A stretch of 64,000 bases of DNA, taken from positions 124,001 through 188,000 of the forward strand of contig WGLR01000010.1 of the NCBI GenBank assembly GCA_016125475.1, in the 5' to 3' direction. The stretch's first letter is position 1, and each line of letters opens with the position of its first letter. A program made the position numbers and the translations under genes. Below the pieces are notes generated by a model. It made no database searches. It saw nothing but the letters and a program-made list of their open reading frames with translations, and was not told where the DNA came from. Source of the stretch: Betaproteobacteria bacterium. GTDB taxonomy: Bacteria; Pseudomonadota; Gammaproteobacteria; Burkholderiales; Ga0077523. Below are positions 1 to 64,000 of this stretch, piece by piece.

Positions 1-106
1 CCCGAAGTGGTACGCGTACGCGCCCATGGTCGTGGCGTTCGCGCTGCTCGCGCTCACGGGCTGGTACGGTGCGTGGGCCGAGTGGCGCAACCGGGGGCGT
101 GGGTGA
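1..106 (+). CDS. TRAP transporter small permease (DctQ-type), C-terminal end only
   Basis: The reading frame is open from the left edge and stops with TGA at 104-106. The visible 34 residues hold one hydrophobic stretch (PMVVAFALLALTGWY) and a basic tail, as at the end of a DctQ-type four-helix subunit. The stop overlaps the GTG start of the next gene by 4 bp (GTGA), the usual coupling of DctQ and DctM. The identification rests mainly on that neighbour because most of the protein lies outside the window. Confidence 0.65.
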   Translation, partial: PKWYAYAPMVVAFALLALTGWYGAWAEWRNRGRG

Positions 107-1422
107 CGGGGACGGAAGTCGGCGGGATCGCGCTGGCCGGCATGCTCGTGCTGCTCGTGCTGCGCGTGCCGATCGCGGTGGCGATGATGCTGGCCGGCGG
201 TTCGGGATACGTCGTCCTGTCCGGCGTCGACCCGCTGCTGAGCTACCTCAAGTCGGCCGCGTTCGCGCGTTATTCGAACTACGACCTCTCGGTCGTGCCC
301 ATGTTCCTGCTCATGGGCAACCTGGCTTCGCGGGGCGGCCTGTCCGCGTCGATGTTCCGCGCCGCGAACGCCCTGATCGGTCACTTCCGCGGGGGCATCG
401 CGATGGCGGCCGTCGTCGCGAGCGCCGGGTTCGGCGCGATCTGCGGCTCCTCGCTCGCGACCGCGGCGACGATGGGGGAGGTCGCGCTGCCGGAACTGCG
501 GAAGTCTCGCTACGATCCGGGGCTCGCGGCCGGAGCGCTCGCGGCCGGTGGCACGCTCGGCATCCTGATTCCGCCGTCGATCGTGCTCGCGATCTACGCG
601 ATCCTCACCGAGCAGAACATCGCGAAGCTCTTCACGGCCGCGTTCGTCCCCGGCGTGATCGCGACGCTCGGATACATGGCGGTCATCGGCATCCTCGTGA
701 GGGTGAATCCGCGTCTCGGACCTGCCGGGGAGCGGATGTCCTGGACGCGCCGTCTGCACGCGCTCGCGGATGTCTGGCCCGTCGTGCTGATCTTCGTCGT
801 CATGCTGGGCGGCATGTACGGCGGCGTGTTCAGCGCGACCGAGGGCGCCGCTATCGGAACGGGGGCGACGCTCGTGCTCGCGTTCGTGCGCGGCATGCGG
901 TGGGCCGGCCTTCGTGCGAGCATTCTCGGCGCGGCACGCGCGACCGGCATGATCTTCCTGATCCTGCTCGGGGCGGACGTGCTGAACGCGTTCCTCGCGT
1001 TGTCGCAGTTGCCGGTGGAACTCGCGACGTGGGTCCAGGGGAGCGGTCTCGCGCCGCTCGCGATCGTGACGGCGGTCGTGGTGCTGTACGTGATCCTCGG
1101 GTGCGTCATGGACAGCCTGTCGATGATCCTGCTCACCATTCCGATCTTCTTCCCGATGATCATGGGGCTCGACCTGTGGGGCCTCGGGCCCGCGGAGAAG
1201 GCGATCTGGTTCGGCGTGCTCTCGCTCATGGTGGTGGAGATCGGGCTGATCACGCCGCCGGTCGGCATGAACGTCTATATCATCAGCAGCATCTCCCGGG
1301 ACGTGCCGATGGGAGTCGCGTTCCGTGGGGTCGCGCCGTTTCTGGTGTCCGATCTGGTGCGCGTGGTGCTGCTGATCGCATTTCCGGCCCTGAGTCTGGC
1401 GCTGGTCCGGCTCATGGGATGA
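103..1422 (+). CDS. dctM: TRAP transporter large permease (DctM-type)
   Basis: This is the large membrane subunit of a TRAP transporter, which uses an ion gradient to import substrates delivered by a periplasmic binding protein. The protein is about 439 residues with roughly a dozen hydrophobic segments. It has the family features GNLASRGGLS near residue 75, the SSLATAATMG loop, and GGTLGILIPPSI in mid-protein. GTG 103 is chosen because it gives the 4-bp overlap with the small permease and puts the first helix at the N-terminus; the longer frame adds an Arg-rich shadow. The ring-cleavage genes pcaHG follow 52 bp later, so an aromatic acid such as protocatechuate is a plausible substrate, but this is inferred from context. 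Confidence 0.9.
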   Translation: MTGTEVGGIALAGMLVLLVLRVPIAVAMMLAGGSGYVVLSGVDPLLSYLKSAAFARYSNYDLSVVPMFLLMGNLASRGGLSASMFRAANALIGHFRGGIAMAAVVASAGFGAICGSSLATAATMGEVALPELRKSRYDPGLAAGALAAGGTLGILIPPSIVLAIYAILTEQNIAKLFTAAFVPGVIATLGYMAVIGILVRVNPRLGPAGERMSWTRRLHALADVWPVVLIFVVMLGGMYGGVFSATEGAAIGTGATLVLAFVRGMRWAGLRASILGAARATGMIFLILLGADVLNAFLALSQLPVELATWVQGSGLAPLAIVTAVVVLYVILGCVMDSLSMILLTIPIFFPMIMGLDLWGLGPAEKAIWFGVLSLMVVEIGLITPPVGMNVYIISSISRDVPMGVAFRGVAPFLVSDLVRVVLLIAFPALSLALVRLMG

Positions 1423-1474
1423 AACGAACCCGGCGGGCTGGTGTGCCCGTCGCGAACGATCTCGGGAGGTAGGC

Positions 1475-2176
1475 ATGCCGAACCGCAGTCCGCTCCGTCG
1501 CGTGGTGCCGGGAACGCACCCGCCGATGCTGTATCCGGACTACCGGAGCACGCCCCTGCGCGCCCCCGCGATGGAGCCCGTCGGCGTCGCGCAGGGACCC
1601 GGCGAGATCTCCGTCGTCCCGCCTCCGAGGGAACTCGTCGTGCCGCTGGATGCGGACCTCACGCGGCAGTCCACCGGTGCGCCGCTCGGGGAACGCATCA
1701 TCGTGACCGGGTGTGTCCGGGACGAGGACGGCGAGCCCGTGCGGGACTCGCTCGTGGAGATCTGGCAGTGCAATGCGGCCGGCCGCTATGCGCACCCGGC
1801 CGATCAGCACGACGCCCCGCTGGACCCGAATTTCGTGGGGCGTGGCAAGGCACTCACCGACGACCGGGGGGAATACCGTTTCCTCACGATCCGGCCGGGC
1901 GCCTATCCGTGGCGCAACCACCCGAATGCATGGCGACCCGCGCACATCCACTTCTCGCTCTTCGGCAACGCGTACGCGCAGCGACTGGTCACGCAGATGT
2001 ATTTCCCCGGGGATCCGCTGCTCGCGTTCGACCCCATCTTCCTGAGCGTTCCGGAGGCGGCGCGGCCACGGCTCGTATCCGCCTTCGATCCGGACGTGAC
2101 ACAGCCCGAGGTCGCGCTCGGGTTCCGTTTCGACATCGTGCTGCGCGGACGCGGTGCCACGCCGACCGGCATCTGA
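1475..2176 (+). CDS. pcaH: Protocatechuate 3,4-dioxygenase beta subunit
   Basis: This is the iron-bearing subunit of the intradiol dioxygenase that cleaves protocatechuate to 3-carboxy-cis,cis-muconate (beta-ketoadipate pathway, cytoplasm). The 233-residue length is normal for PcaH. The four Fe(III) ligands of the family are visible: Tyr105, Tyr144 (GAYPW) and His157/His159 (RPAHIHFS). The start follows GGGAGG at 1464-1469. It lies between dctM and pcaG and is probably in the same transcript. Confidence 0.95.
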   Translation: MPNRSPLRRVVPGTHPPMLYPDYRSTPLRAPAMEPVGVAQGPGEISVVPPPRELVVPLDADLTRQSTGAPLGERIIVTGCVRDEDGEPVRDSLVEIWQCNAAGRYAHPADQHDAPLDPNFVGRGKALTDDRGEYRFLTIRPGAYPWRNHPNAWRPAHIHFSLFGNAYAQRLVTQMYFPGDPLLAFDPIFLSVPEAARPRLVSAFDPDVTQPEVALGFRFDIVLRGRGATPTGI

Positions 2177-2189
2177 TCCGGGGAGGGAC

Positions 2190-2705
2190 ATGCGGATGAC
2201 ACGACTCACGCCGTCGCAGACCATCGGGCCCTTCTTCCTGGAGGGTTTGCGCTGGGCGACCGACTCCGCGCCGCGGGATTTCGGCCTGCCGGTCGTGCGC
2301 GTCACGGGCAAGGTCCTCGACGGGAACGGCGAGCCCGTGCCCGACGCCCTGATCGAGGTCTGGCAGCCCGGGTTCGTCGCGCACGCGTATCCGGGCGCGC
2401 GGCTGCCCGGGTTCCAGAGGGTGGATACGCGTCGGGGCGGACGCTTCGAATTCTGGGTGGAGGAACCTCGCGGCACGACGACGGTTGCGCACGTGACGAT
2501 CTTCGCGCGCGGTCTGCTGAACGGGCTGTTCACGCGTGTCCATGTGCCCCACGGGGACGACGTCGCGGACGTGGCCGTGCCGTCCGCGGTGCCGGTCGAG
2601 CGACGGGACACGCTCGTCGCGCGCCGGTGCGCGAGCCACGCGCGAACGTTCGAATGGGACATTCGCCTGACCGGACCGGGCGAGACCGTGTTCTTCGACC
2701 TGTGA
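2190..2705 (+). CDS. pcaG: Protocatechuate 3,4-dioxygenase alpha subunit
   Basis: This is the partner of PcaH; it has the same fold but does not carry the iron. The N-terminus (TPSQTIGPFF, residues 7-16) is the hallmark of PcaG. The domain continues with LDGNGEPVPDALIEVWQ and VHVPHGDD. ATG 2190 is chosen because GGGAGGG (2181-2187) lies just before it and it places TPSQT near the N-terminus; an upstream in-frame start at 2154 would overlap pcaH. At 171 residues it is a little shorter than the usual 190-200. The gene order pcaH-pcaG is the usual one. Confidence 0.93.
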   Translation: MRMTRLTPSQTIGPFFLEGLRWATDSAPRDFGLPVVRVTGKVLDGNGEPVPDALIEVWQPGFVAHAYPGARLPGFQRVDTRRGGRFEFWVEEPRGTTTVAHVTIFARGLLNGLFTRVHVPHGDDVADVAVPSAVPVERRDTLVARRCASHARTFEWDIRLTGPGETVFFDL

Positions 2706-3520
2706 CCGGGTTCCGGGATGGGAATCGACTTTTTAGGGGGCGCTCGTGCGAAGGAAGCGCACAAGAAAGCAGTGGTACGAATACCACCGAGATCAGGCCC
2801 AACTCCAAGGGCGGTCGAAAGTTGAATCGGAGCACCGTGAAGAAATTCAGTGTCTTCGGGGCGTTCGAGACGATGCACGGGAGGCGTACTTTCGGGCACT
2901 AAAAGCGGAGCCCCTCTCATCCAAGCTTCGAGGGTTCTTTGATTTTTCTTCTGAGTATCGCTCAGCGACCTTGCTGCCATTAAGAGAAGACCTCGATGTT
3001 GCTAACCGTGCTTTGCGGGATGCACTCGACCGGTTGCGAGCCTTACAAAACCAAGCTGAAAAAGCGGCATTGGAAGAATATGAGGCTGCTCGTGCGCAGC
3101 GACAGGTCGAGCGCTTCGAGCGTGAGGAGCGCGCTGCAAGGAGGAGGTATGAAATGCGCCTCCGTTATCTCGAGGAATCGCCTGCCCTACGAAGCGCTTC
3201 TCGCTCCCTAAAAGAGCACCTGATCCGCGATCTCTCTGAGGATGGTGAATCAATCACATGCTTTTACTGTGAACAGAGAATTCCGATTGGGGAATCTCAC
3301 TTGGAGCATAAGCGCCCTTTATCGAGGGGCGGCACTAATGCGCGGGGTAACCTGGCGTTATCTTGCGCTACGTGTAATCTTCGGAAAGGTCGTAAGACAC
3401 ATGAAGAATTTTTGCGCCAGTTTGGAGGGCGACCTCTGACCAGTCAATGAACCTGACACTCGACCGCTACCTGTGTTCGATGCCGTTTCGGTCAATCGCC
3501 GTCAATTTCGGGTTTTTGCG
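2706..3520. other. AT-richer island inside the pca cluster
   Basis: Between the stop of pcaG and the likely start of pcaB the base composition falls visibly below the flanks, with A/T-ending codons (tta, tct, aat, cat) that the neighbours avoid. The segment contains one HNH nuclease gene (2746-3450) and about 70 bp of AT-richer sequence before pcaB, including a GTCAAT direct repeat (3491-3496 and 3501-3506). No terminal inverted repeats or target duplication could be identified by eye. Confidence 0.6.
2746..3450 (+). CDS. HNH endonuclease family protein
   Basis: The C-terminal 65 residues form a zinc-stabilised HNH nuclease fold. Two CxxC knuckles (C172/C175 and C207/C210) flank the core HLEHKRPLSRGG with His185 and His188, and Asn211 follows the last Cys. 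The first 170 residues are highly charged and probably coiled-coil (about 85-160), with no recognised domain. GTG 2746 follows AGGGGG at 2735-2740. Composition is clearly unlike pcaG and pcaB, which suggests recent acquisition. It may be a free-standing homing-type nuclease or a cargo gene; nothing links it to aromatic degradation. Confidence 0.8.
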   Translation: MRRKRTRKQWYEYHRDQAQLQGRSKVESEHREEIQCLRGVRDDAREAYFRALKAEPLSSKLRGFFDFSSEYRSATLLPLREDLDVANRALRDALDRLRALQNQAEKAALEEYEAARAQRQVERFEREERAARRRYEMRLRYLEESPALRSASRSLKEHLIRDLSEDGESITCFYCEQRIPIGESHLEHKRPLSRGGTNARGNLALSCATCNLRKGRKTHEEFLRQFGGRPLTSQ

Positions 3521-4888
3521 ATGATGAGCGGCAACGGCAACCTGCTGGACCGCGCGCTGAGGGATGCTCCAGGCGTGGCGGAGTTCTCGGACGATTCCCT
3601 GATCGCGGCGATGCTGCGCGTCGAGGTCGCGCTCGCACGCGCGCAGGCCGAACTCGCGATCATTCCCGCGTCGGCCGCGGACGACATCGATCACTGTGCG
3701 TCGTCGCTCGCGGTCGACGCGGACGAACTGGTCCGCGAAGGCGCGCAGGCAGGCACCGTGGTCGTGCCGCTCGTGCGCGCGCTGACCCGGGCGGTGCACG
3801 CACGCAACGCGGAGGCCGCGCGCCACGTGCACTTCGGCGCGACGAGCCAGGACCTGCTCGACACCGCGCTCGCGATCTGCACGCAGCGCGCCGTCGTGCG
3901 CCTGGAGGCCGAACTCGCGAGCGTCCAGGGCAACGCCGTGGCGCTCGCACGGCGATTCCAGTCGACGCGGGCCCTCGCGCGCACGCTGCTCAGGCCGGCG
4001 GGCGTGACGAGTCTGGGTTTCCGGTTCGCGCAGTGGGCCGTCGTCCTGGCCCGCGGACGCACACGCATCTGGCACGAGGCGAAGCGCGGGCTGGCGGTGT
4101 CGCTGGGCGGGGCGTTCGGAACCCTCGCGGCGTTCGGGGAGAGCGGCGCAGCCCTGAGGTCCGACCTGGCCGCCAGGCTCGGACTCTGCGATCCGGGGAT
4201 GTCCTGGCACGCGTGGCGTCAGGACTGGGTGGCGCTCGCGACCGAGGTCGCGCTCGTCGTGGGGAGTCTCGGGAAGATCGGCGTCGACGTGTCGCTCCTG
4301 AGCCAGTCGGAGGTCGGCGAACTGTCCGAACCCGGCGGCGACGGCCGGGGGGTGTCCTCGGCGATGCCCCACAAGCGCAATCCGGTGCTGTCGATGCGAC
4401 TGCGCGCAGGGGCACGTGCGGTGCCCGGCCTGGTCTCGACCCTGCTCGCGTGCATGCCTCAGGAACAGGAGCGGGGGCTGGGCGACTGGCAACTCGAGGC
4501 AGCGACGTGGCCGCGCGTGTTCGAGTGGGCGCTCGCGAGCACGGCGGCGGCGTCGACGCTCCTGGGAGGGCTGGAGGTGCACGAGGACCGCTGCCGCGAC
4601 AACATCGACGCGACCCGCGGGACGGTCTTCGCCGAGCCGCTCGCTCACGTGCTCGCCGGCGTGCTCGGCAGGCCGGACGCGCAGGCACTCGTGAGCCGGC
4701 TCTGCGACGACGTGGTGACGAGCGGGGTCCCGCTGCAGGAAGCCGTCCGGACGGCGATACGGACGGATGCCCGACTGCAGAGACTGGACGTGGCCACGGT
4801 CGACGCCTGTTTCGACGTGGAGGCCGCCACGGCCGGGGCGGGCCGGCAGGTCGAGGCGATGCTGCGGCAGATCGAGCACGGGGAGTGA
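3521..4888 (+). CDS. pcaB: 3-carboxy-cis,cis-muconate cycloisomerase
   Basis: It converts 3-carboxy-cis,cis-muconate, the PcaHG product, to 4-carboxymuconolactone. It belongs to the fumarase/aspartase superfamily: the signature GRGVSSAMPHKRNPV is present near residue 287, HFGATSQD near residue 107, and the N-terminal region (FSDDSLIAAMLRVEVALARAQAEL) matches PcaB. The start is placed at ATG 3521 (or ATG 3524) because family similarity begins there; GTG 3473 in the same frame would add residues encoded by the AT-rich island. No clear Shine-Dalgarno sequence precedes either ATG. Product about 455 residues, normal length. Confidence 0.9.
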   Translation: MMSGNGNLLDRALRDAPGVAEFSDDSLIAAMLRVEVALARAQAELAIIPASAADDIDHCASSLAVDADELVREGAQAGTVVVPLVRALTRAVHARNAEAARHVHFGATSQDLLDTALAICTQRAVVRLEAELASVQGNAVALARRFQSTRALARTLLRPAGVTSLGFRFAQWAVVLARGRTRIWHEAKRGLAVSLGGAFGTLAAFGESGAALRSDLAARLGLCDPGMSWHAWRQDWVALATEVALVVGSLGKIGVDVSLLSQSEVGELSEPGGDGRGVSSAMPHKRNPVLSMRLRAGARAVPGLVSTLLACMPQEQERGLGDWQLEAATWPRVFEWALASTAAASTLLGGLEVHEDRCRDNIDATRGTVFAEPLAHVLAGVLGRPDAQALVSRLCDDVVTSGVPLQEAVRTAIRTDARLQRLDVATVDACFDVEAATAGAGRQVEAMLRQIEHGE

Positions 4889-4897
4889 CGGGCGGGC

Positions 4898-4946
4898 GAC
4901 AGGCGACAAGCAATAGGCAATAGGCGATAGGCCATAGGCGACAGGC
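4898..4946 (+). repeat. Tandem heptamer array, 7 units of NAYARGC type
   Basis: Seven consecutive 7-nt units can be read: GACAGGC, GACAAGC, AATAGGC, AATAGGC, GATAGGC, CATAGGC, GACAGGC. They start 9 bp after the pcaB stop. A second array of the complementary unit lies at 5063-5139, so the two face each other. No coding frame uses them. Confidence 0.9.
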
Positions 4947-5023
4947 GAGGGGTTGGGCGTTCCCGTGCTCCCTTCGCGTCAGCAGGAAGAATCAGTAGGA
5001 AGTGTTGCACTCCCCCACCCTGA

Positions 5024-5047
5024 CCCTCCCCCGCACGCGGGGGAGGG
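5024..5047. repeat. Perfect GC-rich palindrome between the heptamer arrays
   Basis: The arms CCCTCCCCCGC (5024-5034) and GCGGGGGAGGG (5037-5047) are perfect reverse complements separated by AC. In RNA it would form a very stable hairpin, but there is no T-run, so it is not a classic terminator. It looks like a REP-type intergenic element. It could still help end transcription after pcaB. Confidence 0.75.
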
Positions 5048-5062
5048 AACCACTCGTCCAAG

Positions 5063-5139
5063 GCCCATCGCCTATAGCCCATCGCCTATAGCCTATAGCC
5101 CCTCGCCCCTCGCCCCTCGCCTATCGCCTATCGCCTATC
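5063..5139 (-). repeat. Tandem heptamer array, 11 units (GCCTATN/GCCCCTC), inverted relative to 4898-4946
   Basis: Eleven consecutive 7-nt units are read: GCCCATC, GCCTATA, GCCCATC, three further-matching GCCTATA/GCCCCTC blocks, and finally GCCTATC three times. These are the reverse complement of the upstream array's units. The remaining sequence to the prfC start (5140-5271) shows no gene; it presumably carries the prfC promoter. Confidence 0.9.
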
Positions 5140-5271
5140 CCGGTGTGATCCGGTGGCATCCGCGGTACCGAACCCGTAGAATCCGTCCTTTGACTGCGCG
5201 CGCCGGTGCTCCGGCAGGCCGTGCGGCGGGGCCGCCCCGTGGCGCCGTCATCCCTGTTTCCCGCGATCTCC

Positions 5272-6894
5272 ATGACCGATATCACCCGAGATGTCCTCGC
5301 AGAGCGAGTGGCCCAGCGACGCACGTTCGCGATCATTTCCCACCCCGACGCGGGCAAGACCACGCTCACCGAGAAGCTTCTGCTGTTCGCGGGTGCGATC
5401 CAGATCGCGGGCAGCGTCAAGGCGCGCAAGGCTTCACGGCACGCGACGTCCGACTGGATGGAGATCGAGAAGCAGCGGGGCATCTCGGTGGCGAGTTCGG
5501 TCATGCAGATGGAGTATCGCGACAAGGTCATCAACCTGCTCGACACGCCGGGCCACCAGGACTTCTCCGAGGACACGTACCGGGTGCTCACGGCGGTCGA
5601 CGCGGCGCTCATGGTGATCGACGCCGCGAACGGCGTGGAGGCGCAGACGCTCCGTCTGCTGGAGGTCTGTCGGTCCCGGGGCACTCCGATCATCACGTTC
5701 ATCAACAAGCTGGACCGGGAAGTGCGTCCGCCCATCGAGCTCATCGACGAGATCGAGCGCACGCTCGGCATGTCCGCCGTGCCGTTCTCGTGGCCCATCG
5801 GCATGGGCAAGCGGTTCCACGGGGTCTACGACCTGCACGAGGACCGGATCCGTGTCTTCCGGGCAGGGGAGGACCGCGTCGGTGAGGACGTCGAAGTCGT
5901 TAACGGGCTCGACGATCCCTCGCTCGATGCGCGCTTCGCCCCCGAAATCGGCCAGGCCCGTGACGACATCGCGCTGATTCGCGAGGTCACGCCGCCCTTC
6001 GACCGGGACGCATTCCTGGCCGGGCACCAGACCCCGGTGTTCTTCGGTTCCGCCATCAACAACTTCGGCGTCCGCGAGGTGCTCGATGCCGTCGTGGACA
6101 TCGCACCCGCGCCGCAGGCGCGCGTCGCGCTGCAGGGACCCGTCGAACCCTCGGGCGAGAGCTTCTCCGGCGTCGTCTTCAAGATCCAGGCGAACATGGA
6201 CCCCGCCCACCGCGACCGGGTGGTGTTCGTGCGCGTGTGTTCGGGCCGCTTCGAGCGCGGCATGCGTCTGCGCCTGCAACGCACCGGCAAGGAGTTCCGG
6301 CCCAACACGGTGGTGTCCTTCCTGTCGCAGCGCCGCGAGCTTCTCGAGGAGGCCTTCGCGGGCGACATCATCGGCATTCCCACGCACGGGGGGCTCCAGC
6401 TCGGGGACACGCTGACAGAGCGCAACGAGCCGCTGCAGTTCACGGGTCTGCCGTTCTTCGCGCCCGAGATCTTCCGCGGCATCGAGGTGGTCAATCCGCT
6501 GAAGACCAAGCAGCTCCGCACGGGGCTCGTGCAGCTGGGCGAGGAAGGCGCCATTCAGGTCTTCCGCCCGTTGCGAGGGAGCATCCTGCTGCTCGGCGCC
6601 GTCGGGGTGCTCCAGTTCGACGTCGCGGCTCACCGGCTCAAGCACGAGTACGGCGTGGAAGCCCGGATCCTGCCGTGCCCCTACACGTGCGCGCGCTGGG
6701 TGTCCGCGGACGACCCTGCGGAACTCGAGCGATTCGTGGAAGGCAATCTCGCACGCGTGGCGCAGGATGCGGCCGATGCCTACGCGGTCCTCACCGGCAC
6801 GCAGTACGAGATGAAGGTGATCCAGGACATGTGGCCGAAGATCCGCTTTCACGCGCAGCGCGAGCACGCCGGCCTGCAGCTCGAGGCTGCCTGA
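5272..6894 (+). CDS. prfC: Peptide chain release factor 3
   Basis: This GTPase releases RF1/RF2 from the ribosome after termination. At 540 residues it is close to the E. coli protein (529). The G1 loop SHPDAGKTT is at residues 23-31, DTPGHQDFSEDTY is the G3 region, and INKLD is the G4 motif. ATG 5272 is chosen because the family N-terminus (the stretch ending RRTFAIISHPDAG) begins close behind it; the upstream in-frame codons are Arg/Pro-rich and unlike the family. It stands alone behind the repeat element. Confidence 0.95.
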   Translation: MTDITRDVLAERVAQRRTFAIISHPDAGKTTLTEKLLLFAGAIQIAGSVKARKASRHATSDWMEIEKQRGISVASSVMQMEYRDKVINLLDTPGHQDFSEDTYRVLTAVDAALMVIDAANGVEAQTLRLLEVCRSRGTPIITFINKLDREVRPPIELIDEIERTLGMSAVPFSWPIGMGKRFHGVYDLHEDRIRVFRAGEDRVGEDVEVVNGLDDPSLDARFAPEIGQARDDIALIREVTPPFDRDAFLAGHQTPVFFGSAINNFGVREVLDAVVDIAPAPQARVALQGPVEPSGESFSGVVFKIQANMDPAHRDRVVFVRVCSGRFERGMRLRLQRTGKEFRPNTVVSFLSQRRELLEEAFAGDIIGIPTHGGLQLGDTLTERNEPLQFTGLPFFAPEIFRGIEVVNPLKTKQLRTGLVQLGEEGAIQVFRPLRGSILLLGAVGVLQFDVAAHRLKHEYGVEARILPCPYTCARWVSADDPAELERFVEGNLARVAQDAADAYAVLTGTQYEMKVIQDMWPKIRFHAQREHAGLQLEAA

Positions 6895-6983
6895 CACTTC
6901 TCCACGGTTGCGCGTCGCGGGTTCCGTGACGCCGCGCCCGGTGGTGCGCCCGACATCCGAGTCACCCGAACGAACGCCAGAAC

Positions 6984-7886
6984 ATGTGGTTCCGAAACCT
7001 TCAGCTCTATCGCATCGATACCGGAGTTTCCCTCGACGCAGAGGACATCCAGAAGCGCATGCTGCGTTTCGCGTTTCAACCGTGCACGAGCCTGATGCCG
7101 GAGTCACACGGGTGGATCCCGCCACGTGGTGACGAACGTCTGCTCTACACGCTCAACCGTCAGTGGCTCGTGGCGCTCGGGGTGGAGCAGAAGCTGTTAC
7201 CCGCGTCCGTCGTGAAACAGGAAGTGCAGCGGCTGGCGACGGAACAGGAGGCCCGCACGGGTCTCAAGCCGAGCCGCAAGCGCCTGCGCGACATGAAGGA
7301 CGAGGTGACCGACACGCTTCTCGCGCGCGCGTTCAGCCGGTACCGCAGCACGTTCTGCTGGATGGATCCGGAGAGCCGCTGGCTGGTCGTGGACGCCGCC
7401 ACGCCCAAGAAGGCGGACGAACTGAACGAGTGGCTGCGGAAGTCCGTCGACGAGATCACGTTCGCGCCGATTGCGACGCGGATAACGCCGACCTCGGGGA
7501 TGACGCAGTGGCTGATGACGCACGAGCCTCCGCCGGGGATGACCATCGACCGGGAGTGCGTCCTGCAGTCCACCCAGGACGAGAAGGCCACCGTGCGGTA
7601 CACGAACCATCCGCTGCTCGACACGCAGGAAATCCGGAATCACATCACGGCCGGCAAGGCTCCGATCCGCCTCGCGCTCACCTGGCAGGACAGGATCTCG
7701 TTCGCGCTCACCGACAAGTTCGAGATCAAGAAGCTGCAGTTTCTCGATCTCGTGCGGGAAGAGGGCGGCGGGGAAGGCGAGTCGGACGAGGAGCAGTTCG
7801 AAGGCGACTTCGCGATGATGACCGGAATGCTGCTGCACTTCCTCGGCGATCTCGTCGAGGCCCTCGGCGGCGAGGCCGCGGACTGA
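6984..7886 (+). CDS. rdgC: Recombination-associated protein RdgC
   Basis: RdgC is a ring-forming DNA-binding protein that restrains RecA activity; it is found in beta- and gammaproteobacteria. The 300-residue length is normal. Typical stretches are the N-terminus MWFRNLQLYR, PSRKRLRDMKDEV (about residue 95) and LTDKFEIKKLQFLD near residue 245. The C-terminus has an acidic Gly/Glu patch. The upstream gap to prfC is 89 bp. It converges with ettA. Confidence 0.95.
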   Translation: MWFRNLQLYRIDTGVSLDAEDIQKRMLRFAFQPCTSLMPESHGWIPPRGDERLLYTLNRQWLVALGVEQKLLPASVVKQEVQRLATEQEARTGLKPSRKRLRDMKDEVTDTLLARAFSRYRSTFCWMDPESRWLVVDAATPKKADELNEWLRKSVDEITFAPIATRITPTSGMTQWLMTHEPPPGMTIDRECVLQSTQDEKATVRYTNHPLLDTQEIRNHITAGKAPIRLALTWQDRISFALTDKFEIKKLQFLDLVREEGGGEGESDEEQFEGDFAMMTGMLLHFLGDLVEALGGEAAD

Positions 7887-7903
7887 GGACGGCTGCGCCG
7901 TCC
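7887..7903. terminator. Hairpin between convergent rdgC and ettA
   Basis: GGACGGC (7887-7893) pairs with GCCGTCC (7897-7903) over a TGC loop, immediately after the rdgC stop and 19 bp before the end of ettA. It is well placed to end both transcripts, but there is no T-run, so activity is uncertain. Confidence 0.4.
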
Positions 7904-7922
7904 CCGTCCGGCATGCGGCCCG

Positions 7923-9587
7923 TCAGGTCTTGAGGGCCTTGTAGCGGAAACGCCTGGGCTTCGCCCCTTCCTCTCCGAGGCGCGAGCGCTTGTCGGCCTC
8001 GTACTCCTGGTAGTTCCCGTTGAAGAACGTCCACTGAGAGTCTCCCTCGGCCGCGAGGATGTGCGTCGCGATGCGGTCGAGGAACCAGCGGTCGTGGGAG
8101 ATCACGAGCACGCTGCCCGCGAATTCCAGCAGGGCGTCCTCGAGCGCACGCAGCGTCTCGACATCCAGGTCGTTCGACGGTTCGTCGAGGAGCAGCACGT
8201 TGCCGCCGGCCAGGAGCGTCTTCGCGAGATGCAGGCGACCGCGTTCACCGCCGGAGAGCTGGCCCACGTGCTTCTGCTGGTCGGCGCCCTTGAAGTTGAA
8301 CCGACCGATATAGGCGCGTGAAGGCATCTCGAACTTGCCCACGGTGATGATGTCGCGGCCGCCGGAGATCTCTTCCCAGACGGTCTTGGTGCCGTCCAGC
8401 GCATCGCGGGACTGGTCGACGAACGCGAGCTGCGCGGTGTGTCCGATCACGATCTCGCCGCTGTCGGGCTGCTCGCGCCCCATGATCATCCGGAACAGCG
8501 TCGACTTGCCGGCGCCGTTCGGCCCGATGATCCCGACGATGGCACCGGGCGGGATCGAGAAGCTGAGGTCGTCGATCAGCAGGCGGTCGCCGTAGCCCTT
8601 GGTCACGTTGCGGAACTCGATCACCTGGTCGCCGAGCCGCTCGGCCACCGGGATGAAGATTTCCTGCGTCTCGTTGCGCTTCTGGTATTCGTAGGACGAG
8701 AGTTCGTCGAACCTCGCGAGGCGCGCCTTGCTCTTCGCCTGCCGGCCTTTCGGATTCTGGCGCACCCACGCCAGTTCCTGCTTCATCGCCTTGATGCGGG
8801 CGGCTTCGGAGCGGGCTTCCTGCTCCAGGCGTGCCTCCTTCTGCTCCAGCCAGGAACTGTAGTTGCCTTTCCACGGAATGCCTTGTCCGCGGTCGAGTTC
8901 GAGGATCCACTCGCACGCGTTGTCGAGGAAGTAGCGGTCGTGGGTGACGCCCACGACGGTTCCGGGGAAGCGCTGGAGGAACTGTTCGAGCCAGTCGACG
9001 CTTTCCGCGTCGAGGTGGTTCGTCGGTTCGTCGAGCAGCAGCATGTCGGGCCTGGAGAGCAGGAGTCTGCACAGCGCGACGCGGCGCTTCTCGCCGCCGG
9101 ACAGGGTGCCGATCTTCGCGTCCCACGGGGGCAGACGCAGTGCGTCGGCCGCGATCTCGAGCTGCGTCTCGGTGTCGGTGCCCGCGGCCGCGAGCACGGC
9201 TTCGTATTTCGCCTGTTCCTGGGCAAGTGCGTCGAAGTCCGCGTCGGGCTCCGCATAGGCGGCGTAGATCTCGTCGAGGCGCTGCTTCGCCTCCATCACC
9301 TCGCCGAGGCCCTGCTCGACCGCCTGCCGGACGGTCTGCTCGGCGTCGAGCTGCGGTTCCTGGGGAAGGTAGCCGATCTTGATGCCGGGCATCGGTACTG
9401 CCTCGCCCTCGATGTCCGTGTCGACGCCTGCCATGATGCGCAGGAGCGTCGACTTGCCCGCACCGTTGAGGCCCAGCACGCCGATCTTCGCGCCCGGGAA
9501 GAAGGACAGCGAGATGTCCTTGAGGATCTGTCGTTTGGGTGGGACGATCTTTCCCACCCGGTTCATCGTGTAGACGTATTGAGCCAT
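7923..9587 (-). CDS. ettA: Energy-dependent translational throttle protein EttA (ABC-F ATPase)
   Basis: EttA binds the ribosomal E site and gates the first steps of elongation according to ATP/ADP. The protein is 554 residues (E. coli 555). It has two ABC domains: Walker A GLNGAGKST at 39-47 with signature LSGGEKRR, and a second Walker A GPNGAGKST with signature LSGGERGR. Between them is the ABC-F linker with the QNPKGRQAKSKARLARFDEL stretch typical of EttA. ATG 9587 is the family start (MAQYVYTMNRV); the longer frame adds unrelated residues. Confidence 0.96.
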   Translation of the reverse strand: MAQYVYTMNRVGKIVPPKRQILKDISLSFFPGAKIGVLGLNGAGKSTLLRIMAGVDTDIEGEAVPMPGIKIGYLPQEPQLDAEQTVRQAVEQGLGEVMEAKQRLDEIYAAYAEPDADFDALAQEQAKYEAVLAAAGTDTETQLEIAADALRLPPWDAKIGTLSGGEKRRVALCRLLLSRPDMLLLDEPTNHLDAESVDWLEQFLQRFPGTVVGVTHDRYFLDNACEWILELDRGQGIPWKGNYSSWLEQKEARLEQEARSEAARIKAMKQELAWVRQNPKGRQAKSKARLARFDELSSYEYQKRNETQEIFIPVAERLGDQVIEFRNVTKGYGDRLLIDDLSFSIPPGAIVGIIGPNGAGKSTLFRMIMGREQPDSGEIVIGHTAQLAFVDQSRDALDGTKTVWEEISGGRDIITVGKFEMPSRAYIGRFNFKGADQQKHVGQLSGGERGRLHLAKTLLAGGNVLLLDEPSNDLDVETLRALEDALLEFAGSVLVISHDRWFLDRIATHILAAEGDSQWTFFNGNYQEYEADKRSRLGEEGAKPRRFRYKALKT

Positions 9588-9752
9588 GGACTGCCGTTGA
9601 GAGAGGGAAGTGGAGTCAAAGGGCCGAAGCTTACCTGACTCGTGCGTCGAGGGGACGACGCGCCTTCCCGACACAGTCCTTCGTGCCTGTCGCGCGGCGG
9701 TGTCGTGGTGATGGTCCGGGGGGCGCGTGACCGAACGCCCGTCGGGCACGGC

Positions 9753-10358
9753 TCAGGAAACGCGCGCGCCCTCGTACACGAATGCGTTGATGTTCACGTT
9801 CACGCGCGGTGCGTTCGTCCGCGGCGTGTTGCCTGCGTGCAGCAGATCCCCGTTGAACACCACGAGCCGCCCCTTGCGCGGGCTGATTCGCTGCCTGATC
9901 GTGAGCGGTCCCTTGTCGCCCATCTTCTGGTCGAAGATGATCGTGTCGCCCGTGGCATCGTTCACGTAATAGATTGCGGTCAGCAGCGGTTCCTTCCGTT
10001 CGGAGAAGTCCACGTGCGGCATGCCGTGCGCGTTGGGATCGTCCAGCTGCGTGTACACCGAAAGGTTCATCTTGATCCGGATGAGCTGCTTCAGGGTGTG
10101 CGGTATCGCCGTCACGACGGGCAGAAGCGAAGCGAAGGCGGGCGAGGCCCCCTGCGACATGTCGAAGACCGAGTGCGTGAACTGCTGGGCATCCACCGCG
10201 TTCGGCGTGACCGGAAAGGCCGGTGCCTGTCCGTCCGCGTAGGTGGCGCGTGTCTGGCGGTACCAGTTGATCTTGTCGCCGAGTGCGATGTTCCGGATGT
10301 TGTCCTGCACGTTCGTGGGCACGGCATGGTCGATGACCAGGATGTCCTGGATTGGCAC
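9753..10358 (-). CDS. 2-oxoglutarate/Fe(II)-dependent oxygenase-like protein
   Basis: The protein (201 residues) has the facial-triad pattern of 2OG-Fe(II) oxygenases: His115-Val-Asp117 (PHVDF), distal His174 (LLHAGN) and Arg185 (APRVNVNI) as the likely 2-oxoglutarate anchor. The jelly-roll spacing fits prolyl-4-hydroxylase-like enzymes, including those found in phages and marine bacteria. GTG 10358 is chosen because AAGGGG lies 7 bp before it; an upstream ATG at 10463 adds a non-conserved leader. The gene is monocistronic between ettA and nnrDE. The substrate cannot be inferred. Confidence 0.7.
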   Translation of the reverse strand: MPIQDILVIDHAVPTNVQDNIRNIALGDKINWYRQTRATYADGQAPAFPVTPNAVDAQQFTHSVFDMSQGASPAFASLLPVVTAIPHTLKQLIRIKMNLSVYTQLDDPNAHGMPHVDFSERKEPLLTAIYYVNDATGDTIIFDQKMGDKGPLTIRQRISPRKGRLVVFNGDLLHAGNTPRTNAPRVNVNINAFVYEGARVS

Positions 10359-10673
10359 GAATGTTCCCCTTCCCGATTTTCTTGTATCTCGGGGCGTCGG
10401 CGACGACACGCGCCGCTGCCCGACGACGACGACCTGTCCGGCGTGCAGGCAAAGCCTGGCCACCAGTTCGCTGCGACCGGACGGGTATCCGGTGAACGGG
10501 CAGCCGCTGCCTGCCGCGTGCGCTCCGTCTGCCGCGATTCTGTAACAACCTTTTCACGAATTCAACGACGTGGCGGGCGCTCGCGTGAAATCAGGCGGGC
10601 GCCGATGTCGCCTGCGGACATGCTGCGCTGCGGCAGGACGGGGCAGGTGATGCGTCGCCCGTGAGGGGGAGGG
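10359..10673. other. Intergenic stretch between nnrDE and the oxygenase gene
   Basis: These 315 bp contain only shadow frames. The first part is GC-rich; an AT-richer patch at 10537-10570 carries the promoter candidate described separately. The end of nnrDE follows at 10674. Nothing else was recognised. Confidence 0.5.
10537..10565 (-). promoter_or_regulatory. Candidate sigma70 promoter for the 2OG oxygenase gene
   Basis: Read on the minus strand, TTGAAT (10565-10560) and CAGAAT (10542-10537) are separated by 17 bp, each matching four of six consensus bases. It lies in the only AT-rich patch of the gap. It would give a leader of about 170 nt before GTG 10358. Confidence 0.3.
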
Positions 10674-12215
10674 TCAGTCGTGACGGGACGGCACGCCGGG
10701 ATGATCGTCCGGGCAGGAGGTGTGCTGCGACACCGCGATGCGAACGGCTTCGGCGCGTGCTGCCAGCGACACTTCGGAGGCCGTGATGCCGAGGGGGCCC
10801 CCGACCTGCCGGACGACCCGGTCTCCGGCGAGGCCGTGGATCCGTACGCCGGCCAGCAGGGCGTCGCGCGGTGAGGCACCCTGGCCGAGGAGTGCGCCGA
10901 CGATGCCGGATAGCACGTCCCCCATGCCCGCGGCCGCCATCCCGGGGTTGCCGGACGTATTGACGTACCACGTGCCGTCGGGACCGGCACACACGCTGCC
11001 CGCGCCCTTGAGCACCACCCACGCGTTCGTCGCCCCGGCCATGCGCAGCGCGGCGGCGATGCGGTCGGCCTGGATCGATGCGACAGTCGTGTTGAGCAGC
11101 CGCGCCGCTTCGGCGGGATGCGGTGTCAGGATCGTGGGCGCGCTGCGGACGCGCACGCGCGCCGCGCGTGTGGGCTCCGTGGCAACGAGATTCAGGCCGT
11201 CGGCGTCGAGCACGAGCGGCACGTCGCGTTCGACCGCGAGGTCGAGCATCGCGGCCGCGTGGTGCGACTGCCCGAGCCCCGGTCCGACGACGAGGGTAGT
11301 GGCGCCTTCGAGATTGGCGGCGTCGTGGCCGGACCGGATCATGAGCTCCGGCTGCCGCCCGTCCACCTGCCCGCCTTCCGGTGCGAGCATGCCCACGTAG
11401 ACACGTCCGGCGCCGAGGTGGAGGGCTGCCCGGCCCGCGAGCAGCGCGGCACCGGTCATCCCGGGGGCGCCGCCCACGATCGCCACGCTGCCGTAATGGC
11501 CCTTGTGGGAATTGTGCGGACGCGGGGGCAGGGCGGCGCGGACGAAGCGGTCGTCGACCACGAATCCCGCGGGCGGCAGCACCGTCGCGGCATCGATGCC
11601 GATGGGGGCCACGTGAACCGTGCCCGCGTGATCCGGACCGTCCAGCGTCAGCAGGCCGGGCTTGAGTGCGAGGAAGGTGACCGTGTGCCTGGCCCGGACG
11701 GCCGTTCCGAGCACGCGGCCCGAGTCGGCGTGCAGTCCGCTCGGGATGTCGAGCGCGAGGATCGGCGTGCCGGAAGCGTTCATCCTCGTGACCAGTTCCG
11801 CGTAGGGACCTGTGAGATCACGCTCGAGGCCGATGCCGAAGAGTCCGTCCACGAGGAGATCTCCCGCGAGGTCTTCGGGCCAGTGTGCGAGGGTGGAACC
11901 GTCGACGTCGCGCCAGCGGTCGTACGCGGCACGCGCATCGGCCGGGAGCTTCGACGGCTCGCCCGTGAACACCACCGTGACCTCGCGGCCCCACTGTTCG
12001 AGGTGTGTCGCCGCGACGAACGCGTCGCCGCCGTTGTTGCCCGGACCCGCGAAGACCAGGACGCGCCGGCGGTCGTGGAGCAGGGCACGCGCGAGTTCTG
12101 CGGCCGCAAGCCCGGCGCGTGCCATGAGGGGCTGCGGCGGCTTCTGCGCGAACGCCGCCGCCTCGATGCGGCGGATGTCGTCGGTACGGTATATCAGCGA
12201 CGAGGGATCGGTCAT
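10674..12215 (-). CDS. nnr: Bifunctional ADP-dependent NAD(P)H-hydrate dehydratase/NAD(P)H-hydrate epimerase
   Basis: It repairs hydrated NADH/NADPH: the N-terminal YjeF_N domain epimerises R- and S-hydrates, and the C-terminal ribokinase-like domain dehydrates the S form using ADP. Visible motifs are [10 protein letters not shown] (57-66) in the epimerase part, and [14 protein letters not shown] and [14 protein letters not shown] in the dehydratase part. The length of 513 residues fits the fused enzyme. ATG 12215 is chosen because family similarity ([14 protein letters not shown]) begins right after it. It is divergent from purL. Confidence 0.94.
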
Positions 12216-12353
12216 GGCGGTCGACTGGCTGGTGGAGTGCGCGCCGCCCGGCGTGTCCGGAACGCGCGCGCACGACTCCGGGAGTGTCGCATCAAACGTC
12301 TCGCGGAGGTACCTGCGTCGTTTCCGGAACGGAGGGAAGCCGACCTCGAGGGC

Positions 12354-12359
12354 TATAAT
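12354..12359 (+). promoter_or_regulatory. -10 box of the purL promoter
   Basis: A perfect TATAAT lies 28 bp before the purL ATG in the 171-bp divergent gap with nnr. No convincing -35 hexamer is visible 16-18 bp upstream, so the promoter may need an activator or be weak. Confidence 0.5.
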
Positions 12360-12386
12360 TCCGTTTTGAGAACTGTCCGCGCATCC

Positions 12387-15300
12387 ATGCCGCACGTCCT
12401 GCAGCTTCCCGGGCGCAACGCCCTGTCCGACTTCCGTGTCCGGAAACTTCTCGCCACCCTCCAGAACCTCGATCCGGCCGTGACCGAAGTCTCGGCCGAG
12501 TACCGGCACGTCGTCGAACTCGACGGGGAACTCGACGACGAAGGGCGACGACGCCTCGAGCGCATCCTCACCTACGGCCCGGCCTCGCGAGCGCGTCGTC
12601 TCGAGGGCGAGATCTTCTTCGTGGTCCCGAGGCTCGGCACGATCTCTCCGTGGTCCTCCAAGGCGACCGACATCGCGCACAGCTGCGGCCTGTCCCCGGT
12701 GCGGCGCATCGAGCGCGGAATCGTCTACACCGTCGCGCGCAAGGGGCGCGGGCGATGTCCGAGGGAGCATCTCGGTGCGCGCCTCCACGACAGGATGACG
12801 GAGACGGTCCTCGATACGCCGGACGCGGCGGCGCATCTCTTCCAGCACGTGCCGCCGGCGCCGCTGGAACTGGTGGATGTCGTGTCCGGAGGCCGGGGCG
12901 CGCTCGAGACCGCGAACAGGACGATGGGGCTCGCGCTCTCGGACGACGAGATCGACTACCTCGTGACGGCGTTCAGGGAAGCGGGCCGCAATCCGACCGA
13001 CGTGGAACTCATGATGTTTGCGCAGGCGAACTCCGAGCACTGCCGGCACAAGATCTTCAATGCGTCGTGGGTGATCGATGGCGAGCCGCAGCGCCACTCG
13101 CTGTTCGGCATGATCCGTCATACGCACGAACGGCAGCCGGAACACACCGTGGTCGCCTACTCGGACAACGCCGCCGTGATGGCCGGCGGGGCCGCGCCGC
13201 GGTTCCTGCCGGACACCGCGGGCATCTACCGGCGCTACGACGAGCCGACACACATCCTCATGAAGGTCGAGACGCACAACCACCCGACGGCGATCTCCCC
13301 CTTTCCGGGGGCAGCGACCGGCTCCGGCGGCGAGATCCGTGACGAGGGCGCGACCGGGCGGGGCGCGAAGCCGAAGGCCGGACTGACCGGCTTCACGACG
13401 TCGCACCTGCGCATTCCCGGACTCGCGCGTCCCTGGGAGGCGTTCTCTCCCGGACGGCCCGCGCGCATCGCGTCGGCACTCGACATCATGATCGAGGGGC
13501 CCGTGGGCGGGGCGTCCTTCAACAACGAGTTCGGCCGGCCGAACCTGACGGGTTACTTCCGGACGTTCGAACAGCGCGTGGGCGATCGCGTGCACGGCTA
13601 TCACAAGCCCATCATGATCGCGGGCGGACTCGGGTCGATCCGTGCGGACCAGGTGGAGAAGCGGCAGTTCCCGGCCGGTACGGCGCTCGTCCAGCTGGGT
13701 GGTCCGGGCATGCTGATCGGGCTCGGGGGCGGCGCCGCGTCGAGCATGGCCACCGGCGCGAACACCGAGGCGCTGGACTTCGATTCCGTGCAGCGAGGCA
13801 ACGCGGAGGTCCAGCGGCGCGCGCAGGAAGTCATCGACCGCTGCTGGTCGCTCGGAACCGGGAACCCGATCCTGTCCATTCACGATGTCGGCGCAGGGGG
13901 ACTCTCGAACGCGCTGCCGGAACTCGTGCACGGCGCCGGATGCGGGGCGCGGCTGAACCTCCGGGCGATACCGTCCGAGGAAAGCGGGATGTCACCGATG
14001 CAGATCTGGTGCAACGAAGCGCAGGAGCGTTACGTCCTCGCCGTGGATCATGCCCGTCTTCCCCGGTTCGAGGAGATCTGCGCGCGGGAGCGCTGTCCTT
14101 ACGCGGTCCTGGGTGACGCGACCGATGACGGACGCCTCGTCGTAGACGATCCCGCGTTCGGCAACCGGCCGGTCGACATGGACCTCGGCGTGCTGCTCGG
14201 CAAGCCGCCGCGCATGCAGCGGAACGTCACGCGCGTGCGCAGGCGCCACCGGCCGTTCGACACTTCGGGGATCGACGTCGCGGACGCGGTGCTGCGCGTG
14301 CTCAGGTTTCCGGCCGTTGCCTCCAAGGCGTTCCTGATCACGATCGGTGATCGCACCGTGGGAGGCCTCACCGCGCGGGACCAGATGGTGGGGCGCTGGC
14401 AGGTGCCGGTGGCGGATGTCGCGGTGACGGCAGCGGGGTTCGACACGAACGTGGGCGAGGCGATGGCGATGGGGGAGCGTTCGCCCGTCGCCGTGCTCGA
14501 CGCGCCCGCTTCCGGGCGGATGGCCGTGGGGGAAGCCCTCACGAATCTCGCCGCCGCGTACGTCGGCGACATCGCGTCCGTGAAGCTCTCCGCCAACTGG
14601 ATGGCAGCGGCCGGCGAGCCTGGCCAGGACGCCGCACTCTACGACACCGTGCGGGCCGTGGGCCTCGAGCTCTGCCCGGCACTGGGCATCAGCATTCCGG
14701 TGGGCAAGGACAGCCTCTCGATGCGCACCACGTGGCAGGACGGCGACCACGCCCGTCACGTGACCGCGCCGGTCTCGCTCGTCGTCTCGGCCTTCGCGCG
14801 TGTCGAGGACGTGCGCGCGACCCGCACGCCCGAACTCGATCTCGCGCACCCGCGGACCCGTCTGCTCTGCGTGGATCTCGGCGCGGGGCGGAACCGCCTC
14901 GGCGGCTCCACGCTCGCGCAGGCTTACGACGCCGTCGGCGACCGTACCCCGGACGTCGACGATCCGGCGCTGCTCCGCGGCTTCTTCGAAGCGGTGCAGG
15001 TCCTCCACCGGCGCGGCCGCATCCTCGCGTACCACGACCGTTCCGACGGCGGTCTCGTCGTCGCACTCGTGGAGATGATGTTCGCGACGCACGTGGGTCT
15101 CTCCGTCGACGTGAGCGAACTCGCACACCGGGGCGGCGTCGTCGGAGCACTCTTCTCGGAGGAACTCGGAGCGGTGCTGCAGGTACGTCAGGCCGACCTC
15201 GCGGAAGTGATGCACGTCTTCGGCGACGCAGGTCTCGCGCACCACGTGCACGACCTGGGTACCATCGCCCGGGACGGATGGCTGCGTGTGCACGCGGAAG

Positions 15301-16274
15301 ACCGCGAAGTGTTCGCGATGTCCGGCGCCGAACTGCTTGCCGTCTGGTCGGAAACCAGCCACGCCGTGCAGCGTCTTCGTGACAACCCGGTCAGTGCCGA
15401 CGAGGAGCACGCGGCGATCGCCGACGTCGCGGACCCCGGCCTTCACGTGCACCTCGGGTTCGACCCGGCGGCCACGAGGGTCCCGGCGGTCCTCGGCCGG
15501 CGACCGCGCATCGCGATCCTGCGTGAACAGGGCGTGAACGGACAGGTCGAGATGGCCGCCGCATTCGATCGGGCAGGCTTCGAGGCGGTGGACGTCCACA
15601 TGAGCGACCTGCTCGCAGGCCGTGCCGATCTGGACGGGTTCCGGGGCATCGCGGCGTGCGGAGGGTTCTCCTACGGCGACGTGCTCGGAGCGGGGGAAGG
15701 CTGGGCGAAGTCCATACTCTTCAACGCGCGCGCCCGTGAGGCCTTCACGCGGTTCTTCCTGCGCGAGGACACGTTCGCGCTGGGCGTGTGCAACGGCTGC
15801 CAGATGATGAGCAACCTGCACGAGCTGATTCCGGGCAGCGACGTCTGGCCGCACTTCGTGCGCAACGTCTCGGAGCAGTTCGAGGCGCGCTTCGTGATGG
15901 TCGAGATCCCGGACAGTCCGTCACTGTTCTTCCGCGGCATGGCCGGTACGCGCCTGCCGGTCGTCGTCTCCCACGGCGAGGGGCGTGCGGAGTTCGCGTC
16001 ACCGCGTGCGCTGCGTGAGGCGCGACGCCTCGCGACCCTGCGATACGTGACGCATCGCGGAGACGTTGCCACGAGCTATCCCGCGAATCCGAACGGCTCG
16101 CCGGAGGGTCTGACCGGATTCACGACGCCGGACGGACGCTTCACGATCCTGATGCCGCATCCCGAACGTGTGTTCCGGACGGTGCAGATGTCGTGGCACC
16201 CGGCGGGCTGGGGCGAGGATTCGCCGTGGATGCAGATGTTCCGCAATGCGCGCGCGTGGGTGGACCAGGGATGA
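12387..16274 (+). CDS. purL: Phosphoribosylformylglycinamidine synthase
   Basis: This purine-biosynthesis enzyme converts FGAR, glutamine and ATP to FGAM. It is the large single-chain form; 1295 residues equals the E. coli length. The order is an N-terminal domain, two AIRS-type halves ([22 protein letters not shown] region; GKDSLSMRT) and a class I glutamine amidotransferase at the C-terminus with nucleophile Cys in GVCNGCQMM and the His/Glu pair in [11 protein letters not shown] 12387 is chosen by length and by the -10 box 28 bp upstream; the frame stays open far upstream antisense to nnr, which is a composition artefact. Confidence 0.97.
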
Positions 16275-16305
16275 TCGTTCGCTTCCGGCCGGCCGTGAAA
16301 TGAAA

Positions 16306-16329
16306 AAAGGGCAGCCGAGGCTGCCCTTT
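16306..16329. terminator. Bidirectional terminator between purL and the PPIase gene
   Basis: AAAGGGCAGCC (16306-16316) and GGCTGCCCTTT (16319-16329) are perfect complements. On the minus strand the stem is followed by a T-run (the complement of A 16303-16308), so it is a strong intrinsic terminator for the isomerase operon. It should also end purL transcripts. Confidence 0.85.
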
Positions 16330-16358
16330 ATTGTGGAGACGCGATCAGCGACGCGCGC

Positions 16359-17168
16359 TCACTCCTCGATCTTGGCCTGCTTGCGGAGGCTCTCGATGAG
16401 TTCGTCACGCTGCTTGGCGAGGTACTGCTTGCTCACCTGATCCTTGACCTGTTCGAAGGTCGGGAACTGCGGTGTGCGAACGTCGTCGATGTGGATGATG
16501 TGCCAGCCGTAGGGGGTCTTCACGGGACCGGAGGTCTCGCCCTTCTTCAGCGAGCGCATGGCTTCCGCGAACGGCTTCACCATGTTGGCGCCGTCGGTCC
16601 AGTCGAGTTCGCCGCCTTTCTGGTTCGTGCCCGTGTCGATGGACTTCTTCTTGGCGAGGTCCGCGAACTTCGCACCCTTCTTGAGCTGCGCGAGAATGTC
16701 CTTGGCTTCCTTCTCGGTCTTCACGAGGATGTGGCGTGCCTTGTATTCCTTCGAGTCGGGATCGTACTGGGCCTTCTTCACGCGCTCGTACTCGGCCTTC
16801 AGATCGGCTTCCGTGGGTTCGTGCGTGTTGAGGTAATTCTCGAGGAAACCCTGGACGAGGAGCTGCTGCCGCGCGAGGTCCAGCTGGGCCTGGAATTCGG
16901 GGGACTTGTCCAGCCCTTCCTTCAGGGCCTTCTGCGCGATCACCTCGCGGGTGATCAGCACGTCACGCACCTGCTTGCGGAACTCCGGGGTGTCCTTCTG
17001 ACCCTGCTGGGTCTGCATCTTGACCACGAAATCCATCCGCGCCTGCGGGATGGGAACGCCGTTCACCACGGCGACGGGCTTCGAGGATTCGTCGGCTCCC
17101 GAAACACCCGCGAGCAAGAGACCGCAGAGACCGAGGGCGGCGACGCCGGACAGCTTGATGAAACGCAT
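16359..17168 (-). CDS. Parvulin-type peptidyl-prolyl cis-trans isomerase, exported
   Basis: This is a 269-residue periplasmic foldase. A signal peptide (hydrophobic GVAALGLCGLLLAGVSG, residues 7-23) is followed by a SurA-like N-terminal helical region and one rotamase domain (KARHILVKTEKEAKDIL, GELDW, TPYGWHIIHIDDV). ATG 17168 has AAGGAA 7 bp before it; longer starts lack a signal peptide. It is the last gene of the operon yciB-yciI-bolA-ppi, an order often seen in betaproteobacteria. A strong terminator follows. Confidence 0.9.
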   Translation of the reverse strand: MRFIKLSGVAALGLCGLLLAGVSGADESSKPVAVVNGVPIPQARMDFVVKMQTQQGQKDTPEFRKQVRDVLITREVIAQKALKEGLDKSPEFQAQLDLARQQLLVQGFLENYLNTHEPTEADLKAEYERVKKAQYDPDSKEYKARHILVKTEKEAKDILAQLKKGAKFADLAKKKSIDTGTNQKGGELDWTDGANMVKPFAEAMRSLKKGETSGPVKTPYGWHIIHIDDVRTPQFPTFEQVKDQVSKQYLAKQRDELIESLRKQAKIEE

Positions 17169-17244
17169 GAAAAATTCCTTCCCGAGATAGTGGTGAACGA
17201 CGGAGCTTTGCTCCCGGACCCGGAAACGCTTTCCGTCCGCGAAC

Positions 17245-17532
17245 TCAACTCTTGCTGGTGTGTTGCGCGACCTCGTCTGGTGTCTGGGCGACGATGGCAA
17301 GCGCATGAACGCGGTGCGGCATCAAATCGCGGACCGCATCATACACCAGGCGGTGCCGAGCCAGCCTCGGCAGTCCCGCGAAGCACTCGGACACGGCAAT
17401 CACCTGAAAGTGCCCGCCGCCGGACTCCATCGCACCCGCGTGTCCGGCGTGGTCCGCACTGTCGTCGAACACCTCGAGGCTCTCGGCGTCGAGGAATGCG
17501 AGGCGGCCGCGGATTTCTTCGGCAAGACTCAT
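17245..17532 (-). CDS. bolA: BolA family protein
   Basis: This small protein (95 residues) shows the BolA fold pattern: HAGAMESGGGHFQVIAVSE and the following LARHRLVYDAVRDLMPHRVHAL helix. BolA proteins partner monothiol glutaredoxins in iron-sulfur handling; some affect cell shape. It is 12 bp after yciI and 76 bp before the isomerase gene in one apparent operon. Confidence 0.88.
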   Translation of the reverse strand: MSLAEEIRGRLAFLDAESLEVFDDSADHAGHAGAMESGGGHFQVIAVSECFAGLPRLARHRLVYDAVRDLMPHRVHALAIVAQTPDEVAQHTSKS

Positions 17533-17544
17533 CCGGAAGGGCCT

Positions 17545-17847
17545 TCAGTCCGGCACGATCTGCCGGAAAGGGTGTACGGCAACCGTCGCGAAGACACCCT
17601 CCCGCACGTACGGGTCGTCCCGGACCCACGCCCGGGCGGCTTCGAGCGATTCGAACTCGGCGACGATGAGGCTGCCCGTGGAGCCGGCGGGTCCGGGGTC
17701 GGCCGCGTCGATGGCGGGAAACGGCCCCGCGGTCACGACCCGACCATCCTCCGCGAGCCGGCGGAGGCGCTCGAGGTGTTCCGCGCGTGCGCTCGTGCGA
17801 CGCGACAGGCTGTCCGGGACGTCCTCACCGACAATCGCGTAGAGCAT
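17545..17847 (-). CDS. YciI family protein
   Basis: A 100-residue YCII domain protein (MLYAIVGEDVPDSLSRR at the start, AGSTGSLIVAEFESLEAARAW in the middle, DDPYVREGVFATVAVHPF near the end). The fold is related to muconolactone isomerase, with a conserved His/Asp pair, but the physiological reaction is unknown. It sits 6 bp after yciB and 12 bp before bolA. Confidence 0.88.
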   Translation of the reverse strand: MLYAIVGEDVPDSLSRRTSARAEHLERLRRLAEDGRVVTAGPFPAIDAADPGPAGSTGSLIVAEFESLEAARAWVRDDPYVREGVFATVAVHPFRQIVPD

Positions 17848-17853
17848 GCCTGC

Positions 17854-18483
17854 TCACTTCCCCTCTTCGGGCTGCTCGGCGTAGCGCGAGAGGACGAGCC
17901 CCTGGGCGAGCGCGAACAGCAGCATGAGTCCCATGCCTCCGATGAGTTTGAACTTCACCCAGGTGTCTTCCGTGAAGTTGAACGCGACATAGAGATTGAG
18001 CACCCCCATGAACACGAAGAACCCGGCCCAGCTCAGGTTGAGGTTGCGCCACACGGATTCGGGCAGGACGATCTGGTCCTGGGCCGCGGAGCGGATGAGG
18101 TTCCGGCCGAAGAAGAGCTGGGAGCCGAGCAGGACGACCGCGAACGCCCAGTAGAGCAGTGTGGGCTTCCACTTGATGAACGTGGGGTCCCGCAGGGCGA
18201 GCGTGAGCCCCCCCATCACCACGATGATGCTCAGGCTGATCCAGAGCATCTTGTCGACCTTCTTGCCGCGCAGGAGGAGCCAGAGGACCTGCCCGAACGT
18301 CGCGACGATCGCGGCCGCCGTGGCGAGGAGGATCGGAGCCTGGGCGGGCGGGAAGTCCGTGCCGAGCCCCAGATCCCCGAGCACCGCGGAGGTCAGGGCG
18401 GAGGCGGTGTCGGGCATGTGGCCTGCGCCGTAGTAGGCGACGAAGAAGACCAGCACCGGGATCAGGTCGAACAGGAATTTCAT
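17854..18483 (-). CDS. yciB: Inner membrane-spanning protein YciB (septation protein A family)
   Basis: A 209-residue inner-membrane protein with about five hydrophobic segments and the family N-terminus MKFLFDLIPVLVFFVAY. It also has KPTLLYW and FNFTEDTWVKFKLIGGMGLM. YciB proteins are linked to envelope integrity and cell division. ATG 18483 starts the conserved region; the upstream in-frame extension is Arg/Pro-rich. First gene of the operon with yciI, bolA and the isomerase. Confidence 0.93.
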   Translation of the reverse strand: MKFLFDLIPVLVFFVAYYGAGHMPDTASALTSAVLGDLGLGTDFPPAQAPILLATAAAIVATFGQVLWLLLRGKKVDKMLWISLSIIVVMGGLTLALRDPTFIKWKPTLLYWAFAVVLLGSQLFFGRNLIRSAAQDQIVLPESVWRNLNLSWAGFFVFMGVLNLYVAFNFTEDTWVKFKLIGGMGLMLLFALAQGLVLSRYAEQPEEGK

Positions 18484-18815
18484 GAACGGGGACGGGGTGT
18501 CGGGGCAATGAAGACTCGGGATTATGGCGGGGGCGGGGGCGGTGTGTCCACGAACCCGCCGGCGATCGACCGGTTGGACGCGACTCCCCGGCTCAGGTTC
18601 AACTCGGCGACGGCACGGGTCGCGTCGTGACACGGGCAACCCGCCGGCAGGGCGGGCTTGTCCGGCGGGGCCACTCGTGAGGCATCATCCGGCTTCCGGC
18701 CCGTCGATGTGCAAGGGGCGAGTGTGCCCTCGTCCGGGCGTGACCGGGCGACGACGGGCGACAAGAGGAACCGGATACGGGCGCGCCGCCGCCCGCGAGC
18801 AAAAGGAGAAACGAG
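18484..18815. other. Divergent intergenic region, yciB/AhpD-like gene
   Basis: These 332 bp separate divergent genes. Apart from shadow frames it holds a short GC-rich inverted repeat near 18641-18657 and the AAAGGAGA ribosome-binding site (18799-18806) of the next gene. No promoter elements are obvious. Confidence 0.4.
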
Positions 18816-19223
18816 ATGGCGATGGTGAAGCTGGTGGAGTACGAGGACGCGAGTCCCGAGGTGAAGGCGGTCTACGACGACATCATGGCAACCCGCAATA
18901 CCAAGTGGATCAACAACATCTGGAAGGCGCTCGCGTCCCATCCGCCCACCCTTGCACGCATATGGTCCCAGGTGAAGGAAGTGATGGGGCCCGGCGGGCG
19001 GCTGGATCCGCTCACGAAGGAGCTGATCTACGTCGCGGTGAGCATGACCAACAACTGTGAGTACTGCATCCGTTCCCACTCGGCGGCCGCGCGCAAGAAG
19101 GGCATGGACGACGAGATCCTCGGGGAGCTCGTCGCGATCGTCTCTCTCGCGAACCAGACCAACCGGCTCGCGATCGGCTACCAGGTGGAGGTGGACGACT
19201 TCTTCATGCGGCAGCCCGAATAG
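18816..19223 (+). CDS. Carboxymuconolactone decarboxylase family protein (AhpD-like)
   Basis: A 135-residue all-helical protein with the AhpD-type redox motif Cys81-Glu-Tyr-Cys84 and His88 (CEYCIRSH). That pattern points to a peroxidase or thiol-disulfide role rather than the PcaC decarboxylase, which lacks the CxxC. The ribosome-binding site AAAGGAGA is 9 bp before the ATG. A nitroreductase gene follows after 113 bp in the same direction. Confidence 0.85.
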   Translation: MAMVKLVEYEDASPEVKAVYDDIMATRNTKWINNIWKALASHPPTLARIWSQVKEVMGPGGRLDPLTKELIYVAVSMTNNCEYCIRSHSAAARKKGMDDEILGELVAIVSLANQTNRLAIGYQVEVDDFFMRQPE

Positions 19224-19336
19224 GGCTCGATCCGCGCGACCCGAGTGCCAGGCCGGGAAGTCGCCGCGCACTGCGGAAGGCTTCCCCGTCGGGCCGTGTG
19301 TCGGCCGACACGCGTGCCGAATCGTCAGGAGAACAG

Positions 19337-20041
19337 ATGTCCAGTGAAACCCATCCGGGAATGTCCGGGCGCGAAGCTGCCGCGCTGGACGCATTGCTGA
19401 GTGCGCGATACAGCTGCCGGGCCTACCGCCCGGAGCGCGTTTCCCGCGAACTGGTCGAGCGCGCCCTGCGCATGGCGCAGCAGACGCCCTCGTGGTGCAA
19501 CACGCAGCCCTGGCGCGTGCACGTCGCCTCGGGAGCGTCGCGGGACGCGCTGATCCGGCGCCTCCACGACACGGCGAGTGCGGAAACGCCCATTCGTCCG
19601 GATTTCCCGTTTCCGGAAGCCTACGAGGGGGTGTTCAGGGACCGTCGCAAGGTGTGTGGCGTCCAGCTCTATCAGTCGCTCGGAATCGGCCGCGAGGACA
19701 GGCAGCGCGCCCGGGAACAGTCCCTCGAGAACTTCCGTGCGTTCGGGGCGCCACACATGGCGATCGTCACGACGGAGGGGGCGCTCGGGCCCTACGGGCT
19801 CCTCGACTGCGGCCTGTACCTCATGAGCGTGATGCTCGCGTTCCGCGCTCTGGGCGTCGACTGCATCGCTCAGGCGGCGCTCGCGTCCTACCCGGACCTC
19901 GTGCGCGCCCACTTCGGACTTCCCGAAACGAGGCGCGTCGTCTGCGGCCTGTCGTTCGGTTACGCGGAACCGGAGGCCGCGATCAACGGGTACAGGACGG
20001 AGCGTGCGGGCATCGACGAGGTGATCGAATGGTCGGAGTGA
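19337..20041 (+). CDS. Nitroreductase family protein
   Basis: A FMN-dependent oxidoreductase of the nitroreductase fold, 234 residues. The N-terminal motif ARYSCRAYRPERV binds FMN phosphate, TPSWCNTQPWRV follows, and the C-terminal part has GLSFGYAEPEAAIN. ATG 19337 has AGGAGA 8 bp upstream; an earlier in-frame ATG at 19298 has none. Such enzymes reduce nitro compounds or quinones with NAD(P)H; the substrate is not predictable. Confidence 0.88.
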   Translation: MSSETHPGMSGREAAALDALLSARYSCRAYRPERVSRELVERALRMAQQTPSWCNTQPWRVHVASGASRDALIRRLHDTASAETPIRPDFPFPEAYEGVFRDRRKVCGVQLYQSLGIGREDRQRAREQSLENFRAFGAPHMAIVTTEGALGPYGLLDCGLYLMSVMLAFRALGVDCIAQAALASYPDLVRAHFGLPETRRVVCGLSFGYAEPEAAINGYRTERAGIDEVIEWSE

Positions 20042-20228
20042 GGCTGCCCGTGCCGCTGGCTCCTGCATGCGATTCGCGATCCGGACGGGCGGGCGGCGGA
20101 AGGTACCCCCGGAGACTACCCGCCCGAGAACTGCAGTGCTAATCTGACCACAGTGCGTCCAACGCTCTGTTGCGACGCGACAAAACAATACGAGTCTTCG
20201 GCGACGACGTCATTCGAGCGGGGGGATC

Positions 20229-20768
20229 ATGCGCGCAGAGCACCGGATGGTCGAGGGACGGCGAGCGTTCATGAGGCGGTCTGGCGCCGTTGCGGGCCTC
20301 GGGATGGCGGGCGCGGCAGCCTGTCTTTCCGGGGGCGGGCACGCCCGCGCGCAGGCCCCGGCCGTGCTCACGCGTGAGCAGGTCCGTACCCTTGTCCTGG
20401 TGTGCCGCGACATCTATCCGCACGATCAGATCGCGGACGCGATCTACGAGCAGGTCGTGGGTGACTTCGATGCGCGTGCGGCGGGTGACAGCGAACTCGC
20501 GCGAGTCTTCGCGGAAGGTCTGCGCGACCTCGACGTCGCAGCCCGCAGTGTCGCCGGACGGCGTTACGTGGACGTCGTGGCAGATCGCACGCGCAGCCTC
20601 GTCCTCGAGCGGTTGCAGTCCGGCGACTTCTTCCAGGTCGTTCGCGGCGGTCTCGTGAGAGGGCTGTACGGGAACCCTGCCGTCTGGAAGGCACTCGGCT
20701 ACGAAGGGCCGTCGGCACGATTCGGCGGCTATCTCACGCGCGGATTCGACGACATCGACTGGCTCTGA
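20229..20768 (+). CDS. Twin-arginine exported small subunit, gluconate 2-dehydrogenase subunit 3-like
   Basis: A 179-residue protein with a Tat-type leader: Arg11-Arg12-Ala-Phe-Met-Arg followed by a hydrophobic Gly/Ala stretch and a probable cleavage near ARA-QA at residue 41. The mature part (VCRDIYPHDQIADAIYEQVV) resembles the small 'subunit 3' that accompanies membrane-linked GMC dehydrogenases. Those subunits are thought to carry the flavoprotein across the membrane, since the GMC partner here has no signal of its own. The GMC gene follows 79 bp later. Confidence 0.7.
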   Translation: MRAEHRMVEGRRAFMRRSGAVAGLGMAGAAACLSGGGHARAQAPAVLTREQVRTLVLVCRDIYPHDQIADAIYEQVVGDFDARAAGDSELARVFAEGLRDLDVAARSVAGRRYVDVVADRTRSLVLERLQSGDFFQVVRGGLVRGLYGNPAVWKALGYEGPSARFGGYLTRGFDDIDWL

Positions 20769-20847
20769 AGGGCCTTCCGTGTCCGTGTCGCGCGTGTGAG
20801 GCGCCCCGACCCGCGCTCGGAACGAACCAACGATCCGGAGGAGAACA

Positions 20848-22419
20848 ATGGCGGCGAGGTACGCGTTCGACGACGATCACGTGGTGGTGGTCGTCGGGTC
20901 GGGGGCAGGGGGCGGAACGGTCGCGGCCGACCTCGCGCTGAAGGGCGTGGAAGTGGTGCTGCTCGAAGCGGGCCGGAGATTCGACATCGACGACTTCGAG
21001 AACGACGAGTGGGCGAGCTTCGAGAAGATTTCGTGGCTCGACGCGCGCACGACGTCGGGCTCGTGGCAGATCGCGCGGGATTTTCCGGGCCTTCCGGCGT
21101 GGATCGTCAAGGGCGTCGGCGGTTCCACGCTCCACTGGGCGGGCGCCACTCTGAGACTCCAGCCACACGAGTTCAAGGCTCGTACCGTGTACGGCGGGAT
21201 TGCGGGGACCAGCCTGCTCGACTGGCCCATCTCGCTCGAGGAACTCGCGCCCTACTACGACCGGGCGGAGTTCCGGATGGGAACGACGGGTACGAACGGC
21301 ATTCCGCGGCTCCCGGGCAACAACAACTACAAGGTGTTCGCGGCGGGCGCCGCGAGGGTCGGATACCGCCGCGTCCACACCGGCAACATGTCCATCAACT
21401 CGCGTCCGCGGGACGGCAGGGCCTCGTGCCGGCAGATCGGCTTCTGCTTCCAGGGCTGCAAGTCCGGAGCGAAGTGGTCGACGTTCAACGAGGCCATTCC
21501 CCGCGGTGAAGCCTCGGGGAAGCTGGAGGTCAGGGCCGAAAGCCAGGTGCTCAGGATCCTGCACGACGACAGCGGGAAGGCGACCGGGGTCGAATACGTC
21601 GATCACGGCGGCAACATCCGGTTCCAGAAGGCGCGGGTCGCCTGCGTCGCGGGCAACTCGATCGAATCTCCGCGTCTGCTTCTCAATTCGGCATCGGGCC
21701 GATTCCCCGACGGTCTCGCGAATTCCTCGGGACAGGTCGGCCGAAACTACATGCGGCACACGACCGGGGCCGTATTCGGCGTGTTCGACCGGCCGGTCCA
21801 CATGTATCGGGGCGCGACGATGGCGGGCATCATCGAGGACGAGTCACGTCTCGACACGAAGAGGGGATTCGCGGGCGGCTACGAACTCGAAACGCTCTCG
21901 CTCGGGCTGCCGTTCCTGGCCGCGTTCCTGGGCCCCGGGCAGTGGGGCCGCGATTTCACGTGGGTGCTCGACCGCTACGCGAACATGGCCGGCCTGTGGA
22001 TCGTCGGCGAGGACATGCCGCGAGAGTCCAATCGCGTCACGCTGAATCCCGACGTGAAGGACCGGTACGGACTGCCCGTCGCGAACGTGCACGTCGACGA
22101 CCACCCGAACGACATCGCGATGCGCGCGCACGCCCATGACCGAGGGACCGCGATCTACGACGCCGTCGGGGCACTCGCGACACTTCGAACGCCACCGTTC
22201 CCCTCCACGCACAACCTCGGCACGAACCGCATGAGCGAGAAGCCGCGCGACGGCGTCGTGAACCGCTGGGGTCAGACGCACGACATCCCCAATCTCTTCG
22301 TATCCGACGGCAGCCAGTTCACGACCGGCGGCGCCGAGAATCCCACCCTGACCATCGTCGCGCTCGCCATGCGTCAGGCGGACTACATCGCGCGCGAACT
22401 CTCGGCGGGCAATCTCTGA
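20848..22419 (+). CDS. GMC family FAD-dependent dehydrogenase
   Basis: This is the large flavoprotein of a periplasmic-type alcohol/sugar dehydrogenase, 523 residues. The dinucleotide fold GSGAGGG is near residue 17 and EAG follows the second strand. GVGGSTLHWAG fits the GMC loop, and the C-terminus carries THNLGTNRMS and NPTLTIVALAMRQAD, the family's flavin/catalytic region. GGAGGAGAA lies just before the ATG. With the Tat-exported small subunit upstream it probably acts in the periplasm and passes electrons to a cytochrome. The substrate is unknown. Confidence 0.88.
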   Translation: MAARYAFDDDHVVVVVGSGAGGGTVAADLALKGVEVVLLEAGRRFDIDDFENDEWASFEKISWLDARTTSGSWQIARDFPGLPAWIVKGVGGSTLHWAGATLRLQPHEFKARTVYGGIAGTSLLDWPISLEELAPYYDRAEFRMGTTGTNGIPRLPGNNNYKVFAAGAARVGYRRVHTGNMSINSRPRDGRASCRQIGFCFQGCKSGAKWSTFNEAIPRGEASGKLEVRAESQVLRILHDDSGKATGVEYVDHGGNIRFQKARVACVAGNSIESPRLLLNSASGRFPDGLANSSGQVGRNYMRHTTGAVFGVFDRPVHMYRGATMAGIIEDESRLDTKRGFAGGYELETLSLGLPFLAAFLGPGQWGRDFTWVLDRYANMAGLWIVGEDMPRESNRVTLNPDVKDRYGLPVANVHVDDHPNDIAMRAHAHDRGTAIYDAVGALATLRTPPFPSTHNLGTNRMSEKPRDGVVNRWGQTHDIPNLFVSDGSQFTTGGAENPTLTIVALAMRQADYIARELSAGNL

Positions 22420-22737
22420 CCGGTGTGCGGCAGCCGGACTTCGATGCGACGAGACTGCCGCTGACGGCTCCCGCGCACCGCGCCCGAGGCCGATGCAATA
22501 CCCGACCCCTCCTTTCGTCGTGCGTGCAGACAGGGCGTCGGTGCGCGGAGTCTTACTGGTCGCTTGCAAAACCGCTTTCCCCGCTTGCTGCAGACTTACA
22601 TTTCCGGCAATACGGTCGTGGCTTGACTTGCGTCAACTGAACGAGCTGGTGCGACCGTAGTCTGGAACAAAACACGCAAACCAAGGCGTCGGCGATGCCG
22701 CGAGACCATGCCAACCGGAAAACGGAGGATCTGGATC
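22420..22737. other. Regulatory gap before the heme-barrel gene
   Basis: These 318 bp hold no gene. The proximal half is unremarkable. The distal half is AT-richer and carries the FNR-type box and -10 listed separately, plus the AACGGAGGA ribosome-binding site at 22721-22729 that decides the ATG 22738 start. Confidence 0.6.
22623..22663 (+). promoter_or_regulatory. FNR/CRP-family box with class II -10 element
   Basis: TTGAC-TTGC-GTCAA (22623-22636) is a perfect 5+5 inverted repeat with a 4-bp spacer, the architecture bound by FNR, Anr and Dnr regulators (consensus TTGAT-N4-ATCAA). A -10-like TAGTCT at 22658-22663 begins 28.5 bp from the box centre, giving a predicted start near 22671 with the box at about -41.5, the class II activating position. 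Confidence 0.65.
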
Positions 22738-24138
22738 ATGTGGACCTCGTGCGTGCGCGCGCGGATGTTGACGGCCGTGGCCGCAGTGGCGGTCGTCGCA
22801 GGAAGCGCATTCTCGACGAATGCCCTGGCAGTACCCAGTTTCGGAAGACAGACAGGCATGGCGTGCGAGGCCTGTCACACGGTGTTCCCGGAACTCACGC
22901 CGTTCGGACGACGCTTCAAGCTGAATGGTTACGTGATTGACAACATGCCGGTCGTGCAGGCGACCGACGAGCACGACAACAAGCAACTCACGCTGAATCA
23001 GATCCCGCCGTTGTCGGTGATGGTGCAGGCTTCCTACACGAAGATGAAGAAGTCGATACCCGACGACACGGCCGGGCTCGTGTCACCCGGCAACGCCCAG
23101 AATGGCGCAGCCGCACTGCCACAGCAGGCCAGCCTCTTCTACGCGGGGCGCATCGCGCCGAATCTCGGCGGATTCATCCAGCTCACGTATTCGAACGACA
23201 GCGACGGCGTGGGCATGGACAACCTCGACCTGCGTTTTGCGAAACACTTCAATCTCCTGGGTTCGGACACGACGTTCGGGCTGTCTCTCAACAACAATCC
23301 AACGGTACAGGATGTCTGGAACACGACACCCGCCTGGCAGTCTCCGTTCGACCAGCAATCGAATGCGGCGGTCGCCCCCGGAGCGAGCGCGATCGTGGAC
23401 GGCGCGCTCGGCGGGCAGGTCGCGGGTCTGTCGGCGTATCTCTGGTGGAACGACTCGGTGTACGCCGAACTCGGTGGCTACCGGAGTGCGCGGGCCGGAT
23501 CGAACGCCAGTCTGTTTCCCAAGGCGCAGGACGGATCGACGATCGACGGGCTGGCACCCTACTGGCGCCTTGCGTACGAGCACCTCTGGGACAGGCACTC
23601 GCTCTCGGTCGGTACGTTCGGCATGGAGACCAAGCTCGAGCCCGGCGGGACACTGCCGCTCAACGGCGTGACGGACCGTTACCGCGACGTCGGCGTCGAC
23701 AGCCAGTACCAGTACATCGGGGACGACAACATCGTGTCCGCTCAGGCGACGTACATCAACGAGAGGCAGACGCTCGGGGCCACCTTCGGCGTGCTCGGTG
23801 GCGCTTCCAATCTCGAGAACACCCTCAAGACCTGGCGTCTAGGAGGAAGCTACTTCTACCAGCGGGAATGGGGCGGGTCGCTCGGATATTTCTCGACCAA
23901 GGGGACCGCCGATTCCGGGTTGTACGCCCCCGGCGCGGTGACCGGCTACGGCATGAACGTTCCCGACAGCCGCGGCTGGCGCGCAGAACTCGATTTCATT
24001 CCCTGGGAGAACACGAAGTTCGCGCTGCAGTACGTGGTCTACAACAAGTTCAACGGTACGAGCACGAACTACGACGGCTCGGGGCGCAACGCCAAGGACA
24101 ACAATACCCTCTACCTGCTGGGATGGATCAACTTCTGA
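22738..24138 (+). CDS. Outer-membrane porin with N-terminal monoheme cytochrome c domain (Cyc2-like)
   Basis: A 466-residue exported protein. The signal peptide ends about ALA-31. A single c-heme site CEACH (43-47) lies in the context RQTGMACEACHTVFPEL followed by FGRRFKLNGY. The rest is rich in alternating polar/aromatic strands and ends in Phe (LLGWINF), as outer-membrane barrels do. One heme plus a barrel in one chain is the plan of Cyc2, the outer-membrane iron oxidase of Fe(II)-oxidising bacteria. Whether this one oxidises iron is not shown; related barrels occur in non-iron-oxidisers. ATG 22738 is favoured by AACGGAGGA eight bases upstream. A diheme cytochrome follows 33 bp later. Confidence 0.75.
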   Translation: MWTSCVRARMLTAVAAVAVVAGSAFSTNALAVPSFGRQTGMACEACHTVFPELTPFGRRFKLNGYVIDNMPVVQATDEHDNKQLTLNQIPPLSVMVQASYTKMKKSIPDDTAGLVSPGNAQNGAAALPQQASLFYAGRIAPNLGGFIQLTYSNDSDGVGMDNLDLRFAKHFNLLGSDTTFGLSLNNNPTVQDVWNTTPAWQSPFDQQSNAAVAPGASAIVDGALGGQVAGLSAYLWWNDSVYAELGGYRSARAGSNASLFPKAQDGSTIDGLAPYWRLAYEHLWDRHSLSVGTFGMETKLEPGGTLPLNGVTDRYRDVGVDSQYQYIGDDNIVSAQATYINERQTLGATFGVLGGASNLENTLKTWRLGGSYFYQREWGGSLGYFSTKGTADSGLYAPGAVTGYGMNVPDSRGWRAELDFIPWENTKFALQYVVYNKFNGTSTNYDGSGRNAKDNNTLYLLGWINF

Positions 24139-24171
24139 CAGACCCCGGCCAATGACTCTGGAGAACGATCG

Positions 24172-24780
24172 ATGAAAACCTTCATTGCGGCCACCGTCGG
24201 AGCGGCCCTCTGCATGGGCATCACGGCATCGAGTGTCGCTGCCAATCATGCCGAAGATCTCGCGACGCACACGTGCTCGCTGTGTCACGGACCGAAGGGG
24301 GAGAGCACCAGCCCCGCATTCCCGCGTCTGGCAGGACAGAACGCCGCCTACATCGAGGCACAGCTCAAGGCATTCAGGGAGCACACGCGGGGCGACCCGC
24401 CGGCGCAGGCGTTCATGTGGGGCATGACGGCCCTGCTGGACGACCAGACCATCCATGATCTTGCGCAGTACTACGCTGCCCAGAAGCCGGTGCCCGGGAC
24501 GGCCGGGGACCCCGCGCTCATGGCAGAGGGCAAGCAGATCTTCGAGCACGGCATTCCGGACAAGAAGATCATGGCCTGTGTGACGTGCCACCTCCCGGAC
24601 GCGCAGGGCAACGAGACGATTCCTCGCCTCGCGGGGCAGCACGCGGACTACATCGTCAAGCAGCTCGCGTACTTCAAGAGCGAGATCCGGAGGGACAACC
24701 CGACCATGCACGCGGCCATCGGGGGGAACATGACCCTCGACGAGATGCGTGCGATCGCGGCGTATGTCGAGTCCAAGTAG
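24172..24780 (+). CDS. Diheme cytochrome c4-type protein, periplasmic
   Basis: A 202-residue exported protein (signal peptide cleaved near SVAA-24) with two c-heme domains: CSLCH (35-39) and CVTCH (136-140). Each is followed by the PRLAGQ stretch typical of cytochrome c4. Candidate Met ligands are M82/M85 in the first domain and the Met in GGNMTLDEM in the second. It would carry electrons between the outer-membrane heme barrel, or the GMC dehydrogenase, and the inner-membrane chain. The stop overlaps the next gene's start region. Confidence 0.88.
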   Translation: MKTFIAATVGAALCMGITASSVAANHAEDLATHTCSLCHGPKGESTSPAFPRLAGQNAAYIEAQLKAFREHTRGDPPAQAFMWGMTALLDDQTIHDLAQYYAAQKPVPGTAGDPALMAEGKQIFEHGIPDKKIMACVTCHLPDAQGNETIPRLAGQHADYIVKQLAYFKSEIRRDNPTMHAAIGGNMTLDEMRAIAAYVESK

Positions 24781-25222
24781 GGCTTTCGCACGGGCAGCCG
24801 TCGCTGCCTCGGTGCTGCTCATCGCCGGGTCGGTCGCGCACGCGGCCGACCCGGCAGTGACCGAACTGCGTCAGCAGGTGGACGAACTCACGCGTCGAGT
24901 GGACATGCTCCAGCAGCGTGTCGATGCGCTCGCGAGCGGGGCAGGCAAGGGCACCGCGGCGTGCGGATCCGCTGCAGGCTGCGGCCCGGCCGGCTCGGGT
25001 GTCGATCTCATCGGGCTGCGCCGCGCGTGGCGCCGGGTGGAGCCGGGAAAGTCGGAGAGCGACGTGAAGTCGGCACTCGGCGCGCCGAGCAGGGAACTGC
25101 GGATCAACGGCAAGCGCGTGTGGTACTACGTCTATCCGGACGTCGGTGCAGGATCGGTCTTCTTCAACGACGACGGGCATGTGTCGAGCGCGAGATCTCC
25201 CTCGCTCGGCTGGGACAACTGA
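24764..25222 (+). CDS. Exported protein with SmpA/OmlA (BamE-like) domain and coiled coil
   Basis: About 152 residues. A signal peptide (AAVAASVLLIAGSVAHAAD) is followed by a short heptad-like coil (LRQQVDELTRRVDMLQQRVDAL), a Cys-containing Gly linker, and a C-terminal BamE-type domain (VEPGKSESDVKSALGAPSREL, WYYVYPD, VFFNDDGHV). ATG 24764 overlaps the cytochrome c4 gene by 17 bp in another frame; ATG 24749 is possible. Translational coupling suggests a shared role, perhaps assembly of the outer-membrane barrel encoded upstream. No lipobox is seen. Confidence 0.75.
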   Translation: MSSPSRAFARAAVAASVLLIAGSVAHAADPAVTELRQQVDELTRRVDMLQQRVDALASGAGKGTAACGSAAGCGPAGSGVDLIGLRRAWRRVEPGKSESDVKSALGAPSRELRINGKRVWYYVYPDVGAGSVFFNDDGHVSSARSPSLGWDN

Positions 25223-25233
25223 GCGCACACGCG

Positions 25234-27888
25234 TCACGCCGGGACGCCGCGAGAGAGGTCGGCCGCCGTCGGGAGGGGAATCGGACCGTGCACGTCGCCC
25301 GGGGATGCCGGTGCGGTTCCGGTGTGTGCGCCCGTTTGCGCGCGAGGAAACACGGCATCGAAGGCGGCACCGGCGCCCGGCACGTTCCGCGCGGTGATCG
25401 TCCCGCCGTGCAGGCGCATGATCTCCCGCGTGATCGACAGTCCGAGACCGGTACCTCCGGCGCCGGTCTTGGTGCGCGAACTCTGTCTGAATTTCTCGAA
25501 AACGGCTTCGAGTTCCGGTTCCGGGATGCCGACGCCGTCGTCGCTCACGCTCATCCTCAGTGCGGACACCGTGGAATGCCCGTCGGGGGCGACGAACGTG
25601 TCATCCGCGAGCGTGACGCGGATCGTGCCACCGTCGTACGAGAACTTGACGGCATTCGAGAGGAGATTCGTGAGAACCTGGTCGACCATCGACGCGTCGG
25701 CCGGGACCACGCACGACGATGTCGAGAGCAGGATCTCGAAACGCAGGCGCTTCGCGAGGAAAAGGACTTCCAGACTGCGGCCGATGTCTTCCGCCCGCGC
25801 GCGGAGGTCGACCGCACTCACTTCGACGGTCGTGCGTCCCGTCTGGAGTTTCGCGAGCGAGAGGAGATCGTCCACGAACTTTCCGAGTCTTTGCGCGCTC
25901 TCCTGGATGTTGTGCAGATAGCGTGCGAGCTTCGGAGACTGCCCGGCGTCCACCTGACGCAGTGCGAGGTCGGTGAATCCCCGGATCGCGTGGAGAGGCG
26001 TGCGCATCTCGTGTGACGCGTTCGCGAGGATCTCGTCCTTGGCGTGGTTCGCAGCCTCGGCCTGATCCCGGGCGAGGGCGAGCTCCCGGGTTCTCTCCTG
26101 CACCTTGTGCGTGAGTTCCGTCGTGTCCGTGATCAGCGTGAAGACCCCTCTCACGCGCTCATCGGCCACGTCGGGAATGTAGGTCACCCGGGCGTGTCGT
26201 CGTCGTCCGGCCGAATCCTTGTCGTCGCGCTCGAACACGCACACCTCGCCCCCGAGGGCTCTCTCCATGTAAGGAAGGCTCTGTGCAAAGGCCGGACGGC
26301 TCAGTACATCGCGAAGGTCCCGTCCGTCCACGTTGCCATCGGTGATCCCGAACCACGCCAGCATGGCCTGGTTCGCGAACTCGAAGCGAAGGTCGGCCCC
26401 CCAGTAGGAGATCATCGCGGGCACGTTGCCGATGATGGCCTGGAGGCGCTTTTCACTCTCCAGTGTGCGCTGCTGTGCGGCGCGCAGGGCGGACACGTCC
26501 CGGGTGAAGCACAGCACGTGCGACGAGCCGTCCAGTTCCAGCGAGGTGGCGCGTGTCTCCACCGGGATCGTGGAGCCGTCCGCACGCCGGACGCTTCGCG
26601 TGAAGCTCACTGGCAGGCCGGACTCCACCGTGTTCGTGATCTCGCGCGCGTCATCGAGTGTCAGCCCCTCGAACACGTCCATCACCGTCGAGCGCAGCAG
26701 CTCTTCGCGGGAATAGCCCCAGCTCCTGCACGCGGCCGGGTTTACCTCGGTGAAGCGCCCCGTGGCATCCCGCACGAAGATCGCGTCAGGCGCGTTCTCG
26801 ACGATCGCACGCAGGCGCGCCTCGCTCTGCAGGCGGCCGATGTCCGCGTTCCGGAGTTCCGTGATGTCGAGGAAGGTGGTCACGACACCCGTGATGGTCC
26901 CCGTATCCGTGGCGAACACGGGCTTCGCGTTGACGACGATCCAGACCTGTTCACCGCGCGGCAGGTGAACGCCCATGACGCAATCCCGGACCGGCGAGCC
27001 CGTACGCAGCACCACCATGGCCGGATGCTCTTCGCCCGGAAACGGGCTTCCGTCCTCGCGCATGCATCGCCAGTGAGGATCCATGGAGTCCCGGCCCATC
27101 AGCTGGTCCTCGGTCAGGCCGAGGATCTGCGAGGCCCGTTCGTTGGCCGCCACGATCCTGCCGGACGTGTCCTGTTTCACCACCCCCTCGACCATGCTGG
27201 AAAGGATGCCGCGGAGCTCCGCCTCGCTGCGGGCGAGTTCGGAGATGAAGCCCTGCTGTGTGCGGTAGTTCCAGACGATCATGAGGATGGTCACGACGGC
27301 GGCGACCGTCACGCCGAAGGCGACGACGCCCTGGCGTTCGCGGACTTCGCTCGCGACACGCTGCCGGGTCACGTGCCATTGATCGATCAGCATGTGCACG
27401 TCCGCATGGATCGCGTCGGTCAGTTGCCGGCCAGTGCCGTTTCTCACCAGATGGAGCACTTCCGCGGTACGCCCGTCGCGGCGCAGGGCGATGGTCTCGT
27501 CGGCGAACTTAACGCGGCGATCCTTCGCGGTCGTGACGCGTCTCAGGACGCGCGTCGTCTCCGGATCGTGAGCGAGCTCGGCACCCAGGTCCGTGATGTG
27601 CTCATCGAGAACCCGGATCGCGCGCGCGTACGGGGCGAGAAATGCCGCGTCCCCCGTGAGCAGGTAGCTGCGCTGGCCCGCGTCGAGGTCGGAGATGTCG
27701 TCCGACAGCGCCGTGAGTGCGGCAATCGTCTTGCTGGCGTGATCGAGCTGATGAACCGCTCCGGTCAGCAGGCTGATCTGCGCGGCGACGAACGCGATCG
27801 TCGCGACCAGGATCGCGATCTGTATCGCCACGACGTGCCGCGAGTGACGGAGGAGCCGGCCGACGCTGCCGGAATTGGGTTTACCCAC
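25234..27888 (-). CDS. Sensor histidine kinase with CHASE3 and three PAS domains
   Basis: A membrane sensor of 884 residues. A first transmembrane helix (about 20-42), a CHASE3-like helical periplasmic domain (about 45-180, with GQRSYLLTGDAAFLAPY), and a second helix (about 187-207) lead to three PAS domains (from about 220, 350 and 480). The HisKA domain has His626 in SHEMRTPLHAI, and the HATPase has GVGIPEPELEAVFEKF and GTGLGLSI. No receiver domain and no response-regulator gene are nearby, so the partner is unknown. It converges with the BamE-like gene, 11 bp apart. Confidence 0.92.
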   Translation of the reverse strand: MGKPNSGSVGRLLRHSRHVVAIQIAILVATIAFVAAQISLLTGAVHQLDHASKTIAALTALSDDISDLDAGQRSYLLTGDAAFLAPYARAIRVLDEHITDLGAELAHDPETTRVLRRVTTAKDRRVKFADETIALRRDGRTAEVLHLVRNGTGRQLTDAIHADVHMLIDQWHVTRQRVASEVRERQGVVAFGVTVAAVVTILMIVWNYRTQQGFISELARSEAELRGILSSMVEGVVKQDTSGRIVAANERASQILGLTEDQLMGRDSMDPHWRCMREDGSPFPGEEHPAMVVLRTGSPVRDCVMGVHLPRGEQVWIVVNAKPVFATDTGTITGVVTTFLDITELRNADIGRLQSEARLRAIVENAPDAIFVRDATGRFTEVNPAACRSWGYSREELLRSTVMDVFEGLTLDDAREITNTVESGLPVSFTRSVRRADGSTIPVETRATSLELDGSSHVLCFTRDVSALRAAQQRTLESEKRLQAIIGNVPAMISYWGADLRFEFANQAMLAWFGITDGNVDGRDLRDVLSRPAFAQSLPYMERALGGEVCVFERDDKDSAGRRRHARVTYIPDVADERVRGVFTLITDTTELTHKVQERTRELALARDQAEAANHAKDEILANASHEMRTPLHAIRGFTDLALRQVDAGQSPKLARYLHNIQESAQRLGKFVDDLLSLAKLQTGRTTVEVSAVDLRARAEDIGRSLEVLFLAKRLRFEILLSTSSCVVPADASMVDQVLTNLLSNAVKFSYDGGTIRVTLADDTFVAPDGHSTVSALRMSVSDDGVGIPEPELEAVFEKFRQSSRTKTGAGGTGLGLSITREIMRLHGGTITARNVPGAGAAFDAVFPRAQTGAHTGTAPASPGDVHGPIPLPTAADLSRGVPA

Positions 27889-28165
27889 GAAGCGTGACGC
27901 TGGAACGGAGGACCATTGGGTTCACAACGGCGGTGCGCGGTCGAACTTGAGCGGTCCGTGCGTGCCCGGGGTGCAGCGCGGATGGCGGAGCACGACCCGG
28001 CACGCGCCGTCTTGTCCGGCGCCTGGCGAGGGGCGTCGATCGGACGGGCACGCGAGTCACGTGCACCGGAGGGGCAGGTCTCGTCCAGCGAGGCGGGAGT
28101 GCCTCGCGAGAGATGCCCCGTGGCATCCGGCGGTTGCCGGACCCCACGGGACCTGGTAGGGGCGG

Positions 28166-28582
28166 TCAGGAAACCTGGATGCGCTTCGTCGCCGGGCCGG
28201 TGCGTTTCGGCAGCCGAAGCTCCAGTACGCCGTCATTGAACTTCGCGGTCGTCGCCCCTTCGTCCACGGACTGGGCGAGCGTGAAGCTGCGCGACACGGA
28301 ACCGTAGTAACGCTCCGAGTGGATCACGCGCTCCTTTTCCTTCTGTTCCTTCTCCGACTTCACTTCTCCGGTGATGGTCACGACGTTGCCGTCCACCGTC
28401 ACGTTGATGTCATCCTTCCTGACGCCGGGCATCTCGGCGTGCACCGTGTACGACTGGTCGTCTTCCTTGACTTCGAGCTTGATCGACGGCGCTTCCTTCA
28501 TGGCACGGGCAGGCCAGTTCCGGATGCCCTTGAAGAGGTCGTCGAGATCGGTGAACGGGTCGTAGAGCCGAATGTTTGCCAT
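28166..28582 (-). CDS. Small heat shock protein, Hsp20/alpha-crystallin family
   Basis: An ATP-independent holdase of 138 residues. The alpha-crystallin domain runs from about residue 35 to 128 (LEVKEDDQSYTVHAEMPGV, VTVDGNVVTITGEV, NDGVLELRLPK). The C-terminus ends KRIQVS. ATG 28582 follows AAGGAG on the minus strand; a much longer frame upstream is a shadow. It is 37 bp behind a DUF2934 gene and probably shares its FNR-type promoter. Confidence 0.93.
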   Translation of the reverse strand: MANIRLYDPFTDLDDLFKGIRNWPARAMKEAPSIKLEVKEDDQSYTVHAEMPGVRKDDINVTVDGNVVTITGEVKSEKEQKEKERVIHSERYYGSVSRSFTLAQSVDEGATTAKFNDGVLELRLPKRTGPATKRIQVS

Positions 28583-28619
28583 CTGTCTGCTCCTTGCGTG
28601 AAACGATTGCGAATGGCGA

Positions 28620-28883
28620 TCAGGTCCGCCGGGATGCGCGAAGCTCGGCCTCCGCGGCGAACCAGTCCTCCTCGGGCGAACCGCCCAGAAAGCCCCGGCG
28701 CTCGGCGCGGAAGTAGGCCGCCTCGGCCACCATCCGGTTCCACGACTCGGGGGCGACCGGTGCGGAGGTGCTGCGCCGGGCGCGTCGAGGCTTCTTCGGC
28801 GCCACGTCGGGGGACGGTGCCTGCGTCCGAGTGCCCGAAGGCGTGCGGTCGGAATGACGATCGTGCTGGACAGACCGTGGCAT
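28620..28883 (-). CDS. DUF2934 domain protein
   Basis: An 87-residue protein. The first half is Lys/Arg/Pro-rich; the second half has the DUF2934 pattern of an aromatic 'A-E-A-A-Y-F-R-A-E-R-R-G' helix followed by SPEEDWFAAEAEL. The function of the family is unknown; it often accompanies stress genes. GGAGGAGG lies 8 bp before the ATG. It heads a two-gene unit with Hsp20, and the FNR-type promoter lies 53-94 bp upstream of its start. Confidence 0.75.
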   Translation of the reverse strand: MPRSVQHDRHSDRTPSGTRTQAPSPDVAPKKPRRARRSTSAPVAPESWNRMVAEAAYFRAERRGFLGGSPEEDWFAAEAELRASRRT

Positions 28884-28935
28884 GTGATCAGCCTCCTCCG
28901 GGAAGCAGGACCATGGGAGAACCCGATGCGTGCGA

Positions 28936-28977
28936 ATGCTAGGCAGCCGGGCGGGCGCAGTGTTTGACCGAAGTCAA
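28936..28977 (-). promoter_or_regulatory. FNR/CRP-family box with class II -10 element, DUF2934-hsp20
   Basis: TTGAC-CGAA-GTCAA (28964-28977) is a perfect 5+5 inverted repeat with 4-bp spacer. On the minus strand TAGCAT (28941-28936) begins 29.5 bp from the box centre, so the box is centred at -41.5 from a start near 28929. That is the exact spacing of an FNR class II promoter. It drives toward DUF2934 and hsp20. Confidence 0.7.
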
Positions 28978-29047
28978 CACTCGGGACGCGTGGCACGCCT
29001 GCACACGCCACGCGTCGGCGAGGCCTTCCGCACGGGCGTGCATTCCA

Positions 29048-29077
29048 GAAAAAAAGCCCGGCCGAGTGGCCGGGCTT
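29048..29077 (-). terminator. Intrinsic terminator of the mdh/prp/acnA cluster
   Basis: AAGCCCGGCC (29054-29063) pairs with GGCCGGGCTT (29068-29077) over a 4-nt loop. On the minus strand it is followed by a run of T (complement of the A-run 29049-29055). It lies 24 bp after the acnA stop. Confidence 0.9.
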
Positions 29078-29100
29078 CATGACGTTGCGGTGAGACCGGA

Positions 29101-31806
29101 TCAGGCGGCGCTCAGGAGTTCCCTCAGCACGTAGGGAAGAATGCCGCCATGGCGGTAGTAGTCCACCTCGATCGGGGTGTCGATCCGCAGCGTGAGCGTG
29201 ACCTTCTTCCGGGTCCCGTCCTTGCGTCGGATGACCAGGGTCGCGTCCTGCTGCGGGCGCAGGTCGCCGCCGAGATCGATGTCGTACTCTTCCTCTCCCG
29301 TAATGCCGAGCGACGTGATGGAATCGGAGCCCTTGAACTGCAGCGGGAGCACGCCCATTCCGACCAGGTTCGAGCGATGGATGCGCTCGAAACTGCGTGC
29401 GATCACCGCCTTGACCCCGAGCAGCTGCGTGCCCTTCGCCGCCCAGTCGCGAGAGGAACCGGTGCCGTACTCCTCGCCGCCGAACACGACGGTGGGGGTG
29501 CCCGCGTCGATGTACTTCATCGCGGCGTCATAGATCGACATCTCGACCCCGGACGGCTGATGGATGGTCACGCCGCCCTCGACACGGGATCCGTCGGGCA
29601 GCGGGGGAATCATGAGGTTCTTGATGCGAACGTTCGCGAACGTGCCGCGCATCATGACCTCGTGGTTCCCGCGGCGGGACCCGTAGCTGTTGAAGTCCGC
29701 CTTCGCGACGCCGTTGGCGACGAGCCACTTGCCGGCGGGCGACGTCTCCTTGATCGACCCGGCCGGGGAAATGTGATCGGTCGTGATGGAATCACCGAAC
29801 ACCCCCAGCGCACGCGCCCCCCGGATGGAACTCGCACCTTCGCCGGCGGCCATCGCGAAGCCGTCGAAAAACGGCGGTTTCGCGATGTAGCTGGACGCCG
29901 GCCAGTCGTACACCTGCCCCGTCACACCCTCGACCTGCTTCCAGAGATCGCCCGGATTCTCCCTGACCTGCGCGTAGTTCTTCTTGAAGGCGGCCGGGCT
30001 CATCGCGTACTTCATGAGCGCGTAGATCTCTTCGCTGGTCGGCCAGATGTCGCCCAGGTAGACGTCCTTGCCGCCCTTGCCGGTGCCGACGGGCTCGGTC
30101 ATGAGGTCCTTCGTGATCGTGCCCGCGATCGCGTAGGCGACGACGAGCGGGGGAGACGCCAGGAAGTTCGCCTTGAGGTTGGGGTGGATCCGCGCCTCGA
30201 AGTTGCGGTTGCCCGAGAGCACGGCTGCACAGACGAGGTCGTTCGAGGTGATCGCGTCGTTGATCTCGGGAGCGAGGTCGCCCGCGTTGCCGATGCAGGT
30301 CGTGCAGCCGTAGGCCGCGACGCTGAACCCGAGCTGCTCCAGGTACGGAAGCAGCCCCGCGCGCTGCAGGTACTCGGTGACGATCCGCGAACCCGGTGCG
30401 AGCGAGGTCTTGATGTGCGGCCGCACGGTGAGACCGGCCTTCACCGCCTTCTTCGCGAGCAGGCCGGCCGCGAGCAGGACGCCCGGGTTGGAGGTGTTCG
30501 TGCACGAGGTGATCGCCGCGATCAGCACGTCGCCGTTGCGCAGCTCGATGCCGCTCCCCGTCGTGAACACTTCCTCGAGCTTCTGCGCAGGCTGGTTGAA
30601 GCCGTTCTCGGCGGTGGGCTTGCTGAAGAGGTTCGTGAACTGGGACTTGACGTTCCCGATCTCGATGCGGTCCTGCGGCCGCTTCGGACCGGCGAGGGAG
30701 GGCGCCACGCTCGAGAGGTCGAGCTCGACGACCTTCGTGTAGTCGATCTGGCCGGCGCGCGGGATGCCGAACATCTTCTGCGCCTTGAAGTAGGCCTCGA
30801 ACGCGTCGATCTCGGCTTTCGTGCGGCCCGTGCCACGGAAGTACTCGACGGTCTTGGCATCGACAGGGAAGAAGCCCATCGTCGCGCCGTACTCCGGTGC
30901 CATGTTGCCGATGGTCGCGCGATCGGGAAGGGCGAGGCTTTCGGTGCCTTCGCCGAAGAACTCGACGAACTTGCCCACGACCTTCTCCCGGCGGAGCATT
31001 TCGGTGATCGTGAGCACGAGGTCGGTGGCCGTGACGCCTTCGCGCAGCCGGCCCTTGAGCTCGACACCGACCACGTCGGGCGTGAGGAAGTAAACGGGCT
31101 GGCCCAGCATGCCGGCTTCGGCCTCGATGCCGCCGACACCCCAGCCCACGACTCCGATGCCGTTGATCATCGTCGTGTGGCTGTCGGTACCCACGAGGGT
31201 GTCGGGGTAGTAGATGCCATCCTTGCGGTGCACGCCGCGCGCGAGGTACTCGAGGTTCACCTGGTGCACGATGCCGAAGCCGGGCGGGACGACACCGAAG
31301 GTGTCGAACGCCTGCATGCCCCATTTCATGAACTGGTAACGCTCGCGGTTGCGCTGGAACTCGAGCTTCATGTTGAGATCGAGCGAGTCCTTGCCCCGGT
31401 AGTGATCGATCATGACCGAGTGGTCGACGACGAGATCGACGGGCACGAGCGGCTCGATGGTCTTGGGGTCCTTGCCCATGTCCGCCGTGACGTTGCGCAT
31501 CGCGGCGAGGTCCGCGAGCAGCGGGACGCCGGTGAAGTCCTGAAGCACGACGCGCGCGACGACGAACGGAATCTCCTCGGTGCGTTCGGCGTTCGGCCTC
31601 CAGGCCGCGAGCCGGCGCACGTGCTCCTCGGTGACTTTCTTGCCGTCACAGTTCCGGAGCACGGATTCGAGAACGATCCGGATGGACACCGGCAGGCGCG
31701 AGATCTTGCCGAGACCGGCCTTCTCGAGCGCGGGCAGCGAGTAGAACTTGCCCTTCTTGCTGCCGACCGCGAACTCTTGCAGCGACTTGAACAGGTTGTG
31801 GCTCAT
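29101..31806 (-). CDS. acnA: Aconitate hydratase A
   Basis: This [4Fe-4S] enzyme isomerises citrate to isocitrate; in this setting it can also hydrate 2-methyl-cis-aconitate to 2-methylisocitrate. At 901 residues it is close to E. coli AcnA (891). Cluster ligands are in [11 protein letters not shown] and [12 protein letters not shown]. Other landmarks are VGTDSHTTM in the first third and [16 protein letters not shown] and [15 protein letters not shown] in the C-terminal domain. It is the last gene of the minus-strand set, 25 bp after prpD. Confidence 0.96.
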
Positions 31807-31831
31807 GTCAGGCTCCGATGTGGGAACGCGA

Positions 31832-33283
31832 TCAAATCACGAACAGGTCGACGAACTCGTGCACCGGCGTGGCCGCGAGTTTCTTCGCGTCCATGCAGAG
31901 GTCCAGGATCGCGGCCTGCTGCTTGGACGGAAACCGGCGCGCGAGGTTGGTCCGGAACTTCTCGACGAGGACGGGCATGCCTTCCTTGCGGCGGCGCTTG
32001 TGGCCGATGGGGTACTCGCACACCACTTCCTTGAGTTTCTTGCCGTCGTTGAATTCGACGGTCAGCGCGTTCGCGATCGAGCGCTTCTCGGGGTCGTGGT
32101 AGTCCTTCGTGAACTGCTTGTCCTCGACGCAGACGATCTTGTCGCGAAGCTTGTCGATGCGCGGATCGGACGCGATGTCGTCCTCGTAGTCGCCGGCGGT
32201 CAGGCGCCCGAACAGGAGCGGCACGGCGACCATGTACTGGATGCAGTGGTCGCGGTCGGCCGGATTGTTCAGCGGCCCCTTCTTGTCGATGATGCGGATG
32301 CAGGCCTCGTGCGTGCGGATCGTGATCTTCTTGATGTCCTGCGCGCTCTTGCCGAGCTTCGCGAGCTGCGCGTGGATCTGCATGGCGCACTCGACCGCGG
32401 TCTGCGAGTGGAACTCGGCGGGGAAGGAGATCTTGAACAGCACGTTCTCCATCACGTAGCTGCCGTAGGGGCGCTGGAACTTGAAGGGGTTGCCCTTGAA
32501 CAGCACGTCGTAGAAACCCCAGGTCTTCGCGCTGAGGACGGAGGGATAGCCCATCTCGCCCGTCTTCGCGATCAGCGCGAGGCGCACGGCGCGGGAGGTC
32601 GCGTCACCTGCTGCCCAGCTCTTGCGGGAGCCGGTGTTCGGGGCGTGGCGATAGGTCCGGAGGGACTGGCCATCGACCCACGCGAGCGACACGGCGTTGA
32701 TGATCTCGTCGCGCGAGAGGCCGAGCATCTGGGCGACCACCGCCGTCGACGCGACCTTCACGAGGACGACGTGATCGAGCCCGACCTTGTTGAAACTGTT
32801 CTCGAGCGCGATGCACCCCTGGATCTCGTGCGCCTTGATCATGGCGGTGAGGACGTCCTGCATCGTGAGCGGCTTGCGCCCCGCCGCGATCGCATTGCGC
32901 GAGAGCCAGTCCGCCGTCGCGAGGATGCCACCGAGGTTGTCGGAGGGGTGACCCCACTCGGCCGCGAGCCACGTGTCGTTGAAGTCGAGCCACCGGATCA
33001 TCGCGCCGATGTTGAAGGCGGCCTGCACCGGGTCGAGCTGGAACTGGGTGCCGGGAACCTTCGCACCGTTGGGGACGACCGTGCCCGGCACGACGGGTCC
33101 GAGGAGCTTCGTGCAGGCGGGATACTCGAGCGCTTCCAGGCCGCAGCCGAGCGTGTCCATCAGGCAGTAACGGGCGGTTTCGTAGGCTTCCTTGCCGGTG
33201 ACCTTGAACTTCGTCACGTAGTCGACGATGTCGACGAGGACCTTGTCGGGTTTCGGGCGAACGTTGGAAATGTGAGCAGACAT
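31832..33283 (-). CDS. prpD: 2-methylcitrate dehydratase
   Basis: It dehydrates 2-methylcitrate to 2-methyl-cis-aconitate in propionate catabolism. Its 483 residues equal E. coli PrpD. The MmgE/PrpD fold is recognisable: [16 protein letters not shown] near the N-terminus, [23 protein letters not shown], and [21 protein letters not shown] region in the middle. It lies between prpC and acnA; a cofactor-independent PrpD together with AcnA gives the classical route. Confidence 0.96.
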
Positions 33284-33403
33284 TGTCTTGATTCCGGATG
33301 TGCGTTAGCGGGTTGGATAGGGATTCGTGGCAGGTGGTGCGGGGTGTCTCGCGGCACGGCCGGCGACGTCGGAAACGAAAGCGGCCCGTGCCGCGGGGGC
33401 GGG

Positions 33404-33421
33404 GCTCCTTCGGGAAGGAGC
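33404..33421 (-). other. Hairpin in the prpC-prpD spacer
   Basis: GCTCCTTC (33404-33411) and GAAGGAGC (33414-33421) are perfect complements around GG, in the 203-bp gap between prpC and prpD. A longer imperfect stem (GCGGCACGG/CCGTGCCGC) lies just beside it. With no T-run it is more likely an RNA-processing or stabilising structure than a terminator. Confidence 0.4.
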
Positions 33422-33486
33422 GGGTGCCCGGGCGGGACGAGCCGCGGTGACCGTCGTGCGCATCGCCGACGTGGGTTTCCGGCGTC

Positions 33487-34644
33487 TTACTTGCGGCGCT
33501 CGAGAGAAACCCACTTCTGGTTCTCGGGGCCGGTGTAGTTCGCGCTCGGGCGGATGATCTTTCCGTCCTGACGCTGCTCGATCACGTGCGCACACCAGCC
33601 GGAGGTGCGCGAGATCACGAACAGCGGCGTGAACATCGCGGTCGGGACGCCCATCATGTGATAGCTGACCGCGCTGAACCAGTCGAGGTTCGGGAACATC
33701 TTCTTCTCCCGCCACATCACCGCCTCGAGACGATCGGCGATGTCGAAGAGCCGGGTGTCCTTCGCTTCCTTCGACAGGCGCTGGGCGACGCTCTTGATGA
33801 CCTTGTTGCGGGGATCGCCGATCGTGTAGACGGGATGACCGAAGCCGATCACGATCTCCTTGTTCTGGACACGGCGCACGATGTCGCTCTCGGCTTCGTC
33901 GGGCGTTGCGTAGCGGCCCTGGATGTCGAACGCGACCTCGTTCGCGCCGCCGTGCTTGGGCCCCCGCAGCGCACCGATCGCACCCGCGATCGACGAGTAC
34001 ATGTCGGACCCCGTTCCCGCGATCACGCGTGCCGTGAAGGTGGACGCGTTGAACTCGTGCTCGGCGTAGAGGTTGAGGGAGGTCTGCATCGCGCGCTCCC
34101 AGGTCGCGCTCGGCGTCCTGCCGTGGAGCAGGTGCAGGAAGTGTCCGGCGATGGACTCGTCGTCCGTCTCGACCTCGATGCGGCGTCCGTTGTGACTCCA
34201 GTGGTACCAGTAGAGCAGCATCGACCCGAAGCTCGCCATGAGGCGGTCGGCGATGTCGCGCGCGCCGGGCACGTTGTGGTCGTCCTTCTCGGGGATCATC
34301 GTGCCGAGGACGGAGCAGCCCGTGCGCATCACGTCCATGGGGTGCGCCGTCGACGGAATCCACTCCAGGGCGGCCTTCAGCGCGGCAGGCAGGCCGCGCA
34401 GCGCCTGGAGCTTCTTCTTGTACGCGTTCAGCTCGGCGATCGTGGGCAGGTGGCCGTGCACGAGCAGGTGCGCGATCTCCTCGAACGTCGCCTCGTCGGC
34501 GAAGTCGAGAATGTCGTAGCCACGGTAGTGCAGGTCGTTGCCCGTGCGGCCGACCGTGCACAGGGCCGTGTTGCCTGCGGCGACGCCGGAGAGCGCGACG
34601 GACTTCTTGGGTTTCGGGCCGGTGGGGGTCTGCGCGTCTGTCAT
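33487..34644 (-). CDS. prpC: 2-methylcitrate synthase
   Basis: It condenses propionyl-CoA with oxaloacetate. The 385-residue protein has citrate-synthase active-site motifs [23 protein letters not shown] and NLDWFSA. The start [30 protein letters not shown] is typical of PrpC rather than of GltA, and a separate GltA is encoded at 41490. AGGAGGAAA precedes ATG 34644. It is followed by prpD. Confidence 0.95.
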
Positions 34645-34852
34645 CCTGTTTCCTCCTGAGGCGACCTCGCCGCACGCGCGCTGCGCGTACGAGTCGGCCG
34701 GCAAGGTTTCGTCGGTGTGCGAGGGGCTCGTGGCCCCCGCTGGCATCAATCGGACCCCGGCGCGTCAGTCACGCGCCGGCGGACCGTACTTCTGGGCTCG
34801 ACGCGCGACTGCGTCGCTGCCGAGATCCTGCAACCTGTCCGGAACGAGGCCC

Positions 34853-35746
34853 TCAGCCGGTCTTGCGCTTGGCGAACAGCTCGTCGAGCTTCTGCTCGAA
34901 GCTGTGATAGCCGAGGTAGTCGTAGAGTTCGGCTCGCGTCTGCATCGTGTCCACCACGTTCTTCTGCGTGCCGTCCGCGCGGATGTGCTGATAGACATTG
35001 AGGGCTGCCTTGTTCATGGCGCGGAACGCCGAGAGCGGATAGAGCACCATGCCTACGTTCACGGACCGCAGTTCATCCACCGTGAACAGTGGCGTGGCGC
35101 CGAATTCGGTGATGTTGGCGAGAACGGGCACCTTCACGGCGTCCGCGAACTGCCGGTACATCGCGAGTTCCGTCATGGCTTCGGGAAAGATCGCGTCGGC
35201 ACCGGCCTCGACGCACGCGCACGCGCGGTCGATCGCGGCCTGCAGGCCCTCGACGGCGAGCGCGTCGGTGCGCGCCATGATCACGAAGTCGGAATCCGTA
35301 CGGGCGTCGGCCGCGGCCTTCACGCGATCCACCATCTCCTCGGTCGAGACGAGCTCCTTGCCCGGGCGATGGCCGCACCGCTTCGCGCCGACCTGATCCT
35401 CGATGTGCATCGCACCGGCGCCGAACTTCACGAGGGACCGGGTGGTCCTCGCGATGCTGAAGGCACTCGTGCCGAATCCGGTGTCCACGTCCACGAGCAG
35501 CGGCGTGTCACACACGTCCGTGATGCGCCGGATGTCCGTCAGGACGTCGTCGAGATTGCTGATGCCCAGGTCGGGCAACCCCAGCGAGCCGGCCGCGACG
35601 CCGCCGCCGGACAGGTAGATCGCACGGTACCCGGAGCGCTGCGCGAGGTGCGCGTGGTAGGCGTTGATCGTGCCGACGATCTGGAGAGGGGACTCTTCCT
35701 TCAGGGCCTGGCGGAACCGGGCCCCGGCTGAGGACTTCTGCGTCAT
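34853..35746 (-). CDS. prpB: Methylisocitrate lyase
   Basis: It splits 2-methylisocitrate into pyruvate and succinate. Its 297 residues fit PrpB. The active-site signature KRCGHRPGK (about residue 122) and the start [29 protein letters not shown] are diagnostic of the isocitrate-lyase superfamily subgroup. ATG 35746 begins the conserved region. It lies 208 bp before prpC, and 153 bp after mdh. Confidence 0.96.
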
Positions 35747-35899
35747 TGCGAGCACTCCATGATTGGGGACGGGCGGACCGCTCGGGGCGGCCGGCGCCCG
35801 GCCGGACGCGAGGGTCGGGCGCACGCTCCCGTGCACGCCCGAGGCCTCTCGGGTTTCGTTGCGAAACGGCCTTCCGGTGCGGAAGACGGCACGCGTGGA

Positions 35900-36886
35900 T
35901 CAGCCGAGCAGGTGCGCGACGGCGGCGCGCTCCTCCTCGAGTTCCTTGAGCGTGGCATCCATCTTCTGGCGGCTGAACTCGTCGATCTCGAGTCCCTTGA
36001 CCATCTCGTAGCGGCCGCCCGAACACGTCACCGGGAAACCGTAGAGGACGTCCTCCGGAATGCCGTAGGACCCGTCGGACGGGATGCCCATCGTGACCCA
36101 CTTGCCGCCGGTGCCCAGCATCCAGTCGCGCATGTGGTCGATCGCCGCATTGGCCGCCGAGGCGGCCGACGACAGGCCGCGTGCCTCGATGATCGCGGCA
36201 CCGCGCTTGCCGACCGTCGGGATGAACGTGTCCCGGTACCACGCTTCGTCGCTGACCGCAGCCGGCGCCGGCTGGCCGGCGATCGTCGCGAACCGGTAGT
36301 CGGGATACATCGTGGGAGAGTGGTTGCCCCACACGATGAGCTTCTCGATCGCGTCGACGGGCTTGCCGGTCTTCGTCGCGAGCTGGGAGAGCGCGCGGTT
36401 GTGGTCGAGCCGGAGCATCGCCGTGAAGTTGCCCTTCGGCAGGTCCGGTGCGCTCTTCATCGCGATGTAGGCGTTGGTGTTGGCAGGGTTGCCGACCACG
36501 AGCACGCGCACGTCGCGGCTCGCCACGGCATTGAGGGCCTTGCCCTGCGCCGTGAAGATCTGGGCGTTCGCCGACAGGAGGTCCTTGCGCTCCATCCCGG
36601 GGCCGCGCGGGCGGGCACCCACGAGCAGCGCGTGGTCGATGTCCTTGAACGCGGTCATCGGGTCACTGTGCGCGGACATGCCCGCGAGCAGGGGGAACGC
36701 GCAGTCGTCGAGTTCCATCATCACGCCCTTGAGCGCCTTCTGGGCCTTCTCGTCCGGGATCTCGAGCAGTTGCAGGATGACGGGCTGGTCCTTGCCGAGC
36801 ATCTCGCCACTCGCGATGCGGAAGAGCAGGCTGTAACCGATCTGACCGGCGGCACCGGTAACTGCTACTCGGACGGGGGCTTTCAT
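35900..36886 (-). CDS. mdh: Malate dehydrogenase
   Basis: This NAD-dependent enzyme oxidises malate to oxaloacetate. At 328 residues it belongs to the cytosolic-type (MDH2) group used by many beta- and actinobacteria. Motifs are [12 protein letters not shown] for [18 protein letters not shown] as the mobile loop, LDHNRA, and the catalytic His in [14 protein letters not shown] 36886 has AGGAG 9 bp upstream; the earlier GTG at 36892 is too close to it. It is first in the minus-strand set and divergent from gntR. Confidence 0.96.
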
Positions 36887-37051
36887 AGGCACGAACTCCT
36901 CGGGACGATGGAAATTGACCGAACTTTTTCCGGTGAACGACCCTCACAGCGAGGGCGGGTGGTGCGTTGCCGCAAGTCAGGACTGGACGAAACCGACTCG
37001 TCGAACGCGCGGATGATAAGGACGGCCGCTGCGCTGTGTCAATGCGAGTCT

Positions 37052-37071
37052 TGTATATGACTACTGATACA
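37052..37071. promoter_or_regulatory. Candidate GntR operator in the mdh/gntR divergent gap
   Basis: TGTAT (37052-37056) and ATACA (37067-37071) form an inverted repeat with a 10-bp spacer in the 235-bp gap between divergent mdh and gntR. HutC-type GntR proteins bind TGTAT/ATACA-type palindromes, usually with a shorter spacer. An extended -10-like TGCTAAAAAT lies at 37101-37110, toward gntR. Assignment is by position and pattern only. Confidence 0.4.
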
Positions 37072-37121
37072 GTTTTGCGGTGGACCCGTACGGCAGGTTG
37101 TGCTAAAAATCCCGACCAGTC

Positions 37122-37856
37122 ATGAAGCCCGACGCCCCTTTTCCCGCCTACCAGCCGCTGTATCGGCAGATCAAGCTGCTGATCACGGAAGGCCTCGAAT
37201 CCGGCCAGTGGAAGCCGGGGGAGTCCATCCCGAGCGAACTGGAACTCGCGAAACGTTTCAACGTGAGTCAGGGGACGGTGCGCAAGGCCGTCAACGAACT
37301 CGCCCAGGAGAACGTGCTCGTGCGCCGTCAGGGGCGCGGGACGTTCGTCGCCTCCCACGCGCACGAGCGTGCGCAGCTCGCGTTTCTCCGGATCACGCCG
37401 GACGCCGGTCCCGTCGCGACGATAGAGGCCGAACTCGTCGAGTGTCGTCGCGTCCGCGCGGATGCGGCTGCCGCCCGCAACCTCGACCTCGAGACCGGCT
37501 CACCGCTCGTGCGGGTGCGCCGGGTGCTGTCCGTGAATGCGAAGCGCGTGATCTACGAAGAGGCCAAGGTGCCTGCGGAGCTCTTTCCCGGGCTCGACGC
37601 CGAGACGCTGAACGCGCACGGCTGCATGCTCTACACCATCTACGAGTCAGAGTTCCACGTGCGCATAGTCGAGGCCGAGGAGCGGCTGAAGGCCGTGGCC
37701 GCCGACGCCGACACGGCGCACCCCCTGGGCCTCCGCGAAGGGGCGCCGCTACTGATGATGGAGCGCGTCGCCTATACTTACGGCCGCCGTCCGGTCGAGC
37801 TCCGTCGCAGCTTCTGCAACTGCGCCGAGCATCACTACGCCAACATCATCAACTGA
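37122..37856 (+). CDS. GntR family transcriptional regulator (HutC/UTRA type)
   Basis: A 244-residue repressor-type protein. The winged helix-turn-helix is at about 12-78 (PLYRQIKLLITEGLESGQW, LELAKRFNVSQGTVRKAVNEL). A UTRA ligand domain fills about 95-240. It starts the plus-strand TCA cluster, 34 bp before sdhC, and faces mdh. Its position suggests control of sdh and perhaps mdh/prp genes by a metabolite of central metabolism; the ligand is unknown. No clear Shine-Dalgarno is seen. Confidence 0.9.
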   Translation: MKPDAPFPAYQPLYRQIKLLITEGLESGQWKPGESIPSELELAKRFNVSQGTVRKAVNELAQENVLVRRQGRGTFVASHAHERAQLAFLRITPDAGPVATIEAELVECRRVRADAAAARNLDLETGSPLVRVRRVLSVNAKRVIYEEAKVPAELFPGLDAETLNAHGCMLYTIYESEFHVRIVEAEERLKAVAADADTAHPLGLREGAPLLMMERVAYTYGRRPVELRRSFCNCAEHHYANIIN

Positions 37857-37890
37857 CGTTTCCCGAGCCTCCAATAAACAAGTCGCCACG

Positions 37891-38277
37891 ATGACCTCCG
37901 CGAACACACGACCTCGTCCCAAGCACCTCAACCTCTTCCAGATCCGGCTGCCCATTCCGGGAATCATCTCGATCATGCACCGGATCAGCGGTTTCGGCCT
38001 GTTCATCATGCTGCCGGTGCTGCTGTACCTGCTGCAGCAGAGTCTCGGGTCATCCGAGTCCCATGCCGGCCTGGTCGAGGTGCTGGGCAATCCCCTCGTC
38101 AAGCTCGTTCTGCTCGCGGTGCTCTGGGCGTTCCTGCACCACTTCTGCGCGGGCATCCGCTACCTCGTGCTCGACATGCACATCGGCACCTCGCTCCAGA
38201 GCGCGCGGACGTCGAGCTTCGTCGTGCTCGGCGTGAGCCTGGCGCTCACCGTGATTCTCGGAGGCTGGCTATGGTGA
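37891..38277 (+). CDS. sdhC: Succinate dehydrogenase cytochrome b556 subunit
   Basis: Membrane anchor of complex II, 128 residues with three hydrophobic helices. The family start RPKHLNLFQIRLPIPGIISIMHRISG and the heme/quinone region LHHFCAGIRYLVLD are present. It overlaps sdhD by 7 bp, as is common. First enzyme gene after gntR. Confidence 0.94.
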   Translation: MTSANTRPRPKHLNLFQIRLPIPGIISIMHRISGFGLFIMLPVLLYLLQQSLGSSESHAGLVEVLGNPLVKLVLLAVLWAFLHHFCAGIRYLVLDMHIGTSLQSARTSSFVVLGVSLALTVILGGWLW

Positions 38278-38621
38278 AGCGTATCCCGGTAGGTGCGCAT
38301 TACGGGTTGCGGGACTGGCTCGTTCAGCGCGTGACGGCCGTCGTCATGGCGGTGTACGCGGTCGTGCTGTTCCTGGTGCTGCTCACGCAGCGACCGTCCG
38401 GCTTCGAGGCGTGGAAGGCGCTCTTCGCCTGCCAGTGGATGCGTCTCGCGACCCTGCTGTTCCTGCTGTCCCTCTTCTGGCATGCGTGGGTGGGCATGCG
38501 CGACATCCTCATGGATTACGTTCACGCCACCGGTGCGCGTCTCGTGTTGCAGGTCGGGGTGATCCTGCTCCTCGTCGCCTACGGGCTTTGGTCCATTCAG
38601 ATTCTCTGGAGCATCAACTAG
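38271..38621 (+). CDS. sdhD: Succinate dehydrogenase hydrophobic membrane anchor subunit
   Basis: Second membrane anchor of complex II, 116 residues, three helices. GLRDWLVQRVTAVVMAVY at the start and FWHAWVGMRDILMDYVH in the middle are typical and contain the His ligand region. Its stop directly abuts the sdhA ATG, so translation is coupled. Confidence 0.94.
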   Translation: MVKRIPVGAHYGLRDWLVQRVTAVVMAVYAVVLFLVLLTQRPSGFEAWKALFACQWMRLATLLFLLSLFWHAWVGMRDILMDYVHATGARLVLQVGVILLLVAYGLWSIQILWSIN

Positions 38622-40385
38622 ATGGCACTTCCCACCCGAAAATTCGACGCCGTCGTCGTGGGCGCCGGCGGCGCCGGGCTCCGGGCCGCCCTGCAACTGT
38701 CCGAGGCCGGCCTGAAGGTCGGTGTCCTCTCCAAGGTCTTTCCCACCCGTTCGCACACCGTGGCCGCACAGGGCGGCATCGGCGCGTCGCTCGGCAACAT
38801 GGGCGACGACTCCTGGCTCTGGCACATGTACGACACCGTCAAGGGGTCGGACTACCTGGGCGACCAGGACGCAATCGAATTCATGTGCCGCATGGCCCCC
38901 GAGGTCGTCTACGAGCTCGAACACTTCGGGATGCCGTTCGACCGGAACAACGACGGCACGGTCTACCAGCGGCCGTTCGGCGGACACTCGCAGAACTTCG
39001 GGGAGCGTCCCGTGCAGCGCTCCTGCTGCGCGGCGGACCGCACGGGCCACGCGATGCTCCACACCCTCTACCAGCGGAACGTCCGCGCGAACACGGTGTT
39101 CTTCGTCGAGTGGATGGCGCTCGATCTCGTCCGTGACGCCTCCGGGCAGGTGCTCGGCGTCACCGCGATGGAAATGGAGACGGGCGAGGTCTGGATGTTC
39201 CATGCGCGGGCGACCCTGTTCGCGACCGGCGGCGCGGGCCGCATCTTCGCCGCGTCCACGAACGCCTTCATCAATACCGGCGACGGCCTCGGCATGGCCG
39301 CGCGTGCGGGCATCCCGCTCGAGGACATGGAGTTCTGGCAGTTTCACCCGACCGGCGTGGCAGGCGCGGGCGTGCTGATCACCGAAGGGGTGCGGGGCGA
39401 GGGGGGCTACCTGCTCAACAAGGACGGTGAGCGCTTCATGGAGCGCTACGCGCCGACGATGAAGGATCTCGCGAGCCGGGACGTCGTCTCGCGCGCGATG
39501 GCCACGGAGATCAAGGAAGGCCGTGGCTGCGGGAAGGATGCGGACTACATCCTGCTCAAGCTCGATCACCTGGGCGTCGACGTCATCGAGAAGCGGCTGC
39601 CCGGAATCCGGGAGATCGCCAAGAAGTTCGCGAACGTCGACCCGGTCCGCGACCCCATCCCCGTGGTACCCACGTGCCACTACCAGATGGGCGGCATCCC
39701 GACCAATTACCACGGCGAGGTCGTGGTGCCGGCGGGTGACGACCCGGCGGTCGTCGTCCCGGGTTTCTACGCGGCGGGGGAGTGCGCGTGCGCGTCGGTG
39801 CACGGCGCGAACCGCCTCGGCACGAATTCGCTCACCGACCTGCTCGTGTTCGGGAAGGCGTCCGGCAACCGCGTGATCGAGTTCCTCCGCGAGAACCCCG
39901 GCCACAAGGACCTGCCGGCGGACGCGGCGGAGAGAACCCTGGCCAGACTCGCACGGCTGGACGGCCAGACCGGCGGCGAGAGTGTTCACGAGGTCGGCGC
40001 GGCGATGCGCCGCACGATGCAGGCCCATTGCGGCGTGTTCCGGTTCCCGGACATGCTCACCGAAGGGGTCGAACAGATCCGGGCCGTGAGCGAGCGCGTG
40101 AAGCGCACCGAGATCAAGGACAAGAGCCGCACGTTCAACACTGCCCGCGTGGAGGCGCTCGAACTCGAGAACCTCATCGAGGTCGCGCGCGCGACGATGG
40201 TGTCGGCGGAGGCGCGCCAGGAGAGCCGCGGCGCGCACGACCGTGCCGATCACCACCAGCGGGACGACGTGAACTGGCTCAAGCATACGCTCTGGTACCG
40301 CGACGACGACCGGCTCGACTACAAGCCGGTGAAGATGAAACCGCTCACGGCGGAAACGTTCGAACCCAAGGTCCGCAGCTACTGA
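38622..40385 (+). CDS. sdhA: Succinate dehydrogenase flavoprotein subunit
   Basis: Catalytic FAD subunit, 587 residues (E. coli 588). [10 protein letters not shown] (14-23) binds FAD; His45 ([10 protein letters not shown]) is the covalent flavin site. Substrate-site residues are in [27 protein letters not shown] and [17 protein letters not shown]. It is followed by sdhB after 84 bp. Confidence 0.97.
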
Positions 40386-40469
40386 TCGCGTCCCGGCCCG
40401 GACCCGGAACGGAGCAGGGCGATGCCCGCCCCACCGGGCGCGAGGACGCTGCGAGGATAAGAGGAAGCG

Positions 40470-41165
40470 ATGAAATTCAGGATTTACCGGTACGACCCCG
40501 AGAAGGATTCCAGTCCCTACATGAAGGACTACGACGTCGCCCTGGAGCCCAGTGACCGCATGCTCCTGGACGCGCTCGTGCGGATCAAGTCCCAGGACGA
40601 CAGCCTCTCCCTGCGGCGGTCGTGCCGCGAAGGGGTGTGCGGGTCGGACGCGATGAACATCAACGGCAAGAACGGGCTCGCGTGCATCACGAAGCTCGCG
40701 GACCTCAGGGAGCCCGTCGAACTGCGTCCGCTGCCCGGGCTGCCCGTTATCCGGGACCTCATCGTGGACATGTCGCAGTTCTTCAAGCAGTACCACTCGA
40801 TCCGGCCCTATCTGCGGAACGAGGAACCGCCGCCCGAGAGGGAACGCCTGCAGTCGCCGGCGGAGCGCGAGGAACTGGACGGCCTCTACGAGTGCATTCT
40901 CTGCGCCTGCTGCTCGACCGCGTGCCCGTCGTTCTGGTGGAATCCCGACAAGTTCGTGGGGCCGGCCGGACTCCTGGCTGCCTACCGCTTCATCGCCGAC
41001 AGTCGCGATCAGGCCACGAACGACCGCCTCGACGACCTCGAGGATCCCTACCGGCTGTTCCGGTGCCATTCGATCATGAACTGCGTGGACGTCTGCCCCA
41101 AGGGACTCAACCCCACGCACGCCATCGGCAAGATCAAGGAAGTCATGGTCAAGAGGATGGTCTGA
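40470..41165 (+). CDS. sdhB: Succinate dehydrogenase iron-sulfur subunit
   Basis: 231 residues with the three cluster motifs: [2Fe-2S] CREGVCGSDAM...LAC, [4Fe-4S] CILCACCSTACP and [3Fe-4S] CHSIMNCVDVCPKGLNP. AAGAGGAAG precedes the ATG. It passes electrons from SdhA to quinone. Confidence 0.97.
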   Translation: MKFRIYRYDPEKDSSPYMKDYDVALEPSDRMLLDALVRIKSQDDSLSLRRSCREGVCGSDAMNINGKNGLACITKLADLREPVELRPLPGLPVIRDLIVDMSQFFKQYHSIRPYLRNEEPPPERERLQSPAEREELDGLYECILCACCSTACPSFWWNPDKFVGPAGLLAAYRFIADSRDQATNDRLDDLEDPYRLFRCHSIMNCVDVCPKGLNPTHAIGKIKEVMVKRMV

Positions 41166-41181
41166 TGTCCGCGGGACACCG

Positions 41182-41415
41182 ATGAGCGACGTCGACAGGG
41201 TTCGCTGGCGGTGCCGCCGGGGTCTGCTGGAACTGGACCTCATCCTGACCCGCTTCATGGAATCGCGCTACGGGGCCCTCGCGCCCCGGGAGCGCGATAT
41301 TTTTTTAGGCCTGCTGGAACTTGCCGATAACGAACTCTGGGACTTGATCGCCGGACGGATGGATCTGCCGGAGGCGGATCGCCAGGCGATGGTCGACCAG
41401 CTCCGGGCGGTATGA
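41182..41415 (+). CDS. sdhE: FAD assembly factor SdhE
   Basis: A 77-residue helical protein with the family motif CRRGLLELDLIL (RGxxE type), which helps attach FAD to SdhA. Further conserved residues are in LLELADNELWDLI. It lies 16 bp after sdhB, exactly where it is needed, and 74 bp before gltA. A run of seven T occurs within the gene (41301-41307). Confidence 0.92.
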   Translation: MSDVDRVRWRCRRGLLELDLILTRFMESRYGALAPRERDIFLGLLELADNELWDLIAGRMDLPEADRQAMVDQLRAV

Positions 41416-41489
41416 CAAGCGGGGGATGATGCGGAGCAGCATTTTCGGCGGATTCCCCCTACAATGAAAGACTTCGAAAGACGGAGAAG

Positions 41490-42803
41490 TTGATGAGCAG
41501 CGAATCCAAAGCGACCGTGAGCTTCACGGACGGCACCCCGACCGTCGAACTGCCGATCCTGAAGGGAGTAACCGGCCCGGACGTGATCGACATCCGTAAA
41601 CTCTATGGCCAGACCGGGAAGTTCACGTACGACCCGGGATTCCTCTCCACGGCCTCGTGCAGTTCCGCCATTACCTTCATCGATGGTGACAAGGGCGAAC
41701 TGCTCTACCGCGGCTACCCCATCGAACAGCTCGCGCGCAACTGCGACTTCCTGGAAGTCTGCTACCTGATCCTCTACGGCGAACTGCCCACCGAGGCGCA
41801 GAAGGCCGATTTCGACCGGCGTGTCACGCGCCACACGATGGTGCACGAGCAGATGCACTTCTTCGTCCGCGGTTTCCGGCGCGACGCCCATCCGATGGCC
41901 GTGCTGACGGGCCTTGCCGGGGCGGTGTCCGCGTTCTACCCGGACTCGATGAACCTCAACGATCCGCACCAGCGCGAGATCTCGGCCATCCGGCTCATCG
42001 CGAAGATGCCCACGCTCGTGTCGATGGCCCACAAGTACACGAAGGGCGAGCCGTACATCTATCCGCAGAACAACCTGTCCTACACGGCCAACTTCATGCG
42101 GATGATGTTCGCGACCCCCTGCGAGGACTACGAGGTCAACGACGTGCTCGTGCGGGCACTCGACCGCATCCTGATCCTTCACGCTGACCACGAGCAGAAC
42201 GCCTCGACGTCGACGGTGCGGCTGTGCGCGTCCTCCGGCACGAACCCGTTCGCCGCGATCGCGGCCGGTGTCGCGTGCCTCTGGGGGCCCGCGCACGGGG
42301 GCGCGAACGAGGCCGCCCTCAACATGCTCTACGACCTGCAGGATCAGGGCGGCGTCGCGAAGATCGGCGAGTTCATCGACAAGGTGAAGGACAAGAACTC
42401 CAGCGTCCGCCTCATGGGCTTCGGTCACCGCGTGTACAAGAACTACGACCCGCGCGCGAAGCTCATGCGGGAAACCTGCCACGAGGTCCTGAACGAACTC
42501 GGTCTGCACGACGATCCCCTCTTCAAGCTCGCGATGGCGCTCGAGAAGATCGCGCTCGAGGACGACTACTTCGTGTCCCGCAAGCTGTATCCGAACGTCG
42601 ACTTCTATTCGGGCATCGTCCAGAAGGCCATCGGCATTCCGGTCACGCTGTTCACCGCGATCTTCGCGCTCGCGCGGACGGTGGGCTGGATCGCCCAGCT
42701 GAACGAGATGATCACGGATCCCGAGTACAAGATCGGCCGTCCGCGGCAGCTGTACACGGGAGCGGGTGTGCGGGACTTCGTGCCGATGGCAGGGCGCGGA
42801 TGA
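41490..42803 (+). CDS. gltA: Citrate synthase, type II
   Basis: It condenses acetyl-CoA and oxaloacetate. At 437 residues it is the long, NADH-sensitive bacterial type. Active-site motifs are [37 protein letters not shown] and NVDFYSGI. The N-terminal beta domain with [18 protein letters not shown] is present. Independent from PrpC at 33487. Confidence 0.97.
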
Positions 42804-42873
42804 TTCGGGGATCGGCGGAGGACGCGTGGCCGATGCGGGTGTGCCGGTGCAGTGCGCCTGGGGAGAATGAGTG

Positions 42874-45699
42874 ATGATGAAGGATCTGTTGGCGAATTCG
42901 TATCTGTTCGGTGGCAATGCCGCCTACATCGACGAACTCTACGAGGCGTACCTGCAGGATCAGGAAACGGTCTCGCCCGAGTGGAAGCGCTATTTCGACC
43001 AGATCCAGGCCCTGCCCGGACAGCGTGATGTCCCCCACGAACCCGTTCGCGACCTGATCGCCCGTATCGCACGGGAGCGCGGGTCGGGCGGTCGCTCGAA
43101 TCTCGCGCCGGCCGAACTGGCCGAACTCGGCCGCAAGCAGGCGGCCGTGTTCCAGCTGATCAGTGCCTATCGCTTCCTCGGTGTCCGGCACGCGTCGCTG
43201 GACCCGCTCAAGCGACTCGAGCGCCCACACGTCCCGGAACTCGATCCCGAGCACCACGGCCTCACCGAGGCCGAGCTGGACCGCGTGTTCGACACCGGCA
43301 CCCTCGTCGGACCGCAGCAGGCGCCGCTGCGCGAGATCCTGCAGGCGTTGCGGGAAACGTACTGCGGCACGATCGGCCTCGAGTACATGCACATCACGGA
43401 CACGGCGCAGAAGAAGTGGCTGCAGCAGCGATTCGAGGGTACGCGCTCCCGTCCGAGCTTCTCGCCCGACACCAAGCTGCACATTCTCGAGCGACTGACG
43501 GCGGCCGAGGTGCTCGAGAAGTATCTGCACACGCGGTACGTCGGCCAGAAGCGCTTCTCGCTCGAAGGCGGGGATTCCCTGATCCCGATGCTCGACTCGC
43601 TCCTGCAGCGGGCCGGTCAGCACGGTGTCCAGGAACTCGTGATCGGCATGGCCCATCGTGGCCGGCTCAACGTGCTCGTGAACATCCTGGGCAAGGTGCC
43701 CCAGGATCTCTTCCTCGAGTTCGAGGGCAAGAAGGCAGGAGATCTGCCTGCCGGGGACGTGAAATACCACCAGGGTTTCTCGGGTGACGTGATGACGCCG
43801 GGCGGGCCGATGCACTTGACGCTGGCCTTCAATCCCTCGCACCTGGAGATCGTGAACCCGGTCGTGGAGGGCTCGGTCCGGGCGAGGCAGCACCGCAGAC
43901 GTGACCGCGAGGGGCACCAGGTCCTGCCCGTGCTGATCCACGGCGACGCGGCGTTCGCGGGCCAGGGCGTCGTGATGGAGACCATGAACCTGTCGCAGAC
44001 CCGGGGCTACGGCACCGGCGGCACGGTGCACATCATCATCAACAACCAGATCGGATTCACGACGTCCGATCCGCGCGACACGCGCTCGACGATCTACTGC
44101 ACGGACGTGGCCAAGATGGTCGAGGCGCCCGTGATCCACGTGAACGGTGACGACCCGGAGGCGGTCATATTCGCAACCAAGGTCGCAATGGACTACCGCA
44201 CGGAGTTCCAGCGCGACATCGTCGTCGACCTCGTGTGCTTCAGAAGGCTCGGTCACAACGAGCAGGACGAGCCCATGGTCACGCAACCGCTCATGTACAA
44301 GATCATCACCGAACATCCGGGCACGCGACGGCTCTACGCCGAGAAGCTCCTGGCGGAAGGCACCCTGAAGGAGGGGGATGCCGAGCGCTTCGTGAGCGAG
44401 TACCGGAGCGCCCTGGACGCCGGTCACAACACGAACAAGAGCATCATCTACAACTACCGTCCACCGTTCGCCGTCGACTGGTCGCCGTACACGGGCGCCA
44501 AGTGGACGGACCCGGTCCAGACCGGTCTGCCCCTGGAAGAGCTGGGGGCGCTTGCCGAACGGCTCACGACGGTGCCGCCGCACTTCAAGCTGCATCCGCG
44601 CGTCGAGAAGGTCATCGCGGATCGTCGCCAGATGGGGCTCGGCAAGCTGCCGCTCGACTGGGGGATGGCCGAGAACCTCGCTTACGCCGCCCTGCTCAAG
44701 CAGGGTCACGGTGTGCGGATCTCCGGTCAGGACAGTGGCCGCGGCACGTTTTTCCACCGCCACGCGGTGCTGCACGACCAGAACCGCGAGCGCTGGGACG
44801 CGGGCACCTACATCCCGCTGCAGAACATCACCGAGAACCAGCCCGACTTCCTCGTGATCGATTCGACGCTCTCGGAGGAGGCCGTGCTCGGATTCGAGTA
44901 CGGATACGCCACGGCGTCGCCGAGCGAGCTCGTCCTCTGGGAGGCGCAGTTCGGAGACTTCGCGAACGGCGCGCAGGTGGTCATCGACCAGTTCATCGCG
45001 TCCGGCGAAGTGAAGTGGGGCCGGCTCTGCGGGCTCGTGCTGATGCTTCCGCACGGCTACGAGGGCCAGGGACCCGAGCACTCGTCCGCGCGGCTCGAAC
45101 GCTTCCTGCAGCTGTGCGCCGACTACAACATGCAGGTCGTCGTGCCGTCCACGCCGGCCCAGATGTTCCATCTGCTCAGGAGGCAGATGCTGCGGCCTTA
45201 CCGCCGTCCGCTCGTGATCATGAGCCCGAAGAGCATGCTCCGGCACAAGGAGTCCGTGTCGTCGCTCGAGGAACTCGCGAACGGTCGCTTCCAGCCCGTC
45301 ATCCCGGAAGCCGAGGCGCTCGATCCCGCGGAGGTCAGGCAGGTGAATTTCTGCAGCGGCAAGATCTATTACGACCTGATCGCCGCGCGTCGGGAACGGA
45401 AGATCCGCGACATCGCCATCGTCCGTCTCGAGCAGCTCTACCCGTTCCCGCACGACGATTTCACCGCCGAGATCCAGCGATACCCGAACGCGACCGATAT
45501 CGTGTGGTGTCAGGAAGAACCCGGCAATCAGGGCGCGTGGCACCGGATCCAGCATTACCTCCACCGCCACATGCGTCCCGAGCAGAAACTCCGCTACGCG
45601 CTGCGTCCCTCGAGCGCGTCACCCGCGGGGGGGTATCTCGCGTTACACAACCAGAGGCAGAAGGCAGTTATTGATGCGGCGTTGAAGCTGGGTGGCTGA
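42874..45699 (+). CDS. sucA: 2-oxoglutarate dehydrogenase E1 component
   Basis: Thiamine-diphosphate enzyme, about 941 residues. Family motifs: N-terminal SYLFGGNAAYIDELYEAYLQD, HRGRLNVLVNILGK, the TPP region GDAAFAGQG to NNQIGFTTSDP, and C-terminal GYEGQGPEHSSARLERFLQ. Three consecutive possible starts exist (GTG 42871, ATG 42874, ATG 42877); GGGAG at 42861-42865 favours 42874. sucB follows after 50 bp. Confidence 0.97.
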   Translation: MMKDLLANSYLFGGNAAYIDELYEAYLQDQETVSPEWKRYFDQIQALPGQRDVPHEPVRDLIARIARERGSGGRSNLAPAELAELGRKQAAVFQLISAYRFLGVRHASLDPLKRLERPHVPELDPEHHGLTEAELDRVFDTGTLVGPQQAPLREILQALRETYCGTIGLEYMHITDTAQKKWLQQRFEGTRSRPSFSPDTKLHILERLTAAEVLEKYLHTRYVGQKRFSLEGGDSLIPMLDSLLQRAGQHGVQELVIGMAHRGRLNVLVNILGKVPQDLFLEFEGKKAGDLPAGDVKYHQGFSGDVMTPGGPMHLTLAFNPSHLEIVNPVVEGSVRARQHRRRDREGHQVLPVLIHGDAAFAGQGVVMETMNLSQTRGYGTGGTVHIIINNQIGFTTSDPRDTRSTIYCTDVAKMVEAPVIHVNGDDPEAVIFATKVAMDYRTEFQRDIVVDLVCFRRLGHNEQDEPMVTQPLMYKIITEHPGTRRLYAEKLLAEGTLKEGDAERFVSEYRSALDAGHNTNKSIIYNYRPPFAVDWSPYTGAKWTDPVQTGLPLEELGALAERLTTVPPHFKLHPRVEKVIADRRQMGLGKLPLDWGMAENLAYAALLKQGHGVRISGQDSGRGTFFHRHAVLHDQNRERWDAGTYIPLQNITENQPDFLVIDSTLSEEAVLGFEYGYATASPSELVLWEAQFGDFANGAQVVIDQFIASGEVKWGRLCGLVLMLPHGYEGQGPEHSSARLERFLQLCADYNMQVVVPSTPAQMFHLLRRQMLRPYRRPLVIMSPKSMLRHKESVSSLEELANGRFQPVIPEAEALDPAEVRQVNFCSGKIYYDLIAARRERKIRDIAIVRLEQLYPFPHDDFTAEIQRYPNATDIVWCQEEPGNQGAWHRIQHYLHRHMRPEQKLRYALRPSSASPAGGYLALHNQRQKAVIDAALKLGG

Positions 45700-45749
45700 C
45701 GGCGGGCCCACGACCAGAGATCCGCCAGTGATGAAGAGGTGAACGAGCT

Positions 45750-47003
45750 ATGCTCATTGAAGTGAAGGTGCCCGCGCTTTCCGAGTCGGTGGCGGAAGCG
45801 ACGTTGCTGAAATGGCACAAGCGCGAAGGGGACTTCGTGCAGCGCGACGAGAATCTCATCGACATCGAGACGGACAAGGTGGTGCTGGAACTGCCGGCAC
45901 CCGAGGGTGGCGTGATCGCGAAGATCACCAAGGACGACGGCAGCACGGTCGTCGCCGACGAAATCATCGCGACCATCGACACCGAGGCGAAGGCGCAGCC
46001 CAGGGTGGCCGTCGCGGGAAGTTCCGATGGCGGAACCGCCAGAAAGCCGGCGACGCCACCGCCTGCGCCTGCCGCGCCGGCCAGACCGCCATCGGGCGAG
46101 GTGATCGCGATGCCCGCGGCGAAGAAGCTCGCGGCGGACCACAACCTCGACGTTGCCGGCATCTCCGGCTCGGGTCGCGGCGGACGGGTCACGAAGGACG
46201 ACGTTGCCCAGGCGATCGCCGGGAAGCCTGCCGCCAAGGCCCCTTCGCGACCCGAGAGCGTGCCGATGCCCACCCCGGTGGACGTCGAGGCGCTGCTCGG
46301 CGACCGGCCGGAGAAGCGCGTGCCGATGTCCCGGCTGCGCCAGCGCATCGCCGAGCGTCTCGTCCAGTCCCAGCACACCGCAGCGATCCTCACGACGTTC
46401 AACGAAGTGAACATGCAGGCTGTGATCGATCTGCGCGCGCGCTTCAAGGACCGGTTCGAGAAGGAACACGGCGTGAAGCTCGGCTTCATGTCGTTCTTCG
46501 TGAAGGCCTGTGTCGCGGCACTGAAGAAATACCCGGTCCTGAACGCTTCCGTCGATGGCAGCGACATCATCTATCACGGCTACTTCGACGTCGGCATCGC
46601 GGTGGGCAGTCCCCGCGGTCTCGTGGTCCCGATCGTGCGCAATGCGGATCAGCTCTCGCTCGCCGACATCGAGAAGCAGATCGCCGACTACGGCAAGCGC
46701 GCCCAGGAGGGCAAGCTCACGATCGAGGAAATGACGGGCGGCACGTTCTCCATCTCCAATGGCGGGGTGTTCGGGTCCATGCTCTCGACGCCGATCATCA
46801 ATCCCCCCCAGAGCGCGATCCTCGGCGTGCACGCGACCAAGGACCGACCGGTCGTGGAGAACGGCCAGATCGTGATCCGGCCCATGAACTACCTCGCGAT
46901 GTCCTACGACCACCGCATCATCGACGGTCGCGAAGCAGTGCTCGGTCTGGTCGCGATCAAGGAGGCGCTGGAGGATCCGACGCGGCTGCTGCTCGACGTC
47001 TGA
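45750..47003 (+). CDS. sucB: Dihydrolipoyllysine-residue succinyltransferase (E2)
   Basis: 417 residues in the usual order: lipoyl domain with Lys43 in ETDKVVLE, a Pro/Ala linker, an E3-binding domain ([30 protein letters not shown]), and the catalytic domain ending [12 protein letters not shown]. It forms the core of the 2-oxoglutarate dehydrogenase complex with SucA and Lpd. Confidence 0.97.
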
Positions 47004-47269
47004 GTTCCGCGTCGCATGCGGGGGCGAACTGACGCCTCCGCGCACGCCCGCGAGGCGTCCGGACCGGGCGCACCGCGTCCCGGCCGACTGCCCGGGGCGC
47101 CTATACTTTGCAGCGCGCCGGACGACTGATCCGGCCCGACAGAATTCGTACGGAATGCGTACGTCGGGGCACGGGGCAACGAAGCGCCCGGTGACCGCCG
47201 GCACGGCGAGGCATCATGAAACATCGTGAGTCGACGTACGCATCCCCGGTGACCGACCAGAGGAACAAG

Positions 47270-48703
47270 ATGGCAAGAACCTTCGACGTCGTCGTGATCG
47301 GCGCAGGCCCCGGCGGGTACATCGCCGCGATCCGGGCCGCACAACTCGGCCTGTCGACCCTGTGCATCGACGCATGGAAGAACGCTGCAGGCAAACCGAG
47401 CCTCGGCGGGACGTGCCTGAACGTCGGGTGCATCCCGTCGAAGGCGCTGCTCGAATCGTCGGAGAACTACGAGCGCGTCGTGCACAAGTTCGCGGACCAC
47501 GGCATCGGCGTGTCGGGCATCACGCTCGACGTGGCCAAGATGCAGGCCCGCAAGGACAAGATCGTCGACACGTTCACGACCGGGATCGCGCTGCTGTTCA
47601 AGAAGAACAAGGTCGAGTCGATGCACGGGTTCGGCCGTTTCGCCGGAACCGTCGAGGATCGCTACGTGATCGAGGTGGCGGGCGAAGGGGCCGTGGAAAC
47701 CGTGGAAGCGCGGAACGTCATCGTCGCGACGGGTTCCCTCCCGCGCGGTCTGCCCGGGGTCGAGGTCGACAACGAACTGGTGTGCGACAACATCGGCGCA
47801 CTGGGTTTCGGCGAGGTGCCCAAGCGGCTGGGCGTGATCGGGGCGGGTGTCATCGGTGTCGAGATGGGCAGCGTCTGGCGGCGCCTGGGCGCCGAGGTCA
47901 CGATTCTCGAGGCATTGCCGAGCTTCCTGGGGGCGGCGGACGAGCAGGTCGCGAAGGAAGCCTACCGGCAGTTCACGGGGCCGCTGGGGCTCAGGATCTA
48001 CACGGGGGCGAAGGTGGCATCGGTCACCCGGGGCAAGGCTTCCGTGACCGTGGAGTACGAGGATCGTGAGGGTACGCGGCACGTGACCGAGTTCGATCGT
48101 CTCGTGGTCGCGATCGGCCGCATCCCGAACACGGGAGACCTCAACGCCGAGTCCGTCGGTCTCAGGCTCGACGACCGCGGCTACGTCGAGGTCGACAGCT
48201 CCTGCCGGACGAACCTCGCGAACGTGTTCGCGATCGGGGACGTCGTGCGCGGCCCGATGCTCGCGCACAAGTCGTCGGAGGAGGGGGTGGCGGTCGCGGA
48301 GATGATCGCCGGGCAGGCGGGTCACGTGAACCTCGCGACGATACCGTGGGTCATCTACACCTCACCCGAGATCGCCTGGGTCGGGCGGACGGAGCAGGAA
48401 CTCAAGGCGGAGGGCGTCGCGTACCGGGCCGGGCAGTTCCCGTTCATTGCATCCGGGCGGGCCCGCGCGCTCGGCGAGACGGCCGGCTTCGTGAAGATGC
48501 TCGCCGACGCCTCCACGGATCAGATCCTGGGCGTGCACATCATCGGGCCGTTCGCTTCCGAACTCATCTCCGAAGCGGTCGTCGCGATGGAATTCGGTGC
48601 GAGCAGCGAGGACATCGCGCGGATCGTCCACGCCCACCCGTCGCTCTCGGAAGCCATGCACGAGGCGGCGCTCGGCGTCGACAAGCGCGCACTCAACATC
48701 TGA
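47270..48703 (+). CDS. lpd: Dihydrolipoyl dehydrogenase (E3)
   Basis: A 477-residue flavoprotein disulfide reductase. [15 protein letters not shown] binds [16 protein letters not shown] holds the redox cysteines, [17 protein letters not shown] binds NAD, and [15 protein letters not shown] carries the catalytic His. ATG 47270 follows GAGGAA. The 266-bp gap after sucB has a TATACT at 47102, so lpd may also have its own promoter. Confidence 0.96.
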
Positions 48704-48737
48704 GAGGAAGGTGTTCGCGGCGGACCCCGGAGGCGAC

Positions 48738-49856
48738 GTGCCGACCCGTGCTGCCGCTGCGTCGGCGGAAGCCGGTCCCGACTCGCTCGAGGCGGCGTTC
48801 GAGCGGCACGCGCTCGACTCGGGCTTCTCGCTGGACGACGCGCAACGCCGGGCCGTCCGGCACTTCGCCCGCCTCCACCACGAACTGGTCGCCACACCAC
48901 GCAGGGGGATGCTGCGGCGCTGGTTCCAGCCGGAACACGTCGTGCGGGGACTCTACCTGTGGGGAGGCGTGGGCCGCGGGAAGAGCTTCCTGATGGACAC
49001 CTTCTTCGCGGCTGCGCGGGTCGAACCCAGGCGTCGCGTGCATTTCCACCGATTCATGCAGGAAATCCACGGCAGTCTCCGTGAACTCCAGGGACGCGTC
49101 GAACCCATGCAGGAGGTCGCCGCACGCGTGGCCTCCGGGGCGCGGCTCCTCTGTCTGGACGAGTTCCAGGTGACGGACATCGGGGACGCGATGCTCATGC
49201 GCAAGCTGCTCGAGGGTCTGATCGGGCAGGGCGTATCGATCGTGACCACCTCGAACACGCGTCCGGACCAGCTCTACCTGCACGGCCTGCAGCGTGCCCA
49301 GTTCCTGCCGGCCATCGCGCTCATCGAGTCCAGGTTCGACGTCGTCCACATGGACGACGGTACCGACTACCGGCAGGTCGCGCTCGAGAAGGCCGGTACC
49401 TACCGGGTGCCGGCAGGCGACGAGGCGGACGCGGACATGGCCCGCATGTTCCAGCAGATCGCGGCGGAGCCCGGCGTCCCCGATACGCTCTCCATAGAAG
49501 GGCGACCTGTACCGGTGCGGCGTCATGCCGGCGGTGTCGCGTGGTTCGGGTTCGAGGCCCTCTGCGACGGGCCCCGCGCTCAGGCGGACTACATCGAACT
49601 GGCGCGTCGCTATCACACGGTGTTCGTGTCGGGCGTGCCCGTGTTCGCGCCTTCCGGGGAATCGGACCGCATGCGCCGCTTCACGTGGATGGTCGACGAG
49701 TTCTACGACCGGCGCGTTAAGCTGATCATGTCTGCCGCCGCAGACCCGCTCGGGCTATATTCGCGGATCCAGACGACCGCCGAACAGGATCGCACGGCGA
49801 GCCGCCTGATCGAGATGCAGACGCACCGCTATCTCGGTGAACCCCATCTCGGCTGA
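48738..49856 (+). CDS. zapE: Cell division protein ZapE (AFG1-like ATPase)
   Basis: About 372 residues. Walker A GGVGRGKS and Walker B LLCLDEFQVTD are clear; LMRKLLEGLIGQGVSIVTTSN and RFTWMVDEFYDRRVKL fit the family. ZapE associates with the division ring. GTG 48738 is chosen because GGAGG lies 4 bp before it; GTG 48711, just after the lpd stop, is the alternative. It is the last gene of the TCA run, as in other betaproteobacteria. Confidence 0.92.
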   Translation: MPTRAAAASAEAGPDSLEAAFERHALDSGFSLDDAQRRAVRHFARLHHELVATPRRGMLRRWFQPEHVVRGLYLWGGVGRGKSFLMDTFFAAARVEPRRRVHFHRFMQEIHGSLRELQGRVEPMQEVAARVASGARLLCLDEFQVTDIGDAMLMRKLLEGLIGQGVSIVTTSNTRPDQLYLHGLQRAQFLPAIALIESRFDVVHMDDGTDYRQVALEKAGTYRVPAGDEADADMARMFQQIAAEPGVPDTLSIEGRPVPVRRHAGGVAWFGFEALCDGPRAQADYIELARRYHTVFVSGVPVFAPSGESDRMRRFTWMVDEFYDRRVKLIMSAAADPLGLYSRIQTTAEQDRTASRLIEMQTHRYLGEPHLG

Positions 49857-49945
49857 CGCGCAGGGGCGCAGCCGCGGGGCCACCGGTCGTCGACGGGCGC
49901 GTGCGTGACGGTTTCACGCCATTGAACGCAACGAGGAGATCGACC

Positions 49946-50935
49946 ATGGACGCATTCCAGGCACTTAGGATTTTCAACGAGGACGGAAAGGTCACGAGCC
50001 GGTTCGTCGAGATGACGGTCGACGAACTCGATCCGGGTGAGGTCGTGATCCGCGCGGACTACTCGAGCATCAACTACAAGGATGCGCTCGCGGCCACCGG
50101 GGCCGGCAAGATCATCCGGCGGTTCCCCTGCAACGGTGGCGTCGACGTGGCGGGCGTGGTCGAGTCCTCGACGGACCCCGCCTTCAAGCCTGGCCAGGCA
50201 GTGCTCTGCACGAGCTACGACCTCGGCGTCGCGCACGACGGCGGCTATGCGGGGGTCGTGCGCGTGCCGTCCTCGTGGGTCGTGCCGGTGCCTGCCGGGA
50301 TGACGACGGCGGACGCGATGGCGCTCGGGACGGCGGGCTTCACGGCCGGACTCGCGGTCGTGCGCATGGAGGCCAACGGCCTCACGCCTGCGAGTGGTCC
50401 CGTGATTGTCTCGGGCGCGACCGGCGGGGTGGGTTCCATTGCCGTCGACATCCTCGCCGGGCTCGGATACGAGGTGACCGCGCTGACCGGCAAGGAGGCC
50501 GAGACCGACTATCTGAAGGGACTCGGTGCGTCCAGCGTCATGCTCCGCTCGTCGCTAGATCTCACGAAGATCCGGCCGCTCGACAAGGCCGTGTGGGCCG
50601 GTGCCGTGGACAACCTCGGCGGCGACGTGCTGTCGTGGATGGCCAGCACGATGAAGGTGGGCGGTGCGATCGCGTCGATCGGACTCGCGGCCAGCTTCTC
50701 GTTCAACACGACCGTGATGCCGTTCATCCTGCGTGGCGTCACGCTGTGCGGCGTGGACTCCGTGAACTGCGCGATGCCCGCACGGCAGGAGGTCTGGCGG
50801 CGTCTCGCGAGCGACATGAAGCCCCGGCACCTCGCGGCCATGACGCGGTCGATCGCGTTCGCGGAACTGCCGGGCGCGTTCGACGCGTTCCTGAAGGGGC
50901 AGGTGAGGGGCCGGACCGTCGTGAAGATCGGCTGA
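49946..50935 (+). CDS. acuI: Acrylyl-CoA reductase (NADPH), AcuI/YhdH family
   Basis: A 329-residue medium-chain reductase. YSSINYKDALAATGAGKI at the start, LCTSYDLGVAHDGGYA, and the NADPH fold SGATGGVGSIAVDILAGLGYEV are typical of the AcuI/YhdH group, which reduces acryloyl-CoA to propionyl-CoA. GAGGAGA precedes ATG 49946. The propionate-CoA ligase gene follows 54 bp later, which supports the assignment. Confidence 0.88.
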   Translation: MDAFQALRIFNEDGKVTSRFVEMTVDELDPGEVVIRADYSSINYKDALAATGAGKIIRRFPCNGGVDVAGVVESSTDPAFKPGQAVLCTSYDLGVAHDGGYAGVVRVPSSWVVPVPAGMTTADAMALGTAGFTAGLAVVRMEANGLTPASGPVIVSGATGGVGSIAVDILAGLGYEVTALTGKEAETDYLKGLGASSVMLRSSLDLTKIRPLDKAVWAGAVDNLGGDVLSWMASTMKVGGAIASIGLAASFSFNTTVMPFILRGVTLCGVDSVNCAMPARQEVWRRLASDMKPRHLAAMTRSIAFAELPGAFDAFLKGQVRGRTVVKIG

Positions 50936-50989
50936 CCGGAACCCGGCAGTCGCGCGGCGCGGACATCAGGGATCAGGAGGAGAAGGCTC

Positions 50990-52888
50990 ATGGGTGCGGT
51001 CTACCGGGAATTTCATCGGCGTTCCATCGAGGACCGGGATGCGTTCTGGCGGGAGGAGGCGGCCGGCATCGACTGGCACCGGCCCTTCGACGCGGTGCTC
51101 GACTATTCGCGACCGCCGTTCGCGAAGTGGTTCGTGGGCGGGCAGACCAATCTCTGCCACAACGCGATCGACCGGCACCTTCCGGAACGTGCCGACCAGA
51201 AGGCGCTCGTGTTCGTCTCGACCGAGACGGACACGGAACACACCTACACTTTCGCGGAACTGCACGCCGAGGTGACGCGCTGCGCGGCATCCATGCAGTC
51301 GCTGGGTGTGCGCAAGGGCGATCGCGTGCTCATCTACATGCCGATGATTCCCGAGGCGGCCTTCGCGATCCTCGCCTGTGCGCGCATCGGTGCGATCCAC
51401 TCCGTCGTGTTCGGCGGGTTCGCCTCCCACAGCCTCGCCACGCGCATCGACGATGCAGCGCCGACGCTGATCGTGTCCGCCGACGCCGGCATGCGGGCCG
51501 GGAAGGTGGTGCGCTACAAGCCGCTCCTCGACGAGGCGATCCGCCTCGCCACCCACAAGCCTGCCGCGGTGCTCATGGTCGAGCGCGGGCTGGATCCGGA
51601 TCACGACGTGGTCGCCGGGCGCGATCACGACTGGGAGACGCTGCGCGCGCGGCACCTGGACGCACAGGTCCCCGTGGTGTGGCTCGAGTCCGGCGAGCCG
51701 TCGTACATCCTCTACACGTCGGGCACGACGGGCAAGCCGAAGGGTGTGCAGCGCGACGTCGGTGGCTACGCCGTCGCGCTCGCGTCGTCCATGAAGCGCA
51801 TCTACTGCGGCCGCGCCGGCGAGGCCATGTTCACGACCTCCGACATAGGCTGGGTCGTCGGGCACTCGTACATCATCTACGGCCCCCTGATCGCGGGAAT
51901 GACCACGATCTTCTACGAGGGTGTGCCGATCCGGCCCGACGCCGGCATCTGGTGGCGCATCGTGCAGGATCACAAGGTCACCGTGATGTTCTCGGCGCCC
52001 ACCGCGATCCGCGTGCTCAAGAAGCAGGATCCGGAATATCTGCGTCGCTATGACCTGTCGTCGCTGCGGCATCTGTTCCTGGCCGGGGAGCCGCTCGACG
52101 AGCCCACGCACCGGTGGATCAGCGAGGCGCTCGGCAAGCCGGTCATCGATCACTACTGGCAGACCGAAACCGGCTGGCCGATGCTGACCAGCGTACCCGG
52201 TGTCGAGGCCACGCCGATCAAGTTCGGAAGCCCGTCCTTTCCCGCCTACGGCTACGACCTGCGACTGTTTCACGAGGACGGAACCGAGGCCGCCGCGAAC
52301 GAGAAGGCCGTCGTCGGCGTCGTGCCGCCGCTGCCGCCCGGATGTCTCTCGACGGTCTGGGGCGACGACGACCGATTCGTGCGGACCTACTTCTCGATGT
52401 TCAGGGACCGCCTGGTGTATTCGTCGTTCGACTGGGGCATCCGTGACGACGAGGGGTACTACTTCATCCTCGGCCGCACGGACGACGTGATCAACGTCGC
52501 GGGCCACAGGCTCGGGACGCGGGAAATCGAGGAGGCCGTTCAGAGTCATCCCGCGATCGCGGAGGTCGCGGTCGTCGGCGTGGCCGACACGCTGAAGGGG
52601 CAGATGCCGCCCGCATTCGCGGTGCCGAAGGATCCGGCACGTGTCGCGGACGCGGACGCCCGCGCGTCGCTGGAGAAGGAGGTGCTCGGCACGGTGGATG
52701 CGCAGCTCGGCGCGATCGCGCGGCCTGCGCGCGTGCACTTCGTGTCGCTGCTGCCGAAGACCCGGAGCGGAAAACTGCTGCGCCGGAGCATCCAGGCCCT
52801 GGCCGAGGGGCGTGATCCCGGGGACCTCACGACGCTCGAGGACGCGGGCGCCCTCGAGCAGATCCGTCAGGCCGTCGAAGGGCGCTGA
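50990..52888 (+). CDS. prpE: Propionate--CoA ligase
   Basis: An acyl-adenylate-forming enzyme of 632 residues. Motifs: YTSGTTGKPKGVQRDVGGYAV (P-loop followed by the PrpE-specific QRD), YWQTETGW, and Lys595 in KTRSGKLLRR, the catalytic lysine that is often acetylated. The QRDVGGY stretch distinguishes it from acetyl-CoA synthetase. It activates propionate (and acrylate in some bacteria). With AcuI it supplies propionyl-CoA for PrpC. Confidence 0.93.
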   Translation: MGAVYREFHRRSIEDRDAFWREEAAGIDWHRPFDAVLDYSRPPFAKWFVGGQTNLCHNAIDRHLPERADQKALVFVSTETDTEHTYTFAELHAEVTRCAASMQSLGVRKGDRVLIYMPMIPEAAFAILACARIGAIHSVVFGGFASHSLATRIDDAAPTLIVSADAGMRAGKVVRYKPLLDEAIRLATHKPAAVLMVERGLDPDHDVVAGRDHDWETLRARHLDAQVPVVWLESGEPSYILYTSGTTGKPKGVQRDVGGYAVALASSMKRIYCGRAGEAMFTTSDIGWVVGHSYIIYGPLIAGMTTIFYEGVPIRPDAGIWWRIVQDHKVTVMFSAPTAIRVLKKQDPEYLRRYDLSSLRHLFLAGEPLDEPTHRWISEALGKPVIDHYWQTETGWPMLTSVPGVEATPIKFGSPSFPAYGYDLRLFHEDGTEAAANEKAVVGVVPPLPPGCLSTVWGDDDRFVRTYFSMFRDRLVYSSFDWGIRDDEGYYFILGRTDDVINVAGHRLGTREIEEAVQSHPAIAEVAVVGVADTLKGQMPPAFAVPKDPARVADADARASLEKEVLGTVDAQLGAIARPARVHFVSLLPKTRSGKLLRRSIQALAEGRDPGDLTTLEDAGALEQIRQAVEGR

Positions 52889-52910
52889 CGAGAAGACGGC
52901 GCGTCGGGTC

Positions 52911-52933
52911 GGGCGTGACAGGTCGTCACGCCC
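52911..52933. terminator. Hairpin between convergent prpE and cupin gene
   Basis: GGGCGTGAC (52911-52919) and GTCACGCCC (52925-52933) are perfect complements over a 5-nt loop, 22 bp after the prpE stop and in the 95-bp convergent gap. There is no T-run on either strand. Confidence 0.5.
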
Positions 52934-52983
52934 CGGCCGTCATGCGCGGCGCATTCCCCCGACGATATTCGGCGAGACCCGGC

Positions 52984-53448
52984 TTACTCGGGCCGCTCGC
53001 GGCGGGCGCGCGGGTCGTCTTCGGGGTGCACGAACTTGATCGCGGACGGCCCCGTGCCGCGCTCCTCGATGATGACGGCGGTTCTCGCCCAGCAGAAGTA
53101 GGGCTTGCCGGCTTCCATCGTGTACGTGCTGCCGGCCTTGTACTCGTCCATCGATCGCCAGTTGTAGCTCTCGCCCGGCGCGATCCAGTAGATCCCCTTG
53201 ATGACCTTGATCTCGCGCGTGTCGGGGTACGTGTGCGGCTGGAGCTTCATGGCCGACGGCATGCGATAGCGCACGACGAACGGTCCGGGCTTGGACGGAT
53301 CCCCCGAAACGATGGCCATTTCGATCGGCCGGGGGAGGCCGGCGACGAAGTGCCAGTCCAGGTCCTTGTTCTCGTCTGCGGACGCCGCCATCGGCAACGC
53401 AGTCATCGCGGCCAGTGCAAGGGCCGCCACACCAGAGGTTCGGATCAT
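52984..53448 (-). CDS. Exported cupin domain protein
   Basis: A 154-residue protein. The signal peptide (VAALALAAMTALPMAASA) ends near residue 24. The rest is a single cupin: PFVVRYRMPSAMKLQPHTYPDTREIKVIKG for the first motif. His is kept in LQPHTYP but only one His is in the usual metal cluster, so metal binding is uncertain. GGAGGAG precedes the ATG. The next gene upstream (53654) encodes a relative with the same architecture and the ending HxEDDPRxxR. Confidence 0.78.
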   Translation of the reverse strand: MIRTSGVAALALAAMTALPMAASADENKDLDWHFVAGLPRPIEMAIVSGDPSKPGPFVVRYRMPSAMKLQPHTYPDTREIKVIKGIYWIAPGESYNWRSMDEYKAGSTYTMEAGKPYFCWARTAVIIEERGTGPSAIKFVHPEDDPRARRERPE

Positions 53449-53653
53449 CTTGAAACAACTCCTCCTTGGACAAATTGAAATGTCGAAGCTCGAAAGGTTG
53501 CGCTGCGACGCGAAAGGAATATCGCCTTGCGGCGACGGTCACGCGATTATTGCACAGAGCAAAACGCCGTCGCCCAAGGCCTTCAGGTCGTGTCCGGCAC
53601 CGAAAGTTCCCGTGCGTGCGGCATGTCGCGCGGGTGCGCGCCGGTGGCCGATC

Positions 53654-54133
53654 CTAGCGGGCGTAGCGCGGGTCGTCCTCGTGGTGCACGTACGCCATGC
53701 CGGTGGGGCCGTTGCCCTGTTCCTGCACGATCACGTCGGTCACCGCGTAGCTGTAGTGCGGGGCGCCGGCTTCCGTGACGTAGAAGCTGCCTTCCGGGTA
53801 CTCCGTCGCGTCCGCGATCGAGAAGGTCTCCCCGACCGCGGAGCGATACGTGCCGTGCAGCACGGTGACCCAGCGTTCGTCGGGGTGTATGTGGGGCGGC
53901 AGCTTCGTGCCGGCGCGCATGCGTGCACGGAACACGTACGGCCCGGGCTGCGACGGATTGCCGAACACCCTGGCGAGTTCGATCGCTTTCGGCACGCCCG
54001 GCACGTTGACCCACTTGAGATCCGAGGGAAACACGTTCGTCATCGGGCGGAAGTCGCTGTGCGCGACGGGACTCGTCAGGGTCGTGAGGACCAGCATGCA
54101 GCCCGCAGGCAACAGTCGGGAAGGTGTTGGCAT
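53654..54133 (-). CDS. Exported cupin domain protein, paralogue of 52984-53448
   Basis: 159 residues with a signal peptide (residues 1-26) and a cupin core: RMRAGTKLPPHIHPDERWVTVLHGTYRSAVGE. This copy keeps the HIH...E cupin motif 1. FVVRYRM/YVFRARM, KPGPF/QPGPY and the HxEDDPR tail align with the other cupin, so a duplication is likely. The 205-bp gap to the next gene is AT-richer and may hold its own promoter. Such proteins are usually annotated as cupins of unknown function. Confidence 0.78.
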   Translation of the reverse strand: MPTPSRLLPAGCMLVLTTLTSPVAHSDFRPMTNVFPSDLKWVNVPGVPKAIELARVFGNPSQPGPYVFRARMRAGTKLPPHIHPDERWVTVLHGTYRSAVGETFSIADATEYPEGSFYVTEAGAPHYSYAVTDVIVQEQGNGPTGMAYVHHEDDPRYAR

Positions 54134-54400
54134 GGTGCAGTCTCCGCTCCGTTCCGGTGGCTCGAGTATAGCGGTCGCCACGGTCCGGGCGGGCACCGTG
54201 CGCGCCGCTCCGACGCGCGGACCCATGCGTCGACGGCAGCGTGACCCGCCGGCCGGGCACGAGCCGACTCGGGGTATTCTCCCTGCGCCAGGTGGCGTGC
54301 CGTCGACCCGAAGCGAACCGGGGCCGGACGGCCGCTCCCGGGGCACGGATGCCCGGCACGGGTCCGTACCGAGAGAAATGGTTCGTCGCCAGAGGACACA

Positions 54401-55150
54401 ATGTTCTGGATCTCCAAGATCGTCGGGGCGCTCGTGCTCCCGCCCAACGGGCCGATCGTCGTCGCGCTCGCGGGCCTGCTGCTCACACGAAGCCGGCCGC
54501 GCCTCGGGGCGCGTCTCGCGCTGCTCGGCGTGGGGAGCCTCGTGGTGCTGTCGGTGCCGATCGTCGCGGGGTGGCTTTCCGTGACCGTGGCCGACGGGCA
54601 TCCGCTCCCGCCCGATGCGCCGGTGAACGCCGATGCGATCGTCGTGCTGGGCTGCGGCGTGCGCAACGACGCACCCGAGTACGGTGGCGATACGCTGTCG
54701 TCGATGAGCCTCGAACGCGCGCGGTACGCGGCCTATCTCGCGAGGCGTCATCATCTTCCCGTCGCGGTGGCGGGCGGCACCGTTTTTCGTGGTCGTCCCG
54801 AGGCAGACGTGATCGCGGATGCGATCGAGCAGGAGTACGGCATTCCGGTCCGCTGGCGGGAACGCGCGTCCCGCAACACGCACGAGAACGCTACCGGGCT
54901 GCGGGACCTGCTGCAGAAGGACGGGGTCAGGCGGATCGTCGTCGTCACGCACGGAATCGACGCGCGCCGTGCGCGACGGGAACTCGACGCGGTCGGGTTC
55001 GCGGTTACGCTCGCGCCGACCGTGATGCCGACCGCGAACGTCGATTCCGTCTGGGACTTCGTGCCGTCGATCGCGGGACTGCGCGGCAGCTATCTCGCGC
55101 TGTACGAGATGCTCGGCAACCTCAAGACCTCGGTTCAATCGTGGCTCTGA
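54401..55150 (+). CDS. YdcF family (DUF218) membrane protein
   Basis: 249 residues: two hydrophobic N-terminal segments followed by the DUF218 domain (DAIVVLGCGVR, MSLERARYAAYLARRH, SRNTHENATGLRDLL, IVVVTHGIDARRARRE). The family resembles the SanA/ElyC proteins linked to envelope polymer metabolism. glpD begins 13 bp downstream, so they are probably co-transcribed. The 267-bp gap upstream is shared with the divergent cupin gene. Confidence 0.88.
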   Translation: MFWISKIVGALVLPPNGPIVVALAGLLLTRSRPRLGARLALLGVGSLVVLSVPIVAGWLSVTVADGHPLPPDAPVNADAIVVLGCGVRNDAPEYGGDTLSSMSLERARYAAYLARRHHLPVAVAGGTVFRGRPEADVIADAIEQEYGIPVRWRERASRNTHENATGLRDLLQKDGVRRIVVVTHGIDARRARRELDAVGFAVTLAPTVMPTANVDSVWDFVPSIAGLRGSYLALYEMLGNLKTSVQSWL

Positions 55151-55163
55151 GCGGAGGGACGGC

Positions 55164-56864
55164 ATGACGCCCGGCGATCCCGGCGCCGCGACGACGAACC
55201 CGCCGGGGTCGTCAGACGGATCACGCGACACGCTCGACGTGCTCGTGATCGGCGGCGGCATCAACGGCACGGGCATCGCGCGGGATCTCGCGGGGCGGGG
55301 GTGGCGCGTCCTGCTCGTCGAAAAGGACGATCTCGCGGCGCACACCTCCTCGGCTTCGACGAAGCTGCTGCACGGTGGCCTCCGCTATCTGGAACACCGT
55401 GAATTCGCGCTCGTGCGCAAGGCGTTGCACGAGCGCGACGTGCTCCTGCATGCGGCACCGCACGTGAGCCGGCCGCTCCGGTTCCTGCTGCCGCTCGACG
55501 CCGGCACCCGACCGGCGTGGCTCGTGCGTGCCGGGCTCCTTCTCTACGATCTGCTGGCGAGCGGCAGCGATCTGCCCCGCACGGAATCGGTCGACCTGAG
55601 CCGCCACCCGGCGGGTGCCGTGCTGCGGGACGCCCGCGGCCGTGCCTTCGCGTACTCCGACGGGTGGACCGACGATGCGCGCCTCGTCGTGCTGAACGCG
55701 ATCGATGCACGGGCGCGGGGCGCGCTCGTCCGGACCAGGACCGAATGTGTGCGGCTGGCGCGGGGCGGCACGTCGTGGTCGGCGACGCTGCGAACGCGCG
55801 ACGGCAGGATGGAAGAGGTTCGTGCCCGCGCCGTCGTGAATGCGGCCGGCCCCTGGGCGGAAACCCTGCTGCGGGGCCGGGTCGCGTCGTATCGCGGCGA
55901 GTCCCCCGGGGCGCGTCGCCTGCGGCTCGTGAAGGGCAGCCACATCGTCGTGCCGCGACAGTTCGATCACGACCTCGCGTACGTGTTCCAGAGCCCGGAT
56001 CGCCGGATCGTCTTCGCGATTCCGTACGAGCGTGATTTCACGCTCGTCGGGACGACCGACGTCGACGTCGACGGTGATCCGGGTGCGGTGGCGGTGTCCG
56101 ACGACGAGATCCGGTATCTGTGCGAACAGGCGAACCGCTATTTCCGCCGGGCCCTGCGTCCTGCCGATGTGGTCTGGAGTTTCTGCGGCGTGCGCCCGCT
56201 GCTGGACGATGCGTCCGCATCGGCGGCATCGGTGAGCCGCGACTACGTGATCGAGACCAGCAGCGATGCAGCACCGCTGCTTACCGTGTGGGGTGGAAAG
56301 CTCACGACGTATCGCGCGCTCGCGGAGGAATCCGCGGAGGCCGTCGGGCGCATGCTCGGGCGTGACGGCACGCGCTGGACGCACCGGGCGTTCCTGCCGG
56401 GCGGGAACCTCGTCGACTGGGTGTCCGGTGCGAGAGAGGGTCACGGCCTGTTCGACGCCTTTCTCGCGGAAGCCGCGCGCCGCTACCCGTGGCTGCACCA
56501 CGACCTGCTTCACCGACTGGCGCGCCGCCACGGTACCCGCATCGAGACGCTTCTCGCCGGCGCCCGGCAGGGTGCCGATCTCGGGATGGAGCTCGCGCCC
56601 GGCCTGTTCGAACGGGAACTCGTACACTTCCGGAACGAGGAGTGGGCGTGCTCCGCGGACGACGTGCTGTGGCGCCGCACGAAGACAGGCCTGCGCGTCG
56701 GAGAACCGGAGCGGACACGCCTCGGGCGGTGGATGGAAGACCGCGACGCCGCGGCGACACGCGGGACCGGCGGTGATGGTCCGCAGGATGCACGGGACCG
56801 GACTCCGCCTCGCGGGGCGGGCGGCGCGGGGCATGGCGCCGCGCGTGGAGTGCCCCGGGAGTGA
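55164..56864 (+). CDS. glpD: Aerobic glycerol-3-phosphate dehydrogenase
   Basis: FAD-dependent membrane-associated enzyme that passes electrons from glycerol-3-phosphate to quinone. FAD motif GGGINGTGIARDLAGRG (about 29-45), STKLLHGGLRYLE, GTTDVD and WGGKLTTYRALAE are typical. The C-terminal domain (LWRRTKTGLRV) is complete. At 566 residues it carries about 35 extra residues of Gly/Arg/Ala-rich tail compared with E. coli (501), perhaps simply read-on in GC-rich sequence. Confidence 0.93.
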   Translation: MTPGDPGAATTNPPGSSDGSRDTLDVLVIGGGINGTGIARDLAGRGWRVLLVEKDDLAAHTSSASTKLLHGGLRYLEHREFALVRKALHERDVLLHAAPHVSRPLRFLLPLDAGTRPAWLVRAGLLLYDLLASGSDLPRTESVDLSRHPAGAVLRDARGRAFAYSDGWTDDARLVVLNAIDARARGALVRTRTECVRLARGGTSWSATLRTRDGRMEEVRARAVVNAAGPWAETLLRGRVASYRGESPGARRLRLVKGSHIVVPRQFDHDLAYVFQSPDRRIVFAIPYERDFTLVGTTDVDVDGDPGAVAVSDDEIRYLCEQANRYFRRALRPADVVWSFCGVRPLLDDASASAASVSRDYVIETSSDAAPLLTVWGGKLTTYRALAEESAEAVGRMLGRDGTRWTHRAFLPGGNLVDWVSGAREGHGLFDAFLAEAARRYPWLHHDLLHRLARRHGTRIETLLAGARQGADLGMELAPGLFERELVHFRNEEWACSADDVLWRRTKTGLRVGEPERTRLGRWMEDRDAAATRGTGGDGPQDARDRTPPRGAGGAGHGAARGVPRE

Positions 56865-56932
56865 CGGCTCCCGGGTGCGATCGTGAAACGTCGGGAGTCC
56901 GCGCTCCCGACCCGGACAGGGAGAGCACGCAC

Positions 56933-57817
56933 GTGCACGTCGACGGTCATCTCGGTTTCATCGGCACCGGTGTCATGGGCGAGCCCATGTGTCGCAACCT
57001 CGCGCTGAAGGGCGGCGTGGACGTCGTCGCCTTCGATCGCGACGAGGCACCGCTCGCGCGCCTCGCCACGCACGGAATCCGTGTGGCGGCGTCGGTGGCA
57101 GAAGTCGCTGCGGGTGCATCCGTCGTCTTCGTGTCGCTGCCGTCGGGAGAGGCCGTCGAGGCGCTCTGCGCCGGCGACGACGGGCTGTTCGCGGCGTCCT
57201 CGCGCGGGCAGGTCATCGTGGATCTCGGCACGTCGCCGGTGTCCCTGACCCGGGCGCTCGCGGAGCGCTTCGCGGACAGGGGGGTGACCTGGGTCGACGC
57301 ACCGGTCGCGCGTACGCGCGCCGCCGCGGAGGCCGGTCGCCTGTCGGTGATGGTCGGTGCCGACGCCGCAACCTTCGCACGTCTCGAACCGATGCTCGCG
57401 ACCTTCGCGACCGACGTCACGCTCTGCGGGCCGACGGGTTGTGGCCAGGTCGTGAAGATCCTCAACAACATGGTCCTGTTCGAGACGGTGGTCGCCCTGT
57501 CCGAGGCCTGTGCGATCGGGGAGCACGCGGGTGTGCCGCGCGACAGGCTGCTCGACACCCTCGCGAAGGGGTCGGCCGACAGTTTCGCGCTGCGCAACCA
57601 CGGACAGAAGGCCATCGTGCCCGACACGTTCCCGGAGCGCGCGTTCTCGGTGCGCTACGCGCGCAAGGACCTCGGCTACGCGCGGCAGCTCGCGGAGGAA
57701 GCGCACGTCGACGCGCGGGGCGCCGGTCTCGTGGACGAGTGGTTCGAACGCGCGATCCGCGCCGGACTCGGAGACCAGTATTTCCCGGTGATCAGCCGCC
57801 TTCTGAAGGGCAGCTGA
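56933..57817 (+). CDS. NAD(P)-dependent beta-hydroxyacid dehydrogenase (HIBADH/GarR family)
   Basis: 294 residues with the N-terminal Rossmann motif GFIGTGVMGEPMCRNLALKG and the substrate loop DAPVARTRAAAEAGRLSVMVG. The catalytic Lys lies in GCGQVVKILNNM. Relatives oxidise 3-hydroxyisobutyrate or reduce tartronate semialdehyde; the exact substrate is not clear. GTG 56933 follows GGGAGAG; the earlier start at 56861 overlaps glpD. It converges with a DapA/NanA-type gene 9 bp away. Confidence 0.85.
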   Translation: MHVDGHLGFIGTGVMGEPMCRNLALKGGVDVVAFDRDEAPLARLATHGIRVAASVAEVAAGASVVFVSLPSGEAVEALCAGDDGLFAASSRGQVIVDLGTSPVSLTRALAERFADRGVTWVDAPVARTRAAAEAGRLSVMVGADAATFARLEPMLATFATDVTLCGPTGCGQVVKILNNMVLFETVVALSEACAIGEHAGVPRDRLLDTLAKGSADSFALRNHGQKAIVPDTFPERAFSVRYARKDLGYARQLAEEAHVDARGAGLVDEWFERAIRAGLGDQYFPVISRLLKGS

Positions 57818-57826
57818 GGAGGGCGG

Positions 57827-58732
57827 TCAGGCGGGGACGGGGCCGCGTGTCACGCCGAGCGATTCGGCGACGCGCAGGACCTCGCGCTGCTCGTCGGGCG
57901 TGAGACGGTTCACGGGCGGAATGGTCGCCCCGCAGTCCACGCCGAGCCGGGCGGAGAGCACGGTCTTGCAGACGTGCGCGGGGGCACCGTACATCCAGAC
58001 GAGATCGACGAACGCACGGACCCCGTCCTGGAGGGCCTGCGCGCGCGCGACGTCCCCGGCTTCCCACGCGCGGTAGAGCGCCGCGTAGTGCCACGGCGCG
58101 AGCGCGAGCGGCGCGTCGATGGTACCCACTGCGCCCATCGTGAGAGCCGGCAGCGGGAAGGCGCCGTTGCCGGAAAAGCAGGTGAGCCCCATGTCCGCGA
58201 ACACGCGGATGTCCGCGAAGTTCGGCGCGGAGTGCTTGAGGCCGGCGAGCGTGGGTATCGCCCGCACGAACTTCTCCATCAGTGCAGGAACCGTCTCGAC
58301 CTGGGTGAGCTGGGGCAGGTTGTAGACGAAGAAGGGCAGGTCGCCCGCCGCATCCGCCACGGCGCGGTAGTGTTCGATGCGCGCGCGTTCGCTGCTCGGG
58401 AAGAAGAACGGCGGCACGCAGCAGACGGCGTCGCATCCTGCCTCCCGGGCGGTGCGGGCCGCGCGGACTGCGGCTGCCGTGCTGATGGCGCCCACGTGCA
58501 TGATGACCTTCGCGCGTCCCCTGCAGACCTCGGCGGAGATTCGCGCGACGGCATCCCGTGCGCTCTCGTCGAGTATCGGACCCTCGCCGGTGCTGCCGGC
58601 CATCCAGAAGCCGTGGGCGCCGTGGGCGATGTTGTCCTCGAGCAGGGCCCGCAGCGCGGCTTCGTGGACCTGGCCACCGGCGGTGACGGGAGTGGGCGGA
58701 GCCGGAAACACGCCTCGGAAATCGGATGCCAT
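57827..58732 (-). CDS. DapA/NanA superfamily lyase
   Basis: A class I aldolase-type TIM barrel of 301 residues. GSTGEG (46-51) is the substrate carboxylate loop, Tyr137 (FFVYNLP) and Schiff-base Lys166 (LAGLKHSAPN) are both present. Tyr137 and Lys166 numbering sits close to N-acetylneuraminate lyase, but it could equally act on a keto acid from sugar-acid breakdown. True lysine-pathway DapA is normally a housekeeping gene elsewhere. The neighbouring hydroxyacid dehydrogenase hints at sugar-acid or keto-acid metabolism. Confidence 0.82.
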   Translation of the reverse strand: MASDFRGVFPAPPTPVTAGGQVHEAALRALLEDNIAHGAHGFWMAGSTGEGPILDESARDAVARISAEVCRGRAKVIMHVGAISTAAAVRAARTAREAGCDAVCCVPPFFFPSSERARIEHYRAVADAAGDLPFFVYNLPQLTQVETVPALMEKFVRAIPTLAGLKHSAPNFADIRVFADMGLTCFSGNGAFPLPALTMGAVGTIDAPLALAPWHYAALYRAWEAGDVARAQALQDGVRAFVDLVWMYGAPAHVCKTVLSARLGVDCGATIPPVNRLTPDEQREVLRVAESLGVTRGPVPA

Positions 58733-58812
58733 GGGTGAACGCGTCCTGGTAGGTCGATCGGGGCCTCATGCTACCGGCCCGTCGGCGGCCGGGCAAACGC
58801 GTGCGGCGCGCG

Positions 58813-60732
58813 TCAGCTTCCGCGGCGCCTGCGCCCCGGGTCGTGCGACGACGCCTCCGGCGCGCGGGAAGACGCGCGCGGCGCGCCGGCGGCGGGCAGC
58901 ACGAACGTGACGCACGTGCCCCCTCGCGCGAGGTTCTCGGCCCAGATGTGCCCACCGTGGAAGGAGACGATCTCGCGGCAGATCGAGAGCCCCAGCCCGG
59001 TGCCGCCGGTACCGTCCGTCGTGCTGCTGCTCTGCACGAACTTGTCGAACACCGATTCGAGTTCGTCGTCGGGGATACCCGGGCCCTGGTCGCTCACGGA
59101 AACGCGCACGGCGGTACCGGCGGGCACGCCGGCATCGCCGTCCGGCGGTGCGTCGCACGTGACGCGGACGCTCGCGCCCGCAGGCGTGAACTTGACGGCG
59201 TTGGAGACGAGATTCCTCACCACCTGTCCGATGCGGGTGACATCGCACGCCGCGATGCAGGGATTCGCCGCCGGCTCGAGCAGCAGCCCGACGCCCCTGT
59301 CACGCGCCAGGACGGAGAATTCGGACACGACTTCCGCGGTGATCGCTGCGACGTCGTGGGGGGCGATGTCGTAGGTCATCCGGTCGGCTTCCATCTTCGC
59401 GAGGTCCAGCAGGTCGTTGAGCAGTGCCAGCAGGCGGTGGCCGCTCTGCTGGATCCGCTCGAAGTACTGCGCGATGCGTGGCAGCGCGGCGTCCTCGGGC
59501 GCCTCCGCCTTCTGGCGACCGAGCTGGGCGAACGAGAGAATCGCGTGCATGGGGGTACGGAGTTCGTGCGAGATGTTCGCGAGGAACTGGCTCTTGGCGA
59601 CATTGGCCGCCTCGGCGGCTTCCTTCGCCACGCGGAGGTCGCGCGTGCGCTCGTCGACGAGTTCCTGCAGGTGATCGCGGTGCTCCCGCACGAGCGCCTC
59701 CTTCGCGGCCAGTGTCACGAGCAGGGCCTCGCGGCGCCTGAATTCGCGGGTGAGGCGGACGGTCAGCCAGACGACGGCCGCACAGAACACGAGCGTGACC
59801 GCTGCGTACCGCAGCGCATGGCTGTACCAGGCACTCAGCGTGTCTTCCGTGCTGAGTCCGACGAACACCAGCAGGGGCGTGTTCGCCACGACCCGCGCAA
59901 CGCCGAAGCGTGAGATGTCGTCCAGCGAACTCGTGATCTCGCCGGCCGCTTCGCCATTCTTCCGGATGCTCTCCAGCATCGGCCCGGTGGACGCGATCCG
60001 GCGGCCGATCGCGCCTTCCAGCGGCGGAACGCGCACGATGAGATCCCCGTCCACGTGCCGCAGATTGATCAGCCCGTGTGGTCCGACCTGCAGGCCCTGA
60101 TAGGCGTCCGCGAGCTTGTCGGGTTCCAGGACCGCGACGACCACGCCCTCGAAGGTGCCGTCCGGCCCGGTGAGCCGCCGACTCATGACCATGTCCCAGC
60201 GGCCGGTGATGCGGCCCTTCATCATGGCGCTGATGAAGAGGCCCGCGTCGTGGGTCTTCTGGATGCGGAAGTACTCGCGATCCGGGAACGACAGCGGGCG
60301 GGCCGGCCATTCCTCGGAGTGATAGCGCATCACCCCCTCCGCATCGAGGATGTAGAGGGAACGGACCGTCGCGTTGGACCGCGCCTTCGTACACAGCAGG
60401 TCATGGAGCGCTCTGCCCTGCAGACGGACAGGGCCTGGAACCACGGACCAGACCGTGACGATGCCGTCCAGTGTCGCGCCGATCGCGCTGACGTTCTGTG
60501 CGGTCTGCGCTTCCAGCACCCGCACGAGGTTGCGGGCCGTGACCTGCGCGGCGTCGAGATACGCGTTCCGGCTGTTCCAGAGCGTCGTCGCCACCAGCGT
60601 CACGAGGCCCGCGATCGCGACGAGCGCCGCGGCGGGAATCAGTGCGGCGAGACGGCCGGACGGGCGGTCATCACTGGCGACTGCAGGCGGGCGAGATGTG
60701 GCGGGCGAGGTGCGAACGCGGGATTCGGGCAT
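58813..60732 (-). CDS. Sensor histidine kinase with extracellular double-Cache/PDC-type domain
   Basis: A 639-residue kinase. One helix at about 30-52, a large periplasmic sensor (about 60-310) with the DREYFRIQKTHDAGLFIS and GRITGRWDMVMSRR stretches of Cache/PDC domains, and a second helix at about 318-338. Then a short coil, HisKA with His389 (SHELRTPMHAI), and HATPase with GPGIPDDELESVFDKF and GTGLGLSICREI. ATG 60732 is chosen over TTG 60738. There is no receiver domain or neighbouring response regulator. Confidence 0.92.
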   Translation of the reverse strand: MPESRVRTSPATSRPPAVASDDRPSGRLAALIPAAALVAIAGLVTLVATTLWNSRNAYLDAAQVTARNLVRVLEAQTAQNVSAIGATLDGIVTVWSVVPGPVRLQGRALHDLLCTKARSNATVRSLYILDAEGVMRYHSEEWPARPLSFPDREYFRIQKTHDAGLFISAMMKGRITGRWDMVMSRRLTGPDGTFEGVVVAVLEPDKLADAYQGLQVGPHGLINLRHVDGDLIVRVPPLEGAIGRRIASTGPMLESIRKNGEAAGEITSSLDDISRFGVARVVANTPLLVFVGLSTEDTLSAWYSHALRYAAVTLVFCAAVVWLTVRLTREFRRREALLVTLAAKEALVREHRDHLQELVDERTRDLRVAKEAAEAANVAKSQFLANISHELRTPMHAILSFAQLGRQKAEAPEDAALPRIAQYFERIQQSGHRLLALLNDLLDLAKMEADRMTYDIAPHDVAAITAEVVSEFSVLARDRGVGLLLEPAANPCIAACDVTRIGQVVRNLVSNAVKFTPAGASVRVTCDAPPDGDAGVPAGTAVRVSVSDQGPGIPDDELESVFDKFVQSSSTTDGTGGTGLGLSICREIVSFHGGHIWAENLARGGTCVTFVLPAAGAPRASSRAPEASSHDPGRRRRGS

Positions 60733-60880
60733 GAACAAGCACGGTTACGGCTGGCGCTCGGAATCCTTGATGGTACCGGGTTTGAATGCATGCCGTCGCC
60801 GGAGCGGGACAGTGCCGCCTCCGCGGGATCGTGCGGGGTAAACTCGGCGCCGAAGAACCATCGATTCCCGCGAAATCCCC

Positions 60881-62524
60881 ATGAACCTCTCCACTGACAT
60901 CCGCGATGGTGAAACCATTCGCGACCTTTTCGACGCGGCCGTTCGGGATCACGCGGACCGGCCGTTCCTCGCCGTGCCGGCCAATCCCCGCCGGGCGTAC
61001 GCGCCGGCGGGGCGGGAGATTTCGTACGGCGAGGCCGGGCGTCAGGTCCAGCGCCTGCGCGATGCTTACCGTCGGGCGGGATACGGGGTCGGTCACCGGG
61101 TGGCGCTGCTGCTCGAGAATCGTCCGGAACACGTCCTGCACAAGCTCGCACTCAACGCGATCGGCGTCTGCTGCGTACCCGTGAATCCCGATTATCGGGC
61201 CGGCGAGACCGCCTATCTGCTCGATCACAGCCGACCGGACCTCGTCCTGACCATCGGGAGCCGGCGTGCGCAGGTCGCCGAGGCCCTCGCGGAAGCGCGC
61301 CACCGACCAGCCGTGCTGACCGAGGAGGAAGCCGGTACCGGCCTGCCTCCGCCGCTGCATGCGGCGCGTCACGCGGACCCTTCCCCCGATACCCCCGCGA
61401 GCATCCTCTACACGTCCGGCACCACCGGCCGGCCGAAGGGGTGCATCCTCTCGCACGGCTACGAGGTCGCGTCGGGCGCATGGTACGCGGCCATCGGGGG
61501 CATGGCGGCGATCCGTCCGGGCGAGGACCGCATCTACAACCCGCTCCCGCTGTATCACGTGAATTCCTCGGTCGTTTCGCTCTTCTGCGCGATCGCGACC
61601 GGCAACTGCCAGATCCAGACGGACCGGTTTCATCCCGAGCGCTGGTGGCCCGAGGTCGGCCAGACGCGGGCGACGGTCGTCCACCACCTCGGCGTGATCG
61701 TGTCGATGCTGCTCGCGCGACCTGCGACGCCTGAAGACCACGACCACTGCGTGCGTTTCGGCCTGGGCGCGGGCGTCGAGCCTCAGATGCACGCGGCGTT
61801 CGAGGCTCGATTCGGCTTTCCACTGATCGAGATCTGGGGCATGACGGAAACGGTGCGCCTGCTCGCTGACAGCACCGAGAACCGTCAGGTGGGCACCCGG
61901 GCGATCGGATGCGGGGTCCCGGGCATCGACGTGCGCGTGGTCGACGACGCCGACCGCGATGTCGCGGACGGCTCTCCCGGGGAAATGCTCGTGCGGCACT
62001 CCGCTGCCACGCCGCGTCGCGGCAGTTTCTCCGGGTACCTGGACGACGACGAAGCCACGGAAACGGCGTGGCGGGGCGGGTGGTTCCATACCGGTGACAC
62101 GGTCTGGCGGGGGGCGGACGGCGTGTTGCACTTCGTCGACAGGAAGAAGAACATCATCCGGCGCTCGGGCGAGAACATCGCTGCAGCGGAGATCGAGGCG
62201 CTGCTCCTGAGTCATCCGGACGTCCTGCAGGCGGCAGTACTCGCCGTCAGGGACGAGACGCGCGAGGAGGAGGTGCTCGCCTGCGTGGTCCTCAAGAGCG
62301 GCACCACCGACGAACGCAGCGCCCGGGACCTCTTCGCGTACTGCAACGAGCGCGTGGCCTACTACAAGGCACCGGGGTGGATTCACATCCTCCCGGCGCT
62401 GCCGACCACCGGAACACAGAAGATCCAGAAGCACACGATCTACCCGAACGGGACGGATCCCCGCGAGGCACCGGGGATCTTCGACCTGCGGGCGCTGAAG
62501 CGGCGAGGGCGCGGAAATGGCTGA
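60881..62524 (+). CDS. AMP-dependent acyl-CoA ligase
   Basis: 547 residues of the acyl-adenylate-forming family. Motifs: YTSGTTGRPKGCILSHGYEV, LPLYHVNSS, EIWGMTET, GWFHTGDTVW and DRKKNIIRRSGENIAAAEIE. The overall pattern is nearest to CaiC-type and medium/long-chain ligases, so the acyl substrate is uncertain. Its end overlaps the next gene by 8 bp, which implies the CoA ester is handed to that hydratase. The 148-bp gap upstream is divergent with the kinase. Confidence 0.88.
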   Translation: MNLSTDIRDGETIRDLFDAAVRDHADRPFLAVPANPRRAYAPAGREISYGEAGRQVQRLRDAYRRAGYGVGHRVALLLENRPEHVLHKLALNAIGVCCVPVNPDYRAGETAYLLDHSRPDLVLTIGSRRAQVAEALAEARHRPAVLTEEEAGTGLPPPLHAARHADPSPDTPASILYTSGTTGRPKGCILSHGYEVASGAWYAAIGGMAAIRPGEDRIYNPLPLYHVNSSVVSLFCAIATGNCQIQTDRFHPERWWPEVGQTRATVVHHLGVIVSMLLARPATPEDHDHCVRFGLGAGVEPQMHAAFEARFGFPLIEIWGMTETVRLLADSTENRQVGTRAIGCGVPGIDVRVVDDADRDVADGSPGEMLVRHSAATPRRGSFSGYLDDDEATETAWRGGWFHTGDTVWRGADGVLHFVDRKKNIIRRSGENIAAAEIEALLLSHPDVLQAAVLAVRDETREEEVLACVVLKSGTTDERSARDLFAYCNERVAYYKAPGWIHILPALPTTGTQKIQKHTIYPNGTDPREAPGIFDLRALKRRGRGNG

Positions 62525-63335
62525 ACGAATCCTGATGAGCGTGGACGACGCGGGGGTCGCCGAGGTTCGTCTCAACCGGCCGGAGAAGCGCAACGCGCTC
62601 GATGCCGCGATGATCGACGGCCTCGTGGCGGCGGGTGAGCGGCTGTGCGGCATGTCGAACGTGCGGGCAGTCGTTCTCAGCGGCGCGGGTGAGGCTTTCT
62701 GTGCGGGTCTCGATCTGTCCTTGTTCTCCGCGATGGCGGACGGGCGTGGGGCCGGCGTCGGGCAGGATGGCGCCCGGCTCGCCACCCGAACGCACGGCGT
62801 CGCCAATGCGCCGCAGCGGGCGGTGCTCGTCTGGCGCGACGTGCCCGTTCCGGTGATCGCCGCGATTCACGGCGCCGCGCTCGGCGGCGGGCTGCAGGTC
62901 GCCCTCGGTGCCGACGTGCGTTACGTCTCCCCTGACGCGCGGCTGGCAGTGATGGAGATCAAGTGGGGACTGGTGCCGGACATGGCGGGCACCGTGCTCA
63001 TGCGCGAACTGGCACGTGCGGACGTGGCACGCGAACTCGCGTTTTCCGGACGCGTGTTTTCGGGTGAGGAGGCCGTCGGATTCGGCCTGGCGACACACGT
63101 CTGCGCGACACCCCTGGACGCCGCCCGCCGGTGCGCATCCGAGATCGCGGCGCTGAGTCCGGACGCGGTTCGAGCGGCCAAGCGTCTCCTGAACCAGGCC
63201 ACACAGGCCACGCTCCGGGAACAGCTGCTCGCGGAATCCGTCGAGCAGGACCGTCTCGTCGGTTCGCCGAACCAGACCGAGGCCGTGGCGGCGAATCTCG
63301 CCAGACGCCCGCCCCGCTTCACGGATCCCGCCTGA
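62517..63335 (+). CDS. Enoyl-CoA hydratase/isomerase family protein
   Basis: A 272-residue crotonase-fold protein. RLNRPEKRNALDAAMIDGL at the start, GAGEAFCAGLDLSLF for the first oxyanion-hole loop, and HGAALGGGLQVALGADVRY for the second. One catalytic Glu is plausible in VMEIKWGLVPD. It begins inside the ligase gene (8-bp overlap), so the two work in one pathway. The reaction (hydration or isomerisation) is not decided. Confidence 0.88.
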   Translation: MAERILMSVDDAGVAEVRLNRPEKRNALDAAMIDGLVAAGERLCGMSNVRAVVLSGAGEAFCAGLDLSLFSAMADGRGAGVGQDGARLATRTHGVANAPQRAVLVWRDVPVPVIAAIHGAALGGGLQVALGADVRYVSPDARLAVMEIKWGLVPDMAGTVLMRELARADVARELAFSGRVFSGEEAVGFGLATHVCATPLDAARRCASEIAALSPDAVRAAKRLLNQATQATLREQLLAESVEQDRLVGSPNQTEAVAANLARRPPRFTDPA

Positions 63336-63361
63336 ACGACCTGCGATTCCGGCCCCGTGTC

Positions 63362-63403
63362 TTGATCTGGCGCAAATGCGAATCGCCGATGTCCGCCTAT
63401 ATA
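63362..63403 (+). promoter_or_regulatory. FNR/CRP-family-like box with class II -10 element
   Basis: TTGAT-CTGG-CGCAA (63362-63375) matches the FNR/Anr consensus TTGAT-N4-ATCAA at 8 of 10 positions. TATATA at 63398-63403 starts 29.5 bp from the box centre, giving a start near 63410 with the box at -41.5. The -10 lies inside the short palindrome CTATATATAG (63397-63406). It drives toward the CheB-like gene at 63596. Confidence 0.55.
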
Positions 63404-63595
63404 TAGAAAAATGAAGGCGGGGTGCGCGCCACGGCTGATCGCGGACTGGCCGGAAGCGCGTCTCGTCCCCTGCCGGCCGTGGCGTGCGGTCGCGTGACCC
63501 TTTCCCGAGCGGCGGCGCCTGCGCGGCGTGAAGCAGCCCCGAGGGTGAGGGGGCGTCGACCGCAGGGACGACCTCGACACCGTTGTGAGGGGGGC

Positions 63596-64000
63596 ATGAC
63601 CACGCACGATGCGAATATGCGCCGAACGCAGGCCATTCCGGCGGAAGATCCCGACCACGACGACGCAGACGCTGCGGGTCCCTGCATCGTCGCGGTGAGT
63701 GCCGCCCCCACGCAGACCGGCGAGCTGAATGCGCTGTTCCGGGAGATTCCCGCCGACAGCGGTCTCGCGTTCGTGATCGTCCCGGGACCCGACGAGTCGC
63801 CGCGCGCCTACGACTCGCTCGCCGGCCCGGGCCTCACGCCGCCAGTACCGGCGCGCAGTGGTACCCGGATCGAGGCAGGGCAGACCTATCTGCTCCCTCC
63901 GGGCGGGTCCTTTACCTTGCGGGGAGGACTGGTCAGGCCGGCCCGACGGGCTCGGCCGTCCGGTCCCGACGCTTCCTTCTCCGAGTTCTGCGCGGCACTC
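63596..64000 (+). CDS. CheB methylesterase-like protein with degenerate active site, partial
   Basis: The frame is open to the right edge, 135 residues visible. After a 28-residue acidic leader it follows CheB closely: CIVAVSAAP, ALFREIPADSGLAFVIV, GTRIEAGQTYLLPPGG, FTLRGGLVRPARR. Yet the nucleophile motif GxSxGG is replaced by SAAPTQTG (residues 35-42), and the catalytic His of the QHLDP motif is replaced in PGPDESP. GAGGGG lies before ATG 63596. CheB-like domains often open CheB-CheR-kinase fusions; the rest is outside the window. Confidence 0.7.
   Translation, partial: MTTHDANMRRTQAIPAEDPDHDDADAAGPCIVAVSAAPTQTGELNALFREIPADSGLAFVIVPGPDESPRAYDSLAGPGLTPPVPARSGTRIEAGQTYLLPPGGSFTLRGGLVRPARRARPSGPDASFSEFCAAL

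Follow-up and report, generated by a model that had tools for sequence, protein, structure and literature searches.

The 64-kb stretch of DNA analysed here, referred to as the window, is fairly likely to carry two neighbouring, separate modules, one made up of a small subunit and a GMC flavoprotein (SSU-GMC) and the other of cyc2, c4 and bamE genes for electron uptake at the outer membrane, the latter being switched on at low oxygen. The five genes named in the initial annotation (SSU, GMC, barrel, c4 and BamE-like) are all present and run in the same direction. Its reading of the monoheme-barrel protein as Cyc2-like is borne out by full-length homology and a heme region one residue off the strict consensus.

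The gene for this Cyc2-type fused monoheme cytochrome-porin lies at 22738..24138 on the forward strand (longest ORF from 22708), with its likely start at ATG 22738 behind a GGAGG, and encodes 466-476 aa, about 440 aa in the mature form, the signal peptide being recognized by eye. The sole CxxCH, which reads CEACH and occupies residues 53-57 in the 476-aa ORF, might be loaded with heme; it sits in a region reading AVPSFGRQT-GMA-CEACH-TVF-PEL. The published Cyc2 motif, given in excerpts of PMC8406198 as AXPXFAR[Q/K][T/Y] just ahead of CXXCH, served as the yardstick; the window protein matches 6/7 of its fixed positions, with FGR instead of FAR. Letter for letter, the strict motif occurs in 56 of the 90 family rows and not in the other 34, to which the window protein belongs, while a relaxed form fits 90/90, and four relatives 60% identical to the window protein (L019-L022) carry the exact motif. 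Moreover, the PxL of the window (TVF-PEL) stands four residues past the heme histidine, and a PxL within 11 residues is present in 86/90 rows.

Pfam and NCBIfam hold no family that fits the protein, none of the PDB sequences matched it at E <= 1, and a PDB profile search with it gave a single match (E 0.29). Full-length relatives occur in many genomes, and these open homologues rule out a chance ORF or pseudogene. A family match was found in 89/399 genomes and 42/159 genera of the order sample, while in viral contigs one pattern match and no confirmed Cyc2 was obtained. The relative set A2 comprised 42/48 relatives, near-identical ones being left out by hand, and 8/9 plasmid records were used, H2 being omitted as like H1; the window protein is 36% identical to a homologue on plasmids of A. 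ferrooxidans and Acidiphilium, a plasmid comparator rather than the chromosomal Cyc2. In a quick tree of 90 rows without named cluster references, from which 3 short rows and exact repeats had been dropped, it is well separated from families f79, f25 and f37, whose rows by inference are probably Cyc2 cluster 1. Judged by sequence, the barrel protein is a member of the Cyc2 cytochrome-porin family. With the Cyc2 of Mariprofundus PV-1 and Acidithiobacillus ferrooxidans (clusters 1-3) it shares the single N-terminal CxxCH, AxPxF-RQT and PxL, a mature length of about 440 aa, a predicted 16-strand barrel and a c4 gene behind, whereas FGR for FAR, a BamE-like partner, an FNR/ANR-type box and the lack of adjoining rusticyanin or cox genes set it apart from the known systems.

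The barrel expected from the initial annotation was also predicted, at low confidence. Structure models were each computed from 7 input sequences, and that of the mature chain (mean pLDDT 51, pTM 0.60), which superseded an earlier one including the signal peptide (pLDDT 43), shows 16 strands that are each at least 8 residues long and is weakest in the heme part, with pLDDT < 50 for residues 1-60. Compared with porins by VIA-align, which re-aligns Foldseek's own candidates only, it reached a best Z of 18.9, with Z 17.4 over 305 aligned residues for OprO (4rjw) and Z 17.0 over 300 for OprP (2o4v); excerpts of PMC8406198 give both porins as structural homologues of Cyc2. A fused 16-strand porin barrel of > 365 residues, one of the features defining Cyc2, is thus seen in this low-confidence model.

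Directly behind cyc2 lies a diheme cytochrome c4 gene (Cyc1-like; 24172..24780, forward strand), whose product has 1h1o as its best PDB sequence match (E 8.4e-39), ahead of 1etp (1.1e-27); 1h1o, likewise a diheme c4, comes from the iron-oxidation chain of A. ferrooxidans (PMC5982212, in part). The adjacency is that of cyc2 and cyc1 in the rus operon, where cyc1 directly follows cyc2 (excerpt of PMC10654088), without the rest of that operon. Of the 67 other Cyc2 loci whose downstream sequence extends for 1 kb or more, 41 have c4 within 500 bp behind cyc2 and 26 lack it within that distance; the proposed association of c4 with the Cyc2-like protein is supported by these loci, and the cyc2-c4 order recurs beyond chance. 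The gene for a coiled-coil and BamE-domain protein (24764..25222, forward strand; ORF from GTG 24749, ATG 24764) overlaps c4 by 17 bases when counted from the ATG, and its product scores 27 bits against Pfam BamE (cut-off 23.2). Linking this gene to Cyc2 stood for part of the family, with BamE-like relatives in 10/67 loci, and failed for the other 57/67. Gene order in other genomes thus agrees with a Cyc2-c4(-BamE) unit.

Module 1 begins with the Tat small subunit of "hitchhiker" type (20229..20768, forward strand; the start may be ATG 20247), which has the twin-arginine motif GRRAFM. It scores 17.7 bits against Pfam Gluconate_2-dh3, below the 23.4 cut-off, while in the alignment of its family 16/21 sequences hit this model at E <= 0.1; a PDB profile search with the SSU gave no gamma subunit (best E 0.017, unrelated molecules), which leaves Pfam and gene order as the basis for connecting it with the solved gamma subunit. 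An SSU gene adjoins GMC in 22/23 other GMC loci. The GMC flavoprotein (20848..22419, forward strand), of the FDH/FAD-GDH large-subunit type, has GMC N and C domains that both exceed the Pfam cut-off and matches PDB 7w2j (FDH) at E 6.4e-50. Its cysteines C194, C200 and C204 form a C-x5-C-x3-C found in 28/28 sequences, window included, and are read as FeS cysteines from the FeS ligands of BcGDH (PMC6719666, in part). As in BcGDH (6a2u) and FDH (7w2j), a flavoprotein with three FeS cysteines has a Tat SSU gene just upstream, whereas the fourth, disulfide-forming cysteine of BcGDH (positions from excerpts of PMC6719666) is an arginine in the window. Unlike in FAD-GDH/FDH complexes, no triheme c-type beta subunit gene lies beside the window SSU-GMC, and the pair is therefore described as being of FAD-GDH/FDH type rather than as a complete member. 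On these comparisons, SSU-GMC is of the fructose/FAD-glucose-dehydrogenase type, found across the order without Cyc2. The SSU carries the Tat signal and would export the flavoprotein to the periplasm, where GMC would oxidize an alcohol or sugar and hand the electrons on, via a [3Fe-4S] cluster, to a periplasmic cytochrome. In some other genera, a monoheme cytochrome gene lies beside SSU-GMC (L077, L083).

A GMC-Cyc2 pairing acting as one pathway, as initially proposed, would be a new kind of wire if true; the gene-order check went against it. GMC and SSU each occur at 0/68 other Cyc2 loci and Cyc2 at 0/23 other GMC loci, and GMC plus Cyc2 as one conserved system was rejected on these counts. 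The 68 loci are the wide-flank part of all Cyc2 matches, reduced from 69 by dropping L039 (no Cyc2 match over 60 bits); they include near-copies (L122/L123/L125; L019/L021), and on the short contigs L020, L126, L127, L134 and L147 a more distant GMC would be missed. The GMC table leaves out L062 (3.9 kb). In the two other order-sample genomes with both genes (G161, G171), these are on different contigs.

Seven congeners have the GMC locus intact without Cyc2, while the genome of the window has cyc2-c4-bamE-kinase-hsp20 in that place. On the left, the congeners' GMC cluster starts with a carboxymuconolactone-decarboxylase/AhpD-like gene (18816..19223 in the window, forward strand; Pfam CMD 63 bits), followed by a nitroreductase-family gene neighbouring module 1 (19298..20041, forward strand; Pfam Nitroreductase 90 bits), and both adjoin GMC in congener loci L070-L072, L074 and L075. 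On the right edge are the reverse-strand 901-aa and 483-aa genes (29101..33283; aconitase-like and PrpD-like by eye), found at 81-87% identity in 7/7 and at 89-92% in 6/7 congener loci, respectively. Within the segment, a convergent CHASE3-PAS sensor histidine kinase gene (25234..27888, reverse strand; Pfam) follows bamE; the gene lists of L070-L076 show no such kinase between GMC and the 901-aa gene, and HSP20 rows over 45% identity are absent from L070-L092. Genes in the congener loci were called by a simple script, and unlabelled ORFs there may be wrong. Behind GMC the congeners carry an RHH_4 regulator (one RHH protein was Pfam-tested as RHH_4), and an RHH regulator stands beside GMC in 14/23 other GMC loci; none was found in the window's genome, which is 97% complete, by a search without positive control. 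We infer that the five-gene segment is an insertion behind the lineage's GMC gene, which very probably made the GMC-Cyc2 neighbourhood.

The assembly could instead have joined unrelated stretches, given that this is a draft genome of 48 contigs and that the arrangement occurs in 0/7 congener loci. Such an artefact is hardly credible, since SSU-GMC and the 901/483-aa flanks are syntenic with the congeners, so that two misjoins would be needed in a 298-kb contig, and the measured GC of four inserted genes (62.5-68.6%) is like that of the window (67.1%).

An FNR/ANR-type palindrome, TTGACTTGCGTCAA (22623..22636), precedes the start of cyc2 by about 100 bp. The exact box, TTGA-N6-TCAA, was found in 26/88 Cyc2 upstream regions and is missing from 62/88; after regions sharing a 40-mer were removed, 25/84 remained, the rows being related and these 25 regions therefore not independent. 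Controls on the same regions gave 0-2 for 11 permuted half-sites and 0-5 for 15 other spacings. In the window's clade 9/10 cyc2 upstream regions have the box and 1/10 lacks the exact form, while it occurs in 0/21 SSU-GMC upstream regions. In addition, boxes of a stricter form number 33 in the window's genome, where the reversed pattern occurs 2 times; one of the 33 lies about 95 bp ahead of ccoN and another about 33 bp ahead of an Fnr gene, whose product scores 256 bits (cut-off 228) and contains CSTCGLRELC. An oxygen-sensing FNR/ANR-type regulator probably controls the cyc2 operon, and would activate module 2 at low oxygen.

In the reading of two separate modules, the small N-terminal heme domain of Cyc2, at or in the 16-strand barrel, would be reduced at the outer membrane by a dissolved donor, for which Fe2+ is the likeliest candidate. 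Cytochrome c4 would ferry the electrons over the periplasm to a terminal oxidase, with the cbb3 oxidase as the probable partner, and the BamE-like protein probably helps to assemble or anchor the barrel. Flow could conceivably be reversed, with GMC oxidizing a periplasmic substrate and sending electrons out via c4 and Cyc2 to Fe(III) or another external acceptor. GMC and cyc2 are on the same strand 318 bp apart, and a scan of 20000-25400, in which no sigma-70 promoter and 3 terminator-like sites (2.8 expected) were found, placed no promoter- or terminator-like site between them, so that read-through from GMC is possible; as well, this GMC type donates to a c-type cytochrome (PMC6719666, in part), and the window has no triheme subunit gene next to it. 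Against such an outward route stand the counts of 0/68 and 0/23, the seven congeners with an intact GMC unit and no Cyc2, a box ahead of cyc2 yet at 0/21 SSU-GMC units and, as weak evidence in drafts, the different contigs of G161 and G171; we regard it as very improbable, and a GMC-to-Cyc2 wire is unsupported.

Inward flow from a donor other than Fe2+ (another metal, a reduced organic, or a sulfur or nitrogen compound), or a role outside energy gain, in detoxification or sensing, is unlikely, albeit worth weighing. The family is wide across the order sample, and many cluster 2 and 3 homologues are functionally unproven; a cluster 2 Cyc2 is said to need supporting context before being called an iron oxidase, and iron oxidation by homologues outside the classic iron oxidizers is an open question (PMC10734462, and for the first and last points also PMC8406198, each in part). 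On the other side, among solved structures the c4 partner comes closest to the iron-chain c4 (1h1o; PMC5982212, in part). The genome's sole RuBisCO-family match has an SDR and a kinase-like gene as neighbours and resembles a RuBisCO-like protein, which gives no sign of lithoautotrophy; that no carbon-fixing RuBisCO was seen in this genome agrees with a donor or role other than Fe2+ oxidation. Control by an oxygen-type box fits Fe2+ in turn, because Fe2+ needs low oxygen to persist at neutral pH. Extending the preferred reading of an Fe2+-fed uptake module, we tentatively propose that Burkholderiales-type Cyc2 might be a mobile, FNR/ANR-controlled low-oxygen electron-uptake module, wired to c4 and cbb3 and helped by BamE in one clade, with heterotrophs oxidizing iron as a switchable side line.

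A coiled-coil/BamE-domain protein appears to be undescribed as a Cyc2 partner; among the matches listed, papers combining Cyc2 and BamE were unrelated by title (Cyclospora, kinase inhibitors). Likewise, no listed match joined Cyc2 with "GMC oxidoreductase", Cyc2 with "glucose-methanol-choline" returned plant papers only, by title, and "porin-cytochrome" with GMC or "gluconate 2-dehydrogenase subunit 3" returned nothing. Cyc2 appeared in none of the listed low-oxygen, Burkholderia or FNR matches, the one paper combining Cyc2, FNR, binding sites and iron oxidation mentions FNR a single time, and a link between Cyc2 regulation and FNR was not found in the literature searched, which mostly excludes subscription journals. 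The box upstream of 25/84 Cyc2 genes offers a handle predicting when these genes are on, and thus when iron oxidation should be tested, and Cyc2 surveys should take in both regulation and the BamE-like partner.

No Rfam family was found in the 64-kb window, and besides the cyc2 box it holds exactly one further TTGA-N6-TCAA copy. This second box (28964..28977) lies about 380 bp before the likely start, near 28582, of the HSP20-family ORF (28166..29080, reverse strand; Pfam HSP20 75.7 bits), which belongs to the same segment as the kinase.

The window (G000:C12:124001-188000) is part of a 4.88-Mb draft genome, and its plus strand carries a CMD/AhpD-like gene followed by a nitroreductase gene, a Tat-signal small subunit (20229-20768), a GMC flavoprotein (20848-22419), a 318-bp gap, a monoheme Cyc2-type protein of 466 to 476 aa (22738-24138), a diheme cytochrome (24172-24780) and a coiled-coil/BamE-domain protein (24764-25222). 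Beyond the BamE-like gene, the minus strand holds a convergent sensor kinase gene and an HSP20 gene, followed by genes for proteins of 901 and 483 aa (29101-33283). The initial annotation had named the five genes from the small subunit to the BamE-like protein, which were confirmed, and had proposed that the GMC dehydrogenase might be wired to the Cyc2-like barrel and the cytochrome c4, a pairing that the gene neighbourhoods do not bear out. Neither a window-type GMC (>50 bits) nor the small subunit (>40 bits) was present in any of 68 other Cyc2 loci, mostly covered for 5-8 kb per side and some for less, and none of the 23 examined GMC loci contained Cyc2. Among 11 sampled genomes of the window's genus, GMC was found in 10 and a Cyc2 match in none. 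In the seven congeners with an orthologous place, which is without Cyc2, GMC is followed by a gene for an RHH regulator (7/7), the 901-aa gene (7/7) and the 483-aa gene (6/7; one contig ends), with two extra genes in between at one of these loci. The 901- and 483-aa genes of the window sit beyond the kinase and hsp20, and therefore a roughly 6.5-kb segment that contains cyc2, c4, the bamE-like gene, the kinase and hsp20 occupies the place of the congeners' RHH gene, which was not found elsewhere in the window's genome. The adjacency of GMC and Cyc2 is thus very probably a neighbourhood by insertion. Both GMC and Cyc2 are also present in two other genomes sampled from the order, G161 and G171, in each case on different contigs.

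The closest solved structures to the GMC flavoprotein are the large subunits of fructose dehydrogenase (FDH; 7w2j, E 6.4e-50) and of glucose dehydrogenase (6a2u, E 2.2e-45). The flavoprotein retains a C-x5-C-x3-C motif, which aligns with cysteines of FDH and is present in all 28 sequences compared, the window and three distant ones among them; in BcGDH, the 3Fe-4S cluster is described as held by Cys212, Cys218 and Cys222 (available text of PMC6719666). GMC matches at E <= 1e-60 occur in 37 of the 399 sampled genomes of the order, and in this sample a tight group above 690 bits comprises 24 places besides the window, all remaining matches being below 270 bits. In the 23 of these 24 loci whose gene neighbours were inspected, the small subunit adjoins GMC in 22, with a contig end in the remaining one, and an RHH gene is near GMC in 14, upstream in one of them; the one RHH protein scanned belongs to Pfam RHH_4 (73.9 bits). 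The RHH gene is kept 3' of the small subunit and GMC at loci spanning several families (L077, L079, L080, L083, L084, L086 and the congener loci L070-L076). It is likely that this regulator gene controls the enzyme. A triheme subunit gene is absent next to GMC in the window neighbourhood, and a small monoheme cytochrome adjoins GMC in two other genera (L077 and L083).

Published Cyc2 traits are a single CXXCH, a preceding AXPXFAR[Q/K][T/Y], a later PXL and a 16-strand barrel like that of OprO/OprP (PMC8406198, in its available text). The heme region of the window Cyc2, AVPSFGRQTGMA-CEACH-TVFPEL, differs from the strict motif at one residue; the strict form is exact in 56 of 90 family rows gathered with a profile and the relaxed form in all 90, counts that indicate consistency and are no independent test because the rows were chosen by homology. 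The predicted model of the mature chain, built from 7 sequences (mean pLDDT 51, pTM 0.60), shows 16 strands, each 8 residues or longer, and does not resolve the heme part. With VIA-align, general porins rank top for this model, among them a model of OmpF from E. coli (Z 18.9, 285 aligned, rmsd 4.5), OprO 4rjw (Z 17.4, 305 aligned, rmsd 4.2) and OprP 2o4v (Z 17.0, 300 aligned, rmsd 4.1). A quick tree places the window Cyc2 in a ten-row clade (support 99) within a 78-row group, separate from rows of families f79, f25 and f37, which appear to be classic neutrophilic iron oxidisers of cluster 1. The 78-row group includes an Ideonella plasmid row (Sphaerotilaceae), and the Leptothrix-Sphaerotilus group except L. 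ochracea is described as having cyc2 of cluster 2 only (available part of PMC11412304), which together suggest that the window Cyc2 likely belongs to cluster 2. A distant monoheme protein of barrel size (L017/L039, G034:C32:25387-25650), which carries AIPAFARMYGMA-CGACH and PALN and is unlike the other Cyc2 rows, lies on a long branch of the tree and is possibly a member of another cytochrome-porin family.

The best PDB match of the window c4 is 1h1o (E 8.4e-39), followed by 1etp (E 1.1e-27); the former is the c4 depicted for the iron chain of A. ferrooxidans and the latter that of Pseudomonas stutzeri (PMC5982212, in the part available). The Cyc2 half of the earlier reading was right. Among 67 other Cyc2 loci with at least 1 kb downstream, c4 lies within 500 bp behind cyc2 in 41, a CxxCH-bearing ORF of some kind follows in 52, and a BamE-like gene is present in 10 (L020-L025, L028, L126, L129 and L133), as it is behind cyc2-c4 in the window. 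The BamE-like protein consists of a coiled coil, a Pro/Ala-rich linker and a BamE-like end in which a WYYxYPGxGxGSVFF-like stretch is conserved. Of four members scanned, the one in the window alone scored above the BamE cut-off of Pfam. On plasmids, a c-type cytochrome gene is located behind cyc2 in Caballeronia, Ideonella, Polymorphobacter, Methylocystis, Acidiphilium and an A. ferrooxidans plasmid, and upstream of it in Paraburkholderia; a transposase gene is present in each of the eight plasmid stretches analysed, and in the records from A. ferrooxidans and Acidiphilium it directly adjoins cyc2. In the latter set (L122, L123 and L125), the same Cyc2 gene is carried by the A. ferrooxidans plasmid and the Acidiphilium plasmids, transposase genes adjoining, and the A. 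multivorum annotation splits it into two. The Caballeronia plasmid locus L118 also has a HiPIP (high-potential iron-sulfur protein) gene at 6936-7247, 0.8 kb upstream of cyc2-c4, which is a possible further electron carrier.

The gap before cyc2 carries TTGACTTGCGTCAA at 22623-22636, which has the form of an FNR/ANR/FixK site (TTGAT-N4-ATCAA). A palindrome of this kind was described for Herbaspirillum, its letters not being given in the available text (PMC5934665). In upstream regions of 400 bp ending 120 bp before the CxxCH codons, TTGA-N6-TCAA occurs in 26 of 88 Cyc2 homologues (25 of 84 once regions sharing a 40-mer were removed), compared with 0.96 of 88 expected from first-order random sequences, 0 to 2 for eleven permuted half-sites and 0 to 5 for fifteen other spacings, these counts not being independent events because the rows are related. 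The full TTGAT-N4-ATCAA is found in 12 of the Cyc2 regions. The box is present in 9 rows of the window's ten-row clade, two of the nine being near-copies, in 1 of the 10 supposed cluster 1 rows with enough upstream DNA, and in none of 21 upstream regions of the small subunit and GMC. The window contains a single further exact box, in the segment that also holds cyc2, about 380 bp upstream of the probable start of hsp20. TTGAY-N4-RTCAA occurs 33 times genome-wide, versus 2 occurrences of the reversed pattern. One of the 33 boxes precedes the ccoN start (TIGR00780, 782 bits, cut-off 583) by about 95 bp, and another lies about 33 bp upstream of a gene that scores above the cut-off of the Fnr model (256 against 228 bits) and carries the cysteines CSTCGLRELC, both starts being chosen by eye; ccoN and fnr are well-known FNR targets, and these boxes serve as internal positive controls. 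No published report of an FNR/ANR-type box upstream of cyc2 was found in the literature searched, and the box represents one new, testable regulatory finding.

From the observed families, gene orders and box, we infer a mechanism in which low oxygen would activate Fnr, which would turn on cyc2-c4-bamE along with the cbb3 oxidase; Cyc2 would then accept an electron from Fe2+ at its barrel or inside it, and c4 would carry this electron to the oxidase. The genome has four COX1-family genes, of which NCBIfam models identify one as ccoN and another as encoding an aa3-type subunit. In the available text of the sources, cyc2 expression by itself is no proof of iron oxidation (PMC12442390), and cluster 2 Cyc2 needs context (PMC10734462). 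The sole RuBisCO-family match of the genome (L191, G000:C22:62865-66698), next to an SDR gene and a four-carbon-acid-sugar-kinase-like gene (named by eye), is probably a RuBisCO-like catabolic enzyme, and therefore the organism is probably not lithoautotrophic via RuBisCO, which would make Cyc2 a side line.
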